From assembly GCF_020097135.1 (NCBI RefSeq), contig NZ_CP083608.1, positions 1,302,001 through 1,366,000 of the forward strand: a stretch of 64,000 bases of DNA. Reading direction: 5' to 3'. The notes under the pieces are model-generated. The model did not search any database. It had not been told where the DNA came from and saw only the letters and a program-made list of their open reading frames with translations. Below are positions 1 to 64,000 of this stretch, in pieces. The stretch comes from Macrococcus armenti (GTDB taxonomy: Bacteria > Bacillota > Bacilli > Staphylococcales > Staphylococcaceae). A program made the position numbers and the translations under genes. Positions within the stretch are counted from its first letter, which is position 1; every line of letters starts with the position of its first letter.

Positions 1-469
1 CAATTGCCTGATTATCATATATCGTATTATATATTAAGTCTTTTTTCTCATCAGATAACTTCGGGATTTGGTCAAGACTCTTTTTATCATCAAGTATGAT
101 GTTTAATGCATCTTCTCCGAGCACTTCAACAATCGTTCTTGCCGTTTTCTTACCGACACCTTTAAACAAATCACTCGATAAATAATGAATAATACCGTCA
201 CGTGACTGAGGCATATCCTTCTCAAACTTATCTGCCTGTAACTGCTTTCCGTACTTCGGATGCGTTACAATCTTACCTGTAAACGTATATGTATCACCTT
301 CAGCAATTTGCGGGAGATAACCTGTAATCGTAGCATCATCATCGAAATCTTCGTTTGATTCAATCACTTCTGCTTTTAGCACAGTATAGAAATTATCATT
401 GTTATAAAATAATATTCTCGTTATTGTCCCTTTAACAAAGGATTGCTCAAACAAAGTCATATTTTCCAA
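1..469 (-). CDS. recD2: RecD2-type DNA helicase, N-terminal part (cut by window edge)
   Basis: First about 156 residues of an ATP-dependent RecD-like (RecD2/YrrC) helicase of DNA repair; the helicase motifs lie outside the window. What is visible is the N-terminal OB-fold-like stretch and a helix-hairpin-helix run (FKGVGKKTARTIVEVLGEDA) typical of this family. I chose the TTG at 469 because an AGGAGG Shine-Dalgarno lies 7 nt upstream; an in-frame ATG at 460 is the alternative. The start lies 2 nt after the stop of the upstream TPR gene, so translation is probably coupled. Family assignment is from sequence recognition; truncation is only due to the window. Confidence 0.85.
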   Translation of the reverse strand, partial: MENMTLFEQSFVKGTITRILFYNNDNFYTVLKAEVIESNEDFDDDATITGYLPQIAEGDTYTFTGKIVTHPKYGKQLQADKFEKDMPQSRDGIIHYLSSDLFKGVGKKTARTIVEVLGEDALNIILDDKKSLDQIPKLSDEKKDLIYNTIYDNQAI

Positions 470-471
470 TG

Positions 472-1131
472 CTACTCCTCCTTTAGTAATTCAAATTGCT
501 TTACAGCATGACCTGCAAGCATATGGTCCGGACTTACCTTTAAAACACTTTTAAAACCTTCTATCGCATTATCTGCATCTTCGTCAATCATATATTGAGC
601 GAGCGTTAAATTATATAATGCATCCGCATGATTCGCATCCTGATCCATAACACGCTGTAACATATTCACAGCATCACGATACATACTCAGCTGACACATG
701 ACTAGTCCATACTGGAATGCAATTTCAGTATCCATATTATTTAGTTCATGCGCACGCATTAAATAAGGCAAAGCGCTATTCATGTCACCTAAATTAACGA
801 ATGACATGCCGAGCATATAATATGTATCCGCATCCTGTAGTTCATTTGCAACCGCCTTCTGATACAGTTTCACCGCTTCATCAAAACGCTCTGCATTATA
901 ATAAATATTCGCTAAACCGTAATATGCACCACCATGCTCCGGATTAACAGTAATCGCTTTCTGGAAGAAACGCTCTGCTTCTTCAAGTTTACCTGTATCA
1001 AACAAAATCGTACCAACATTAATATAGTGTGTTACCTCTTTTGGATCTGACTCAATTGCTTCAAACAGCAACTTTAACGCTTCTTCATAATTTTTATTTT
1101 TAATTAATTCCATTAACTGATTATCATTCAT
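472..1131 (-). CDS. TPR-repeat protein
   Basis: A 219-residue soluble protein made almost wholly of tetratricopeptide repeats (helical 34-residue units such as AEERFFQKAITVNPEHGGAYYGLANIYYNAE and the following ones), expected to be a protein-protein interaction scaffold. No catalytic domain is visible. The start was set at ATG 1131 (MNDNQLMEL) because GGAGG lies 7 nt upstream; a longer frame exists but its extra 26 residues come from the promoter region. It sits between mnmA and recD2, an arrangement also seen in staphylococci and bacilli. Its function is not known from sequence. Confidence 0.88.
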   Translation of the reverse strand: MNDNQLMELIKNKNYEEALKLLFEAIESDPKEVTHYINVGTILFDTGKLEEAERFFQKAITVNPEHGGAYYGLANIYYNAERFDEAVKLYQKAVANELQDADTYYMLGMSFVNLGDMNSALPYLMRAHELNNMDTEIAFQYGLVMCQLSMYRDAVNMLQRVMDQDANHADALYNLTLAQYMIDEDADNAIEGFKSVLKVSPDHMLAGHAVKQFELLKEE

Positions 1132-1153
1132 TGTATTACCTCCAAATAATAAT

Positions 1154-1183
1154 ATTATATCAAATTCCATCACAATAAATGAA
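1154..1183 (-). promoter_or_regulatory. Probable sigma-A promoter for the TPR-recD2 unit
   Basis: Perfect TATAAT (1154-1159) with a weak TTCATT -35 (1178-1183) 18 nt upstream, just ahead of the TPR gene and downstream of the mnmA terminator. Confidence 0.45.
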
Positions 1184-1207
1184 ATAACTGAATAAAATAA
1201 TTTAAAC

Positions 1208-1231
1208 AAAAAAAGAAGACAAAATTGTCTT

Positions 1232-1233
<2 letters not shown>
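1208..1233 (-). terminator. Terminator of mnmA
   Basis: 9-bp stem (1214-1222 with 1225-1233, 2-nt loop) followed on the minus strand by a run of T. The stem includes the mnmA stop codon. Confidence 0.8.
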
Positions 1234-3486
<2,253 letters not shown>

Positions 3487-3570
3487 ATTGAACATCCTTT
3501 CTATTTTTTCAATAACTTATATTAACACCCTTTGCATAAAAAAACTATAGTAACAACTTAATTGTATAAT

Positions 3571-3598
3571 ATATGTCACTTTAAGCAAATTTCTATTC
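3571..3598 (-). promoter_or_regulatory. Possible promoter of the desulfurase-mnmA operon
   Basis: TTGCTT (3593-3598), 16-nt spacer, TACAAT (3571-3576), upstream of the desulfurase gene in the divergent intergenic region. Confidence 0.4.
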
Positions 3599-3656
3599 AT
3601 CGTTGCAAATGGAGTGTTAAACTAGCGATACATGAATAACAGTAGGAGGAATTACA

Positions 3657-4652
3657 TTGGTAAATATTAAATTACCTGTTTCAATATTAAATTTAGCACC
3701 TGTCAGAAAAGGTTCGACGAATAAAGAAGCAGTAGAACAAATGACAGCACTCGCTCAACTTGCAGAAGAACTTGGATACAGAAGATACTGGATAGCAGAA
3801 CATCACAATACCCCAAACTTAGTCAGCTCTGCAACGAGTATATTAATCAGTCACGTATTGCAGCATACAAATACTATTGAAGTCGGTTCTGGTGGCATAA
3901 TGTTACCGAACCATGCACCACTAGTCGTGGCAGAACAATTCGGAACACTTGCTACAATTTATCCTGACCGAGTAAGTTTAGGACTTGGACGTGCACCTGG
4001 AACAGATATGATGACCGCAAGTGCATTGCGACGTGATCGACACGACAGTGTATACACTTTTCCGGATGAAGTAAAAGACCTGCTCCAATATTTTGGACCA
4101 GAAGAAAAACAAGGATTTGTTAAGGCATATCCAGGTGCAGATACAAATGTTCCGATTTATATATTAGGTTCATCTACAGACTCAGCACACTTAGCAGCAC
4201 GATTAGGACTGCCATATGCATTTGCATCGCACTTTGCACCTGAACAGATGAAAGAAGCGATACAAATATACAGAAATTTATTTACACCGTCAGCATTTTT
4301 AAAAGAACCGTATGTAATGGTCGGAACAAATGTAATTATCGGAGAAACAGATGAAGAAGCAGAGTACTTAGCAACAACAATGCACCAAATGTTTTTAAGT
4401 ATCATTCGAAATGCACGCATACCGATGCAACCACCTGTAGAAAATATGGACGCATTATGGAGCCCACAGGAAAAATTAATGGCAATGTCACGCACAGCGA
4501 CTGGGTTTATCGGTTCAGAAACTACAGTGAAGAGACAGCTCGAAACATTTCAGGAAGAATTTAATGTAGATGAGTTTATTGCCGTAAGTTATATATATGA
4601 CATTGAAAAACAACATGAAAGTTATCGTAAGTTTAAAGCACTAACTTCATAA
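3657..4652 (+). CDS. LLM-class flavin-dependent oxidoreductase (luciferase-like)
   Basis: 331 aa, single bacterial-luciferase-like TIM barrel, full length. The family motif [11 protein letters not shown] (about residues 41-51) and the flavin/phosphate-binding GLGRAPGTD (about 109-117) are present, placing it with the MsnO8/YceB-type proteins. The substrate cannot be told from sequence; it probably uses FMN with a flavin reductase. It starts at TTG 3657, with AGGAGG 7 nt upstream. It stands alone on the plus strand, divergent from the thiolation operon, and is closed by its own terminator. Confidence 0.9.
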
Positions 4653-4688
4653 ATAAAACTCCCGGATCATGGATTCGGGAGTTTTATT
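4652..4688 (+). terminator. Terminator after the LLM oxidoreductase
   Basis: 13-bp perfect stem 4652-4664 / 4676-4688 with a CCCG/CGGG core and flanking A and T runs, so it may work both ways. Confidence 0.85.
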
Positions 4689-4760
4689 TATGTGTTGGGG
4701 TTGTGTTTGTGAACTGGGTGGACGTCCTTGAGATTTGTATGTGGACTGACGATTGTAAGT

Positions 4761-5290
4761 GGCGAATTTGCTCGTTGTTCGGCACCTGGCACTCATAATT
4801 AGCTGTCACTACGCTCCTAGGTGGCGAACTTTTACGATGTTCGACACCTGGCACTCCTTTATAGCCGTTACGCCGTTCCTAGGTGACGAACTTTTAAATT
4901 GTTCGGCATCTGGCACACCTGAATAGCTGTCACTACGCTCCTAGGTGGCGAACTTTTACGATGTTCGGCACCTAGCACACCTGAATAGCCGTTACGCCGC
5001 TCCTAGGTGACGAACTTTTAAATTGTTCGGCACCTAGCACACCTGAATAGCTGTCACTACGCTCCTAGGTGGCGAACTTTTACGATGTTCGGCACCTGGC
5101 ACTCATAATTAGCTGTCACTACGCTCCTAGGTGACGAACTTTTACGATGTTCGGCACCTGGCACTCATAATTAGCTGTCACTACGCTCCTAGGTGACGAA
5201 CTTTTACGATGTTCGACACCTAGCACACCTGAATAGCTGTCACTACGCTCCTAGGTGGCGAACTTTTACGATGTTCGACACCTGGCACAC
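4761..5290. repeat. Nine tandem 62-bp repeats in a gene-free stretch
   Basis: The stretch 4653-5313 has no gene. From 4761 a unit beginning GGCGAAC or GACGAAC recurs at 4761, 4823, 4885, 4947, 5009, 5071, 5133, 5195 and 5257, a spacing of exactly 62 bp. The first copy is degenerate at its 5' end and the last is truncated. Each unit contains an imperfect palindrome: AGGTGRCGAAC, a 9-nt loop, then GTTCGRCACCT, always with a purine-purine mismatch in the stem. The rest of the unit comes in three linker versions. Since 62 is not a multiple of 3 and stops occur, it is not coding. Function unknown. Confidence 0.95.
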
Positions 5291-5313
5291 CATTAACTCA
5301 AACACGCTCACCA

Positions 5314-5736
5314 TTATATATAGAACATATACCCTTCTATCGGATTGCTCTCATTATAATGCATTAAGTCATACAAAGTCGTTTCATCCAGCACTTTCTT
5401 CACGGCATCACGAATATTAATCCATAACTGTTTCTGTGCCGGCGGTTCATCTTCAATCCCCTCAACTGGTGTAATCGGTCCTTCTAATAGGCGAATGATT
5501 TCGCTCGTCGTCACTTCTTTCGGATGTTTCATTAACTTATAGCCACCTCTTGCACCACGTACACTTTTAATAAGTCCCGCATTTCTAAGTGGTCCTACAA
5601 GTTGTTCTAAGTATAAGTCACTTAAATGATTTTCTTCTGCAATCGTTTTTAATGATACAGTTTCACCTTTATCGTATCGTTTCGCAAGCGATATCATTAA
5701 CGTTAAACCATATCTTCCTTTAGTTGATATTTTCAT
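5314..5736 (-). CDS. cymR: Rrf2-family regulator CymR
   Basis: 140 aa. Rrf2-type winged helix starting MKISTKGRYGLTLMISLAK, with the signature regions LSDLYLEQLVGPLRNAGLI, SVRGARGGY and IIRLLEGPI and the C-terminal GYMFYI ending that I recognise from staphylococcal and bacillary CymR, the master repressor of cysteine and sulfur metabolism, which works with cysteine synthase CysK. It has no cysteine at all, so it cannot bind an Fe-S cluster as IscR does. ATG 5736 has GGAG 10 nt upstream; a start seven codons earlier lacks a site. It is divergent from rarA, as in staphylococci. Confidence 0.9.
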   Translation of the reverse strand: MKISTKGRYGLTLMISLAKRYDKGETVSLKTIAEENHLSDLYLEQLVGPLRNAGLIKSVRGARGGYKLMKHPKEVTTSEIIRLLEGPITPVEGIEDEPPAQKQLWINIRDAVKKVLDETTLYDLMHYNESNPIEGYMFYI

Positions 5737-5823
5737 AATGTAGATGCTCCTTTTCAATAAATCAATTTTATCACATTTTTATTCGAAATAAGGTACACTT
5801 TATATGAAAAGGGGCGGATTTTT

Positions 5824-7083
5824 TTGGAACCACTAGCATATAGAATGAGACCGAATACGATTGATGATATTATCGGACAGACACATCTCGTCGGTCCTCG
5901 TGGCATTATTAGACGTATGGTTGAGGCGAAACGTTTATCTTCAATGATATTATATGGACCTCCAGGCATCGGTAAAACGAGTATCGCACAGGCGATAGCA
6001 GGTAGTACGAATGTAAAGTTCAGACAACTGAATGCCGTAACGAATAGTAAAAAAGATATGCAGCTTATCGCTGAAGAGGCAAAGATGAGTGGCCAAGTTA
6101 TTTTGTTACTGGATGAAATTCATCGACTCGATAAAGGAAAACAAGATTTCCTGCTGCCGCATCTTGAGAAAGGTAGCATTATACTCATCGGTGCGACGAC
6201 GAGTAATCCTTATCATGCGATTAATCCAGCCATTCGCAGTAGAACTCAAATTTTCGAATTATATCCACACGGAGATAACGAAGTAAAGCAAGCATTAACA
6301 CGTGCATTAAATGATGAAGTGAATGGATATGGTGATAAACATATTCAGATTGATGATGATGCTGTTTCACACTTTGTCCAAAGTGCTGCCGGCGATATCC
6401 GAACTGCACTTAATGCTTTGGAACTTGCAATTTTATCTGCACAAGATGATCCTGTTCATATAACGTTACAAGATGCTAAAGACTGTCTGCAGAAGCCAAG
6501 TTTTAATTTCGATTCTGATGGTGATATGCATTACGATATAATGAGCGCATTCCAGAAATCTATTCGTGGTAGTGATGTTGATGCAAGCCTTCATTATTTA
6601 GCACGCCTTATAGAAGGTGGCGATTTACCTACAATAGCAAGGCGACTGCTCGTCATCAGCTATGAAGATGTCGGACTTGCCTCACCAGGGGCTGGTGCGA
6701 GAACACTTGCTGCGATAGAATCTGCAGAGCGGCTAGGATTTCCGGAAGCTCGCATTCCACTTGCGCAAGCTGTAATAGAATTATGTTTAAGTCCGAAATC
6801 AAATTCTGGCATTAGTGCGATTGATCATGCACTAAAAGATGTTAAAACCGGTAAAGTCGGTGCGATACCGAAACATTTAAAGGATGCGCATTATCAAGGA
6901 GCTAAAGACTTAGGTAATGGTGTCGGCTATAAGTATCCACATAGCTTTGAAAGTGGGTATGTCGTGCAGCAGTACTTACCGGATACGCTTAAACATAAAC
7001 AATATTATGAACCGAAAACGACAAGTAAAGCAGAACAACAGTTTAAACAAATTTATGACAATATAAAACGACAAAAGCGCTAA
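5824..7083 (+). CDS. rarA: Replication-associated recombination protein RarA/MgsA
   Basis: 419-aa AAA+ ATPase related to clamp loaders, acting at stalled replication forks. Walker A GPPGIGKTS is at residues 45-53 and Walker B LLLDEIHR follows about 50 residues later; the C-terminal part contains the family's conserved YEDVGLASPGA and YPHSFESGYVVQQYLP segments. The start is TTG 5824, with an AAAAGGGGCGG site just upstream. It is transcribed away from cymR and its stop codon sits in the loop of a terminator. Confidence 0.95.
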   Translation: MEPLAYRMRPNTIDDIIGQTHLVGPRGIIRRMVEAKRLSSMILYGPPGIGKTSIAQAIAGSTNVKFRQLNAVTNSKKDMQLIAEEAKMSGQVILLLDEIHRLDKGKQDFLLPHLEKGSIILIGATTSNPYHAINPAIRSRTQIFELYPHGDNEVKQALTRALNDEVNGYGDKHIQIDDDAVSHFVQSAAGDIRTALNALELAILSAQDDPVHITLQDAKDCLQKPSFNFDSDGDMHYDIMSAFQKSIRGSDVDASLHYLARLIEGGDLPTIARRLLVISYEDVGLASPGAGARTLAAIESAERLGFPEARIPLAQAVIELCLSPKSNSGISAIDHALKDVKTGKVGAIPKHLKDAHYQGAKDLGNGVGYKYPHSFESGYVVQQYLPDTLKHKQYYEPKTTSKAEQQFKQIYDNIKRQKR

Positions 7084-7099
7084 CCGCTTTTGTCGTTTT
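7065..7099. terminator. Bidirectional terminator between rarA and the ABC permease
   Basis: 15-bp perfect stem 7065-7079 / 7085-7099, loop of five bases containing the rarA stop, with A and T runs on both ends. It serves two convergent genes. Confidence 0.9.
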
Positions 7100-7102
7100 G
7101 TT

Positions 7103-8101
7103 TTAGTTTGCTACATCTCTTTTCTTAAATATAACTGCAGTTACGATAATTACGATGAGTAGCGCAACAATGTTGTAAATTAAACTGAAAGTAAACGTCA
7201 TATCATCAACCGGAAGTGGCGCAATATTATCAATATTATATTGATTCAGTCCCCAGTTCGCCGGCCATAAAAACTTTACGAGTTCAGTTTTACTTTGTAA
7301 GAACGTGACAGCAATATCACCGAAGAACAATAACGTAAAAGCGACACCGATACTTAATGAAGTGTTTCTGAACAGTACGGATAGACTAAATGCAATCACT
7401 GCAAATATAACAACGTACATATAATCATTTGCAAAATGTCTCATCAGTAATGGCATGAATTCTACCATTTTATATTTCATCTCTTCTCCACTCTTTACAG
7501 CAATCTTACTTGTCGGATTCATTTGAGATGTAATAAGACTAATGATGAACTTCACGACATATCCAAATAACAGGAATAAAAATGACGCGATAAATGCAAA
7601 TATTAATTTTGATGCAAATATTTTAATTCTTGATGCCGGGCGTATTAATAACAGTTTAATCGTGCCTTGCTGATGTTCACGCGACATTAATCCGCCACAC
7701 ATAACTGTGATCATGATTGCGATTAAAGGGATAAAACCATTAATACCGAGCATATCACTATATACATCATTTCCAGCAGGTGGCTGAACATCTTTTTTCA
7801 AGTAGAATGACAACTCAGAAATACGACTTTCGTATGTCGCAAGTTTATTATAATCTTCTACTTCCCTATCTTTTTCTTTCTTTTTATTAATTTTTGCAAG
7901 TTCCGTCTGCATATCTTTAATATCTTTTTTCACTTCTGTTTTCCAGTTATCACCATACGTTTTATGGTCATACTTCGTTGAACCAAACTGCATCGTCAGT
8001 AAAACGGGCAATAACATAAATAAAATAATTAAAGCGAACATCACCCACGTTCCTAGGCGATTGAAATATTTAATCCATTCATTATAAATCAGCTTACCCA
8101 A
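7103..8101 (-). CDS. ABC-2 type transporter permease
   Basis: 332 aa with six predicted membrane segments: one near the N-terminus (about WVMFALIILFMLLPVLL) and five from residue 130 on. A long charged, coiled-coil-like extracytoplasmic stretch (about residues 45-110, rich in K and E) lies between the first two, a shape common in bacitracin- or Nat-type exporters. Start TTG 8101 has GGAGG 8 nt upstream; the apparent earlier ATG would put that site inside the gene. It overlaps the ATPase gene by 8 nt, so the two are co-translated. Substrate unknown. Confidence 0.88.
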   Translation of the reverse strand: MGKLIYNEWIKYFNRLGTWVMFALIILFMLLPVLLTMQFGSTKYDHKTYGDNWKTEVKKDIKDMQTELAKINKKKEKDREVEDYNKLATYESRISELSFYLKKDVQPPAGNDVYSDMLGINGFIPLIAIMITVMCGGLMSREHQQGTIKLLLIRPASRIKIFASKLIFAFIASFLFLLFGYVVKFIISLITSQMNPTSKIAVKSGEEMKYKMVEFMPLLMRHFANDYMYVVIFAVIAFSLSVLFRNTSLSIGVAFTLLFFGDIAVTFLQSKTELVKFLWPANWGLNQYNIDNIAPLPVDDMTFTFSLIYNIVALLIVIIVTAVIFKKRDVAN

Positions 8102-9023
8102 TGTGCACACCTCCGTCATTCGTAATATTCATAAAGCGATCTTCAAGTGATACTTTTTCTTTCGTAACACTATATATATCAATATCATCCTTTACGATAT
8201 TACGGATCAATTCCGGTATATCTTTACTTGCGATATCAATTGTATACGTATCTCCTTCCTGATAATACTGTTTATCAATACGCTTAAAAAATGCCTGTGC
8301 ACGTTCAGGAGGATATAAGTCTAACGTATGTTTAACAATCGTATCTAATGTTACAGATTGATTGACTTCTTCAATTTGTACCATCTTACCATTTTTAATA
8401 ATACCGAATCGGTCACACATCAGTTCCATCTCACTCATTAAATGGCTTGAAACGATTACTGACATATTTTCTTCTTTAGCGAGTTTCTTTATGTAGTCAC
8501 GAATTTCACGAATACCAGCCGGATCTAATCCATTTGTCGGTTCGTCCAAAATTAAAATTTTTGGTTTATGTAATAGCGCCTGTGCCAGACCTAAACGTTG
8601 ACGCATACCGAGTGAATACTTCTTCACTTTATCCTTTATACGTGACTCGAGCCCGACAAGCTTCACAACACGGTCGATATCAGCTTTCGTTATCCCTTTT
8701 TGCATACGTGCAAACTGCTTTAAGTTTTCATAGCCAGATAAAAATGGATAAAGCTCAGGATTTTCTACAATTGCACCGATATCTTTCATTACTTCTGAAC
8801 GATTTTGCACGACAGACTTTCCAAGTACTTTAATGTCACCTTCTGTTGGTGTTGTTAATCCTACAATCATACGGATTGTCGTCGTTTTACCTGCACCGTT
8901 CGGACCGAGGAAGCCAAATACTTCTCCTTTATTTACAGTGAAGTTCAGATCTTTAATAATTTCTTTCTTGCCAATCTTTTTGTGAAGATTAGTGACTTCA
9001 AGACTATATTGCTGACTTTCCAT
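8094..9023 (-). CDS. ABC transporter ATP-binding protein (BcrA/NatA-like)
   Basis: 309 aa. Walker A GPNGAGKTT (residues 40-48), signature SLGMRQRLG (137-145), Walker B ILILDEPTNGLD (156-167) and a C-terminal extension of about 80 residues found in drug-export ATPases of the DrrA/BcrA group. It energises the permease encoded immediately downstream. Start ATG 9023 has GGAGGTG nearby. The exported compound (peptide antibiotic, sodium, lipid) cannot be inferred. Confidence 0.92.
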   Translation of the reverse strand: MESQQYSLEVTNLHKKIGKKEIIKDLNFTVNKGEVFGFLGPNGAGKTTTIRMIVGLTTPTEGDIKVLGKSVVQNRSEVMKDIGAIVENPELYPFLSGYENLKQFARMQKGITKADIDRVVKLVGLESRIKDKVKKYSLGMRQRLGLAQALLHKPKILILDEPTNGLDPAGIREIRDYIKKLAKEENMSVIVSSHLMSEMELMCDRFGIIKNGKMVQIEEVNQSVTLDTIVKHTLDLYPPERAQAFFKRIDKQYYQEGDTYTIDIASKDIPELIRNIVKDDIDIYSVTKEKVSLEDRFMNITNDGGVHIG

Positions 9024-9106
9024 AATACACCTCCATCATTTTTCACCACTTAATTGTACTATAGTTATCCATTTAATGCTAAAAATACTAGTAAAATGTC
9101 ATTAAA

Positions 9107-9132
9107 AAAACAGCAACCTCAATTGCTGTTTT
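9107..9132 (-). terminator. Terminator of tcdA
   Basis: 10-bp stem 9107-9116 / 9123-9132, followed on the minus strand by T residues; overlaps the tcdA stop. Confidence 0.85.
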
Positions 9133-9895
9133 ATTTGTCTTTCACGCGTGTTACAGGAAAATCCTTTAATATATCATTGACGACATAACTTGCACAAATT
9201 AAACCTACAGCACTAGGTACAAATGCATTTGATGATGGCGGCATCTGTGCTTTTCGAATATTTGCATCTGGGTTTCCGACATATGATTTCACGTCTTCAC
9301 GAATAACAATCGGGCTTTCATCTGAGAATACGACTGGAATTCCTTTATAGATTTTTTCTTTACGAAGTTTTGTACGAATAACTTTCGCCATAGGATCCGT
9401 ATGCGTTTTAGAAATATCCGCAATTTGGAAACGCGTCGGATCCGTTTTGTTGGCAGCACCCATACTTGAAATAATTTTAATGTTGCGTTTCAGACATTCT
9501 TTCATGAGGTGAATTTTGTACATAATAGTATCTGATGCATCAACAACATAATCGATATCATATTTGAAGATTTCTTCATACGTTTCATCTGTGTAAAACA
9601 TATGCAGTGGCGTTACTTTACATTCAGGATTAATCAGTTTAATACGCTCTTCCATCAATGTTACTTTCGACTGTCCTACAGTTGTCGTCAAAGCATGAAT
9701 TTGACGATTTACATTCGTAATATCTACGTCGTCTTTATCAATCAGTATAATGTGTCCTATATTTGTACGCGCTAACGCTTCTGCAGCGAATGAACCTACA
9801 CCACCGACACCTAGTATCATAACCGTTTTATTATTTAATGCTTCTAATCCTTCTTTACCATAAGCAAGTTCATTTCTTGAAAATTGATGTTTCAT
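9131..9895 (-). CDS. tcdA: tRNA threonylcarbamoyladenosine dehydratase TcdA
   Basis: 254-aa E1-like (ThiF/MoeB) protein that cyclises t6A37 of ANN-decoding tRNAs to ct6A with ATP. The nucleotide motif GVGGVGSFAAEAL is at about residues 29-41, followed by the acidic DKDDVDITNVNRQ segment typical of the fold. The first 21 residues of the longest frame are not part of the gene: ATG 9895 (MKHQFSRNEL) has GGAGAAAG just upstream. It lies next to the 6S RNA gene and aspS, the order also found in Bacillus subtilis (yrvM-bsrA-aspS). Confidence 0.92.
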   Translation of the reverse strand: MKHQFSRNELAYGKEGLEALNNKTVMILGVGGVGSFAAEALARTNIGHIILIDKDDVDITNVNRQIHALTTTVGQSKVTLMEERIKLINPECKVTPLHMFYTDETYEEIFKYDIDYVVDASDTIMYKIHLMKECLKRNIKIISSMGAANKTDPTRFQIADISKTHTDPMAKVIRTKLRKEKIYKGIPVVFSDESPIVIREDVKSYVGNPDANIRKAQMPPSSNAFVPSAVGLICASYVVNDILKDFPVTRVKDK

Positions 9896-9960
9896 AACTT
9901 TCTCCATTCTACATTCATTATATGTATATCCTATCATATTACTCGAATATGTGAACATAA

Positions 9961-10191
9961 AAAAAGACGAAGAACAAAAGTTCTTCGCCTATACGATAGT
10001 ATCCAACTGAGCCGTCATTGTATAGTTGATCATTTTGGCCTGATAAATTCAGGTGGGTGCCCTGTTTCTTATTCAGCAAGTCCTCCGTTAGAGGCGTGTG
10101 CATCCTATGAAAACCTATTAGGCTCCCTGATCATAGAGTGTTAGGTCAAAATATAAAAACTAATGTCGTACTCTTCAGACACCTATCTTAT
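9961..10191 (-). ncRNA. ssrS: 6S RNA
   Basis: An RNA gene of about 230 nt, not coding on either strand, between aspS and tcdA where Bacillus 6S-1 RNA (bsrA) lies. Promoter TTGCAT (10220-10225), 16-nt spacer, TATTAT (10198-10203) predicts a start near 10191. It ends in an 8-bp GC-containing hairpin (9968-9975 / 9980-9987) and a T run. The interior can form a long irregular rod, as expected of a molecule that mimics an open promoter and binds sigma-A RNA polymerase. The call rests on synteny, size, promoter and terminator; a covariance search would settle it. Confidence 0.82.
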
Positions 10192-10236
10192 GTCTTTATA
10201 ATATCACATAATTATTAAAATGCAAACAAAAACTTT

Positions 10237-12015
10237 CTAGTTTTCTGAATTTTCAATATTTAATTTAATGTGTAACTCCTCAAGTTGCTTATCATCTACT
10301 TTACCAGGTGCATCTGTTAATAAACAAGTTGCACTTGCAGTTTTAGGAAAAGCAATAACATCTCGTAAGTTTGTACGGCCTGATAGTAACATTACCATAC
10401 GGTCTAAACCTAATGCGATACCGCCATGTGGTGGTGCACCATATTTAAACGCATCCATTAAGAATCCAAACTGCTCCTGCGCCTCTTCGTCACTGAATCC
10501 TAACGCTTCAAACATTTTCGCCTGCATTTCCTGATCATGTATACGAATAGATCCTCCACCAAGCTCATAACCATTTAATACAACGTCATACGCATTTGCC
10601 TGAACTTTTTCTTTATCCGTTTTAAGCAGGTCAATATGTTCTTTTTTCGGTGCTGTAAACGGATGATGTGCTGCAAAGTAACGATCTAATTCCTCATCAT
10701 ATTCAAATAATGGCCAGTCTGTTACCCATAAGAAGTTGAATTTATTCTCATCGATTAATCCAAGTTCTTTACCGAGTTTGTTACGTAAGTTTGCAAGACT
10801 CGCGTTAACGACACTCCATTTATCTGCAACAAATAAAATTAAATCTCCAGTTTCAGCTTTCGTTTCAGCTAATAATTCCGTCACGTGACTTTCTTCAAAG
10901 AATTTCGCAATCGGTCCGTTTAAACCTTCTTCGGTCACTTTAACCCACGCTAAACCTTTAGCACCATAAATTTTTGCATATTCCTGTAACGCATCAATAT
11001 CTTTACGAGAATACTTATCGCTAGCGCCTTTTACTACGATTGCTTTAACTGCACCGCCATTTTCTACTGCACCTTTAAATACTTTAAATTCCATCTTTGA
11101 AGCTAATTCATTTAACGTTACAAGTTTCATATCAAAACGTGTATCTGGTTTATCAATTCCATAATCACGCATTGCTTCTTCGTATGTCATACGTGGGAAT
11201 GGCGTTACAATATCAATACCTTTAACATCTTTCATAATACGTTTTAACATACCTTCATTCATGGCCATAACATCTTCCTGATCGACGAAACTCATCTCAA
11301 TATCGATTTGAGTGAATTCAGGTTGACGGTCAGCACGTAAATCTTCATCACGGAAACATTTAACGATTTGATAATATTTATCAAAGCCACCAATCATTAA
11401 TAGCTGTTTAAAGATTTGTGGTGACTGTGGTAATGCATAAAATTCACCTTCCTGTACACGTGAAGGTACTAAATAGTCACGCGCACCTTCAGGAGTAGAT
11501 TTCGTTAGTACAGGCGTTTCAACCTCATAAAATCCACTTTCATCAAGATAGTTGCGCACTGCACGTGTAATTTGGTGACGCATTTTAAATGTATTTGCTA
11601 AAGGTTCACGACGTAAATCTAAATAACGGTATTTCAAGCGTACATCTTCTGAACTATCCGTTTCAGCTTCAATCTGGAACGGAGGTGTTTCAGATTTGTT
11701 AATAATTGTTACATCACTCACTTGCACTTCTACTTTACCTGTTTTAATTTTATTATTTATGACCGCTTCATCACGCATCGTCACTTTACCATGAACTTCT
11801 ATAACATATTCAGAACGGATTGTTTCAGCAATCGCTAAAGCATCTTTTGAGAAGTCAGGATTGAAAACGATCTGAACGACCCCTTCACGGTCACGCAGAT
11901 CAATAAAAATTAATCCTCCAAGGTCTCGACGTTTTTGTACCCATCCTTTTAGTACGATTTCCTGTCCGATATATGATTCAGTGACTAAGCCACAATAAGT
12001 TGTTCTGTTATCCAT
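10237..12015 (-). CDS. aspS: Aspartyl-tRNA synthetase
   Basis: 592 aa, bacterial-type class II AspRS: N-terminal OB anticodon domain, motif 2 ([20 protein letters not shown]), the bacterial GAD insertion, and motif 3 ([14 protein letters not shown]). It charges tRNA-Asp. It starts directly after the hisS stop with no spacer and a GGAG site inside the hisS end, so it is cotranscribed with hisS under the T-box leader. Confidence 0.98.
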
Positions 12016-13278
12016 TTATAACTCTCCTTTAATATAAGATGCAATATCCTGTAGTTGTATCGTTTCACTTTCCCCAGTGTACATCGCTTTAATTTGAATT
12101 TCATTCGTTTCAATTTCGTTGCTGCCAAGCACAACTGTATACTTAGCATGTATACGGTCTGCCTGCTTCATCTGACCTTTCATTTTGCGACCGAGATAAT
12201 CCATATCACAACGTATACCTGCATTGCGAAGTTCAGCGATAATCTTTACTGCTTCCTTCACAGTTTCGGGCATCGTCACAACAAATATATCTACTGATTC
12301 TTCAACATCAAGTGCAATGCCTTCTGCTTCTATTGCAAGGAGTAACCGTTCAATACTTAATGCAAAGCCAATTCCTGTTTCTTTAGGACCGTCCAGCATT
12401 TCAAGTAAACCGTTATAACGACCGCCACCACATAATGTAGTAATCGCTCCGAAACCTTCCGCTTCACTCATCACTTCAAATGCTGTATGTGTATAGTAAT
12501 CAAGTCCGCGTACTAAATTCGCATCTTCTACATACGGGATGTTCAGTAAATCTAAATATTGCTTCACTTCTTCATAATAATTTCGTGAATAGTCATTTAA
12601 AAAGTCCGTAATTCTAGGTGCTGATTGAACTGCAGGCTGATCACGATCTACTTTACAATCAAGAATACGCATCGGATTCGTATGTAACCTATTTTTACAG
12701 TCATCACAGAAATTCTCGATATGTGGTTCGAAATGTTTGATCAGTGCTTGTTTATATTCTTCACGGCTTTCCATGTCTCCGATTGAATTCAGTACAATTT
12801 TAATATGCTTTAACCCAAAAGCTTTATAAATGCTGTATACCATATGGATAACTTCCGCATCAATCGCTGGATTTTCACTACCGATAGCTTCAACACCGAA
12901 CTGAACGAATTGACGGTAACGGCCTTTTTGCTTACGTTCATAACGGAACATCGGACCGTTATAATATAGTTTTACCGGTTGATTTGCATTACCATTCATT
13001 TTATTCTCAATATAACTTCTCACTACTGCTGCTGTACCTTCAGGACGCAATGTTAAACTACGATCGCCTTTATCTTTAAATGTATACATTTCTTTTTGAA
13101 CGATATCTGTTGAATCTCCTACGCCTCGCGCAAATAAATCGGTACTTTCAAACATTGGTGTACGAATTTCTTTATAGTTATAGCTCGCAGCAATTTCGTG
13201 TAATTTAGATTCTACAAAACGCCATTTTGCTGTTTCAGCTGGTAATATATCTTGTGTTCCTCTTGGTATATTAATCAT
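12016..13278 (-). CDS. hisS: Histidyl-tRNA synthetase
   Basis: 420 aa, class II. IPRGTQDILP start, motif 2 FRYERKQKGRYRQFVQFGVEAIG, histidine motif LVRGLDYYTHTAFEV, and a C-terminal anticodon-binding domain. Two ATGs are adjacent (13281 and 13278); the second has better spacing from GGAGG. It is the first gene of the hisS-aspS operon and is preceded by a T-box riboswitch and a near-consensus promoter. Confidence 0.98.
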   Translation of the reverse strand: MINIPRGTQDILPAETAKWRFVESKLHEIAASYNYKEIRTPMFESTDLFARGVGDSTDIVQKEMYTFKDKGDRSLTLRPEGTAAVVRSYIENKMNGNANQPVKLYYNGPMFRYERKQKGRYRQFVQFGVEAIGSENPAIDAEVIHMVYSIYKAFGLKHIKIVLNSIGDMESREEYKQALIKHFEPHIENFCDDCKNRLHTNPMRILDCKVDRDQPAVQSAPRITDFLNDYSRNYYEEVKQYLDLLNIPYVEDANLVRGLDYYTHTAFEVMSEAEGFGAITTLCGGGRYNGLLEMLDGPKETGIGFALSIERLLLAIEAEGIALDVEESVDIFVVTMPETVKEAVKIIAELRNAGIRCDMDYLGRKMKGQMKQADRIHAKYTVVLGSNEIETNEIQIKAMYTGESETIQLQDIASYIKGEL

Positions 13279-13302
13279 CATTATCCTCCTTAAATATAAA
13301 AA

Positions 13303-13545
13303 GTCCCTTATGCATTACGCATAAGGGACGAATTAATCGTGGTGCCACCCAAATTGGTACTCATCAGAATACCCACTTTAGTACATTTAACGCATGTATA
13401 ACGGCTTTACTTTCATAAAGCAACCTTGTCTATTGTTCAAATATTAATCATTAATCAACTGCTCTCACCAAATGCAGCTGTCTCTATAAATAATAAATTA
13501 ATACATATAGACTCAAAACGGTTCGTATGAAATTAATATTACGTT
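13303..13545 (-). promoter_or_regulatory. T-box riboswitch leader of hisS-aspS
   Basis: On the minus strand the leader carries the T-box sequence GGGTGGCACCACGA (13337-13350), which can form the antiterminator, followed by an intrinsic terminator with an 11-bp stem (13303-13313 / 13319-13329) and T run. Upstream is a stem I with a distal GGTGAGAGCAG element. The leader senses uncharged tRNA. A candidate specifier is GAC (Asp) at 13428-13430, flanked by an AACC/GGTT base helix (13520-13523 with 13422-13425); I see no clear CAC or CAT histidine specifier in that place, but the loop is not canonical enough to be certain. Confidence 0.92.
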
Positions 13546-13546
13546 T

Positions 13547-13575
13547 ATATTACTAATTTAAATGATTAAAGTCAA
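13547..13575 (-). promoter_or_regulatory. Sigma-A promoter of the hisS-aspS operon
   Basis: TTGACT (13570-13575), 17-nt spacer, TAATAT (13547-13552), just after the lytH stop. The transcript therefore begins about 265 nt before hisS, matching a T-box leader. Confidence 0.85.
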
Positions 13576-13576
13576 G

Positions 13577-14425
13577 TTAATACGTAAAGTAATTTTTAAG
13601 GCCGTCAACGATACTCGTTGTAGTTATTTGACGGTAAATTTCATCATTCATCAGATTTTCATCTGTCGGATTACTAATATAACCGAGTTCCAATAATACA
13701 GCAGGTTGTTTCGTCTGACGAATGACCTGGTAGTTTTCCTGTCTGACACCACGGTCTGATAACATCGCTTTTTTCTTTATCGCTAAATGCAGCGTATCCG
13801 CAAGAATTTTCTGTGATTCCTTATGATAATAAACAGTAAGACCGTGTGGCACACTACCGTCCAGGGCATCAGCATGTATGCTGATAAAAGCATCTGCTTT
13901 TCCTTTTCTGTCACCGAGCTTCACATATTCATCTGTCGTACGCGTCATTACGACCGTTGCACCTTCATCCTTTAACTTATCCCTTAACATTAAACTCGTT
14001 TTTAATGTGATTTCTTTTTCTTTCGTACCTTTTTTACTTGAAGCACCCTGGTCTTCTCCTCCATGTCCTGGATCGATAATAATCGTCTTCCCTTTTAAGG
14101 GTTGTTCACTCTGAACAAAGTCGCGTTTAATGTCTAGGTTTGTGTGCCATCCGGCGATCCAACCTTTTTTGTCATCGTTGCTTACGAAAAACCACTTTTT
14201 TTCTCGTTTTAATATTTTAAAGCTTTCGCCTTTTTCAACTTTGAATATTTCTGGGTACGCAGCGTTCGGTCCAGTTCTCAGTGCATTATCTTCTACCATC
14301 GTTAGCGCAGTAGGTTCCGTTTGCTGTTTTGAGTAAATACCAAGACAGATCAGCACGACTAAGATGATCAAAAGCACACCAAGCACCGTGCTCAAACCTT
14401 TCATTGTTAACTTTATACGTCTCAT
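13577..14425 (-). CDS. lytH: Cell-wall amidase LytH
   Basis: 282 aa. N-terminal membrane anchor (about residues 11-31), an SH3b domain (about 40-100) and an Amidase_3 zinc domain with His121 (DPGHGG), Glu138, His184 (ISIHAD) and the catalytic Glu246 (LLELGYISNP). It should remove stem peptides from membrane-proximal peptidoglycan. Position between dtd and hisS is the same as S. aureus lytH, whose product needs the membrane partner ActH. Its ATG overlaps the dtd stop (ATGA), so the two are coupled. Confidence 0.92.
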   Translation of the reverse strand: MRRIKLTMKGLSTVLGVLLIILVVLICLGIYSKQQTEPTALTMVEDNALRTGPNAAYPEIFKVEKGESFKILKREKKWFFVSNDDKKGWIAGWHTNLDIKRDFVQSEQPLKGKTIIIDPGHGGEDQGASSKKGTKEKEITLKTSLMLRDKLKDEGATVVMTRTTDEYVKLGDRKGKADAFISIHADALDGSVPHGLTVYYHKESQKILADTLHLAIKKKAMLSDRGVRQENYQVIRQTKQPAVLLELGYISNPTDENLMNDEIYRQITTTSIVDGLKNYFTY

Positions 14426-14874
14426 ATAACTTTACCGTTATGACTTTCAAAAATAATCGTTACAGGGCCTTCATTAATTAAAGCGATATCCATCGTTTCG
14501 CCGAAACATCCCTGTACGACATTAATCGATTTTTGTTCTAATAAAACATTAAAGTACTTGTAAAGTTCATTCGCCTCATCCGGTTTCATCGCTTTAGCAA
14601 AACTTGGACGATTCCCTTTTTTTACATCTGCATATAATGTGAATTGGGATATTGATAAGATTTCACCACCAACATCCTGAATCGATAAATTCATCTTTTC
14701 ATTATCATCTTCAAATATTCTCGACTTTACAATTTTTTCAGCAAGTGCCTCGGCATCCGCTTTTGTACTCATTTCATGTACGCCGACGAGCAACATTAAT
14801 CCACGATTAATTTCGCCAAAATAATCTCCGCTCGTTACAGAAGCATGTTTGACTCTCTGTACAACTATTCTCAT
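14422..14874 (-). CDS. dtd: D-aminoacyl-tRNA deacylase
   Basis: 150 aa, standard length. Hydrolyses D-amino acids from mischarged tRNA. The SQFTLYA active-site motif and the NEGPVT motif (family NxGPVT) are both present. It follows rel by 8 nt and overlaps lytH by 4 nt, the conserved rel-dtd-lytH arrangement. Confidence 0.96.
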   Translation of the reverse strand: MRIVVQRVKHASVTSGDYFGEINRGLMLLVGVHEMSTKADAEALAEKIVKSRIFEDDNEKMNLSIQDVGGEILSISQFTLYADVKKGNRPSFAKAMKPDEANELYKYFNVLLEQKSINVVQGCFGETMDIALINEGPVTIIFESHNGKVI

Positions 14875-14882
14875 AATACACC

Positions 14883-17075
14883 TCAGTTTAAAGTTCTTGT
14901 AACTGTATATATGTCGCCCAGCTGCTTAATTTTTTCCACAACTTTCATGAGTTCAGACACATTACGAACCATTATACTAATATTAATTTTCGCATTCTTA
15001 TCGATATCTGCTTTACCTGAAACCTGGATTAACGTCACTTTCGTAGCATTTACGGCCTGTAAAACTTCGTTAATCAGACCAAGTCGGTCATAAGCAGTAA
15101 TTTCCAGATCAACTTGATATGTTTTATTTTCTGATGAAGCGACGACCCATTCAACATCTATCAGGCGTTCTGTTTCGTTTACAACATTCGGGCACTCTGT
15201 ACGATGTACTTTAACACCGTGGCCCTTCGTAATATATCCAATAATGTCATCACCAGGAATCGGATTACAGCATTTAGAAAGTTTTATCAGCATATTATCC
15301 ATGCCTTCAACATATACGCCGGATTCTGTCTGAATATTACTTTTCACACTTAGCTGCTTATTAACTTCCTGAACTTGATTCAGTTTTAATTCTTTTTCTT
15401 TAACACGCAGTTTCTCTGACAATTTATTAAAGACTGCTGACGCCGTTAAACCACCGAAACCAATCGATGCATATACGTCTTCGACACTTTGGAAGTTGTA
15501 CTTTTCTACGACAGCACCGATATTTTCTTCCGTTAATATATCTTCTACGCGATAGCCATTTTCTTTAATTTCTGCTTCTATCATAAAGCGACCTTTTTCA
15601 ACGTTGCTTGAACGGTCCTGCTTTTTGAAGAAACTCTTAATTTTACTTTTTGCGCTTGCACTTTTAACAATCTTCAGCCAGTCACGGCTTGGACCGTACG
15701 AATGTTTAGACGTTCTGATTTCGATAATATCGCCAGTAGAAAGCTCGTAATCAATCGGAACAATCTTACCATTAACTTTCGCACCAATCATCTTATTTCC
15801 AACTTCACTATGTACAGCATATGCAAAGTCAATCGGAACTGCACCGATCGGTAACTCGACAACATCTGAAGCTGGTGTAAATACATAAACTTTATCGCTT
15901 TGTAAATCATACTTCAGTGATTCCATAAATGCTTCTGCATCCGGAGATGTAGAATCTGCTTCTTCGATTTCCTGCATCCAGCTCATCTTTGATAAACTTT
16001 TCGCTTCATCCGGATTGACGAGTGTTTTCCCTTCCTTATATGCCCAGTGTGCAGCAACCCCATGTTCAGCAATTTCATGCATTTCATACGTGCGGATTTG
16101 AATTTCTAGTGGATCGCCATTTGGACCTACGACAGTCGTATGTAATGATTGGTACATATTCGGTTTAGGCATCGCAATATAATCTTTAAATCGTCCAGGC
16201 ATCGGTTTCCATAATGTATGTACTAAACCAAGCACTGCATAGCAATCTTTAATGCTATTTACGATGACACGAATTGCTAGTAAATCAAAAATTTGATCGA
16301 ACTGTTTCTTTTGTTTGATCATTTTTCGATAAATGCTGTAAATATGTTTTGGGCGACCTGTGATTTCACCGTCAATCCCTGTAATCTGCATTTCTTTATG
16401 AATATTCTCGATTGCATTCTCAATATATGATTCACGTTCGCTTCTTTTCTTTTTCATCAAGTGAACAATTCTGAAGTATTGAATACTATCTAAATATCTG
16501 AGTGAAATATCTTCAAGCTCCCATTTAATTGTATTAATACCGAGGCGGTGTGCAAGAGGGGAATATATTTCAAGTGTTTCTTTCGCGATACGCACTTGTT
16601 TTTCATGAGGCATCGCCTTTAAAGTACGCATATTATGTAATCTGTCTGCAAGTTTAACAAGAATAACACGTACATCTTTTGCGATAGCGATAAATAACTT
16701 TCTATGATTCTCTGCCTGCTGTTCAGCTTTTGAGCGATACTTAACCTTTTCAAGCTTGGTCACACCATCTACAATGTATGCGACTTCTTTATTGAACATA
16801 TCCTTTAAATCTTCAAATGTATATGGCGTGTCCTCTACTACATCATGCAAAAATCCTGCAACGATTGTCGGACCGTCTAATTTCATTTCTGCAAGTATAC
16901 CCGCAACCTGTATAGGATGCATGATATATGGCAGTCCATTTTTACGGAATTGTCCTTCGTGAGCTTTTTCAGCAAGTTCATAACTTTTAACGACAAACTG
17001 ATAGTCTTTATCTGATAAGTAACTTCTCGTCATTGCAAGCACATCATCTTTAGTATATGGATATTCGTTATTCAT
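14883..17075 (-). CDS. rel: Bifunctional (p)ppGpp synthetase/hydrolase Rel
   Basis: 730 aa, long RSH protein. HD hydrolase domain with HDVVEDT (residues 77-83), synthetase domain with [14 protein letters not shown] domain ([14 protein letters not shown]), zinc-finger/RIS region ([17 protein letters not shown]) and C-terminal ACT. Both catalytic halves look intact, so it should make and degrade alarmone on the ribosome during amino-acid starvation. The start has GGAGGTG 5 nt upstream. It is followed by dtd and lytH. Confidence 0.97.
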
Positions 17076-17109
17076 CCTATCACCTCCTAAGCTATAATGT
17101 ATTAATAAT

Positions 17110-17137
17110 ACTATAATTTATGTATAAAATAAATCAA
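17110..17137 (-). promoter_or_regulatory. Probable promoter of rel
   Basis: TTGATT (17132-17137), 16-nt spacer, TATAGT (17110-17115), placed just after the apt terminator. Confidence 0.55.
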
Positions 17138-17139
17138 TT

Positions 17140-17172
17140 AAAAAAGAATAAGTGTTATACTTATCCTTTTTT
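17140..17172 (-). terminator. Terminator of apt
   Basis: Near-perfect stem with A and T runs around ATAAGT/ACTTAT, downstream of the apt stop. Confidence 0.75.
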
Positions 17173-17178
17173 AATCCA

Positions 17179-17700
17179 TTATTCTGCTTCATATGCAACT
17201 AAAGAAATCACATCGTACCCTTTAAGTTTCTCCATACCGTTTAAATATTTTAAGTCGATAATGAATGCGATACCTGCAACAATACCACCAAGAGACTCAA
17301 CAAGCTTAATTGTCGCTTCAATTGTACCTCCAGTTGCAAGTAAATCATCTGTTATTAAAACACGCTGACCCGGTTTAATTGCATCTTTATGCATTGTTAA
17401 AACATTGCTGCCATATTCAAGGTCATATTCGTAAGTAATAACTTCTCGCGGTAACTTACCCTTTTTTCTTACCGGAGCAAATCCAATATTCATTGCATAT
17501 GCAACTGGACATCCGATAATAAATCCACGTGCTTCAGGACCTACAACGATATCCACCTGCTTTTCCTTTGCATATTCAACAATTTGATCAGTTGCATATT
17601 TATATGCAGCGCCGTTGTCCATAATTGTTGTTATGTCTTTGAAATTTACTCCTGCTTTAGGCCAGTCTTTTACTTCTGTAATATATTGTTTTAAATCCAT
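17179..17700 (-). CDS. apt: Adenine phosphoribosyltransferase
   Basis: 173 aa. Salvages adenine with PRPP to AMP. The PRPP-binding loop [13 protein letters not shown] and the family segment [16 protein letters not shown] are clear. It lies between recJ and rel, which is the conserved order; AGGAGG precedes ATG 17700. Confidence 0.97.
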
Positions 17701-17717
17701 TATGTGCCTCCTGGGAA

Positions 17718-19973
17718 CTATTCGTTATTCGTTAAGATAAATTGTTTTAATTCATCAAATGATGAAAACAATAGCTTACTTTCTAATTTTAACTGATTTA
17801 ATCGTGATTGATAAGTACTTGCACTCAATAAATCAACCTTTTTATTAACTTCCTGTTTTTTAATATGATGCCCATCTTTTACGACAAGTCCGAGTTCTGC
17901 ATAAACATCAAACATAAATAATAGCGTGTCCGGTGAAACTTTAATCGCCTGAAGTAAATAACCACCGTCTTTTTGTAAATCAATATGTGGTTTAATCATG
18001 ATGCATTTATATAGTTGTTTAAACTTTTCAGATGTTGGCATCCCTTCAAAATACAGCTGCTTTTGTGTATGGAAGATAAAGTATATAAATGTCGCATCGA
18101 GACTATTATATGTTGTTAAAAATTCACTTTCATCTTGTGGTAAATCCCTGAAGATTACTTTATCATAACCTATCACAGACTCACCGTAGTAATAATAATG
18201 TTCGTTTAACTTACTTTTACCGGGATGAATAATAAAGGCAGCATGTTCATCTTTTAAAAACTTATAAGTATTTGGATGTACATTTCTAAAGTCAATCATC
18301 TGCATATCTTCGACTTTAATATGCTGTACAATCATTTGCGGTTGTAAATTTCCATTCCATTCATTCAATTGTAATGTTCCGGCAAGATTGACGTAACTGC
18401 CAGCAGGAAGTGCATTCATTCTGGAACCTTCATTCCACATTAATGCATTGAGTGTGTGATGCACGGTCATCTTCAAATGTGCCTGATTTTGACCAATTTG
18501 TTTAATATCCGTAATTTCAGCATTCATGAGTGATAATAACGGTGCACTGAAGTCTGTACCGAACGGTCTTAATTTATCAAGGTCATTAATATTCTTCACT
18601 GTTATATCAGCCATTTCTATCGCTGCATCAATGTCGATTTCCTGAATAATTTCTCCTTCAAATTGCATATCTAAATAATCATTTAGTTCCTTTTCAAGCT
18701 GTTCTATGTTTTCAATTGGTAACGTCATCCCTGCTGCCATATGATGGCCACCAAACTTGGAAATGAGATTTCGTGAATGATCGAGACTATCATACATAGA
18801 TACTTGAGGGATACTTCTTGCAGATCCTTTCGCATAGTCATTATCATAATCGATGTTCAAAACGATAGCCGGCAGATGGTATTGTTCTGTAATTCTGCTT
18901 GCGACAATACCGAGCACACCTTCATTCCATCCTTCTTTCGCAACGACGATAAAACGATTGCCATTCGCAATTTTTTCTTCAACGTCAATAATGGCCTGTT
19001 CGGTAATTGCTGATACAATCTCTTTTCGCTCAGTATTAAATTGATTTACTTGTTCACTCATCCATATCGCTTCATCTTCATTATCAATTTGTAAAAGTTC
19101 ACAAGCTAATCTCGCATCATCAAGCCTGCCGACTGCGTTAAGTCTCGGACCGATAATAAAACCTACCGTTTCCTCATTAATTTCTCCTTTGAACGATGCT
19201 TGATCTAATAATGCTTTTAAACCGGGTGGCGTATGCGCATTTAGCGCTTTAAGACCACGTTTCACAAGCACACGGTTTTCACCCGTTAACGATACAAGAT
19301 CGCTTATCGTTCCAATTGCAACAAATCCAAGTATATGCTCATTTTGTGTACCGGTTAGCGCACAGCCAAGTTTGTAACTGACGCCGACACCTGCTAAATG
19401 ATGAAAAGGATAATTGCCTTCAGGATGCATCGGATGCAAAATTGCATATGCCTCTGGTAATGTGTGACCAATTTCGTGATGATCCGTTATAATAACATCC
19501 ATTCCTAGTTCATTTGCAACATTAATTTCATGATGTCCCTGTATTCCGTTATCGACTGTAATAATTAATGAAACACCAGCTTCATGCGCTTCACGGAATG
19601 CAGCTTCATTTGGACCGTAACCTTCTGTAAATCGATTCGGAATGTACCATCCGACATTCGCACCGATTGATTTCAGGCAGTCAATGAGTACTGTAACACT
19701 CGTCACGCCATCTGCATCGTAATCTCCATATACGAGAATCATTTCATTATTATTAATGGCACTTTTAATGCGTTCCACAGCTTTATCCATCTGGAACATT
19801 AAAAATGGATCATGTATGTCATCCGCGATAAAAATATCGTGTAAAGCTTCGTCTGAAAAGATATTGCGTGATTCCAGAATTTTCTTATTAATATCTGTTA
19901 TATTATATTTCTTAACTAACGCTGCAGGAATTGTATCTACAGGTTGCTTGACTGTCCATACAGTTTTATCCAC
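17718..19973 (-). CDS. recJ: Single-stranded-DNA exonuclease RecJ
   Basis: 751 aa, long Firmicutes form. DHH motifs [12 protein letters not shown] (around residue 80) and TDHHEIG, DHHA1 motif [10 protein letters not shown], an OB domain, and an extra C-terminal domain of about 200 residues common in bacilli. 5'-3' exonuclease in recombination and mismatch repair. Start GTG 19973 follows a GGGGGATT site. Only 30 nt separate it from the M20 hydrolase gene and I see no terminator there, so it may be read from that operon. Confidence 0.96.
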
Positions 19974-20003
19974 GACAATCCCCCTATATTAATGCCTTTT
20001 CAT

Positions 20004-21128
20004 TTATTTATCTATTTCTTGTAACAGTTCATAAAAAATTTCAATTGCATCAAAGATCACGGTCTTATCCAGATTCATTTCAGGATGATGCAATCCATGC
20101 TCCATATTACACCCAATTCCGAGCATTGTCGACTTGATATTCGGCATAGCATACGTATAGTTATGAAAGTCTTCTGCACCTGGAGTATAAATTGTATCTA
20201 CACATTCAAATCCTTGTTTCACAATCGCACTTTTCAATTTTTCTTTCGCATCCATATCGATTTCTGCAGCAACGGTATAACCATCAATTTCTGTCTGAAT
20301 CGTTACATCTTCGTCAATATACTGAACTCTGCTATCCTCTATCATCTTATTAAATGCCGCGATAAGCTCATCCATCGTATCATTAAAGTTAGCACGAATA
20401 TCAAACGTCACGCGAACATGTCCTGGAATTGAATTATCCTGGCCGTTCATCGTGTTAATTTTCGTCATTTTTATAGAATAATTACGGTTGCTTCCCATAT
20501 TAATGCGCTTAATTTGTTCGTATATATCCATTACAACATCGATGCTGTTAATCGATTCCCACGGGCGACCTGCATGTCCTGCTTTCGTAATTACATCCAT
20601 ATAAATCGTCCCACTTGCTCCGTGCTGAATACTTGCAGAAAACTGACCTTTTTTCAGTTCATTTGATGGTCTGACATGCATTCCAAATAAGTAATCGACA
20701 TTATTAAATACATACTGCTCTTCTTCTACGATATATTTCGCACCTTCTCCTAACTCTTCTGCAGGCTGAAAAATAAATTTCAATGTATGTTTCGGTTTAT
20801 AGTTTAAAGCGTTTAACTTTAATATTAAACCTGTCAGAATTGTCATATGTACATCATGCCCACATGCATGCAGCACTTTAAGCTGATCGTTAAGACGATA
20901 TGGTAATGCATCTATATCTGTCCGAAAGGCGATCGCTGACTCTGATTCGCCGTTAATTTGCAACATAAAGCCTGTTTTATTGAATCTCTTAATTGGAAAA
21001 TCTTTTAAATAAGTACTTAAATATTCAGTCGTATTCTGTTCTTTCCAGCTAACTTCTGCGATTGTGTTTAATTCTGTGTTAATGTCATTAATTTCATTTT
21101 TAAATGCAATACTATTCATTTTGTCCAC
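20004..21128 (-). CDS. M20-family amidohydrolase (peptide/acyl-amino acid deacylase)
   Basis: 374 aa. Zinc amidohydrolase of the M20D group (hippurate hydrolase / N-acetyl-diaminopimelate deacetylase type): metal ligands in HACGHDVHMT, the glutamates in PAEELGEGA, the histidine in GMHVRPS, and LHHPEMN near the C-terminus. The GTG at 21128 or the ATG at 21119 could be the start; both have only a weak ribosome site inside the end of the upstream gene, which it overlaps. Cotranscription with a dipeptide epimerase points to catabolism of cell-wall or other dipeptides; the exact substrate is unknown. Confidence 0.85.
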   Translation of the reverse strand: MDKMNSIAFKNEINDINTELNTIAEVSWKEQNTTEYLSTYLKDFPIKRFNKTGFMLQINGESESAIAFRTDIDALPYRLNDQLKVLHACGHDVHMTILTGLILKLNALNYKPKHTLKFIFQPAEELGEGAKYIVEEEQYVFNNVDYLFGMHVRPSNELKKGQFSASIQHGASGTIYMDVITKAGHAGRPWESINSIDVVMDIYEQIKRINMGSNRNYSIKMTKINTMNGQDNSIPGHVRVTFDIRANFNDTMDELIAAFNKMIEDSRVQYIDEDVTIQTEIDGYTVAAEIDMDAKEKLKSAIVKQGFECVDTIYTPGAEDFHNYTYAMPNIKSTMLGIGCNMEHGLHHPEMNLDKTVIFDAIEIFYELLQEIDK

Positions 21129-22227
21129 TCACTTTAAATTGTCGTATCGTTATATCCTTTAAATTCTGCTCATTAATTTCTATGCCAAGTCCTGGTAATT
21201 CACTTAAATATACGTAAGGTACTTCATACGTTAAATTTCCAATATCTTTCTTAAATAATAATGGTCCTGTCAGTTCTGTCGTTTGTACGTTACGCTGACT
21301 CATTGCAACATGATACCCTGCAGCACTGCCGATTGATGACTCGACCATCGAACCAATCTGACATGGTATATGATGTGCTTCCGCATATTTAATAATATCA
21401 AGTGCACCTTTAATTCCCCCGCATTTCATCAGCTTTACATTGATGAGGTCAGTACGGATGTTTAATTGTGCAAGTTGCTTTACGTTTAATATACTTTCAT
21501 CGAACATAAGCGGTACATTCATATTGTCATACAAATAATCCATACCCTTTAAATCATCATACTTTAATGGCTGTTCAATCCACATTAAGTTTGGATACTT
21601 TAGCGAATTTACCATTTGTGCGATTCGTTTCGGTGATGTCCAGGCCTGATTACAATCAACACGAATTTCTATCGATGAATCAACATAATCCAGTATTTGT
21701 TTTAACTTTGTACAGTCGCTCGTAACCTCTCCACCAAGTTTCACTTTAATTACTTTATAACCTTCAGATAACAGTAAATCAATATCTGCTTTTAACTGTT
21801 CGAACGGTTTTACACTTAATACTTTCGCATAAGATAACTTGTCTTTAGTTTTCCCACCGAGCAATTCATAGAGTGGCAAGTTTGCTTTTTTCCCTAAAAT
21901 ATCGTGTAACGCGATATCTACTGCCGCTTTTAAAGACGGATTATTAATAATCAGCTGATCGATTTCTTCTAATATTACATTAATATTAAGCGGATTTTTA
22001 GTTATTAACGCTGGCGCAATTAAATGTTCCATCGTTTCGTACAATCCATTTACATGTTCCCCATTCACATGTTCATCAGGTACTGCTTCCCCAAAACCTG
22101 TTATTCCTTCATCCGTTTCAATCTTTAAGATAAATGCCGGCATATTCGGATAAGTTGCATAATTAATTACGAATGGTTCTTTCAATGGTAATTCGATTTG
22201 ATACCCCGTCACCTTAGTTATTTTCAC
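21112..22227 (-). CDS. Dipeptide epimerase (enolase superfamily, L-Ala-D/L-Glu type)
   Basis: 371 aa. Muconate-lactonising subgroup of the enolase superfamily: KVKLGG lysine pair, metal ligands in EIRVDCNQAW, WIEQPL and MFDESI, and the second base in NVKLMKCGG. Closest functional guess is epimerisation of L-Ala-D-Glu from peptidoglycan, or a related dipeptide; specificity is not readable. GTG 22227 was chosen because AAAGGGGG lies 6 nt upstream. It is absent at this place in S. aureus, so it is a local insertion between secDF and recJ. Confidence 0.87.
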   Translation of the reverse strand: MKITKVTGYQIELPLKEPFVINYATYPNMPAFILKIETDEGITGFGEAVPDEHVNGEHVNGLYETMEHLIAPALITKNPLNINVILEEIDQLIINNPSLKAAVDIALHDILGKKANLPLYELLGGKTKDKLSYAKVLSVKPFEQLKADIDLLLSEGYKVIKVKLGGEVTSDCTKLKQILDYVDSSIEIRVDCNQAWTSPKRIAQMVNSLKYPNLMWIEQPLKYDDLKGMDYLYDNMNVPLMFDESILNVKQLAQLNIRTDLINVKLMKCGGIKGALDIIKYAEAHHIPCQIGSMVESSIGSAAGYHVAMSQRNVQTTELTGPLLFKKDIGNLTYEVPYVYLSELPGLGIEINEQNLKDITIRQFKVSGQNE

Positions 22228-22245
22228 GTTTATCCCCCTTTGCAT

Positions 22246-22275
22246 ATTATATTTATTCTATCATTTTTTACACAA
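22246..22275 (-). promoter_or_regulatory. Probable promoter of the epimerase operon
   Basis: TTGTGT (22270-22275), 18-nt spacer, perfect TATAAT (22246-22251). Confidence 0.55.
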
Positions 22276-22315
22276 AAATTGAAAACTGAATATAATGGTA
22301 ATTAAATTTTCATAC

Positions 22316-22350
22316 AAAAAAAGACACAGAACAAAGTCTGTGTCTTTTTT
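22316..22350. terminator. Terminator of secDF
   Basis: 9-bp core stem 22322-22330 / 22337-22345, extended by A and T runs on both sides, just after the secDF stop. Confidence 0.88.
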
Positions 22351-22358
22351 AGAGATGA

Positions 22359-24650
22359 TTATACGTATATCTTCTCTTCATTCGGTTTCTTCTCTTCATA
22401 TACTACAAGTTTACCATTTGCTTTTTTCAGCTGGCGTTTCTTTAAAATACCCCAAAGTGGTACAGCAATAAAGATTGAGCTGAATACACCAGAAATTAAG
22501 CCGACAAGAAGTGCTACAGAGAAGTTGAAGATGCTTGATGCACCAAGTAACATTAACGCAATAACGACGATAATTACTGTTAATACTGTATTAATTGAAC
22601 GCGTCATCGTTTGTCGAATCGAGCTGTTAACAATATGATCGATCTGTTCAGGTGTTGTAATAACTTTTATTTTATGCAAGTTCTCACGCACACGGTCAAA
22701 CGTAACGATTGTATCGTTAATTGAGTAACCGATAATTGTAAGTACAGCAGCGATAAACGTTACATCGACTTCAAGCCTGAATATACTGAAGAACGCGATA
22801 ATTAAAAATGCATCATGAAGTAATGATAATACAGATGTTAATCCCATACGCCATTCAAATCGGAATGTAACATAAATAATGATACCAATCGATGCGATAA
22901 TGACAGATTTAATTGCATTTTTCGCAAGTTCTTTTCCGATTTCACTTGATACTGTATTGACGTTCGGCTCATGTCCATACTTTTTCGTAAATGATGATTT
23001 TAAATCATTAATTTGTTCTTTCGTTAATGGATCCTTATATTGTACTGATGCCATCTTCGGATTTTCACCGTTAACGATAACATTTTCACTCGGAATTTTT
23101 AAAGTCTCAAGTTCTTTCTTTAAATCATCTACTTTTAACGCTTGTTCACTTTTAACGTCCACTCGCGAACCACTCTTAAAGTCGATACCTAAGTTTAATC
23201 CCGTCATCAGAACGATAATGCCACCAATAATAATTGAAGCAAGTGATAATCCAAGTAATGGTTTTGCTAATTTTACAAAATTAATATGTTCCCATGCTGA
23301 CTTTAAATCCTGTACGTCTAATCCTTCTGCAAGATCATGACGATGTTTACGATTAACACCAAAGAATGAGAACTTCTTATCAAACATCCCTGAATTTACT
23401 GCAAGACGAAGTAAGAAACGTGATAAGAATACTTGCGTAACAAAAATCATAATAATACCGAGTAAGAGCATAGTAGCGAAACCTTTAACGCTACTTGTAC
23501 CAAGGAAGAATAGGACAAGTGCAGCAAGAACTGTCGTTAAGTTCGCATCTAAAATTGTTAAGAATGAAGAACTAGACCCTTTCTTAAACGCCTGTTTAAT
23601 GCTTCTTCCGATGCGTATTTCATCTTTAATACGCTCATACATAATGATGTTTGCATCTACCGCCATACCGACACCTAATACAAGCGCGGCGATACCAGGA
23701 AGTGTTAATACACCTGAAATCATATTGAAGGCAATCATTGTTAACCAAATATATGCTGATAATGAAATAACCGCAATAATACCAGGTAATCGGTAATAGA
23801 ACATCATAAATAAGAAGATTAATCCAACACCGATAGCAGATGCAAACACTGTATCATTCAGTGCATCCTGTCCGAACTGTGCTCCTACTGATGTTGAATA
23901 TACTTCTGTAAGTTTAACCGGAAGTGATCCTGAGTTTAATAAATCCGCGATTTGTTTTGCACGAATTAAACCGTCTTCACCGTTAAATCCACCTGAAATT
24001 TCAACGTTCTGGGAATTAATTTCCTGAGATACTCCAGCCGCACTTACATATTTCGGTTGTTTACCTTCTTTTTCTTTTTGTGCTTCTTTTTTGTAGCTGT
24101 CTTTACCTTCTTCAAAATCCATCCAGATTACCATTATGTTTGGATCTTGTTTAGAAATTTTCTTTGTAATATTTGCAAACTTTTCTGCAGACTTTAATTT
24201 TAACGTAACTACTGGTGCGTTACTCGTCTGATCAAAGCTTTGTTTTGCGCCACCTTGAACTAAATCTTTACCGCTGAGTAATAGTTTATCATCCGCGTCA
24301 CGAATCGATAAGTTTGCGCTTGTCGATAATATTTTTCGTGCTTCATTCTGATTTTTAACACCTGCAAGCTGAACACGAATTCTATCTTTATTCTCGATTT
24401 GTATCTTCGGTTCACTTACTCCGAGAACGTTCACACGTGATTCTAACGTCTTACTTGTTGCTTTAACAATTTCCGGTGTAATTTTATCGTCTTTTTCAAG
24501 CTTTTCAACTTTATAAAGTACTTCAAATCCACCTTGCAAGTCCAATCCAAGATTGACTTTATTCATAATATCCTTTGCCGTTACGCCCATGCTACTGAAT
24601 AATAATATTGTCAGCAGTAATAGCGCGACAACTCTGCTTCGTTTCTTCAC
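22359..24650 (-). CDS. secDF: SecD-SecF fusion, protein-export membrane protein
   Basis: 763 aa, natural SecD and SecF fused as in Bacillus and Staphylococcus. It uses proton motive force to help pull preproteins through SecYEG. Twelve membrane segments are expected. The SecD half starts with a TM and the P1 domain (LGLDLQGGFEVLYKV motif) and the SecF half repeats the pattern (LGIDFKSGSRVDV). GTG 24650 has AGGTG nearby. It has its own promoter and terminator, separate from yajC. Confidence 0.97.
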   Translation of the reverse strand: MKKRSRVVALLLLTILLFSSMGVTAKDIMNKVNLGLDLQGGFEVLYKVEKLEKDDKITPEIVKATSKTLESRVNVLGVSEPKIQIENKDRIRVQLAGVKNQNEARKILSTSANLSIRDADDKLLLSGKDLVQGGAKQSFDQTSNAPVVTLKLKSAEKFANITKKISKQDPNIMVIWMDFEEGKDSYKKEAQKEKEGKQPKYVSAAGVSQEINSQNVEISGGFNGEDGLIRAKQIADLLNSGSLPVKLTEVYSTSVGAQFGQDALNDTVFASAIGVGLIFLFMMFYYRLPGIIAVISLSAYIWLTMIAFNMISGVLTLPGIAALVLGVGMAVDANIIMYERIKDEIRIGRSIKQAFKKGSSSSFLTILDANLTTVLAALVLFFLGTSSVKGFATMLLLGIIMIFVTQVFLSRFLLRLAVNSGMFDKKFSFFGVNRKHRHDLAEGLDVQDLKSAWEHINFVKLAKPLLGLSLASIIIGGIIVLMTGLNLGIDFKSGSRVDVKSEQALKVDDLKKELETLKIPSENVIVNGENPKMASVQYKDPLTKEQINDLKSSFTKKYGHEPNVNTVSSEIGKELAKNAIKSVIIASIGIIIYVTFRFEWRMGLTSVLSLLHDAFLIIAFFSIFRLEVDVTFIAAVLTIIGYSINDTIVTFDRVRENLHKIKVITTPEQIDHIVNSSIRQTMTRSINTVLTVIIVVIALMLLGASSIFNFSVALLVGLISGVFSSIFIAVPLWGILKKRQLKKANGKLVVYEEKKPNEEKIYV

Positions 24651-24682
24651 ACTTTCACCTCGATATTCACTTTGATGTAAAA

Positions 24683-24711
24683 AGTATACATCTAATTGTT
24701 GTCCGAATCAA
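24683..24711 (-). promoter_or_regulatory. Promoter of secDF
   Basis: TTGATT (24706-24711), 17-nt spacer, TATACT (24683-24688), between yajC and secDF. Confidence 0.7.
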
Positions 24712-24719
24712 AAATAATT

Positions 24720-24992
24720 CTAGCTTAAACCTTTAATTGCCTGTTTCTCAAATGTCATTTCTGTACCTTTATTGTTAACGATAATCGTAACAACTTTGTT
24801 ATCGACAGTTTTTACAGTACCGTGTAATCCACCAATTGTAACAATTTTATCGCCTCGCTTTAAGTTTTTAAGTAAGTTCTGCTGTTCTTTCGCACGTTTT
24901 TGCTGCGGCTTAATCATAAAAAAGTAAGCGACAGCGAAAATCGCTACAAGTGGTAATAAATTTAATAGTAATGCTTGTGTTTCTGTACTCAT
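24720..24992 (-). CDS. yajC: YajC, Sec translocase accessory subunit
   Basis: 90 aa. One N-terminal membrane segment (about residues 8-27) followed by a small basic cytoplasmic domain with the family motifs FMIKPQQKRAKEQQ and LKRGDKIVTIGGLHG. It associates with SecDF. It lies 11 nt after tgt with an AGGAGG site, the usual queA-tgt-yajC order. Confidence 0.96.
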   Translation of the reverse strand: MSTETQALLLNLLPLVAIFAVAYFFMIKPQQKRAKEQQNLLKNLKRGDKIVTIGGLHGTVKTVDNKVVTIIVNNKGTEMTFEKQAIKGLS

Positions 24993-25003
24993 TGAATTGC
25001 CTC

Positions 25004-27177
<2,174 letters not shown>

Positions 27178-27179
27178 AA

Positions 27180-28193
27180 TTATTTCCTCTTTTCGTTATC
27201 ATATGGCACATTGAGATGTTCATATGCACGCACTGTTGCGACACGGCCTCGCGCAGTACGCTCAAGCAATCCTTTTTGAATTAAATAAGGTTCATAAACA
27301 TCTTCTAACGTTATACGTTCTTCACCGATAGACACTGCAATTGTCTCTAAACCTACAGGTCCTCCGTTATAACGTTCAATAATGGCATTTAATATTTTAT
27401 GGTCGATATGATCCAGCCCATATTGATCAACTTGCAATAAGTCGAGTGCGTGAGTTGTTGTTGCAATATCGATATGTCCATCATTTTTTACTTGTGCAAA
27501 GTCACGGACACGTCTTAATAAACGATTTGCAATACGAGGTGTTCCTCGACTTCTTAGTGCAATTTCATGTACTGACTGAGCATCGATCACAACATCAAAT
27601 ACATCCGCAGTACGCTTAACGATATGTGACAAGTCATTAATTTCATAATAATCCAGTCTTAAATGCACACCGAAACGATCTCTTAAAGGCGCAGATAAAC
27701 TCCCTGCTCTTGTCGTAGCACCTACTAGCGTAAATGGCGGTAAATCGATACGAATACTTCTCGCTTCCTCACCTTTACCAACAACGATATCTAAGCAGAA
27801 ATCTTCCATGGCAGGATACAGCACTTCTTCAACAACTCGGGATAATCGGTGTATCTCATCAATAAATAAAACGTCACCAGCATTTAAACTTGATAATATC
27901 GCCGCCAAGTCACCTGGTCTTTCAATAGAAGGCCCTGATGTAATTCGAATATTAACGTCCATTTCATGTGCGATAATATTTGCCAATGTCGTCTTCCCAA
28001 GACCAGGTGGTCCATATAATAACACATGGTCCAGCGATTCGTTACGTAACTTTGCAGCCTGTATAAATACATCTAAATTTTCTTTAATTTTATGTTGTCC
28101 AATATATTGTGACAGTCGCTCTGGACGTAAAGATAATTCATCTTCAATTTCTATATTGTTGATTGCGTTTATATCAACGATTCTATCATCCAA
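27180..28193 (-). CDS. ruvB: Holliday junction helicase subunit RuvB
   Basis: 337 aa AAA+ motor that drives branch migration together with RuvA. Walker [10 protein letters not shown], Walker [11 protein letters not shown], sensor [17 protein letters not shown] and a C-terminal winged helix are complete. Start TTG 28193 with AAAGGATG 7 nt upstream. It lies 15 nt after ruvA, in one operon with ruvA, queA, tgt and yajC. Confidence 0.98.
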
Positions 28194-28208
28194 AAAAACA
28201 CATCCTTT

Positions 28209-28790
28209 TTATGAAACAAGCATTTGTAACCCTAGTTTTACATATTCGTCGACTGTACTGAAATTTTTACCTTTCAGTTGTTTTTCAATTTTAGTGATTT
28301 CTCGTTTTGAATATCCTAAAGCTTCAAATACGAGAACAGCTTCGTCCAGTAAGTCGTTTGAAACGTGATCAAACACATCCGTTTCATCGGTAATGACAAG
28401 CTTACCTTTTAAGTCTAATATAATTTGCCTCGCAGTTTTCTTCCCGATACCCGGAAACTTAATTAAATAGCTTTCATTCTCTGATTCAATCGCCTTAATA
28501 ATTTCCTGTGGTGTACTCGTCGCTAAAATCGCAAGTGCAGACTTCGGACCGATACCCGTAACTTTGTTCAATGAATTAAACATCGCTTTCTCTTCTTCAT
28601 CTTTAAAACCATATAGCAGTTGCGCATCTTCTCTTACGACGAGTTGTGTCTGTAACGTAACAGATGCGTTTAACATATGATTAAAACGATAAGGATTCGG
28701 CGTTAAACATTCATATCCGATGCCACCGACTTCAATTACTAAATGCGTCGGTAATACTTTTGTTATATTACCCTTTAAATAAGCGTACAT
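28209..28790 (-). CDS. ruvA: Holliday junction DNA-binding protein RuvA
   Basis: 193 aa. N-terminal OB domain ([20 protein letters not shown]), two helix-hairpin-helix motifs ([13 protein letters not shown] and [13 protein letters not shown]) and the flexible C-terminal RuvB-binding domain. AGGAGG precedes the ATG. No ruvC is present, as usual for Firmicutes. Confidence 0.97.
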
Positions 28791-28798
28791 AGAACCTC

Positions 28799-29245
28799 CT
28801 ACAAACTCATGCCCAGCAGTTTTACATCGTTTACATATTCTATTGCTGCAATCGCATCAATAAATTCATTAATTGTCATATTCACCGCTGTCGCATTGAG
28901 AGAAATTGTAATCGTTGTTTTTTCTTTAATTGGAATCGTCTGGTGTATTGTTAATACAGACCCATTATGCAGTGCGATAAATGAAAGTATTTTACTTAGT
29001 AATCCAACTTTATCATCGACCTGCATCATTATCGTAATGTTTTTCTCACGTGTCGTATCGTCCACCGGAAAAATTGTATCCTTATATTTGTAGTAAGCAC
29101 TTCTTGATAAATCAAATTGTTTTACTGCATCAAATATTGACAGTTTCGGATTTTTGTCCAGTGCATCTTTTATACGTAACGTTTTCTGTACAGATTCCGG
29201 TAAAACATCTTCACGTATTAAATAAAATTTCTTCTGTGTTGTCAT
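28799..29245 (-). CDS. pheB: ACT-domain protein (PheB/UPF0735 family)
   Basis: 148 aa. N-terminal helical part with [24 protein letters not shown] and a C-terminal ACT domain (about residues 70-145), a small-molecule-binding regulatory fold. In B. subtilis the same gene (pheB) follows obg; the original link to chorismate mutase was not upheld and the role is unknown. It lies between obg and ruvA in one probable transcript. Confidence 0.88.
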
Positions 29246-29257
29246 TCACTACACCTT

Positions 29258-30547
29258 CTATTCAATAAATTCAAATTCCCCACGTAGAATTCTTACTATA
29301 TCACCGTTTTTAGCACCTCGTTCACGTAAAGCATCATCAATACCCATCGTACGCATTTGGCGTGCAAATCGTCTAACAGATGCATCACGTGTAAAGTCTG
29401 TCATCTTGAATAAACGCTCAATAGAGTTTCCACTCACGACATAAGCGCCATCATCATCACGTGTAATCTCAAAGTGGTCAACTGATTTTTCATGTTTGTA
29501 CATAACACGGTGTACAGCACCAGCTTCTTCATCAAGATCATAGTCAACGTCTTTCGTTTCATCTAATAAATCTGCAGTTTTATACAGTAATGTGTCGATA
29601 TTCTGATATGTTGCGGCACTTAGTTCTATAATTTCAACATCTTCTTCTAATTTAGATTTAAATTCCTGTAAATACTCTTCAGCATTTGGCATATCCATCT
29701 TATTCGCAACAATAATTTGAGGACGTCGTGCAAGTTTTTCATTATATTGTTTCAGTTCTTTGTTGATTGTCGTATAGTCCTCGTATGGATCACGTCCATC
29801 TGTTCGACCCATATCAATCATATGAATAATAACGCGTGTACGCTCAACATGTTTTAAAAATTGATGTCCAAGTCCTACACCTTCTGACGCACCTTCAATT
29901 AATCCCGGTAAATCGGCCATTACAAAACTGCGGTTATCTTTCGTCTGAACAACACCGAGATTTGGTTTAATCGTCGTAAAATGATATGCACCGATTTTCG
30001 GCTTCGCTTTTGAAACGATAGATAATAACGTTGATTTACCAACACTTGGGTAACCTACAAGCCCTACGTCTGCTAATAGTTTTAATTCTAGTGAAACTTC
30101 AATTTCTTCACCTGGTTCACCGTTCTCGCAAAAATCTGGTGCCGGGTTACTAGCTGATGCAAAGCGTGAGTTTCCTCGACCACCGCGACCACCACGTGCA
30201 ACGACAGCGCTTTGTTCATGTGTTACTAAATCCGCAATAATTTCTCCTGTTTCAGCATTTTTAATTACTGTGCCAGGTGGAACTTTAAGAATTAAATCTT
30301 TAGCACCTCTTCCGTGCATGTTACTTGTTTGTCCGTTCTCACCTTTCTCTGCTTTAAACATACGTTGAAATCTGAAGTCTAGTAACGTTCTAAGTCCCTC
30401 GTCTACCTGGAAAACGATTGAAGCTCCTTTCCCTCCATCACCACCAGCTGGTCCTCCTAGTGGAACATATTTCTCTCGGCGATATGCAACGATACCGTTA
30501 CCACCATCTCCTGCTTTTAAATTAATTTTGACCTGATCTATAAACAT
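29258..30547 (-). CDS. obg: GTPase Obg
   Basis: 429 aa. Glycine-rich Obg fold (residues 1-158, with [15 protein letters not shown] and [11 protein letters not shown]), G domain with GYPSVGKST and [10 protein letters not shown], and the C-terminal OCT domain. Essential GTPase of 50S assembly and stress control. It starts directly after the stop of the Spo0B-like gene, conserving the rpmA-spo0B-obg order of Bacillus. Confidence 0.97.
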
Positions 30548-31033
30548 TTAGACACCTCTTTTAATTTCATATTTGTATTCTATTAATGATTCGCTCATTT
30601 CTGTAACATTTTCAGATGCTGATTGATTGATAATATCGCCAGTTAATACAAATAATAATTCAAAACTACTATTTGATTCAAACATACTAATCGTCAACAG
30701 ACTTTTCGTCTCGATACGCGATTTGATATCTTCAAACACTCGACTGAATATTTCGGCAACGTGCTTATCATACGAACCAATTGCACTGGACAGCATATCG
30801 ATTTCAAAGTCATAATCCAATAGCTCGAATGAAACACGATGCGTAATATATACTTCTATCGTCTGCGCTAATGGTAACTTTAAAAACTGCTGTTCGGCTT
30901 TAAAAGCTGAAACGAGTGATTGGATTAAACGATCACGCGCTTCATGTTTATCAAGACGCGTATATATATCTATCAACTGCAATTGGTTCGCAAAATCATG
31001 TTTAATCTTATAATAAATATTTGTGCTGTCCAT
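30548..31033 (-). CDS. Spo0B-like protein
   Basis: 161 aa. The N-terminal helix-pair begins IKHDFANQLQLIDIYTRLDK, matching the HDxxNxLQ phosphotransfer helix of Spo0B, in which the histidine is phosphorylated. The C-terminal half resembles a degenerate kinase ATP-binding fold. The position between rpmA and obg is the Spo0B position in B. subtilis. This lineage does not sporulate, so it is either a remnant or has another role. Second ATG (31033) is preferred by spacing to AGGGGTG; first ATG is 31036. Confidence 0.75.
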   Translation of the reverse strand: MDSTNIYYKIKHDFANQLQLIDIYTRLDKHEARDRLIQSLVSAFKAEQQFLKLPLAQTIEVYITHRVSFELLDYDFEIDMLSSAIGSYDKHVAEIFSRVFEDIKSRIETKSLLTISMFESNSSFELLFVLTGDIINQSASENVTEMSESLIEYKYEIKRGV

Positions 31034-31051
31034 CATCTACACCCCTACAAT

Positions 31052-31060
31052 AGTATAACA
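31052..31060 (-). promoter_or_regulatory. Possible extended -10 promoter for spo0B-like/obg
   Basis: TGTTATACT (TGn plus TATACT at 31052-31057) upstream of the Spo0B-like gene; no good -35. Confidence 0.45.
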
Positions 31061-31106
31061 TGGAATAACACTTTGTATACGTCAGACGAACAACATTGTC
31101 TTCGTT

Positions 31107-31154
31107 AAAAAAAGGACAATGCACAAAATCAACGATAGATTCTGACGATGTCCT
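31107..31154 (-). terminator. Second hairpin with T run after rpmA
   Basis: 6-bp stem AGGACA/TGTCCT (31149-31154 / 31113-31118) with a long loop and a T run; a backup terminator or part of a leader. Confidence 0.45.
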
Positions 31155-31165
31155 CATAATGTACG

Positions 31166-31196
31166 AAAAAAAAGACTTGAGACAATTGTCCCAAGT
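31166..31196 (-). terminator. Terminator of the rplU-prp-rpmA operon
   Basis: Stem GACTTG-GACAATTGTC-CAAGTC across 31174-31196 followed on the minus strand by eight T. Confidence 0.88.
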
Positions 31197-31209
31197 CCCG
31201 TAATTCACA

Positions 31210-31494
31210 TTATTTCGCTTCAGCGTATACTGATACTTTCTTTTTGTCGCGTCCGAAACGTTCGAATTTAACAACGCCGTCGATTTTAGCGTAAAGCGTA
31301 TCATCTCCACCACGACCTACGTTTTCACCAGCGAAAATTTTAGTACCGCGTTGACGGTATAAAATTGAACCACCAGTTACGAATTGACCGTCAGCACGTT
31401 TAGCACCTAAACGTTTTGATTCAGAGTCACGACCGTTACGTGTAGAACCTACCCCTTTTTTCGATGCGAAGAATTGTAAGTTTAATTTTAACAT
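31210..31494 (-). CDS. rpmA: Ribosomal protein bL27 with cleavable N-terminus
   Basis: 94 aa. It starts [20 protein letters not shown]: the first nine residues are the extension that Firmicutes remove after LQFF to expose the mature ASKKG end near the peptidyl-transferase centre. The required protease Prp is encoded immediately upstream. Confidence 0.98.
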
Positions 31495-31504
31495 GAGTTA
31501 CACC

Positions 31505-31825
31505 TCACTTATAATTTAATTTTATATACTGTCCGTATTCTGCTTCAATCGTCTGTAGTGACACGAGCATTGCCTGAATAATGAGTTGTGCTTCTTTATT
31601 GTTCAGATCTACAACCCTTGCAGTAAAGTAACCACCATCATCTGCATAATCAATGTCCGGTCTTTCATCCGTCAAACCTAATACTGCGTTCATACTACCG
31701 AATACGACTGCCGATGCTCCTGCACAAACAAGATCTTGTCCATGTGGTGCGCTATCTGCATGACCTTCCATAGTAAACTCAGTAACTTGCCCTTCGTCAT
31801 TGACGAAGACGTTCACATTAATCAT
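31505..31825 (-). CDS. prp: Ribosomal-processing cysteine protease Prp
   Basis: 106 aa. Conserved His in GHADSAPHGQDLVCAGASA and Cys about 12 residues later form the catalytic dyad. It cuts the bL27 leader. It overlaps the rplU stop by one base (TAATG) and precedes rpmA by 10 nt, the conserved rplU-prp-rpmA operon. Confidence 0.95.
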   Translation of the reverse strand: MINVNVFVNDEGQVTEFTMEGHADSAPHGQDLVCAGASAVVFGSMNAVLGLTDERPDIDYADDGGYFTARVVDLNNKEAQLIIQAMLVSLQTIEAEYGQYIKLNYK

Positions 31826-32133
31826 TACGCGTTAATCGCTTCAATAACTAATTTCGTGTATGGTTGACGATGACCTTGTTTACGTTTGTAGTTTTTCTTT
31901 GGTTTGTATTTGAATACAGTGATTTTTTTACCGCGACCGTGTTTTTCAACTTTCGCTGTAACAGTAGCACCTTCAACTACAGGTGAACCAACTTTAACTG
32001 TTTCTCCACCAACCATTAATACTTGATCAAACGTGAATGTTGAACCTTCTTCTGCGTTTAATTTCTCAACCCAGATTTCTTGACCTTGCTCAACTTTTAA
32101 TTGTTTTCCACCAGTTTCAATAATTGCAAACAT
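31825..32133 (-). CDS. rplU: Ribosomal protein bL21
   Basis: 102 aa, with the typical [18 protein letters not shown] start and a basic [25 protein letters not shown] tail. First gene of the rplU-prp-rpmA operon, with AGGAGG upstream and a structured leader. Confidence 0.98.
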
Positions 32134-32139
32134 ACTTGC

Positions 32140-32232
32140 ACCTCCTATTATTTATAAGTCACGCCATCTTCAGGTGGATTGCTCACTTAAACCCAAAGTT
32201 GTGCGGTTGTATGTAGCCTGAAACTACTCAAC
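32140..32232 (-). promoter_or_regulatory. rplU leader RNA (probable L21 leader)
   Basis: About 95 nt of untranslated leader between the promoter and rplU, with GC-rich complementary segments such as CCACCTGAAGATGGCGTGAC. Bacilli have an autoregulatory L21 leader at this position. I could not verify the consensus structure by eye, so the call is mainly positional. Confidence 0.55.
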
Positions 32233-32238
32233 TTCAAT

Positions 32239-32267
32239 ATAATATCATTTGTATTACTAATAGTCAA
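32239..32267 (-). promoter_or_regulatory. Promoter of the rplU operon
   Basis: TTGACT (32262-32267), 17-nt spacer, TATTAT (32239-32244), directly after the mreD stop. Confidence 0.85.
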
Positions 32268-32270
32268 TTT

Positions 32271-32774
32271 CTAATTTGAATATTTATCTAATAATTTAAG
32301 CAGTAACGGAAATACGATAACGATAAATAAAAAATTAAGTAAAAGCGTCGGAACTAAATGTGTCAATATAAACGTGAAGTACCCGGTACTAATAAAACCG
32401 AGAATCTTCATAATAATAAACATAAAATGTTCAAACAGCATAACAAAGAATAATAACAATACAATCATCATCATAATATCTTTATAGAAAACTTTAAACA
32501 ACTGATCCATAAGTAATACTGAAATAATAAAACCAAATGTATACAATCCATATATATTACCAAGATAAACGTCGCATAAAATACCTGTAAAGATACTTAG
32601 TATAAGCGCAATTTTAGGGTTTTTGTAAACGGTAAGTATCAATAAATAAATCAGAAGTAAATGTGGTATGAAATACAAATCCGTTTGAAAAATACGTAGC
32701 GGCACATATGTAGTGATTAAATTATTGAGTAAAAGCAATATAATTGCGATAACCGGATAAATCATTACCTGCAT
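32271..32774 (-). CDS. mreD: Cell-shape protein MreD
   Basis: 167 aa, almost entirely hydrophobic, with five or six membrane segments. MreD of the elongation-type wall machinery. It overlaps the mreC stop. A start nine bases later (32765) is possible. No mreB is seen in the window, in line with coccoid staphylococci that keep mreCD only. Confidence 0.9.
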   Translation of the reverse strand: MQVMIYPVIAIILLLLNNLITTYVPLRIFQTDLYFIPHLLLIYLLILTVYKNPKIALILSIFTGILCDVYLGNIYGLYTFGFIISVLLMDQLFKVFYKDIMMMIVLLLFFVMLFEHFMFIIMKILGFISTGYFTFILTHLVPTLLLNFLFIVIVFPLLLKLLDKYSN

Positions 32775-33634
32775 TACTCGCCACTTCCTTCAAGCGAAAC
32801 TGCTTTCGGGCTTTTTTTAGCAACATATACATGCGTTAACCCTTTTAAGTCTGCACTCGTTTCGATATATGCAATCTGACTTAAACCGTATTCATCATTT
32901 TCAACTTTTTTTACTTTACCGATTAATATACCTTTTGGAAATTGTCCACCAAGACCACTCGTTACAACTTTCGTACCTGATTTTACTTTTACGTTATTAT
33001 CAATATCTGAAATGACAAGTAAATTTTTCTTATCATCAAAGTGGTCAACCATACCGAAGATTTCTTCACTGTCCTGTTGTAATGTGACACTAATTTTACT
33101 TGCTTTAACACTGGATGTAATCATTTCAACTTGAGCAGAATACTGATTCACTTTCTTTAATCTTCCAACTAAGCCTTCAGTCGTTATTACTGCCATATTT
33201 TCTTTAAAGCCAGTAGCTTTTCCTTTATTGATTACCATCGTATTCATCCATTGATCATGGTTGCGGCTAATAACTGTTGAAATTTCTGGTTCATATTCAG
33301 CAATGCTTTCTGTCTTTAACGCCTGGCGTAATTCCTGATTTTCTTTCTCGAGTCTATAATTATCCGCCTCTACTTGTGCGAATCCTTTAATCTTTTCCTT
33401 TAATTTCTTGTTTTCTTCATTCGCATCCCACATATTGACAACGTTTGCGAAATTCGTCGTAATAAACATCGCAGGATATGAAACAACGCGCTGTCCAGCT
33501 GCAACTGTATCACCTGCAAATGATTCTGCTGTTGTAGTCGTTCGTTCTCGCACCGATACACCTACTAGTACGATAAACACAATTAGTCCAAAGAGCATAA
33601 AGACTAATTTATTTCTTTTATAAAAGTTAGGCAA
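32774..33634 (-). CDS. mreC: Cell-shape protein MreC
   Basis: 286 aa. N-terminal membrane segment, a coiled coil (about residues 60-105, NEENKKLKEKIKGFAQVE onward) and the extracytoplasmic double beta-barrel with VISRNHDQWMNTMVINKGKATG. Start set at TTG 33634, since GAGGTG lies 6 nt upstream and the earlier GTG is itself part of that site. Confidence 0.93.
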   Translation of the reverse strand: MPNFYKRNKLVFMLFGLIVFIVLVGVSVRERTTTTAESFAGDTVAAGQRVVSYPAMFITTNFANVVNMWDANEENKKLKEKIKGFAQVEADNYRLEKENQELRQALKTESIAEYEPEISTVISRNHDQWMNTMVINKGKATGFKENMAVITTEGLVGRLKKVNQYSAQVEMITSSVKASKISVTLQQDSEEIFGMVDHFDDKKNLLVISDIDNNVKVKSGTKVVTSGLGGQFPKGILIGKVKKVENDEYGLSQIAYIETSADLKGLTHVYVAKKSPKAVSLEGSGE

Positions 33635-33666
33635 AGTTAACACCTCGTTATAGAATATTCAATATA

Positions 33667-34803
33667 TTATAAGATACCATATTTAAGCTTTAATCTGATT
33701 ATTTTTTCATTATTTTCGTCAATTATTTTTTCGTCTATCTTCCCATCTCTTACTGCCGCTTTAACTGAATGGATTAAAGCATCGACATCTCCAACATGAC
33801 TGCCAATTAACACCATCGTCTCTCCTGCCTGAATAGCACGCACAACTGCCGTATTCAGATCATACTGATTCGTTATTGCACCCATACTTAAGTCATCTGT
33901 AATAATTACACCATTATAATTTAACTTGTCTTTTAATATATCATCAACGATTCGATTACTTAATGATGCGGGATTTTGACGGTCTATTTCAGGGTATAGA
34001 ATATGACTGATCATCATCATATCAATCTTTTTATCAATCTGATATTTAAATGGGATAAGCTCAGATGCTTCAAGCTCGCTTAAATTTTTATTGCTGACCG
34101 GTAGTGCAACATGACTATCTGTCACCGTAGCACCATGACCAGGAAAGTGTTTCCCACTCGTAATAACACCTGCACTGTTGATTCCTCTTTTAAAAGCATC
34201 ACTCATCCGAGTAACAGCTTTTGCATCTGTTCCGAAACTTCTATTACCGATGACTTTATTATTTGGATTACTCCATATGTCCAGCACTGGTGCAAAGTCA
34301 AGGTTAAAGCCGTGCGCTTTTACAGCATCGCCAACATATTTACCTCGACTAAAACTATAGTCCAGATCATTTGTTAACCCGATTTCATATGCACTTTCAA
34401 TATTTTGAACAGAAGCTGGTAAACGATTAACAACGCCGCCTTCCTGATCAATACCGATAAACATTGGTAATCGTTGCGTCGATTCATTCAGTGATGAAGT
34501 TAACTGCCTCACTTGAGGTGTATTGGTGATATTGCGTTTAAATAGAATAACACCGCCAACATTTTTGTTCTGATATTGCTTCAATGTAGCGTTATAATCT
34601 GTACCATCGAATCCTAACAGCATCATTTGCGCAATTTTTTCATCCAGCGATAGCTGGTTTAAATAATAATATGTAAAATCTATTTGTTTCAGTGGTTTCA
34701 CTGAAAGCGTAGAATTTTGTTCACTTTCGATTGAATGTGTATTACTACATGCTGTTAACAGCATGCATAAAACAACTACATAAAAATAAAAAAATCGCTT
34801 CAC
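33667..34803 (-). CDS. Beta-N-acetylhexosaminidase (GH3, NagZ-like) lipoprotein
   Basis: 378 aa. Signal peptide with lipobox LTAC (lipidated Cys19), then a GH3 barrel with KHFPGHGATVTDSH (catalytic His/Asp loop of the NagZ type) and the nucleophile region ITDDLSMGAI. It should cut GlcNAc from peptidoglycan fragments on the outer face of the membrane. GTG 34803 has GGAGG 7 nt upstream. It lies just upstream of mreCD, in keeping with cell-wall work. Confidence 0.9.
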   Translation of the reverse strand: MKRFFYFYVVVLCMLLTACSNTHSIESEQNSTLSVKPLKQIDFTYYYLNQLSLDEKIAQMMLLGFDGTDYNATLKQYQNKNVGGVILFKRNITNTPQVRQLTSSLNESTQRLPMFIGIDQEGGVVNRLPASVQNIESAYEIGLTNDLDYSFSRGKYVGDAVKAHGFNLDFAPVLDIWSNPNNKVIGNRSFGTDAKAVTRMSDAFKRGINSAGVITSGKHFPGHGATVTDSHVALPVSNKNLSELEASELIPFKYQIDKKIDMMMISHILYPEIDRQNPASLSNRIVDDILKDKLNYNGVIITDDLSMGAITNQYDLNTAVVRAIQAGETMVLIGSHVGDVDALIHSVKAAVRDGKIDEKIIDENNEKIIRLKLKYGIL

Positions 34804-34825
34804 TAATATACCTCCATAAAAATAA

Positions 34826-34850
34826 AAAGAATAGGATGTCCCTATCCTTT
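34826..34850 (-). terminator. Terminator before the GH3 gene
   Basis: 10-bp stem 34826-34835 / 34841-34850 with one G-U pair, then T residues on the minus strand; it ends the 34864-35274 gene. Confidence 0.75.
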
Positions 34851-34863
34851 ACTCAATATAACA

Positions 34864-35274
34864 TTAATATGAAGAAATATCTTTTAATTCAATGTGCTGA
34901 TTTTTATCTAACAATGCTTGCTGTAATGAGCTTTCATCATTAAAAACAAGAACTTGGGAATCCCCGAACTTATACAGTATATATTGATCACCACGTTTAC
35001 CAGCGAGATATTCATCGTTATATCCCATTAAAGATAAGCCTGAAACGGCCATAAATTCACTTTTATCCATAAAGTTAAATGCCGTTTTTACTTGTGATAA
35101 CGGAATATTACGAAATAATGCATTATCCTCTAAAGTATATGTTGCAGCTGCCTGATTTGTCTCTTGTACATCAGAATGATGCTGAAAAGGATTTAACTGC
35201 ACAACGAAATAAATAACGATACAAACAATTACAATTAATATTAATTTAATGATCATTTTTATGAACTTGAACAC
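34864..35274 (-). CDS. Small membrane-anchored protein of unknown function
   Basis: 136 aa. One N-terminal membrane segment (about residues 8-26) followed by a mainly extracellular domain of about 100 residues with no motif I recognise; part of it (SQVLVFNDESSLQQALLDKNQHIELKDISSY) is rich in acidic and polar residues. GTG 35274 with GGGG nearby. Probably a staphylococcal-type conserved hypothetical protein. No function is offered. Confidence 0.75.
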   Translation of the reverse strand: MFKFIKMIIKLILIVIVCIVIYFVVQLNPFQHHSDVQETNQAAATYTLEDNALFRNIPLSQVKTAFNFMDKSEFMAVSGLSLMGYNDEYLAGKRGDQYILYKFGDSQVLVFNDESSLQQALLDKNQHIELKDISSY

Positions 35275-35289
35275 TTCATTCCCCTACTT

Positions 35290-35805
35290 TCAGTTATAAC
35301 TATATATGAAGTCGTCCATTTGTTCATCCGTCTTTAGATTGAATTGATGTTCCATCACAAAAAATATATGAACTGTTCCGTCTTCAATCATCGTTATTTC
35401 ACGAACAAACTTAAAGCCAAGCGCAATATACAGATGAATTGCCCTCTCATTAAATTTAGCAACTGTCAGACGGAATGTATGTACACCAGCTGTATCATAA
35501 TAAAATCGCATAATCATACGAATAAACGCCCTTCCGTATCCTGACCCGATATAAACAGGATTTAAAGCAAACCCGATATCCAGCGTATGTGATTGTTCTG
35601 GCATCATCTCTATTTGTGCTTCATCACCATCACAGAAAAATCCAAACAAATCGTCACCTTTTAATACAGCATAATAATGACCATTTAAAAATACCTGAAT
35701 GGCATGACGTTCGCCATTCAGGTTATAGTATTCATATTCTGTTCCAAAATCCCAATTACTGATTTCACTTGCCTTATCTTCATCCATCTTAACGATTTGT
35801 AACAT
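35290..35805 (-). CDS. GNAT-family N-acetyltransferase
   Basis: 171 aa. GNAT fold with the acetyl-CoA loop GFALNPVYIGSGYGRAFIRMIM (V/I-x-x-x-x-Q/R-G-x-G/A type) and a C-terminal beta strand pair. Substrate unknown. Start ATG 35805, with GGAAGG upstream, lies right at the stop of the ABC gene, so it belongs to the exporter operon. The longer frame upstream is overlap with the ABC gene. Confidence 0.85.
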   Translation of the reverse strand: MLQIVKMDEDKASEISNWDFGTEYEYYNLNGERHAIQVFLNGHYYAVLKGDDLFGFFCDGDEAQIEMMPEQSHTLDIGFALNPVYIGSGYGRAFIRMIMRFYYDTAGVHTFRLTVAKFNERAIHLYIALGFKFVREITMIEDGTVHIFFVMEHQFNLKTDEQMDDFIYSYN

Positions 35806-35806
35806 A

Positions 35807-37543
35807 TCATGACCTTCCTGACTGTAATGCATACATTTTAGCATATTGGCCATTCAGTGCAATCAGTTCCTCATGATTTCCATGTTCAATAATTTCCCCT
35901 ATATCAAGAACGATAATTTGATCCGCCTGCTTTATCGTAGACAACCTGTGCGCGATCATAAATGTCGTTCTTCCTTCCTTCAGCACATCCATTGCTTCTT
36001 GAATCATCGCTTCTGTTTCAGAGTCAATGCTCGCTGTCGCTTCATCCAATATTAAAATTTTAGGGTTAAATGCAAGTGCTCTTGCAAACGAAATAAGCTG
36101 TCGCTGACCACTGGATAGTGTTGCGCCTCTTTCTACTACAGGTGTATCGATGCCTTGTTCTAACGACTGCAGCACACGATGCCCACCGACACGCATTAAA
36201 GCTTGTTCTGCAACGTCACGACTGATTCTCGCGTCACCGAGTGTAATATTACTTAAAATTGTACCCGTATATAAATATGGGTCCTGCAATACAATACCCA
36301 TACCTTCTCTCATTGATGATTTCGTCACTGTAGATGTATCAATGCCATCAATCATAATTTTACCAGATGTCGGATCATAAAATCTGAAGAGCAAGTTCAT
36401 AATTGAACTCTTTCCAGAACCGGTATGCCCAACAAGTCCGATTGTCTGGCCAGGTAGAGCATGAATATTAATATTTTTCAGTACGGGCTCATTTGGTTTA
36501 TAACCAAATGATACATTATCAAATACAACGTCACCGTTCGTTATATTAATTGTATCTTTTTCAATCGGCTCAGGTGTTTCATCCATCATTTCAAACACTC
36601 TGTTACTTGATACACGGGCTTGTTCAAGTACATTCAGCTGATTCACGATATTAAACATCGGGTTGAATAAACGTGTCAAATAATCAACGAGAACATACAT
36701 CATCCCTGCTGTTAATGTGGCCTGCTGTGATAAAAATGATTGCCCGAATATATAGATCATTATTAAAAACACGCCTGAACGAATGATTCCCATTAAGTTG
36801 TGACTCGTCAATGAGTCTAATTTAATGATACGCTCATAGTTTTTTAAGTACTCTCTATTCAACGCATCATATTCTGCTTTAATTTTTTCTTCCTGGTTAA
36901 ATGCCTGTATCATCGTCATCCCATTAATCGATTCATTCAGCATCGCATTCATATCACTGTTACGTTCACGAACAATATGGTTATATCGGTCTGAAATTTT
37001 ACGATAGAACATCAGCCAGAAAAATAATAATGGTACTACTATTAATGCGACGAACCCTACTTTTACGTTAAAGAAGAAAATCACGATTATAATACCGATA
37101 ATATTTGTAAATCCTGCGATATAAGTCGGTAACATAACTGTAAACAGTTCTAATATCGTCTGTGTATCATTCGTAATTCTCGCAACAACTTTACCGGCTG
37201 GCAAATTATCGAAGTACTTAATCGGTAATTTCTGAATATGTTCAAATAAATTCGTTCGTAAATGCTTAATAACATTTGAACCTGCTGTCTGAAACACTAA
37301 CGTCTGATAATAACTGAGTACTGCATATATTATTGCGATTATAAAATATACAGCAAGCAATTTATAAATAGGTATCATATTAATATATTCGCCCGCCGTT
37401 TTAATATGATCATCAATAATACGCATCCCGATAACCGGCCCGATAAGTTCTGCTGCAACGGCAAAGAACAAAATAATAAACCCGATTATAAAACGACGTC
37501 GTTCTTTTAATGCTTCCTTTAAGAGACGTTTCGTTGTACTCAT
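35807..37543 (-). CDS. ABC multidrug exporter half, canonical ATPase (BmrD-like)
   Basis: 578 aa. Six-TM exporter domain (residues 1-320), then an ATPase with Walker A GHTGSGKSS, signature LSSGQRQL and canonical Walker B LILDEATASID. It pairs with the upstream half to form a heterodimeric exporter of the BmrCD/LmrCD kind. It starts one base inside the stop of its partner gene. This half has the intact catalytic glutamate. Confidence 0.93.
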   Translation of the reverse strand: MSTTKRLLKEALKERRRFIIGFIILFFAVAAELIGPVIGMRIIDDHIKTAGEYINMIPIYKLLAVYFIIAIIYAVLSYYQTLVFQTAGSNVIKHLRTNLFEHIQKLPIKYFDNLPAGKVVARITNDTQTILELFTVMLPTYIAGFTNIIGIIIVIFFFNVKVGFVALIVVPLLFFWLMFYRKISDRYNHIVRERNSDMNAMLNESINGMTMIQAFNQEEKIKAEYDALNREYLKNYERIIKLDSLTSHNLMGIIRSGVFLIMIYIFGQSFLSQQATLTAGMMYVLVDYLTRLFNPMFNIVNQLNVLEQARVSSNRVFEMMDETPEPIEKDTINITNGDVVFDNVSFGYKPNEPVLKNINIHALPGQTIGLVGHTGSGKSSIMNLLFRFYDPTSGKIMIDGIDTSTVTKSSMREGMGIVLQDPYLYTGTILSNITLGDARISRDVAEQALMRVGGHRVLQSLEQGIDTPVVERGATLSSGQRQLISFARALAFNPKILILDEATASIDSETEAMIQEAMDVLKEGRTTFMIAHRLSTIKQADQIIVLDIGEIIEHGNHEELIALNGQYAKMYALQSGRS

Positions 37544-39279
37544 TACGATACACCTCCTAACTGTTGTCTGTTAAATTGTTGCTTGTACCATCCATCCTGA
37601 GCGATAAGTTCCTGATGTGTACCTTCCTGAATAATAATACCGTCATGCAGCACGACGATATGATCTGCATGTTGTACTGCAGACAAGCGATGTGTAGAGA
37701 TTATCGTCGTCTTTCCTAGTCTTTCTGATTGAATATTGTTAATAATTGCTGTTTCCGTCTTTGCATCTACTGCACTAAGAGAGTCATCAAGAATCAATAT
37801 GTCCGGATTTTTAATCATTGCACGCGCGATTGAGATACGCTGCTTCTGACCACCGGAAATTGCGATTCCCTTCTCACCTACTAAAGTATCAAGCCCCTGA
37901 GGCAATCGTTTCACATCTTCAGTAAAATTCGCCAGACGTATTGCTTCTGCAATTTCCGACTCAGTAGCATCCTCTTTTCCGAATTTAATATTTTCTCGAA
38001 CCGTTCTTGAAAATAATATATTTTCCTGAGAGACATAACCGATTTTATCTCGCACTTCTTTTCTTGTAAGGTGATTTAAATGAATATCACCGATTGTGAT
38101 AGAACCGTTACCGAGTGGATATTCTTTTAATATTTGCTTTATGAGCGTTGTCTTACCACTTCCCGTTGGGCCGACGATACCGAGTGTCTCGCCCGTATCG
38201 AGCTTAATATTCACATCTGTTAAGTTAATCGATTCACTCGTTGGATACTGGAATGTTACACGACTGAACGTAACATTATGATCATCTGGTACGATATGAT
38301 CGACTGGATCAACCATTATATCATCTGCATCAAGCGTTTCCATAACACGGTCTAAAGATGCATTACCGCGTTGCATAATATTAAATAACATGCCAATTGC
38401 AAACATTGGCCAAACGAGCATGTTTAAGTATACGTTGAATGAAATTAATTCACCGACTGTAATTTCACCTTTATTAACGAGTAAACTTCCGTAGCCTAAA
38501 GCAATAACAAAACTTAATGCCGTAATGATAATTGTTACAGGTTTAAATAAAGCATCAAGCTTTTCTACATGAATAAATTTTTGAACGACTTCACTTGTCA
38601 TCGCTTTAAATCGATGATTCAAATGTTCTTCCTGCGCGAAAGCTTTCGATACGCGTATACCTTCAATTGATTCAAGTACACTGTCATTCATATCACCGAA
38701 TGCATTCTGACTCACCGTATATCGCTCATGAATCATCTTACCGAGACGCTGCTCAATATATGCTAATAGTGGTAACGGTATTAATGCAACAAGCGTCAGT
38801 TTCCATGAAATGAGCACCGCCATTGTTGCAATAATCGTAATCATGTAAGTCGTACTATCAACTAAAGTTAATATACCGAAACCGACAGTCATTCTGATTG
38901 CACTTAGATCATTCGTCGCTTTCGCCATTAAATCTCCAGTTCTGTTCTGTTCATAAAAGCTCGGGCTCATCGTCAAAAACTTTGCCATCAATTTTCTGCG
39001 CATCATACTTTCTAACAACTGAGACCCATTAAATAATAAGTAGCGCCATAAAAAGTTAATCACATAACTTAATATAATCGTTACTGAGAAAACGATGAGA
39101 ATAAACTTAAATTTATCTTCTGTCATCGATTTTAAATTGACAGCATCTATCGTCTGCCCGATTAGCCATGGCGGAATAATTTCCACAACATTTGCAATGA
39201 GCAATACGATTATTGCAATAATATAACGTTTTTTCTCCTGCTTAAAAAACCAACCTAATTTCCATAAAACACTAAACAT
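37543..39279 (-). CDS. ABC multidrug exporter half, degenerate ATPase (BmrC-like)
   Basis: 578 aa. Six-TM exporter domain and ATPase with Walker [10 protein letters not shown], signature ISGGQKQR and Walker B LILDDSLSAVD, in which the catalytic glutamate after the Walker B aspartate is replaced by aspartate. This is the asymmetric pattern of BmrC in the BmrCD heterodimer. It is preceded by a leader-peptide attenuator and follows a GGAG site. Substrate range is unknown, but translation-inhibiting antibiotics are likely inducers given the leader. Confidence 0.93.
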   Translation of the reverse strand: MFSVLWKLGWFFKQEKKRYIIAIIVLLIANVVEIIPPWLIGQTIDAVNLKSMTEDKFKFILIVFSVTIILSYVINFLWRYLLFNGSQLLESMMRRKLMAKFLTMSPSFYEQNRTGDLMAKATNDLSAIRMTVGFGILTLVDSTTYMITIIATMAVLISWKLTLVALIPLPLLAYIEQRLGKMIHERYTVSQNAFGDMNDSVLESIEGIRVSKAFAQEEHLNHRFKAMTSEVVQKFIHVEKLDALFKPVTIIITALSFVIALGYGSLLVNKGEITVGELISFNVYLNMLVWPMFAIGMLFNIMQRGNASLDRVMETLDADDIMVDPVDHIVPDDHNVTFSRVTFQYPTSESINLTDVNIKLDTGETLGIVGPTGSGKTTLIKQILKEYPLGNGSITIGDIHLNHLTRKEVRDKIGYVSQENILFSRTVRENIKFGKEDATESEIAEAIRLANFTEDVKRLPQGLDTLVGEKGIAISGGQKQRISIARAMIKNPDILILDDSLSAVDAKTETAIINNIQSERLGKTTIISTHRLSAVQHADHIVVLHDGIIIQEGTHQELIAQDGWYKQQFNRQQLGGVS

Positions 39280-39298
39280 AATTCATCTCCTTTCTCTT

Positions 39299-39353
39299 TG
39301 AATATAAAAAAGCACACACCTCCTTAAATGAAAGCGTGTGCGCCTTATATTCA
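39299..39353 (-). terminator. Attenuator terminator before the ABC exporter
   Basis: 8-bp stem GCACACGC/GTGTGTGC (39334-39341 / 39312-39319, one G-U pair) followed by T6, flanked by a further 9-bp pairing TTATATTCA/TGAATATAA. It lies between the leader ORF and the exporter genes and should stop transcription unless disrupted. Confidence 0.85.
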
Positions 39354-39372
39354 GAGAGAGATCTCCCTGCAA

Positions 39373-39447
39373 TTACACTGACATGTATGCCGGGAGGAAA
39401 ATATTAGATTTGTCCTGCAATGTTACGAAATAACGTAATTTGTTCAT
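39373..39447 (-). CDS. Leader peptide, 24 aa, controlling the ABC exporter
   Basis: ATG 39447 follows a perfect AAAGGAGG site 8 nt upstream; the frame runs 24 codons (MNKLRYFVTLQDKSN then IFLPAYMSV) to TAA 39373. Too short for normal gene calls. It is the only good ORF between the promoter and the attenuator terminator. By analogy with BmrB of B. subtilis, a ribosome stalled here would alter the hairpins. The ribosome site can itself be masked by an 11-bp perfect pairing with codons 14-18 of the ORF. Confidence 0.8.
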   Translation of the reverse strand: MNKLRYFVTLQDKSNIFLPAYMSV

Positions 39448-39480
39448 TGTATTTTCCTCCTTTCCTTATAAGTTATGTTA

Positions 39481-39509
39481 ATCATAATTTAATCTTCAGA
39501 AAATTTCAA
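39481..39509 (-). promoter_or_regulatory. Promoter of the leader peptide-exporter operon
   Basis: TTGAAA (39504-39509), 17-nt spacer, TATGAT (39481-39486). Confidence 0.75.
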
Positions 39510-39545
39510 TAGTTTATACTAATAAATTTCGTTTTTCGAGATAAA

Positions 39546-39908
39546 TTAATAATCAGCTTGATAAATTATACGGTACTTTGAACGGTCAAGTGTTATGAGA
39601 CGCTTTAAATCTCTGTGCAACTGAAACATGTACTCAAAATAAATATCACCATATTCATACGATCCGAAAAACGGTCCAGTATAGTACGGTAATATTTTTG
39701 GTGCGCGTTCAGGACTTGAGTGAATTTCTCTTACTGCATTCATCAAATAATGCAAGTCGAATTCCGTCACTTCACATCGTCCTGGATTATCCAGCTTATA
39801 TTTCTTATCAAAGTATCCATGTAAAGCATTGAACTTACGATAATATGCAAATTCAATCAATTCTTTCGTAGACATTTCCTCAACATAAAAATACATGTCT
39901 AATCCCAT
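39546..39908 (-). CDS. Hypothetical protein of the MGLDMY type
   Basis: 120 aa beginning MGLDMYFYVEEMSTKELIEFAYYRK, rich in aromatic residues. Proteins with this MGLDMY start are frequent in phages and plasmids; their function is unknown. It overlaps the radC stop by one base and so is probably cotranslated with it. It looks like a complete small gene with no visible domain. Confidence 0.75.
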   Translation of the reverse strand: MGLDMYFYVEEMSTKELIEFAYYRKFNALHGYFDKKYKLDNPGRCEVTEFDLHYLMNAVREIHSSPERAPKILPYYTGPFFGSYEYGDIYFEYMFQLHRDLKRLITLDRSKYRIIYQADY

Positions 39909-40579
39909 TAAAGTATCCCCTTTTCCTTTATACTGACAAAATTGCCATCACCAATAATAATATGGTCCAGAACATCGATTCCAAATAATTCTCCGCATTT
40001 AATCAGTCGTCTTGTTGCTTCTATATCTTCATAACTCGGCTCAGGATCACCAGACGGATGATTATGTACGATAATAATAGATGCAGCACTTCGTTTAACC
40101 GCTTCTTTGAAGACTTCCCTTGGATGAACAATCGATGCATTTAATGATCCGATAAATATCGTAGATTCATAAATAACCATATTTTTCGTATTAAGTGATA
40201 ACACGACGAAATGCTCCTGCGTCATGTAACGCATACGTTCCATTAATAAGTTGGCTGCACATCCCGGAGACTTTATTTTCAATCGAGGATCGCTCGGAAT
40301 AGAATGCATACGTATACCGAGTTCCACTACAGCAAGTATTAATGCTGCTTTTTTTTCACCAATCCCTTTAATCGCGATAAGCTCCTGAAATGTCATGTAT
40401 CTTAATTCTTTAATACTTCCTGTATGGTGCAGTAACTTGTTCGCAACCATATAAACACTTTCATCTCGCACACCGCTGCCAATAATGAGTGACAATAATT
40501 CCTGATTCGTCAGTTGTGCTGCACCATGAGATAATAATCGTTCACGCGGTTTATCACTTTCTAAAGCAATCATATGCAT
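39908..40579 (-). CDS. radC: RadC/JAMM-domain protein
   Basis: 223 aa. N-terminal helix-hairpin-helix (IKGIGEKKAALILAV) and C-terminal MPN+/JAMM metalloprotease-like domain with HNHPSGDPEPS. The repair role once assigned is withdrawn; a function in transformation or recombination is suspected. It follows comC with a one-base overlap, which fits the competence link. GGAGG lies 9 nt before ATG 40579. Confidence 0.93.
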   Translation of the reverse strand: MHMIALESDKPRERLLSHGAAQLTNQELLSLIIGSGVRDESVYMVANKLLHHTGSIKELRYMTFQELIAIKGIGEKKAALILAVVELGIRMHSIPSDPRLKIKSPGCAANLLMERMRYMTQEHFVVLSLNTKNMVIYESTIFIGSLNASIVHPREVFKEAVKRSAASIIIVHNHPSGDPEPSYEDIEATRRLIKCGELFGIDVLDHIIIGDGNFVSIKEKGIL

Positions 40580-41316
40580 TATATAAATCCTCCAAAATAT
40601 ATAATCTGAATGTCGCGGTATAGCTGTAAAACGATGAGAAAACTAGTCGTAATAAAAGGAACGAGCGGTATTTTTTTAACACGTTTTTTGTATATTAAAA
40701 AACAAATACTTGCAAAACCTCCAATTAAATACGTCATAAAAAACATCGCAATAAAATACGGTACAGGTAAGAACAATAAGAGGATAACAAAAAGTTTAAT
40801 ATCACCATAACCGATACTTTTCGTTAAATAATAAAAAATGTGTAACAACAATATAACAATGAGCTTCGTAATAATGTCACCTATTGTAATAACGGAAATC
40901 ATTTCATTCTGAAAAGTAAATAAATATAAGTATGTGAATAATAGACTGAAAAAAAGAAGATGTAATAATACATTCGGGATTGTAAAAGTCTTAGTATCAA
41001 TAATTGATAGCGGGATTAGAAAGATTGTTATCGTAATGACTGTAATGAAATGTATTGGAAGTTGTATTGACATAATATAGATAAATAATAATCCCATCAG
41101 TAGTTCACTTAAAAATAAATGAAAAGGTATCGGATGTTTGCAGTATCGGCAGCGCCCTCGCAATAAAATATAAGAAATTACAGGGAAAAGGTCATAAAAA
41201 GATAGCGTATGTTTGCATTGATTACACCGAGAACGTCGATTAAAAAAATCATTTTCTGTTAAACAGCACATAAATGAACTCATTATTGCACCAAGTGAAA
41301 ACATTATAATTTCCAT
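40579..41316 (-). CDS. comC: Type IV prepilin peptidase ComC
   Basis: 245 aa. N-terminal zinc ribbon with Cys31, 34, 56 and 59 (CNQC and CRYC), multiple membrane segments, and the two catalytic aspartates in IIDTKTF and GYGDIKL. It processes the prepilins of the DNA-uptake pseudopilus. It lies upstream of radC in one transcript. Confidence 0.92.
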   Translation of the reverse strand: MEIIMFSLGAIMSSFMCCLTENDFFNRRSRCNQCKHTLSFYDLFPVISYILLRGRCRYCKHPIPFHLFLSELLMGLLFIYIMSIQLPIHFITVITITIFLIPLSIIDTKTFTIPNVLLHLLFFSLLFTYLYLFTFQNEMISVITIGDIITKLIVILLLHIFYYLTKSIGYGDIKLFVILLLFLPVPYFIAMFFMTYLIGGFASICFLIYKKRVKKIPLVPFITTSFLIVLQLYRDIQIIYFGGFI

Positions 41317-41338
41317 AACTCACCTCGCTTCCACAATT

Positions 41339-41367
41339 AATATATATTAAAGTTATTAATCTGTAAA
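41339..41367 (-). promoter_or_regulatory. Promoter of comC-radC with AT-rich palindrome
   Basis: TTTACA (41362-41367), 17-nt spacer, TATATT (41339-41344). The -35 is merged with a perfect palindrome AAAAAACGCGTTTTTT (41365-41380), which contains an AAAA-N5-TTTT half-site like those bound by ComK. Confidence 0.55.
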
Positions 41368-41426
41368 AAACGCGTTTTTTAAAAATAGTGTGTATTTTAA
41401 TACAGTAATTAAAAAATATAATAACC

Positions 41427-41469
41427 AAAATTAAAAAACTGCATAAAATTCATGCAGTTTTTTAATTTT
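41427..41469. terminator. Terminator after the YfcC carrier
   Basis: 18-bp stem around GCAT/ATGC (41427-41444 / 41452-41469) with A and T runs; works for the minus strand. Confidence 0.85.
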
Positions 41470-41487
41470 GATATGATTTTTAAATAT

Positions 41488-42870
41488 TTATACATACATA
41501 TAAATGATGAGTCCAGTCAGACAAATGACAAGCCACAATAATGAAATTTTCCACACAAACTTCAACCATTTATTATATGGGATACCTGCAACAGCTAATA
41601 AGCCCATTAAACTCGCACTTGTCGGAATAATATTGTTACTGATCGCATCTCCATATTGAAACGCTAATACTGCAATTTGACGGTTAATGCCTAAAAGATC
41701 ACTTATTGGTACCATAATTGGCATCGTCGTCATCGCCTGTCCAGAACCAGATGGAATAAAGAAGTTTAGTACGAGCTGCGTTAATAACATTGCCACAACA
41801 GAAAATGCGGCCGGTAAATGATCAATGAAATCTGTCATATAATACACAATCGTATCGATAATTTTACCCGACGAGAGCACGACAACAATTGCTTTAGCAA
41901 AACCAACAATCATAGCGCCGAATAATATATCTTTCATACCCGCTAATAGTGCATCAAACGTACCGTTAACACCTAGTCCTCCTACGAGGCCGACGATGAT
42001 TCCCATAATAAGAAAGTTCGCACTCATTTCAGTTAAAAACCATCCATACTTAAATATACCGTATACATTAATTACAATCGTAAGCGTCAATATAATTAAT
42101 ATTACTGCATGACGCTTTCTGAACGAATCAAACTTCGTATCAAGGACATCATCATCCATCGTACGGCGTTCTTCTACATCAATGTCATGTAATAAACTTT
42201 TTTCCGGATACTTCTTCACTTTATTCGCATAACGCATCACATATAATATACCTGTAATAAGTACAATTAAATAGATGATAGTACGATATCCCCAACCAGA
42301 AAAGAGCGGTACTTCAGCAATGGACTGCGCAATCCCTACTGTAAATGGATTTAACATTCCCCCAAGAAAACCAATGCCAGCTCCGAGTGCAATCATTGCT
42401 GCACCAACCATCGCATCATAACCAAGAGCTGTCGCAAGCGCTATACCAATCGGTACAAAAATAATCGTCTCTTCACTTAATCCAATTGAAAACCCTAATA
42501 CACTGAACAATGTCATCGTTATTGGTATGAGCCATTTTCCGTGATGTCCGACACGATTCATCAAACTATTGACACCTGTAGTAATTGCATCTGTGCGATG
42601 AATAACACCGAAAGCACCACCTACAATAAAGATATAGAAAATGATTTCCGCACCTTCGATTAATCCATTTGGGACCGCGCGGAAAATATCAATAAAATCA
42701 ACGGGATGCTGCGCCACTTCATGATAGGATCCATTTATTACTTCTGTTCGGTTATCCACTTCTTTACGGTCAAATTCACCAGCCGGAATGATATACGTCA
42801 TAAAAGCCGCAAAACATACGATGAACAGTAATAGCAAGTATGTATGCGGCATTTTTAACTGCTTTTTCAT
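41488..42870 (-). CDS. YfcC-family (DcuC-like) carrier
   Basis: 460 aa, about 12 membrane segments. It belongs to the C4-dicarboxylate anaerobic carrier superfamily (YfcC), judged by MPHTYLLLLFIVCFAAFMTYIIPAGEFDR at the start and the symmetric GVNSLM/IPITMTLFSVLGFSIGLSEE region. These proteins carry dicarboxylates or amino acids; the substrate here is not readable. Monocistronic, with its own terminator and a GGGAGG site. Confidence 0.87.
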   Translation of the reverse strand: MKKQLKMPHTYLLLLFIVCFAAFMTYIIPAGEFDRKEVDNRTEVINGSYHEVAQHPVDFIDIFRAVPNGLIEGAEIIFYIFIVGGAFGVIHRTDAITTGVNSLMNRVGHHGKWLIPITMTLFSVLGFSIGLSEETIIFVPIGIALATALGYDAMVGAAMIALGAGIGFLGGMLNPFTVGIAQSIAEVPLFSGWGYRTIIYLIVLITGILYVMRYANKVKKYPEKSLLHDIDVEERRTMDDDVLDTKFDSFRKRHAVILIILTLTIVINVYGIFKYGWFLTEMSANFLIMGIIVGLVGGLGVNGTFDALLAGMKDILFGAMIVGFAKAIVVVLSSGKIIDTIVYYMTDFIDHLPAAFSVVAMLLTQLVLNFFIPSGSGQAMTTMPIMVPISDLLGINRQIAVLAFQYGDAISNNIIPTSASLMGLLAVAGIPYNKWLKFVWKISLLWLVICLTGLIIYMYV

Positions 42871-42944
42871 ATAAATTTCCTCCCTTTTGAATACTATATT
42901 CCCTATTCACTTTAAAACATTCAAAATTTTTAGAAATTTATTAC

Positions 42945-42981
42945 TAAAAAAGCCGACTGTTTAAACGTATTAAACAGTCGG
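42945..42981 (-). terminator. Terminator of folC
   Basis: 11-bp perfect stem 42953-42963 / 42971-42981 followed by T6 on the minus strand. Confidence 0.9.
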
Positions 42982-42990
42982 TTCAGTATA

Positions 42991-44253
42991 TTATTTTTTT
43001 AATTTGTCTTTCACTGCACTAATAAAATACAAGCTTCCGGTCACGAGCAATAAATCACCGTCATAATTTTTAATAAAGTCTGCATAATCTTTAACTTTAA
43101 TACGCTTATCATGTTCTACACTTTCATATAAAGTATCAAGTGGTAATGCTTTCGGGAAATCAAATGTCGTAACGTAAAAATGTTCGCTAATTTCTTCAAG
43201 TGATTTTAACATGCGTCCAATTGGCTTACCATCAATTGCTGAGAATAACACATCAATTTTACGGTCTGGATAATATTGTCGCATCGTCTGTACAAGTACT
43301 TCAATCGATTCCAGATTGTGCGCACCATCCAGTATGATCGTCGGTGTCTCCTGAATTTTCTCAATTCTACCTGTCCATGTCGTATCTTCAATCGCTTTAA
43401 CGGTATCATTAAAGTTGAGTAAAATCATGCCACGGTCATACATTTCAAGCAAAGTTGCGAGTGCGAGTGCTGCATTTTCCTGCTGGTGTGCACCTATCAT
43501 ATTCAGCTCAATCGCTTCTAGTTCATAATCTTTATATCGGAACGTGAATTCATTATTATTTGAGACGACTTGTATATCACGCCCAAGCTTAATCCCTTTA
43601 ATATGTTTTTCTGCCACAACTTGATTAATAAATGCTTTTGCTTCTTCGTTTTTAACTGCATAAACGAGTGGTACACCAACTTTTATTACACCCGATTTTT
43701 CCCTTGCAATATCAACATACGTATCACCAATAATATTCGTGTGATCTAAACCGATAGATGTTAATACAGACATTACAGGAGTGAACACATTCGTTGAATC
43801 GTGTTTCGCGCCAAGACCCGCTTCAATGATTACAAAATCAACAGGACGCAGTTGTCCGAAATAAACAAACATCATCATCGTAATAATTTCAAACTCTGTC
43901 GCAGTTCCTAAGTCAGTTTCTATGTCCAGCTGCTCGCTTATCGGTTTTACAATTTCAACAAGTTTTACGATTTCTTCATCAAGAATCGGTTTCCGGTTTA
44001 AGCTGATACGCTCATTGAACGTTTCAATATAAGGACTTGTAAATGTGCCGACTTCATAATGATTCGCAAGTAGTGCATTTTTTAAATAACTGACTGTCGA
44101 ACCTTTCCCGTTTGTGCCGACGACATGTATACCTTTAATATTATTTTGAGGATTATCAAGACGTTCAAGCATCCATTCCATACGTTTAACACCAGGTTTA
44201 ATGCCGAATTTATAGCGTTCGTGTATCCAATATAAACTTTCTAAATAATTCAT
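42991..44253 (-). CDS. folC: Folylpolyglutamate synthase / dihydrofolate synthase
   Basis: 420 aa, Mur ligase family: ATP loop GTNGKGSTV, the omega region and DHTNIIGDTYVDIA. It adds glutamates to folates. ATG 44253 is chosen because AGGAAG lies 8 nt upstream; an ATG at 44259 overlaps the valS stop. The valS-folC order is conserved in staphylococci. Confidence 0.95.
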   Translation of the reverse strand: MNYLESLYWIHERYKFGIKPGVKRMEWMLERLDNPQNNIKGIHVVGTNGKGSTVSYLKNALLANHYEVGTFTSPYIETFNERISLNRKPILDEEIVKLVEIVKPISEQLDIETDLGTATEFEIITMMMFVYFGQLRPVDFVIIEAGLGAKHDSTNVFTPVMSVLTSIGLDHTNIIGDTYVDIAREKSGVIKVGVPLVYAVKNEEAKAFINQVVAEKHIKGIKLGRDIQVVSNNNEFTFRYKDYELEAIELNMIGAHQQENAALALATLLEMYDRGMILLNFNDTVKAIEDTTWTGRIEKIQETPTIILDGAHNLESIEVLVQTMRQYYPDRKIDVLFSAIDGKPIGRMLKSLEEISEHFYVTTFDFPKALPLDTLYESVEHDKRIKVKDYADFIKNYDGDLLLVTGSLYFISAVKDKLKK

Positions 44254-44258
44254 AGTCA

Positions 44259-46886
44259 TTACTTCCTATTCAATTGGTTTAGACGTTCCTGAACACTATT
44301 GTATTTTTCTGTATATAGTGCCTGCTTCTCTTTTTCTTCGTTTATGATTTTTTCAGGTGCTTTAGAAACAAACTTTTCGTTGCTTAACTTCTTATTCACG
44401 CGATCAAGTTCTTTTTCCCATTTATCAAGTTCTTTTTGTAAACGAGCGATTTCTTTTTCCATATCGATTAAACCTTCTAAAGGTAAAATGACAGACCCAC
44501 CTGTTACAGCTGTCGTAATAACTTCTTCAGGAATTTCTACTTCCGTTGAAATCGTTAATTCAGATGGATTACAGAAGCGTTCAATAAATGGACGTTCTGT
44601 TTCAAGTCGATTAGAAATTGCTTCAGAATTCGTTTTAATCATCATCGGAATTTGTTTGCTCATCGGCGTATTTACTTCACTGCGCGTATTACGAACGGCA
44701 CGAATAATTTCCATTAATTGTTCCATATCACGTTTAGACTGTTCATTCGATAACTCAGGTTTAACAACCGGCCAGCTTGCAGTAACAATTGAATCACCTG
44801 TTACTGGTAAGTTCTGCCAAATACGTTCTGTTACAAATGGCATAAACGGATGTAACATACGCATAATTGAATCAAGCGTATACGCTAATACTGAGCGTGT
44901 CATTTGTTTTTGTGTCTCATCTTCACCGTTCATCGGAATTTTACTCATTTCGATGTACCAGTCACAGAATTCATCCCATATAAAGTTATATAGCACACGT
45001 CCTACTTCACCAAATTCATACTTCTCTGCAAGACGTGTAACGTCTGCGATTGTTTCATTTAAGCGCGTTAAAATCCACTCATCTGCTAATGATTTCTTAC
45101 CAGACAAGTCAATATGTTCAGCTTTGAAATCATCACCGATATTCATTAAACTGAAACGTGATGCATTCCAGATTTTGTTGATGAAGTTCCATGCCGCTTC
45201 AACTTTTTCAGTAGAGTAACGTAAGTCCTGTCCTGGTGAAGAACCTGTCGCCAAGAAGTAACGTAAACTGTCAGCACCATACTGATCAATAACATCCATT
45301 GGATCAACACCGTTACCTAATGACTTACTCATTTTGCGACCATCTTCAGCACGGACTAATCCATGGATTAACACATCATCAAATGGACGTTTACCCGTAA
45401 ACTCTAATCCTTGAAAAATCATACGCGCTACCCAGAAGAATATAATATCATACCCTGTTACGAGTACATTCGTCGGATAAAATGTTTTATAGTCAATCGC
45501 CTCAGTATCTGGCCAGCCAAGCGTTGAGAATGGCCAAAGTGCACTTGAGAACCACGTATCTAATACGTCTTCATCCTGCGTCCAGTTTTCAATATCTTCC
45601 GGCGCTTCTTTTCCTACATAAAGTTCACCTGTTTCATTATGATACCAGGCTGGGATTTGGTGTCCCCACCATAACTGACGAGAAATACACCAGTCATGAA
45701 TGCCTTCCATCCAACGGTTAAATGTACCTTCAAAACGATTCGGTACGAATTCGATACGTCCGTCTGTTTTTTGATTGTTTAATGCTTGCTCAGCAAGTGG
45801 TGCCATCTTAACGAACCATTGCGTTGAAAGATAAGGTTCTACAACTGCGCCACTACGTTCAGAATGGCCGACTTGATGCATATGACGTTCAACTTTAACG
45901 AGTTCACCGCTTTCCTTTAAGTCAGCGATAAGTTGTTTACGACATTCGAAACGATCCATACCTTCATATTTGCCACCTAACTGATTGATTGAGCCATCAG
46001 TATTCATCACATTAATACGTTCTAAATTATGGCGGTTTCCGATTTCAAAGTCATTTGGATCGTGTGCAGGTGTCACTTTCATTGCACCAGTTCCAAAGTC
46101 CATTTCAACATATTCATCTGCAAGTACAGGAATTTCACGTTCCATTATCGGTAAAATAACGTTCTTACCAATCATATGCTTATAACGCTCATCTTCTGGA
46201 TGAACGACGACAGCTGTATCGCCTAGCATCGTCTCTGGACGCGTCGTTGCAATTTCAATAAATCCTGAACCATCAGCTAAAGGATAGTTAATATGATAAA
46301 AAGCACCTTCCACCTCTTCATGAATAACTTCAATATCACTTAAAGCTGTACGTGCAGCGGGATCCCAGTTAATAATACGCTCGCCACGATAAATAAGACC
46401 TTTCTCATACATCTTAACGAACACTTCTTTAACAGCATCACTTAACCCTTCATCCAGTGTGAAACGTTCGCGAGAATAATCTAAACCAAGACCAAGTTTC
46501 GCCCACTGCTCACGAATGAATCCTGCATATTCTTCTTTCCATTCCATCGTATGCTCTAAAAACTTAGTACGGCCAATATCATGTCTGCTAATACCTTGTT
46601 CACGTAATTTAGCTTCTACTTTTGCCTGAGTTGCAATACCAGCATGATCCATGCCTGGTAAATATAATGTGTTATAGCCTTGCATACGTTTCATTCTCGT
46701 AATAATATCCTGTAAAGTAGTATCCCAGGCATGTCCAATATGTAACTTACCTGTTACGTTTGGTGGCGGAATCACAATCGTATACGGCTTTTTCTGACTA
46801 TCACTCTCTGCTTTAAATAATTCTTTTTCTACCCATTCTTTATAACGTCCTTGTTCAACTTGCTGTGGATTATATTTCGTTTCCAT
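44259..46886 (-). CDS. valS: Valyl-tRNA synthetase
   Basis: 875 aa class I enzyme. HIGH-like [19 protein letters not shown] in [11 protein letters not shown], editing CP1 domain, anticodon domain and a C-terminal coiled coil ([21 protein letters not shown]). METKYN at 46886 has GGAGG 7 nt upstream; the eight extra residues of the longer frame overlap the leader. Regulated by a T-box with a valine GTA specifier. Confidence 0.97.
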
Positions 46887-46915
46887 CTTCATTCCTCCAT
46901 TAATCGTCAAAATAA

Positions 46916-47135
46916 AAAATCCATCCTATATAAATAGGACGGATTTTCCGTGGTACCACCTAAATTCAGCATTGCTACTGCACTCAAAAGATTAACGCTC
47001 TTACACGTATTTACCTACTTTATTCAATAAATAATTATATCGGGCTACCTTCATAAATTAGTACTATGCATTCTCACCAACCATGCACTCGCTTAAAATA
47101 CACCTTTACTACTCTTCCCATCAATATATGAACTT
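46916..47135 (-). promoter_or_regulatory. T-box riboswitch leader of valS-folC
   Basis: Antiterminator element AGGTGGTACCACGG (46949-46962), terminator with 14-bp stem (46916-46929 / 46934-46947) and T run, and stem I in which the specifier loop is well formed: a GGG/CCC base helix, a 5' AGTAGTA, and on the 3' side GAAG then GTA (47046-47048), a valine codon followed by G. It senses uncharged tRNA-Val and raises valS-folC. Confidence 0.95.
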
Positions 47136-47141
47136 AAAATT

Positions 47142-47170
47142 ATTGTATTAGATTCATGAAATATTGTCAA
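47142..47170 (-). promoter_or_regulatory. Promoter of the valS T-box operon
   Basis: Consensus TTGACA (47165-47170), 17-nt spacer, TACAAT (47142-47147). The -35 lies inside the last codons of the upstream AbrB-family gene. Confidence 0.88.
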
Positions 47171-48230
47171 TTTTTAATCGTGTACTTCTAATATCTCTCG
47201 CTTTTAGATACATCGAAATTAATGGTGTAACTATAAGTAAAATGATAAAGATTCTAAAGATATGATAGCTTGAAATCATTGCTACGTTTGCATGTGTTTC
47301 AATGCCTACAATAATAATCTGTGCCATGCCTCCTGGTGCTGCACTTAAGAATAAATCATTAAACGATTCATCCATAAATAAATTTAACATTACAACAATG
47401 ATAAATGTACCTGCAATCAATAATAAATTCTGGATAAGTACACCTATAAATAAATTACGATTAATCTGTGATGATAAGTCATAAATTTGCAGTCCGATAC
47501 GTATACCAAAAAACATTTGCGCTAAAATAATAAGCGGTGACGGAATTAAGAAATCTAATCCAGTATACAAGTTCCATATCATTAAAACAGCAATCGGCCC
47601 CATCATATCAGGAACAGGAAAATGAATCATCTTAAAGAAATATCCCGCGATGATCATTGCAATGACGAGCATGAATACTGTTCCAACATTCAGCACTTCA
47701 AACATTGAAGCGGTTTCTACTGCTGTATTACTGGAGTGCCCCGTCGGTAAAAATGAAGAAATAAACGGTACAATCATTACAACAATTAAAATTCTTGATG
47801 TTTGTGCTAATGTCACAACGAGTAAGTTAGCGTTTTTATTCTCTTCAGCCATCATAATCATCTGGTTCAGTGCACCAGGTATTGCAGCGAGTAATGCAGT
47901 TTCAGTCGTACAGTGTGTAAAACGCTTGAACAGTTGTGCAATTAATATCGCTAATATTATGACTAGGAGGCTCATTAAGAAAATATAAAATATCTCATCA
48001 TGTATATCAACTACAATTTCTTTCGTAAATGAGGCACCAATTTGTGCACCTAAAATATATAAGCCTACTTCACTTAACCATTTCGGCCATTTGTATTCAA
48101 TGCGAGTATACTTTCGCAGTAATATACTGGCTATAATCGGCCCAAAAAGCCATGGCAATATCATATGCACGAAAAAAAGTATACATCCAGCGAGTAAACT
48201 CGTGATAAACAATATTAAGTAATGCATCAT
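47154..48230 (-). CDS. AbrB-family membrane protein (putative transporter)
   Basis: 358 aa, about 10 membrane segments, two repeated halves each with a PWLFGPIIASILLRK or PDMMGPIAVLMIW type motif and GALNQMIMM / GGMAQIIIVG loops. The family (pfam05145) was once labelled ammonia monooxygenase; it is probably a transporter. Monocistronic. It ends on top of the valS promoter. Start at 48230 or 48227. Confidence 0.82.
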   Translation of the reverse strand: MMHYLILFITSLLAGCILFFVHMILPWLFGPIIASILLRKYTRIEYKWPKWLSEVGLYILGAQIGASFTKEIVVDIHDEIFYIFLMSLLVIILAILIAQLFKRFTHCTTETALLAAIPGALNQMIMMAEENKNANLLVVTLAQTSRILIVVMIVPFISSFLPTGHSSNTAVETASMFEVLNVGTVFMLVIAMIIAGYFFKMIHFPVPDMMGPIAVLMIWNLYTGLDFLIPSPLIILAQMFFGIRIGLQIYDLSSQINRNLFIGVLIQNLLLIAGTFIIVVMLNLFMDESFNDLFLSAAPGGMAQIIIVGIETHANVAMISSYHIFRIFIILLIVTPLISMYLKARDIRSTRLKIDNIS

Positions 48231-48301
48231 TTCACCATCCTATATCGTCATATACATTATACCATACAGGGGTATAAGACCAACTTAACTGCTCACAAAA
48301 A

Positions 48302-48333
48302 AACCCTATCAATGATATATCATTGATAGGGTT
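48302..48333. terminator. Terminator after the small membrane gene
   Basis: 16-bp perfect palindromic stem 48302-48317 / 48318-48333 flanked by A and T residues. Confidence 0.85.
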
Positions 48334-48340
48334 AGTATGT

Positions 48341-48532
48341 TTATTTGGCTGAAATATCTTGGTTATCTTTTTTTGCTTGTTTTTCTATAATATCTTTTCT
48401 TAAACTAAGTGCAATAGGAATGCCTATTAAAAGAGTACCAATTTTAATTATTCTATTATCAAAAAGACCCGAAAAAAGTAACCAAATGCCAATAATACAA
48501 ATAACAATCAGCAGTGCAATTTTAATCTTCAT
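48341..48532 (-). CDS. Small two-TM membrane protein
   Basis: 63 aa: two hydrophobic segments (about residues 5-22 and 27-44) and a basic, lysine-rich tail. GGAGG 7 nt before ATG, own promoter and terminator, so it is a real single gene. No family recognised. Confidence 0.75.
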   Translation of the reverse strand: MKIKIALLIVICIIGIWLLFSGLFDNRIIKIGTLLIGIPIALSLRKDIIEKQAKKDNQDISAK

Positions 48533-48568
48533 ATATAGCCTCCTAGTTTAATATTTCTAGCACTTTAA

Positions 48569-48597
48569 ACATTATCAATATTTTGTATATATTTCAA
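48569..48597 (-). promoter_or_regulatory. Probable promoter of the small membrane gene
   Basis: TTGAAA (48592-48597), 17-nt spacer, TAATGT (48569-48574). The rest of 48598-48777 shows nothing I can name. Confidence 0.55.
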
Positions 48598-48777
48598 TTT
48601 ATTAAATCTGAACATTTAAAATATTACTCCCAATGATTTTTATATGTTAAAATGTAATTTTACAATCACATTCAAAAACTAATTTATATTTAAAAAGAGT
48701 GATAGCATTATCTTCAGCCTAACACTCCATTTTCATATACAATTGTTCCCCGATGTTGTTCCTGAAATTCTATTTAA

Positions 48778-50061
48778 TTATTTCACTTTTAAAAGCGCTT
48801 TATCAAACGCATCAATCGTCTGTTTAATATCTGCTTCAGTATGTTCTGTTGATAAGAACATTCCTTCAAATTGAGAAGGCGGTAAAAATACGCCATTGTT
48901 TGCCATTTCTTTATACATTGCCGCAAATAATTTTAAGTCAGACTTTGAAGCAATTTCGAAGTTTGTCACTTTTTCTTCATTTAAGAAAAAGCCGATCATA
49001 CTACCAGCACGGTTAATTGAAATCGGTACATTATGCTTAGCGAACACTTCTGTTAATCCCGCTTCAAGCATATCTCCTAAATGATTAAAGTATTCATAAC
49101 TTTCAGGTGTTAATTGACTTAAAGTATAATAACCACCCGTCATCGCAAGTGGATTTCCACTTAAAGTTCCAGCCTGATATACTGGTCCACTTGGCGCAAT
49201 ATGTTCCATAATATCTTTACGTCCACCAAATGCACCGACCGGTAATCCACCACCAATTACTTTTCCTAAACATGTTAAGTCCGGTGTAACACCGAAGTAT
49301 CCTTGGGCACAATTATAGCCTACTCGGAAACCTGTCATTACTTCATCGAATATTAATAATGCACCGTATTCCGTTGTAATCTCACGTAATCCTTCTAAAA
49401 AGCCTTCAACTGGCGGTACTACTCCCATATTACCTGCTACAGGTTCTACAATGACACCAGCGATATCATCACCAAATTGTTCAAATGCAAGTTTAACAGC
49501 ATCCAGATCATTGTAATGAACTGTAATCGTGTTCTCTGCTGTTCCTTTAGGCACACCAGGAGAGTCAGGTAAACCTAACGTTGCAACACCACTACCAGCT
49601 TTAATCAATAATGAGTCACTATGGCCGTGATAACATCCGATAAATTTTAAAATTTTATTTTTACCAGTAAATCCTCTTGCTAAACGAAGTGCTGCAAGTG
49701 TTGCCTCCGTACCACTTGATACCATACGCACCATTTCAATTGAAGGTACACGTTCAATTACAAGTTCCGCCATTTTATTCTCAAGTTCTGTAGGTGCTCC
49801 GAAACTTGTACCATTAAGCACTGCTTTATTCAATGCACCAGTAACAGTTTCATTCGCATGACCTAAAATTAACGGTCCCCAGCTTAATACGTAATCAATG
49901 TATTCATTTCCATCGATATCGTAAATCTTTGATCCTTTACCACGTTCCATAAAAATCGGATCCATATCCACACTTTTAAATGCACGTACCGGACTGTTTA
50001 CACCGCCTGGCATTAAATTTACTGCTTCACTGAATGCTTGTTTTGATTTATTATAATTCAT
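48778..50061 (-). CDS. hemL: Glutamate-1-semialdehyde 2,1-aminomutase
   Basis: 427 aa PLP enzyme making 5-aminolevulinate. PLP lysine in [16 protein letters not shown]; substrate region [16 protein letters not shown] is conserved. ATG 50061 has GGAGG and overlaps the hemB stop (TAATG). Last gene of hemAXCDBL. Confidence 0.97.
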
Positions 50062-51044
50062 TAGTAACCTCCTTCGTCTAAATATTTGCAAATGTCTTTA
50101 GCAAAGTATGTAATGATCATATCTGCTCCCGCACGTTTCATAGAGAGCATCTGTTCCATTACGATACGTTCCTCATCAACCCAGCCGTTCATACTTGCTG
50201 CTTTCGTCATTGAATATTCACCACTCACATTATACGCAACGATTGGTACATTTGAGTTATTACGTACATCGCGAATAATATCTAAATAAGAAAGCGCCGG
50301 CTTAACGATCATCATATCGCATCCTTCTTTTAAGTCACTTTCCAGCTCAAGCATCGCTTCAAGGCGATTTGCAGGGTCCATCTGATAAGTTTTACGATCA
50401 CCATGACTCGGCGCACTTTCTGCAGCATCGCGGAATGGTCCATAAAATGCAGATGCATATTTGATGCCGTAACTCATTATCGGAATATTGACAAACCCGG
50501 CATCGTCAAGACCTTTACGGATTTCTTTTACGAAGCCATCCATCATATTACTTGGTGCGATAATATCCGCGCCCGCTTTCGCCTGTGACACAGCTGTCTG
50601 CACGAGTAATGGTAATGTTTCATCATTAATGACATCATGTGTATGATCATCCAGCACTCCACAATGACCGTGGTCTGTATATTCGCATAAGCAAGTATCT
50701 GCTAATACGAGCATATCAGGATAAAGTGATTTTACTTTACGTGTCGCTTTCTGAATAATTCCTTCATCATCATATGCACCTGTTCCACAAGCATCTTTAT
50801 GATTTGGAATACCGAATAAAATGACTGCACGAATGCCAAGTTTATACGCTTCATGCACTTCATCATCCATGATGTTAAGACTCAGTTGATAAATGCCTGG
50901 CATTGATGGGATTTCTTTTTTTACATCGTCTTTTTCAACGACGAAAATTGGATATATTAAATCGCGTTTATGTAATGAAGTTTCTCTTACCATATTACGC
51001 ATATTCACTGAGCTTCTTAATCTTCTATGACGATCAAAATTCAT
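50061..51044 (-). CDS. hemB: Delta-aminolevulinic acid dehydratase
   Basis: 327 aa. Joins two 5-ALA molecules. Active-site lysines in [17 protein letters not shown] and [10 protein letters not shown]; zinc-type cysteines in [14 protein letters not shown]. Member of the hem operon. Confidence 0.97.
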
Positions 51045-51046
51045 TG

Positions 51047-51727
51047 TTAATACCTACCTTTGTTTAATTTAGTAATAGTTTCAAACATATGCTGCATCGT
51101 TTCTTTTTCGCTAATGATATGTTCAATATTAAAGTGATCTAATGCATTGCTCGTTATTTGACCGATTGCAATTACACGCACACTTTCAGTAATCGTATAC
51201 CGTCTGAAGTATGCCTGTACTGCAGACGGGCTTAAAAACATAAGCCAATCAACTTTATTATCTAGTATAAATTGATGCACACATTTGACGTTTTCTTCAT
51301 TAGGTCTTGGTTCATATAACTCTATTCTATCGACAGTTGCAATATTTTTCAAAGTATCATACATATTTGTGCGTGCTTTTTTTGAAATTGGAAGACAAAT
51401 TGTTTTATGATGAAACAATTCACCCATTTCATCTATAAAATGTTCCTGCTGATAGCGGGTTGGTATAAAATCAACATGTATGTTCAACTTTTGTAGCGCT
51501 TGTGCCGTTTTAATACCGATTGCAGCAACTTTATCAAAAGTAACGTTCGGATAATATTTAAAAAACAGTTGTACCGCATTTTTACTCGTAAAAATAAGCC
51601 AGTCATATTGCTCACGTATCGTAGATGTCAAAGGCAGCGCACAAATTTCAATCAATGGTTTATGCAATACTGTTAATCCTTCATATTGTTCATTACGACT
51701 TCCTGTGTTCAATACAACCGGCTTCAT
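51047..51727 (-). CDS. hemD: Uroporphyrinogen-III synthase
   Basis: 226 aa, weakly conserved two-lobed fold. Identification rests on position between hemC and hemB and on the family pattern [13 protein letters not shown] near residue 50 and [11 protein letters not shown] near 165. It closes and inverts ring D. Confidence 0.9.
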
Positions 51728-51742
51728 TTAGATCAATCCTTC

Positions 51743-52666
51743 TTATGCGTCTTGATTTAATGTTTCAATAATGGTCTTCGCACCATTTTGCTCCATCGCC
51801 TGAGCGACAAGCGTTCCAACTTCAACAGGGTCAGTTCCTGTTTGAGTTACTTTATATTTTTCTTTACCATCTGTACTCATAATTAGTCCGGTAAACTCGA
51901 TATTGTCCTGTACAATCGTTGCATGGCCCGCAATCGGAACTTGACAGCTACCATCCATTAACTTTAAAAATGTTCTTTCCGCTTCTGTACAAACTTGTGT
52001 CGCTTCACAGTGTACAGATTGTAATAATGCAAGTACTTCTTCATCATCACTGCGACACTCGATGCCGAGCGCGCCTTGCCCGATTGCTGGCAGCATAAGT
52101 TCAGGCTCTAAATATTCTGTAACGATTGATTTATCCCAGCCCATTCGATTTAAACCTGCAGCAGCTAATATAATTGCATCATAATCTTCATCACGAAGTT
52201 TCTGTAAGCGCGTATCGATGTTACCTCGAATCCACTTAATTTCAAGATGCGGATATTGTGCTAATAACTGTGCGCCTCTTCTTAACGATGATGTTCCGAT
52301 AATGCTGCCGGGTGCAAGGTCATTTAATGGAATGTGATTTTTTGCGATGTAAGCATCACGTGCATCTTCTCGTGCCGGAATACATCCTAACGTTAAACCT
52401 TCAGGTAATACGCTTGGAACATCCTTCAATGAATGAATCGCAAAATCGATTGTTTTATCGTAAAGTGCTTGTTCAATTTCTTTAACAAACAATCCTTTAC
52501 CGCCAACTTTTGAAAGTTGGACATTCACAATTTGATCGCCTTTAGTGACGATTTCCTTAATTTCAATTTCAAGATCAGGATGCTTTTCCTTTAACTGATC
52601 GATAAACTGCTGACTTTGTGTCAGTGCAAGCTTACTTCTTCTAGACCCTACGATAATCTTTCTCAT
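51743..52666 (-). CDS. hemC: Hydroxymethylbilane synthase
   Basis: 307 aa. Tetramerises porphobilinogen. Cofactor-binding cysteine in [13 protein letters not shown]; substrate arginines in [10 protein letters not shown] and [17 protein letters not shown] precedes the ATG. Confidence 0.97.
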
Positions 52667-52675
52667 AACTTCCTC

Positions 52676-53509
52676 CTAATAAAATAACTGATGGAAACCT
52701 GAAAATCTCGAAACAACGATATAGTTAATCAGTAAAATTAAAAATAATATGATATTCGTATCCATAAGCTTCGACATGCTTATTTTGTTTACACGATGTA
52801 CATAAATGTAAATAAAATATCCGACAAGTAAAACGAGCGAACCGATAACTTTCGAATCATACCAGATTGAAACACCTTCAAATGAAAGTCCCCAGTAGAT
52901 GCCTAAAATTAATGAAATAAGCAGCATCACCGATCCGATAATCGCAAAGATTAATGCGAGTTGGCTCAAACTTGATAAATCACTGATTCTAAAAAAGTTA
53001 CGATTGAATTTCTTCTTTTTAAGATAATTCATCTGAACGATATATAAAACAGCATGCAACGAAGAAATGAGAAACATCACATAGCTGATAATCGCCAGTG
53101 CAACATGAATCCATAAAAGTTCATTCATCATATGTGATACCGTCGTATCTTCATAAAACTCAACCGGATAAAACGTATGTATCATCATAAAAATAAAACC
53201 GATTAAGTTCATCATAAAAATAAAAAATTCTGTTTTAATGAAGCGCGATAAAACGATAGAAATTAATATAATCAGCCAAGTATAAAAGTAAAACCCTTCC
53301 GTTAGTGTTTCAAACGGCATTCGACCAACGATAATTCTAAACAAAAAGATAGAACATGTTTGCAATATAAAAACAAACCATAATATAAAATAACCAACTT
53401 GTTTCATCTTATTTGATTTCTGTACAAAATCAAAGAAATAACAAGCAATACTTATCATATAGATTATAAGTATTGCTTCGTGCATTCTCATTAATAATAA
53501 TTCATTCAT
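52676..53509 (-). CDS. hemX: HemX, membrane protein of the CcsA/HemX family
   Basis: 277 aa, about eight membrane segments, resembling the cytochrome c assembly fold. In bacilli and staphylococci HemX lowers the amount of HemA protein, so it damps haem synthesis. ATG 53509 preferred to GTG 53512 by spacing to AGGTG. Directly after hemA. Confidence 0.93.
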   Translation of the reverse strand: MNELLLMRMHEAILIIYMISIACYFFDFVQKSNKMKQVGYFILWFVFILQTCSIFLFRIIVGRMPFETLTEGFYFYTWLIILISIVLSRFIKTEFFIFMMNLIGFIFMMIHTFYPVEFYEDTTVSHMMNELLWIHVALAIISYVMFLISSLHAVLYIVQMNYLKKKKFNRNFFRISDLSSLSQLALIFAIIGSVMLLISLILGIYWGLSFEGVSIWYDSKVIGSLVLLVGYFIYIYVHRVNKISMSKLMDTNIILFLILLINYIVVSRFSGFHQLFY

Positions 53510-53517
53510 CACATCAC

Positions 53518-54858
53518 CTATTGCTTAGGACTGAAGACAAAACTACTTTCTGATCGATGCACGATCGGTTCATTTTTCTGTACGCTTTCAACTTCATTCG
53601 TAATATTGAATATATCCTGGAAGAACTGCAATTCCTTCTCACGATTTTTAGAACCACTAATTTCCTTCGCTTGAGAAATCGGATCTTTTAACATTTGGTT
53701 GATGATGCTTTTCATATGTTTAGAAATGACTTTACGCTCTCTGTCCGTTAAATTCGGCATTTTACGGTCAATGCTTTCCATCGTTGTTTCCTGAATGCGC
53801 AATGCTTTCTCACGTAATGCCGTAATAACCGGAACGACACCGAGCATATTAATCCATTCAATAAACGCGATGACTTGTTCATCTATCATCGTATAGATGA
53901 CTTGTGCCGCACGTTCACGTTCTGCTAAATTTGCATCTACTAAACCTTTTAAATCATCTACATCATAATTAAATACTAAATCCAGTTCATTTACTTCAGG
54001 GTCAATATCACGTGGTACTGCAATATCAATAAGTACGATTGATTTGTTTTTACGTAGCTGCATAATATCCTGCATCATCGGTTTCGTAATGATAAAATCT
54101 TTTGCGCTCGTAGAAGAAATGACAATGTCACTTTCTATTAATGCACATTGCAATTCCTGCATCGACTTCTGACTACCACCATAACGTTCAGCTAATGTCT
54201 GTGCCTTTTCAGCTGTTCTGTTGATTACCGTTATATCCGTTGCACCTGTTCCCATTAAATTCTGAAGTGCAAGTTCAGCCATCTCGCCGGCACCGATAAT
54301 TAAGATCTTTCTGTCTTCTAAGTTGCCTAGTATTTTTTTGCTCAGCTCAACTGCTGCATAACTTACAGAAACTGCTTTAGAAGAAATGTCCGTTTCTGCG
54401 TGTGCACGTTTAGCAAGTGTAATTGCATCTTTAAACAGCTTATTAAAGATTGTACCTGTTGTACCTTCACTTTGCGCCAGAAGGAAACTATCTCTTATTT
54501 GCCCTAAAATTTGTGTTTCCCCAAGAACAATTGAATCAAGTCCTGTAATCACTTTAAACAGATGATTAATTGCTTCATTCCCCACTTTGACATCTGTAAT
54601 TGATTTTACAGTTTCGATATCTACATCAAACCATTCTGCTAAAAATGATTTTACATAATATCTGCCTGTATGCACTTGATCCGTAACTGCATAAATTTCA
54701 GTACGGTTACATGTCGAAAGGATTACACCTTCTAATATTGATTTTTGATTAATAAGTGCAGACAGAGCCTGCTGAATTGATGATTCACTAAACGCCAGCT
54801 TCTCTCTCAAACTGACATCTGCTGTTTTGTGATTAACACTCACAACAACAATATGCAT
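53518..54858 (-). CDS. hemA: Glutamyl-tRNA reductase
   Basis: 446 aa, first committed step of tetrapyrrole synthesis. Catalytic cysteine in [11 protein letters not shown] (residue about 50), NADPH motif [13 protein letters not shown]-terminal dimerisation domain. It heads the hem operon; regulation by HemX and haem is known for the family. Confidence 0.97.
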
Positions 54859-54888
54859 ATTAACGCCCCCAATTTTGCCATTGTTTCT

Positions 54889-54897
54889 ATTATAACA
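54889..54897 (-). promoter_or_regulatory. Extended -10 promoter of the hem operon
   Basis: TGTTATAAT (54889-54897), an extended -10 without a good -35, about 30 nt before hemA. Confidence 0.6.
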
Positions 54898-54948
54898 TCT
54901 ATGTCCAAATATGCCCGAAATCCAACTTATTTCACAAAAATTTCACAA

Positions 54949-55536
54949 TTATAAATACTTTTCAATGGCATTGAAAATCATCGGATTTTTATCTCTGCTT
55001 AATGCTGTATAACTGATTAATGTATCTTCTGGATCCATATCAAGATCCTGTTTAATTACTTTTAAATGTTTCTGAATTTTCCCTTTAGGAATTTTGTCCT
55101 CTTTCGTTGCAATTACGATTGTAGGAATGTCGTAATGTTTCAGGAAATCATACATTAGTCGATCATCTTCAGTTGGATTATGACGAATATCAACGAGTTG
55201 AATTACGCATGCAAGCGATTCACGTGTCGTAATATACGTTTCAATCATTTTACCCCAGCGTTCGCGCTCGCTTTTGGAAACTTTCGCATAACCATAACCC
55301 GGTACATCAACAAACACAAGTTGATTATCAATGTTAAAGAAGTTCAGCGTTTGCGTTTTTCCGGGCTTTGAAGAGATACGTGCCATGCTTTTACGACCGA
55401 TCATCGTATTGATAAATGAAGATTTACCAACATTCGAACGTCCTGCTAATGCAATTTCCTTTAAACCAGTTTCAGGGTACTGTTCTGGTTTTACAGCACT
55501 TATTAATATTTCTACGTTATTTGGATTAATATTCAT
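54949..55536 (-). CDS. engB: Ribosome-assembly GTPase EngB (YsxC)
   Basis: 195 aa. G1 [11 protein letters not shown]3 [12 protein letters not shown]4 TKEDK. Needed for 50S assembly. It follows clpX after a terminator and has a TATAAT (55564-55569) of its own upstream. Confidence 0.96.
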
Positions 55537-55591
55537 ATTGACTCCCTCTCTTTCACCTCATCTATTATACATGAAATATATTCAAGATGAT

Positions 55592-55629
55592 AAAAAAACC
55601 GAACAATGCATCACTCATGCATCATTCGG
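55592..55629 (-). terminator. Terminator of clpX
   Basis: 13-bp stem 55599-55611 / 55617-55629 with two G-U pairs, then T7 on the minus strand. Confidence 0.88.
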
Positions 55630-55666
55630 ATATCATTTATAATTCACAGCACTGTGTCATCAAAAA

Positions 55667-56923
55667 CTACGCAGACGTTACAGCGTTGGCTAATAAATTA
55701 CCTTCTGCATCGTACAGTTCAGGTGATGCGCCATCTTTAATAGATGATTCAGTAATAATCACTTTCGCTACATCATCCCTTGAAGGTACTGTAAACATAA
55801 CGTCAAGCATACATTCTTCAATAATTGAACGCAGACCACGTGCACCTGTGTTACGCTCAATTGCAAGTTCACTAATCGCTGTTAAAGCTGTTTCAGTAAA
55901 TTCCAGTTCTACATTATCGATTTCAAGCATTTTCTTATATTGCTTCACGAGTGCATTTTTAGGTTGTGTTAAAATGTTTTTTAGCGCACTAACATCTAAC
56001 TGTTCTAAATTCGCAACGACTGGAATACGACCGATAAACTCAGGAATTAATCCGTAACTTTGTAAGTCTTCTGGTTTGATTTGTGACAGTAAAGTTTCCT
56101 CATCAAAACCTTGCTCCTTAATACCTGTAAAGCCGATCACTTTCTCACCTAAACGACGTTTAATGACTTCATCGATACCATCAAAGGCACCACCTAATAT
56201 GAATAAAATATTCGTCGTGTCGATTTGAATGAATTCCTGGTTCGGATGCTTTCTTCCACCTTGAGGCGGTACACTTGCAACCGTACCTTCCAGAATCTTA
56301 AGGAGCGCCTGCTGCACACCTTCACCACTTACATCACGCGTAATCGATGTATTCTCTGATTTACGGGCAATCTTGTCAATTTCGTCTACATAAATAATAC
56401 CTTTTTCAGCGCGTTCGATATCAAAATCAGCAGCCTGAATTAATCGTAATAATATGTTCTCAACATCTTCACCAACATAACCCGCTTCTGTAAGACTTGT
56501 AGCATCTGCAATTGCAAATGGTACGTTTAATGAACGTGCTAAAGTTTGTGCAAGCAATGTTTTACCGCTTCCGGTAGGACCGATTAATGCGATATTACTT
56601 TTTTGGATTTCTACACCATCGTCATCAGTTGATGGGTTAAAAATACGTTTGTAATGATTGTACACTGCAACAGCTAAAGCTTTCTTCGCTTTATCCTGTC
56701 CGATAACGTATGCATCAAGAAGTTCCATCATATCGTGAGGTTTCGGAATTTCAGTAATTTCCTCCTGTTCGACAGATTTTAATTCTTCAGCAACGATTTC
56801 TGAGCAAAGCTCAATACATTCATTACATATATAAACGCCACTTCCTGCGACTAATTTCTTTACTTGATCCTGATCTTTTCCGCAGAAAGAACATTTTAAG
56901 TTTTCATCTTCATTATTATACAC
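55667..56923 (-). CDS. clpX: ClpX, ATPase subunit of ClpXP
   Basis: 418 aa. Zinc-binding domain Cys11, 14, 33, 36; Walker A GPTGSGKT; pore loop GYVGED; IGF-like loop IGFTG for ClpP docking. Start GTG 56923 with AGGGGTG 6 nt upstream. Flanked by its own promoter and terminator. Confidence 0.97.
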
Positions 56924-56947
56924 TCAAAACACCCCTATTCTTAAAAG

Positions 56948-56976
56948 AATATACTAAACATTTACAATGATTGCAA
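56948..56976 (-). promoter_or_regulatory. Promoter of clpX
   Basis: TTGCAA (56971-56976), 17-nt spacer, TATATT (56948-56953). Confidence 0.75.
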
Positions 56977-56994
56977 ATGTTTAAACTGAAATAA

Positions 56995-57038
56995 AAAACA
57001 CGGACGAAACTCCTTAACAGCAGGATTCGCCGTGTTTT
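56995..57038 (-). terminator. Terminator of tig
   Basis: ACACGG/CCGTGT stem with inner CGAA pairing across 56995-57038 and T residues after it. Confidence 0.8.
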
Positions 57039-57063
57039 ATTCATCCATATATGTTAATAAAGA

Positions 57064-58347
57064 TTATTTTTCTTTAGATTCTGATACTAAAACATCGATT
57101 GCTTTTTGGATACGTAAGTCGTCTTTTAATACTTCTCCGTTACCAAGTGCCGCTTTAATATCTTCAACAGATAAACCGAATTGCTCACTCATTTTTGAAA
57201 GCTCAGCATCTACATCAGCATCTGATACTTCAATGTTTTCTGCTTTAGCGATTGCTGCTAACGTTAAGTTTGTTTTAACGCGTGCTTCAGCGTCCGCTTT
57301 CATGCTTTCTTTAAGTTGTTCTTCAGTTTGACCTGAGAATTGGTAGTAAAGATCTAAGTTTAAACCTTGTTGTGCAATACGTTGTTCAAATTCCTGCATC
57401 ATGCGATCTAATTCTGTGTTGATCATCGCTTCAGGAATATCTACTTTAGCATTTTCAACAGCTTGAGCAATTAAGCTTTCTTTCATGTTGTTTTCTGCTT
57501 GTAATGCTTTTTGTTCTTGAAGATCTTTTTTGTATTTCTCTTTGTATGCATCAACTGAATCAACTGACTCATCTAATTCTTTTGCCATTTCGTCATCTAA
57601 CTCAGGCACTTCTTTAGATTTGATTTCGTTGATTTTAACTTTAAATACAGCTTCTTTACCAGCTAATTCTTCAGCATGGTATTCTTCAGGGAACGTAACG
57701 TTAACATCTTTTTCGTCGCCAACTTTAGTACCTACTAATTGCTCTTCAAAGCCTGGAATGAATTGACCTGAACCGATTTCAAGGTCATAACCTTCTGCTT
57801 TTCCACCTTCGAATGCTTCATCGTTTACGTATCCGTCGAAGTCTAAGTTAACAACGTCGCCTTCAGCAACTTCGCCATCTTCTTTAACGACTAATTCAGC
57901 TTTACGTGCTAAATCTGCTTCAATCGCTTTGTTTAAATCTTCTTCAGTTACTTCAGTATCTTCTTTTTCCACTTCAAGACCTTTGTAATCTCCAAGTTCT
58001 ACTTCAGGTTCAACTGTAACTTTAGCAGTAAAGATTAATTCTTTACCTTTTTCCATTTGCTCGATATCGATTTCTGGGCGATCAACCGGGTTGATTCCAG
58101 CTTCTTCAACAGCTGCAGCATATGCATCTGGTAAGATGAAATCTAATGCATCCTGGTATAATGCTTCTGCACCAAAACGTTGTTCGAACATTGGACGTGG
58201 CATTTTCCCTTTACGGAAACCTGGTACGTTTACTTGTTTAACAACTTTCTTAAATGCTTTATCTAATCCTGCATTAACTTCTTCAGCTGGTACTGTTACT
58301 GTTAATACTCCTTCGTTACCTTCTTGTTTTTCCCATTTAACTGACAT
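57064..58347 (-). CDS. tig: Trigger factor
   Basis: 427 aa. Ribosome-binding tail with the [11 protein letters not shown] signature (about residues 43-53), FKBP-type prolyl isomerase domain ([14 protein letters not shown]) and a long helical C-terminal chaperone domain. Folds nascent chains. Own promoter and terminator, upstream of clpX as in many Firmicutes. Confidence 0.97.
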
Positions 58348-58389
58348 GTGTTATTCCTCCACAAATTTCTGATTTTTTTCAACTCTTTC

Positions 58390-58417
58390 ATTATAACATA
58401 ATACATGATAGCTTCAA
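58390..58417 (-). promoter_or_regulatory. Promoter of tig
   Basis: TTGAAG (58412-58417), 16-nt spacer, TATAAT (58390-58395), preceded by TG at the extended -10 position. Confidence 0.7.
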
Positions 58418-58448
58418 CAATCTACAACTATTATTTTTTGCAATTGTA

Positions 58449-59390
58449 TTATCTGTTCAATTTTTCGAGTTGTTCTATTTTGGTCATTATATCAACAGTT
58501 GGTGAATTACCCAAATCATCTGATTGTTCAAATCCAAATAAATTCAATATAAAGTGCGTATATGCAGCTGCAACTTCCTTCTCACTTGCGTCAAAGTATT
58601 CACTTTCAAAAGGATACATTATTAGTTGATGCTGTTTCATCAGCATAGAGACATGCGGTTTTACTGATGGCATTATTTCCTCGATACGCGTCTCAACTTG
58701 ATGCATTATATTTTGGAATGGTGTTTGTTCAAGCCTTGTCAGATGTGTAATTTTTACTGATTCACTCATATTCAGCTTGTGTACTTTAACGCTACTTTCA
58801 TTATTTGCCATCATTAAATATTGTAATATAAACGTGATGACGACAGGATGCAACGTACTCGATTCAAGTATATGAATAAATGACACTTGATACGCAAAGT
58901 CTTCACTTTGAATGAGCTTAATGATTAATGTACACTGCGCATCTTTATCGTCGCCCTTAAATGTTTGTATAAAATGTCTACTCGCTTTTCTGCGAGTCGA
59001 GAGTCCTTCTGATGCTTCATCATAAAAGGGCATTAACGTCATTAAAAGCTTATGATCCACATTTTCCTGTCTTAGCGCATCAATCAGTTCAATAACAGTC
59101 TGATACTGTTTATAATGAATTAAACATTCTATGAAGTACGGTACAATCTTATTATATGCAGGGTGTCCCTGGTTAAGTAATATACTCGCTTCCTCTCGTA
59201 ATTCGAGATAACTTTCAAGCGCATATAAACAATCGAGCTTTAACAACTGATCATCTTCACTGAGTTCAAAATGTTTTTCCAGCGCATTGAATAAATCATA
59301 TGCATCTTCATAACGTGCTGATTTCATCGCCTGTTTTATTTGACGACGTAAATGATCTTGTAACTTTGGGAAGATAATAATATCTGACAT
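58449..59390 (-). CDS. TPR-like hypothetical protein
   Basis: 313 aa, all-helical. The N-terminal 150 residues read like degenerate tetratricopeptide repeats (YEDAYDLFNALEKHF, SYLELREEASILLNQ, QTVIELIDALRQE); the C-terminal half has no known motif. It overlaps the Nudix gene region by 2 nt spacing and is probably cotranscribed with it. The same type of protein lies next to tig in staphylococci. Function unknown. Confidence 0.82.
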   Translation of the reverse strand: MSDIIIFPKLQDHLRRQIKQAMKSARYEDAYDLFNALEKHFELSEDDQLLKLDCLYALESYLELREEASILLNQGHPAYNKIVPYFIECLIHYKQYQTVIELIDALRQENVDHKLLMTLMPFYDEASEGLSTRRKASRHFIQTFKGDDKDAQCTLIIKLIQSEDFAYQVSFIHILESSTLHPVVITFILQYLMMANNESSVKVHKLNMSESVKITHLTRLEQTPFQNIMHQVETRIEEIMPSVKPHVSMLMKQHQLIMYPFESEYFDASEKEVAAAYTHFILNLFGFEQSDDLGNSPTVDIMTKIEQLEKLNR

Positions 59391-59391
59391 A

Positions 59392-60012
59392 TTAATGCCC
59401 TACATTATAAATCGCTTCAATAATCAATCTTGACCATGACTCATAATTAGTTTCCTGCATTAACACATGCTCTTTTTTCCAGTCAATTTTTAAAGTATCC
59501 GTTTCGTTTACGAAAATTTCTGAAGCATTCACTTTAAGTTTAAATACTAAACCGATATGCACACGACCTACTTCAGTATCATCATCATTAATAAATCCGA
59601 TCAATTCGAGCGCATTTAATGATACATCAGTAATCCCTACTTCTTCTTCCAGTTCACGACTGGCATTCTCTAGTAATACATCTTCAATTTGTGCATTATC
59701 AATACGATTCATATGACCGCCAATTCCAATAGAAGATAATCCGTGCAGACGGTTTTCCCCGCCACCTGAAAGTCGTTCATAAACAAGTACTTCATTTTGT
59801 TCATTTTCTAATATACAGTATGAAATTAACTGCTTATAATGCTCATCTTCTTCCATGTCTCCGCGACGTTTCACTTCATATTTACTCAACGTTTCATATA
59901 TTTCAAGCGCACGCTGATCTTCCATAGAGATAAAACCATTAAAATGGTTCTTCTCGTGACTAAATATCGTCTCGCGATCAACAACGATAATTTGTTCATC
60001 AAATTTATTCAT
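59392..60012 (-). CDS. Nudix hydrolase-like protein
   Basis: 206 aa. The Nudix box GIGGHMN ... ASRELEEEVGI has an insertion of several residues after GGHMNR and an Asp where the first Glu is expected, but the REL-EE-VG half is intact. It probably hydrolyses a nucleotide-linked phosphate, or has lost activity. ATG 60012 has GAGGAG 7 nt upstream; an earlier start in the same frame lacks a site. Confidence 0.85.
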   Translation of the reverse strand: MNKFDEQIIVVDRETIFSHEKNHFNGFISMEDQRALEIYETLSKYEVKRRGDMEEDEHYKQLISYCILENEQNEVLVYERLSGGGENRLHGLSSIGIGGHMNRIDNAQIEDVLLENASRELEEEVGITDVSLNALELIGFINDDDTEVGRVHIGLVFKLKVNASEIFVNETDTLKIDWKKEHVLMQETNYESWSRLIIEAIYNVGH

Positions 60013-60049
60013 ACTATTTCTCCTCATAACTAATTTATAGATTACTTTG

Positions 60050-60078
60050 ATTTTATCGAAATTAATCTATGCTTTCAA
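60050..60078 (-). promoter_or_regulatory. Promoter of the Nudix/TPR-like operon
   Basis: TTGAAA (60073-60078), 17-nt spacer, TAAAAT (60050-60055). Confidence 0.65.
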
Positions 60079-60215
60079 TCGATTTAGAAATGACTTACAA
60101 AGCATGATTATAATCTAAATGTAATCTTTGTGCAAAGGCTATAAAACAATATTTTAATCACTTAACACATTCATGATAAAATATACGTATAAAATTAATA
60201 AAGGAGCATTGTAAA

Positions 60216-60947
60216 ATGGAACAGATCAATACATTAGAAACCGCTATTAAAGAAAGTAGAAATATCGTTTTCTTTGGCGGTGCAGGCGTATCAACAGAAA
60301 GCGGTATTCCTGATTTCAGAAGCGCTAATGGTATCTTTATGCAGGAAACCGGCAATGAACATTCCCCGGAAGAAATCATCTCTATCGATTTTTTCAAACA
60401 ATTCCCGAAACAATATTTCGACTTTCATTTTAATAAACTTGTATATCCGGATGCTCAGCCAAATATTGCGCATCACTTCATAACACAACTTGAGCAAATC
60501 GGAAAAAATGTAACTGTCGTCACACAAAACATTGATGGTCTGCATCAATTAGCCGGCAACAGTAACGTCCTTGAATTACATGGAAATGTTCAGACAAATT
60601 ATTGCACGCACTGTCGCAAAGTTTATATGCTGGAAGAACTAAAACGCGATGATGACGCTATACCGAGATGTCCTATTGACAATCATATCGTGCGACCGGA
60701 TATTGTAATGTATGGTGAGGCACTGGATCAGACTGTCATTACTGAAGCAATCAAAGCAATACAAAACGCTGACTTAATGATCGTTGCAGGAACGTCACTC
60801 GCTGTTTATCCAGCTTCAACATTTGTAGACTTTTTTAACGGCAAAACGCTATCTGTTATTAATAAAACGCCAATTCGTACGATACGAAATGACGCTTTAA
60901 TATTTGAAGATACTATCGGAAATATACTGAAATCAATAAAACTATAA
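60216..60947 (+). CDS. cobB: SIR2-family NAD-dependent deacylase (sirtuin)
   Basis: 243 aa. NAD motif GAGVSTESGIPDFR (residues 22-35), QNIDGLH (104-110) and catalytic His122 are intact. The zinc module has Cys130, Cys133 and Cys152, but the usual fourth cysteine is replaced (RCPIDNHIVRPD), so zinc binding must use another ligand or be weak. It removes acyl groups from lysines. AAAGGAG precedes the ATG. It is the last bacterial gene before the prophage. Confidence 0.93.
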   Translation: MEQINTLETAIKESRNIVFFGGAGVSTESGIPDFRSANGIFMQETGNEHSPEEIISIDFFKQFPKQYFDFHFNKLVYPDAQPNIAHHFITQLEQIGKNVTVVTQNIDGLHQLAGNSNVLELHGNVQTNYCTHCRKVYMLEELKRDDDAIPRCPIDNHIVRPDIVMYGEALDQTVITEAIKAIQNADLMIVAGTSLAVYPASTFVDFFNGKTLSVINKTPIRTIRNDALIFEDTIGNILKSIKL

Positions 60948-60951
60948 AAAA

Positions 60952-60977
60952 AAACGCATCTCAACTGAGATGCGTTT
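60952..60977. terminator. Terminator of the sirtuin gene
   Basis: 12-bp perfect stem 60952-60963 / 60966-60977 with A and T residues around it. Confidence 0.88.
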
Positions 60978-60981
60978 ATTA

Positions 60982-60998
60982 GCGTCCTGGGAGGGAAT
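60982..60998 (-). other. Probable prophage attachment-site remnant resembling a tRNA 3' end
   Basis: The minus strand reads ATTCCCTCCCAGGACGC, which looks like the 3' strand of a T-stem followed by a seven-base acceptor strand (AGGACGC). No tRNA is complete here. It lies between the last bacterial gene and the prophage late genes, where the attachment core left by integration into a tRNA 3' end is expected. Inference. Confidence 0.5.
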
Positions 60999-61077
60999 AT
61001 GAACACTATTTATATAGAAGAAACTAATACTATTTTCGCATAAAATCAATAAAAATTAATTCATTGCAACATATATA

Positions 61078-61119
61078 AACATAACTAAACATAACTAATT
61101 TGACACGTGTCTGACACGT
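61078..61119. repeat. Two short direct-repeat pairs near the attachment region
   Basis: AACATAACTA is repeated head to tail (61078-61087, 61088-61097), then TGACACGT occurs at 61101-61108 and 61112-61119, with GACACGTGTC forming a palindrome between. They could be integrase arm sites. Confidence 0.5.
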
Positions 61120-61122
61120 ATA

Positions 61123-61153
61123 AAGCACCTCATCATTTAATGATCAGGTGCTT
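61123..61153. terminator. Hairpin, possible terminator at the end of the prophage
   Basis: Stem AAGCACCT/AGGTGCTT with an inner ATCATT/AATGAT stem (61123-61153); only short T runs on either side. It would end transcripts from the HTH gene. Confidence 0.6.
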
Positions 61154-61208
61154 CGTTTATTTAGTCTAATTTTTGATAATTCGATTATTTAGTAGTATTT
61201 TTTTGCAC

Positions 61209-61394
61209 TTACACATTATCATTCATCTCATCATAAAATTTACATAGTTTTTCACAAGTATCTAAAGTCAGTCCGCCAACTTCACGCTGCCCTTTTCTCA
61301 GTTTTGTAATTACAGCTCGACTTACACCAGTTTTGTTTTCAATCTCAGTTCCTTTAATATCGCTTTGTAACAGTTTTTCTATTTTTTTTCTCAT
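61209..61394 (-). CDS. Small helix-turn-helix phage regulator
   Basis: 61 aa with a helix-turn-helix (TEIENKTGVSRAVITKLRKG) of the Cro/XRE type. The ATG at 61394 has no Shine-Dalgarno and the preceding in-frame codons end at a TGA. It follows the micro-ORF locus by 28 nt. It could regulate that locus or late phage genes; this is inference. Confidence 0.7.
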   Translation of the reverse strand: MRKKIEKLLQSDIKGTEIENKTGVSRAVITKLRKGQREVGGLTLDTCEKLCKFYDEMNDNV

Positions 61395-61401
61395 ATAATT
61401 T

Positions 61402-61417
61402 CAAATGCAATCTCGTA
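61402..61417. repeat. 16-bp inverted repeat, 3' copy
   Basis: CAAATGCAATCTCGTA on the plus strand, the exact reverse complement of 61662-61677. On a minus-strand transcript it can pair over the start codon of the 38-codon ORF. Confidence 0.95.
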
Positions 61418-61422
61418 TTTTA

Positions 61423-61506
61423 TTATGATAGTAAACTTAATAATTTAATGATAATAAAAGTTATTAATAACAAGCTTAAAATCGATGATGTTTGTTTTCT
61501 TGTCAT
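61423..61506 (-). CDS. Hydrophobic micro-ORF, 27 aa (possible membrane toxin)
   Basis: ATG 61506 with GGAGGTG 7 nt upstream; 27 codons: a basic start MTRKQTSS, then an uninterrupted hydrophobic stretch (ILSLLLITFIIIKLLSLLS) ending in TAA. The form is that of a single-pass membrane peptide. It lies downstream of the 38-codon ORF on the same expected transcript and its ribosome site overlaps the -35 to -10 spacer of the convergent antisense promoter. Function unknown. Confidence 0.65.
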   Translation of the reverse strand: MTRKQTSSILSLLLITFIIIKLLSLLS

Positions 61507-61528
61507 TTTTAACACCTCCATATATAAT
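61500..61528 (+). promoter_or_regulatory. Convergent promoter for the antisense RNA
   Basis: TTGTCA (61500-61505), 17-nt spacer, perfect TATAAT (61523-61528), on the plus strand. Confidence 0.85.
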
Positions 61529-61534
61529 GAGGTA

Positions 61535-61634
61535 AAGGTCCCCTTTCGGGGAAGCCTTTAGCCTTTGAGATAATCAAGCACTGCAATTACTACTGCCGAC
61601 CAAGCGAGTAAAGTGTTTGTTTTATCTCTTTTTT
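61535..61634 (+). ncRNA. Antisense RNA of about 100 nt (candidate type I antitoxin)
   Basis: Predicted from the promoter at 61500-61528 to an intrinsic terminator: GAGATAA (61567-61573) pairs with TTATCTC (61622-61628), an inner AAGCACT (61576-61582) pairs with AGTGTTT (61612-61618), then T6 at 61629-61634. The RNA begins with a hairpin (61534-61559) whose loop is complementary to the loop of the same hairpin in the sense RNA, and it covers codons about 14 to the stop of the 38-codon ORF. Confidence 0.75.
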
Positions 61635-61674
61635 CTTGTTCTCGCTCTTTCCTGCGAGAATTACGAGATTGCAT
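61558..61674 (-). CDS. 38-codon ORF, candidate type I toxin
   Basis: ATG 61674 with GGAGGTG upstream; begins MQSRNSRRKEREQEKRDK, then a hydrophobic segment (LLAWSAVVIAVLDYL) and KG. The charged N-terminus and short membrane segment fit a membrane-acting peptide. A near-consensus promoter sits directly in front, so the leader is only about 15 nt. A stable GAAA-loop hairpin follows the stop. Opposed by a predicted antisense RNA. Too small for usual gene finders. Function is inference. Confidence 0.75.
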   Translation of the reverse strand: MQSRNSRRKEREQEKRDKTNTLLAWSAVVIAVLDYLKG

Positions 61675-61677
61675 TTG
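61662..61677. repeat. 16-bp inverted repeat, 5' copy
   Basis: TACGAGATTGCATTTG on the plus strand, covering the start codon of the 38-codon ORF; exact inverse of 61402-61417. Confidence 0.95.
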
Positions 61678-61695
61678 TATCACCTCCATGTATAT

Positions 61696-61724
61696 AATAT
61701 ACCATTATTGTAGACAAAAGTCAA
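61696..61724 (-). promoter_or_regulatory. Promoter of the micro-ORF transcript
   Basis: TTGACT (61719-61724), 17-nt spacer, TATATT (61696-61701). Predicted start near 61689. Confidence 0.85.
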
Positions 61725-61770
61725 CAAAATATACTTATAATTTATCTTATGATTTATTTTTCTGCAAATA

Positions 61771-61808
61771 AAAAAAGCCTCATACTCATTAATTTGAGTA
61801 CAAGGCTT
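61771..61808 (-). terminator. Terminator of the lysis cassette
   Basis: Outer stem AAGCC/GGCTT with inner TACTCA/TGAGTA pairing across 61775-61808, then T residues on the minus strand. Confidence 0.82.
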
Positions 61809-61818
61809 ATAATATTAC

Positions 61819-62616
61819 TTATTTAATTGTTCCCCAAAGAACACCGTCTTTATTAGCGTTATGAGTTCTGATAGGCATATATATCCTATTTCCGTTTTCA
61901 GTCCAAGCTATCCAAACGTGACCGTCTTGTACCATAACTTCATCATATTTACGTGATTGACCTTTCTTTAATACTCCAGCTTGCTTCATGTTACGAAACG
62001 GTCCTGTATAACGTGTTCGAATGTTATGCGATGCTGTAAAAGTAGCGCTCTCTTTTTTCCATCGAGTACCGTATTTATTCGTCTGCCATATTGTAACATT
62101 TGGCTTGACTACAGATTTTTTAGGAGACTTTTTAACAGCTCTATTTACTACGCTAGTAACTTTATTTTTGGCATATTTAGGACGAATAAACCACATTTGA
62201 GTTTCATACGAATGCACTCGTTTAGTCGCTACTTCCCAGCCACGACCTCCTTTTACGATACCATCAGTCCAGCCACCATTAAGCCAGTTTTGCTCAATAA
62301 CAGTTATGTTATAGTAATCTGCAGAGATTACGACACCAGTATGACCCCAACCATTCCCGAAGTTACTGCCCCAAACGACAACATCTCCAGGTTGAGCGAT
62401 AAAGTTAATACTATTTTTATAAACAGTTGCAACACCTTTCAAATTATTAGCAAATGGTATATCTTTCGCACCTGCACCAGCCAGTCTAAAGCCTGTTACA
62501 TAATGAAAATATGCTGCAGAATAATCGAAACATTGAAAGCCATAATATCCATCGAAGTCGTACTGTTTACCAATCGAATTATTGAGCCAGTTAATCGCTT
62601 CTTTTTTAGTTCTCAT
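61819..62616 (-). CDS. Phage endolysin: CHAP domain plus SH3b
   Basis: 265 aa. N-terminal CHAP cysteine peptidase/amidase with Cys29 (FQCFDYS), His92 (GWGHTGVV) and Glu108/Asn110 (VIEQNW), then a linker and C-terminal SH3_5 wall-binding domain (about residues 170-265). Cleaves host peptidoglycan at the end of the lytic cycle. It lies 4 nt after the holin gene. No middle amidase domain, so it is shorter than many staphylococcal phage lysins. Confidence 0.93.
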
Positions 62617-62620
62617 GTAA

Positions 62621-62869
62621 TTACCCCTTTATATCATTATCGAGTTCATTTTTAATTTCCTGTGCCTTTACTGCTTTCTTAGTAACGTTGTTATTTTTCC
62701 ACCACGACCACAGATAAGCACCAATTGCGACAATTCCACTAATCACAGTAGTGATTAACCCTTCGTCTAACTCAATAGGCTGATAACCTCTCGCTGCGAG
62801 TAATAAGTTAATGATCGTGATAAGTCCTACTACTAATCTAACGATTGCTAAAGTTTTTTCATTTTGCAT
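62621..62869 (-). CDS. Phage holin (phi-LC3 family)
   Basis: 82 aa. Two membrane segments (about residues 9-27 and 38-58) and a hydrophilic C-terminal tail beginning [14 protein letters not shown], typical of phi-LC3 type holins. It permeabilises the membrane so that the endolysin reaches the wall. GGAGGG precedes the ATG. Confidence 0.92.
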
Positions 62870-62887
62870 AATTTATTTCCCTCCATT

Positions 62888-62918
62888 AAAAAGAGACATA
62901 CTCGAGTGAGTACGTCCC
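62888..62918 (-). terminator. Hairpin before the holin gene
   Basis: 11-bp stem with G-U pairs (62893-62903 / 62908-62918) and T5; it may reduce read-through into the lysis genes. Confidence 0.65.
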
Positions 62919-62920
62919 TG

Positions 62921-63304
62921 TTATTTAAAAAATATTTGCGAAAATCCTAATGCTGCACTACCAAAAGTCGTAATACTACCTATTACTGCAACGATAATAG
63001 TAGTATTTGCATTTGAACGTTTTTCAAGTACTTCGTCATGTGCTGTAACTTTACCTTCTACTTTATCTACTCTTCTCGTGATATCTGTTACATTTGAATT
63101 TAACTTTTTAAGTTCATTATCAATGCTTTCTACCATTTTACTTAACGGCTTTTGAGTTTCAATAAATGTAGTGAGAATCAATTTTAAATCAGCATAATTA
63201 GTATCATGTTTATCTTCTACTTCGTTTATTCTCTGATATATCTTATTCTTATCACGTTCTAATATGATATGAAGTTGTTCTACAGTCTTAGCGTTTTCTG
63301 GCAT
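62921..63304 (-). CDS. XhlA-like phage protein (coiled coil plus C-terminal TM)
   Basis: 127 aa. A long charged coiled coil (ERDKNKIYQRINEVEDK, DNELKKLNSNVTDI) and one C-terminal membrane segment (TTIIVAVIGSITTFGSAALGF), the form of XhlA and DUF2951 proteins found next to holins; such proteins assist lysis. ATG 63304 has GGAGG 8 nt upstream; the first eight residues of the longer frame overlap the preceding gene. Confidence 0.82.
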   Translation of the reverse strand: MPENAKTVEQLHIILERDKNKIYQRINEVEDKHDTNYADLKLILTTFIETQKPLSKMVESIDNELKKLNSNVTDITRRVDKVEGKVTAHDEVLEKRSNANTTIIVAVIGSITTFGSAALGFSQIFFK

Positions 63305-63710
63305 AGTCGATACCTCCGACAAAACCACAGATTCCTAAACAGGAAGTCTGTATCAGAAATAATACGGGTGTAAGCCAATTTAATGAATCTGCCATACTCA
63401 CGACCGTTAAGAAGAAGTAGAATATCGCACTGCCTGTACACCCTATTAGAACGAATAGAGAAAAATTTACAGACACAAGTCGCTTAGGTATAGCGTAACT
63501 TGCGAAAAGAATTATAGTCCCGAAAAGAAGTAATATGCACCCCCAAATCCACAGTGGTGCTACCTCGTTCAACTTCGAATAAAACGGACTGTCATTTATC
63601 GCATGCTTACTCTCAATGATCCAAAAAACTGCTCTCGCATCTATCATCAGCCCGAAAGCCAATAATAGAATACTCGATATGCGTTCTGATAAACTTAATG
63701 AATTATTCAT
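63288..63710 (-). CDS. Four-TM phage membrane protein
   Basis: 140 aa with four hydrophobic segments (about residues 12-30, 52-72, 80-104, 112-134). No family recognised. It overlaps the XhlA-like gene by 17 nt. AAGGAG precedes the ATG. Confidence 0.78.
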   Translation of the reverse strand: MNNSLSLSERISSILLLAFGLMIDARAVFWIIESKHAINDSPFYSKLNEVAPLWIWGCILLLFGTIILFASYAIPKRLVSVNFSLFVLIGCTGSAIFYFFLTVVSMADSLNWLTPVLFLIQTSCLGICGFVGGIDYARKR

Positions 63711-63721
63711 AGATTCACTCC

Positions 63722-64000
63722 TTATTTACTTTCTAATTCAGCTAATCTTTTAAGTAGTTCTTCTTTTTCTAACTCTATTTTAGATTTTTCTGGAGCACTA
63801 ACACTCATACCTTCTTTCTCGACTAAGTCTCCATCAACGAATTTAATTTTATCAATTTGATCAATCAGATATTCATCCACAATAAAAACCGTTCCAGGTT
63901 CATTAACTGTAAATGCAATTCCATATGCGAACGATTCTATATTTCCATTATCATCAACCTTTTTAATAAAAAGTTTAGTTCTTCCAGTTATCGCAACGCC
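63722..64000 (-). CDS. Phage protein, C-terminal part (cut by window edge)
   Basis: The last 92 residues of an open frame that enters from the right edge and ends at TAA 63722. It includes IDQIDKIKFVDGDLVEKEG and a charged helical tail (KSKIELEKEELLKRLAELESK). Short tail-associated proteins lie at this place in staphylococcal phages. Function unknown; 63711-63721 holds only the ribosome site of the next gene. Confidence 0.7.
   Translation of the reverse strand, partial: GVAITGRTKLFIKKVDDNGNIESFAYGIAFTVNEPGTVFIVDEYLIDQIDKIKFVDGDLVEKEGMSVSAPEKSKIELEKEELLKRLAELESK

Follow-up and report, generated by a model that had tools for sequence, protein, structure and literature searches.

Among the closest described systems is the bmrCD operon of Bacillus subtilis, which is controlled by an antibiotic-induced, translation-dependent read-through (PMC4191407): the operon is induced by lincomycin, erythromycin and chloramphenicol, and translation of its leader is needed (PMC4191407, PMC9226507). 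In the published model of this leader, bmrB is a 54-codon ORF with a GTG start that contains the terminator, and three structures are placed at nt 60-162 (Reilman et al. 2014, PMC4191407). The same three drugs induce Rli59 of Listeria monocytogenes, the mechanism of which has not been worked out (PMC8079631). For vmlR, also of B. subtilis, residue variants of the uORF from other Bacilli proved largely interchangeable (PMC9226507).

The locus analysed here lies on the minus strand of a 64,000-nucleotide stretch of Macrococcus DNA (the window), and by comparison with loci from named organisms the window falls near Macrococcus/Macrococcoides. A sequence-only reading had proposed a leader-peptide attenuator ahead of a BmrCD-like exporter, and the parts on which it was built (a promoter, an ORF of 24 codons preceded by a strong Shine-Dalgarno (SD) sequence, an intrinsic terminator with T6, and the exporter genes) were all present where it had placed them. 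The BmrCD-like identity was borne out as well: the best solved (PDB) relatives of the two half-exporter genes are YheI (BmrC) and YheH (BmrD), in the same order. Judging from sequence, we consider it likely that the locus controls a BmrCD-type multidrug exporter by bmrB-type, ribosome-mediated attenuation of transcription, through a leader whose SD locks itself. Its features are the following.

39481-39509, minus strand: candidate promoter (-35 TTGAAA at 39509-39504, 17-nt spacer, -10 TATGAT at 39486-39481)
39451-39460, minus strand: segment 1, the leader SD region GGAGGAAAAT, forming the 5' strand of helix P1 (sequence, fold, covariation in Bacilli)
39373-39447, minus strand: leader ORF with ATG start, 24 codons and TAA end, MNKLRYFVTLQDKSNIFLPAYMSV; its SD is AAAGGAGG
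39393-39402, minus strand: segment 2, ATTTTCCTCC, within the leader ORF, forming the 3' strand of P1 (dinucleotide-shuffle p 0.005 for the window locus)
39363-39372, minus strand: segment 3, TTGCAGGGAG, just past the leader stop, the alternative partner of segment 2
39352-39369, minus strand: 3:4 hairpin CAGGGAG/CTCTCTG, adjoining the terminator (fold of the post-stop region); it excludes the 2:3 pairing
39306-39341, minus strand: intrinsic terminator GCACACGCTTTC-ATTTAA-GGAGGTGTGTGC plus T6 (39311-39306), with a 12-pair stem at 39341-39312
39287-39293, minus strand: SD of the first exporter gene, AAAGGAG, which can pair with 39352-39360 in the read-through RNA (fold)
37543-39279, minus strand: BmrC-like ABC half-exporter, 578 aa (YheI/BmrC, E 4.5e-209; Pfam ABC_membrane and ABC_tran)
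35807-37543, minus strand: BmrD-like ABC half-exporter, 578 aa (YheH/BmrD, E 8.9e-174; Pfam)

The two half-exporter genes overlap by one base, and the 578-aa BmrD-like protein lacks the insert of about 95 residues found in the first half of B. subtilis BmrD. Since the leader stop (39373) precedes the start of the terminator stem (39341), the terminator lies outside the leader ORF. The position of the ORF and the terminator with its position are kept in all nine genomes of the genus. The TTGAAA-17-TATGAT pattern occurred at chance level in a scan (8 found vs 7.8 expected); in the same nine genomes, however, hardly any variation is seen in the -35 element, the spacer or the GAAGATTA that follows downstream. 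A 120-aa ORF (39546-39908, minus strand), located between radC and the promoter of the leader, had no NCBIfam or Pfam match; its C-terminus can be recognised at the corresponding position in relatives within the genus.

At the gathering score, Rfam contained no family matching the leader, nor the leaders in the upstream regions of 20 relatives. The latter search gave one SAM riboswitch match elsewhere in region L117. Elsewhere in the window, the Rfam elements were a T-box (46932-47133, minus strand) before a valine-tRNA ligase-like gene, a 6S RNA (9996-10184, minus strand) and an L21 leader (32147-32218, minus strand).

What the sequence-only reading had overlooked is that the leader SD and the 3' half of the leader ORF are complementary. 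The stretch GGAGGAAAAT (39460-39451), comprising the SD and its spacer, is the perfect complement of ATTTTCCTCC (39402-39393), and in the predicted fold the resulting helix, P1, closes the leader SD and draws the start codon into the stem. The 176-nt leader RNA as a whole was predicted to fold at -56 kcal/mol (z -6.8 vs dinucleotide shuffles). P1 is present in 9/9 genomes of the genus, and both of its strands are almost invariant. The pattern GGAGGAAA-N40-68-TTTTCCTCC occurred at the locus in seven of these nine genomes, where it is unique to the leader locus, while 99 further genomes from the family lack it; the two genus genomes outside the pattern carry CCTCG instead of CCTCC.

To follow P1 beyond the genus, we used 194 upstream regions of BmrC relatives from Bacilli, leaving out region L205. 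A leader ORF with a downstream terminator was present in 169 of them, by a rule that ignores pairing, and grouping at 70% similarity reduced these to 69 clusters. Mammaliicoccus and two sister genera keep the P1 pairing with other letters, so that beside the GGAGGAAAAT:ATTTTCCTCC of the window there are variants such as AGGAGGAGATTAAT:ATTAATTTATCCTCCT and GGTAGTGA:TCACTACC. Over the 69 clusters, the cognate duplex of SD and ORF had a mean energy of -15.45 kcal/mol vs -10.51 kcal/mol for swapped partners (z -16.7), and none of 5000 permutations was as good as the cognate set; 79% of 104 leaders reached p <=0.05 when compared with dinucleotide-shuffled versions of the interiors of their ORFs, and duplexes of -13 or below were found for 81% of the leaders and for 0/37 of the exporter genes' own SD sites used as a control, all these figures being read with the caveat that leaders were chosen partly by a strong SD, which favours CCUCC-type partners, a bias that the swap, shuffle and exporter-SD controls meet only in part, and that the clusters are phylogenetically non-independent. 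At positions -8 to -1, from the SD core to the start codon, many standard pair types occur across clusters, reversed ones included. The median distance from the ATG to the start of the locking segment is 46 nt (IQR 42-54.5), and the stop codon follows the segment at a median of 12 nt. Within Staphylococcaceae alone, P1 co-varies with a rank of 12 of 720 group permutations. On these comparisons we are highly confident that P1 is a real and conserved helix.

The leader frame is kept open: between codon 11 and the last base of the locking segment, stop codons occur in frame in only 2/59 clusters, vs 34 and 28 for the other two frames. Translation of the leader in this organism is thus predicted. 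The proposal of a leader-peptide attenuator held in part: the layout of promoter, short ORF, terminator and exporter recurs across Bacilli, B. subtilis included, and the peptide itself is probably not the sensor. Were it the sensor, as in a classical peptide-specific attenuator of the ermC/msrD style, a drug-dependent arrest sequence within MNKLRYFVTL... would stall the ribosome and switch the RNA. A translated short ORF with a terminator before a drug exporter is the usual context for such a device, and the leader peptides of the closest relatives begin alike, with MNKL. However, no common motif, drug-arrest motifs included, was found in the leader peptides of the 69 clusters, and the anti-SD segment is spread over all three codon phases (24/13/15). 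Even among members of the genus, the peptides have drifted apart over a nearly constant RNA sequence: the frame through segment 2 mostly reads YFPP (or YFPR), with IFLP in the window and IFLL in the relative L020. In the B. subtilis group, pN/pS was 0.86, a value from a small sample and at sites also constrained by RNA pairing. Peptide-specific arrest is thus an unlikely explanation in our estimate. The conserved part of the switch looks like an RNA fold rather than a peptide, because this fold is found across Bacilli in differing sequences.

As an alternative to P1, segment 2 can pair through CTCCC.GCA (39396-39388) with segment 3, and this 2:3 pairing and P1 are mutually exclusive. Across Bacilli, the alternative partner differs with the length of the spacer. 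In short-spacer leaders, segment 2 pairs with the 5' arm of the terminator (z -6.8), with no post-stop signal; in long-spacer leaders, part of which may be of the short-spacer type, since an extra terminator-like hairpin was passed over in some of them (L070), it pairs with the post-stop stretch (z -8.8), with no terminator signal. By its predicted pairings, the short-spacer class is the textbook arrangement of anti-antiterminator, antiterminator and terminator, as exemplified by the Cohnella leader L100, where CGTAACC pairs with GGTTACG. L070 and its relatives (Lederbergia group) have two tandem terminator-like hairpins between leader and exporter; on visual inspection, the 5' arm of the first complements the lock strand.

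By the same group permutations within Staphylococcaceae, co-variation is seen for the 2:3 pairing (rank 4 of 720) and not for the pairing of segment 2 with the terminator (rank 396 of 720). Pairing of segment 1 with the terminator was not significant over the 69 clusters (z -1.4). The minimum-energy fold of the window leader retains the terminator at every ribosome position; the cheapest fold without it costs 4.9 kcal/mol, draws on letters beside P1 and not within it, and is peculiar to the window, being absent from the other Macrococcus examined.

A conserved antiterminator was looked for in the Macrococcus/Mammaliicoccus branch and none was identified, which would suit a more modest role for P1: the helix might merely limit wasteful translation of the leader, or be a by-product of avoiding SD-like clashes, with a leaky terminator allowing low, constitutive expression of the exporter. 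Yet two alternative partners of one strand co-vary, which a passive lock would not need, and the B. subtilis operon is drug-induced through its leader (PMC4191407), so that we hold this explanation to be very unlikely.

The segment downstream of the leader stop suggests a further possibility, namely a mainly translational attenuator, in which the fourth segment would hide the exporter SD and the choice between 2:3 and 3:4 would set exporter translation in the read-through RNA. The UCUCUCU of the window can indeed pair with AGAGAAAGGAGAU at the terminator base and exporter SD, and vmlR, cplR and tlrB all combine transcriptional and translational layers (PMC9226507, PMC10201436, PMC6851288). Nevertheless, the exporter SD is only partly paired in the predicted ensembles, and its pairing with the pre-terminator segment, found in the window, shows no co-variation between groups (z -0.6). 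Because of this absence of co-evolution in the relatives, we do not claim a function for the pairing of the exporter SD with 39352-39360; sequestration of that SD was rejected as a candidate, and so was an ermC-type translational attenuator, the exporter SD having no co-variation with upstream segments. A mainly translational control seems to us quite unlikely.

P1 is best read as an SD-locking anti-antiterminator, and the preferred transcriptional switch would work as follows. RNA polymerase would expose the leader SD ahead of the locking segment, so that a ribosome could load only during a short interval after promoter escape. With no ribosome, or with one that reads through quickly and exits, P1 would close, later initiation would be shut off and the terminator would form, leaving the operon off. 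A ribosome slowed by a drug in the first half of the leader would instead block P1 and release segment 2 for pairing downstream. In short-spacer relatives, the released strand would take the 5' arm of the terminator, a direct antitermination; in long-spacer relatives and in Macrococcus, it would take the post-stop segment. The sequence of the peptide would be largely irrelevant, and the features kept would be the open ORF and the pairing.

The B. subtilis-type region of our sample (L167) encodes a BmrC 100% identical to the PDB sequence of YheI and includes the published bmrB, an ORF with a GTG start that measures exactly 162 bp and stops 119 bp short of bmrC. Sixteen bases upstream of the GTG, and in another frame, starts an ATG ORF of 23 codons, MPRNLRVYQTVSYWRGKPFVLFS (relative to bmrC, the starts are at -297 for the ATG ORF and -281 for the annotated bmrB GTG). 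The SD of the ATG ORF, GAAGGAGGG, scores -14.4 vs -5.2 kcal/mol for that of the annotated GTG ORF. The ATG ORF stops before the terminator, and it carries the lock: P1 is formed here by GAAGGAGGGTTTGC with GGCAAACC, the latter at about +44 of the ORF. Both the ATG ORF and the lock also occur in the near relatives of B. subtilis examined, and P1 is absent from the published B. subtilis bmrB model and ORF annotation (PMC4191407).

The published start mutant of bmrB cannot discriminate the GTG from the ATG ORF, because it also altered the 5'-UTR, removing other starts and ribosome sites (PMC4191407). An in-frame GFP fusion to the annotated bmrB ORF was fluorescent (PMC4191407), implying some translation in that frame. 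We infer the ATG ORF to be the principal leader in B. subtilis. The bmrB annotation may be the wrong ORF, having a poor SD and overlapping an ATG ORF with an ideal SD and a lock.

Some upstream regions have a second short ORF right before bmrC (-20 to -45), for example L063, L070, L123 and L170, that ends in E(G/S)G-stop. Such endings (ESLEGG, VELESG, EKIEGG) were found in 82/194 upstream regions and in none of the shuffled controls, with none in Macrococcus. This ORF might act as an additional leader or as a coupling element.

Taken together, these observations raise the prospect of a Bacilli-wide class of RNA sensor, in which the leader ORF would lock its own SD at about codon 15, ribosomes loaded before the lock would test each transcript, the peptide would be free to vary, the lock strand would act as (anti)antiterminator, and B. 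subtilis bmrB would have been annotated in the wrong frame; to this wider proposal, taken whole, we give an even chance. If true, it would explain how a single leader can respond to several unrelated translation inhibitors with no arrest peptide specific to a drug, and such sensors could be found by a sequence-independent signature, the complement of an SD at about +45 in an ORF of 20-30 codons. The published bmrB model becomes directly testable in B. subtilis, including the question of which ORF is the real leader. For a leader that has neither a conserved peptide nor an Rfam family, the covariation, extending over dozens of clusters, is strong.

No description of an SD lock within a leader was found in the open-licence literature, although a prior report elsewhere is possible. 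Among the known systems, Rli59, which precedes lmo1652 of L. monocytogenes, resembles the locus in combining a small ORF with premature termination ahead of an ABC transporter (PMC8079631). The tlrB (yxjB) leader of B. subtilis likewise has a leader peptide and a terminator and must be initiated before a structure closes; it differs in that a peptide-dependent tylosin stalling (RXR motif) physically blocks the terminator, and in that the leader SD is generally unlocked (PMC6851288).

The logic of vmlR of B. subtilis is similar, with a uORF in an anti-antiterminator hairpin that a stalled ribosome blocks, freeing the antiterminator strand (PMC9226507). However, its uORF encodes a tripeptide, its SD is single-stranded before the hairpin, and it controls an ABCF factor and not an exporter (PMC9226507), whereas in the leaders studied here the 5' strand of the hairpin is made by the SD itself, and the ORF spans about 17-40 codons. 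We did not assign the locus to a vmlR-type leader, which calls for a very short uORF and an exposed SD; the ORF in the window has 24 codons, and its SD lies inside P1.

By operon identity, the window system belongs with the bmrB attenuator, and it probably works like it. The two share a related exporter operon, a promoter, a short leader, an intrinsic terminator and P1, with drug control known in B. subtilis (PMC4191407). They differ in that the published bmrB ORF contains the terminator (PMC4191407), whereas the ORF of the window ends before it and the key helix involves the SD. This difference, however, depends on the published annotation, because the ORF that bears P1 in B. subtilis also stops before the terminator.
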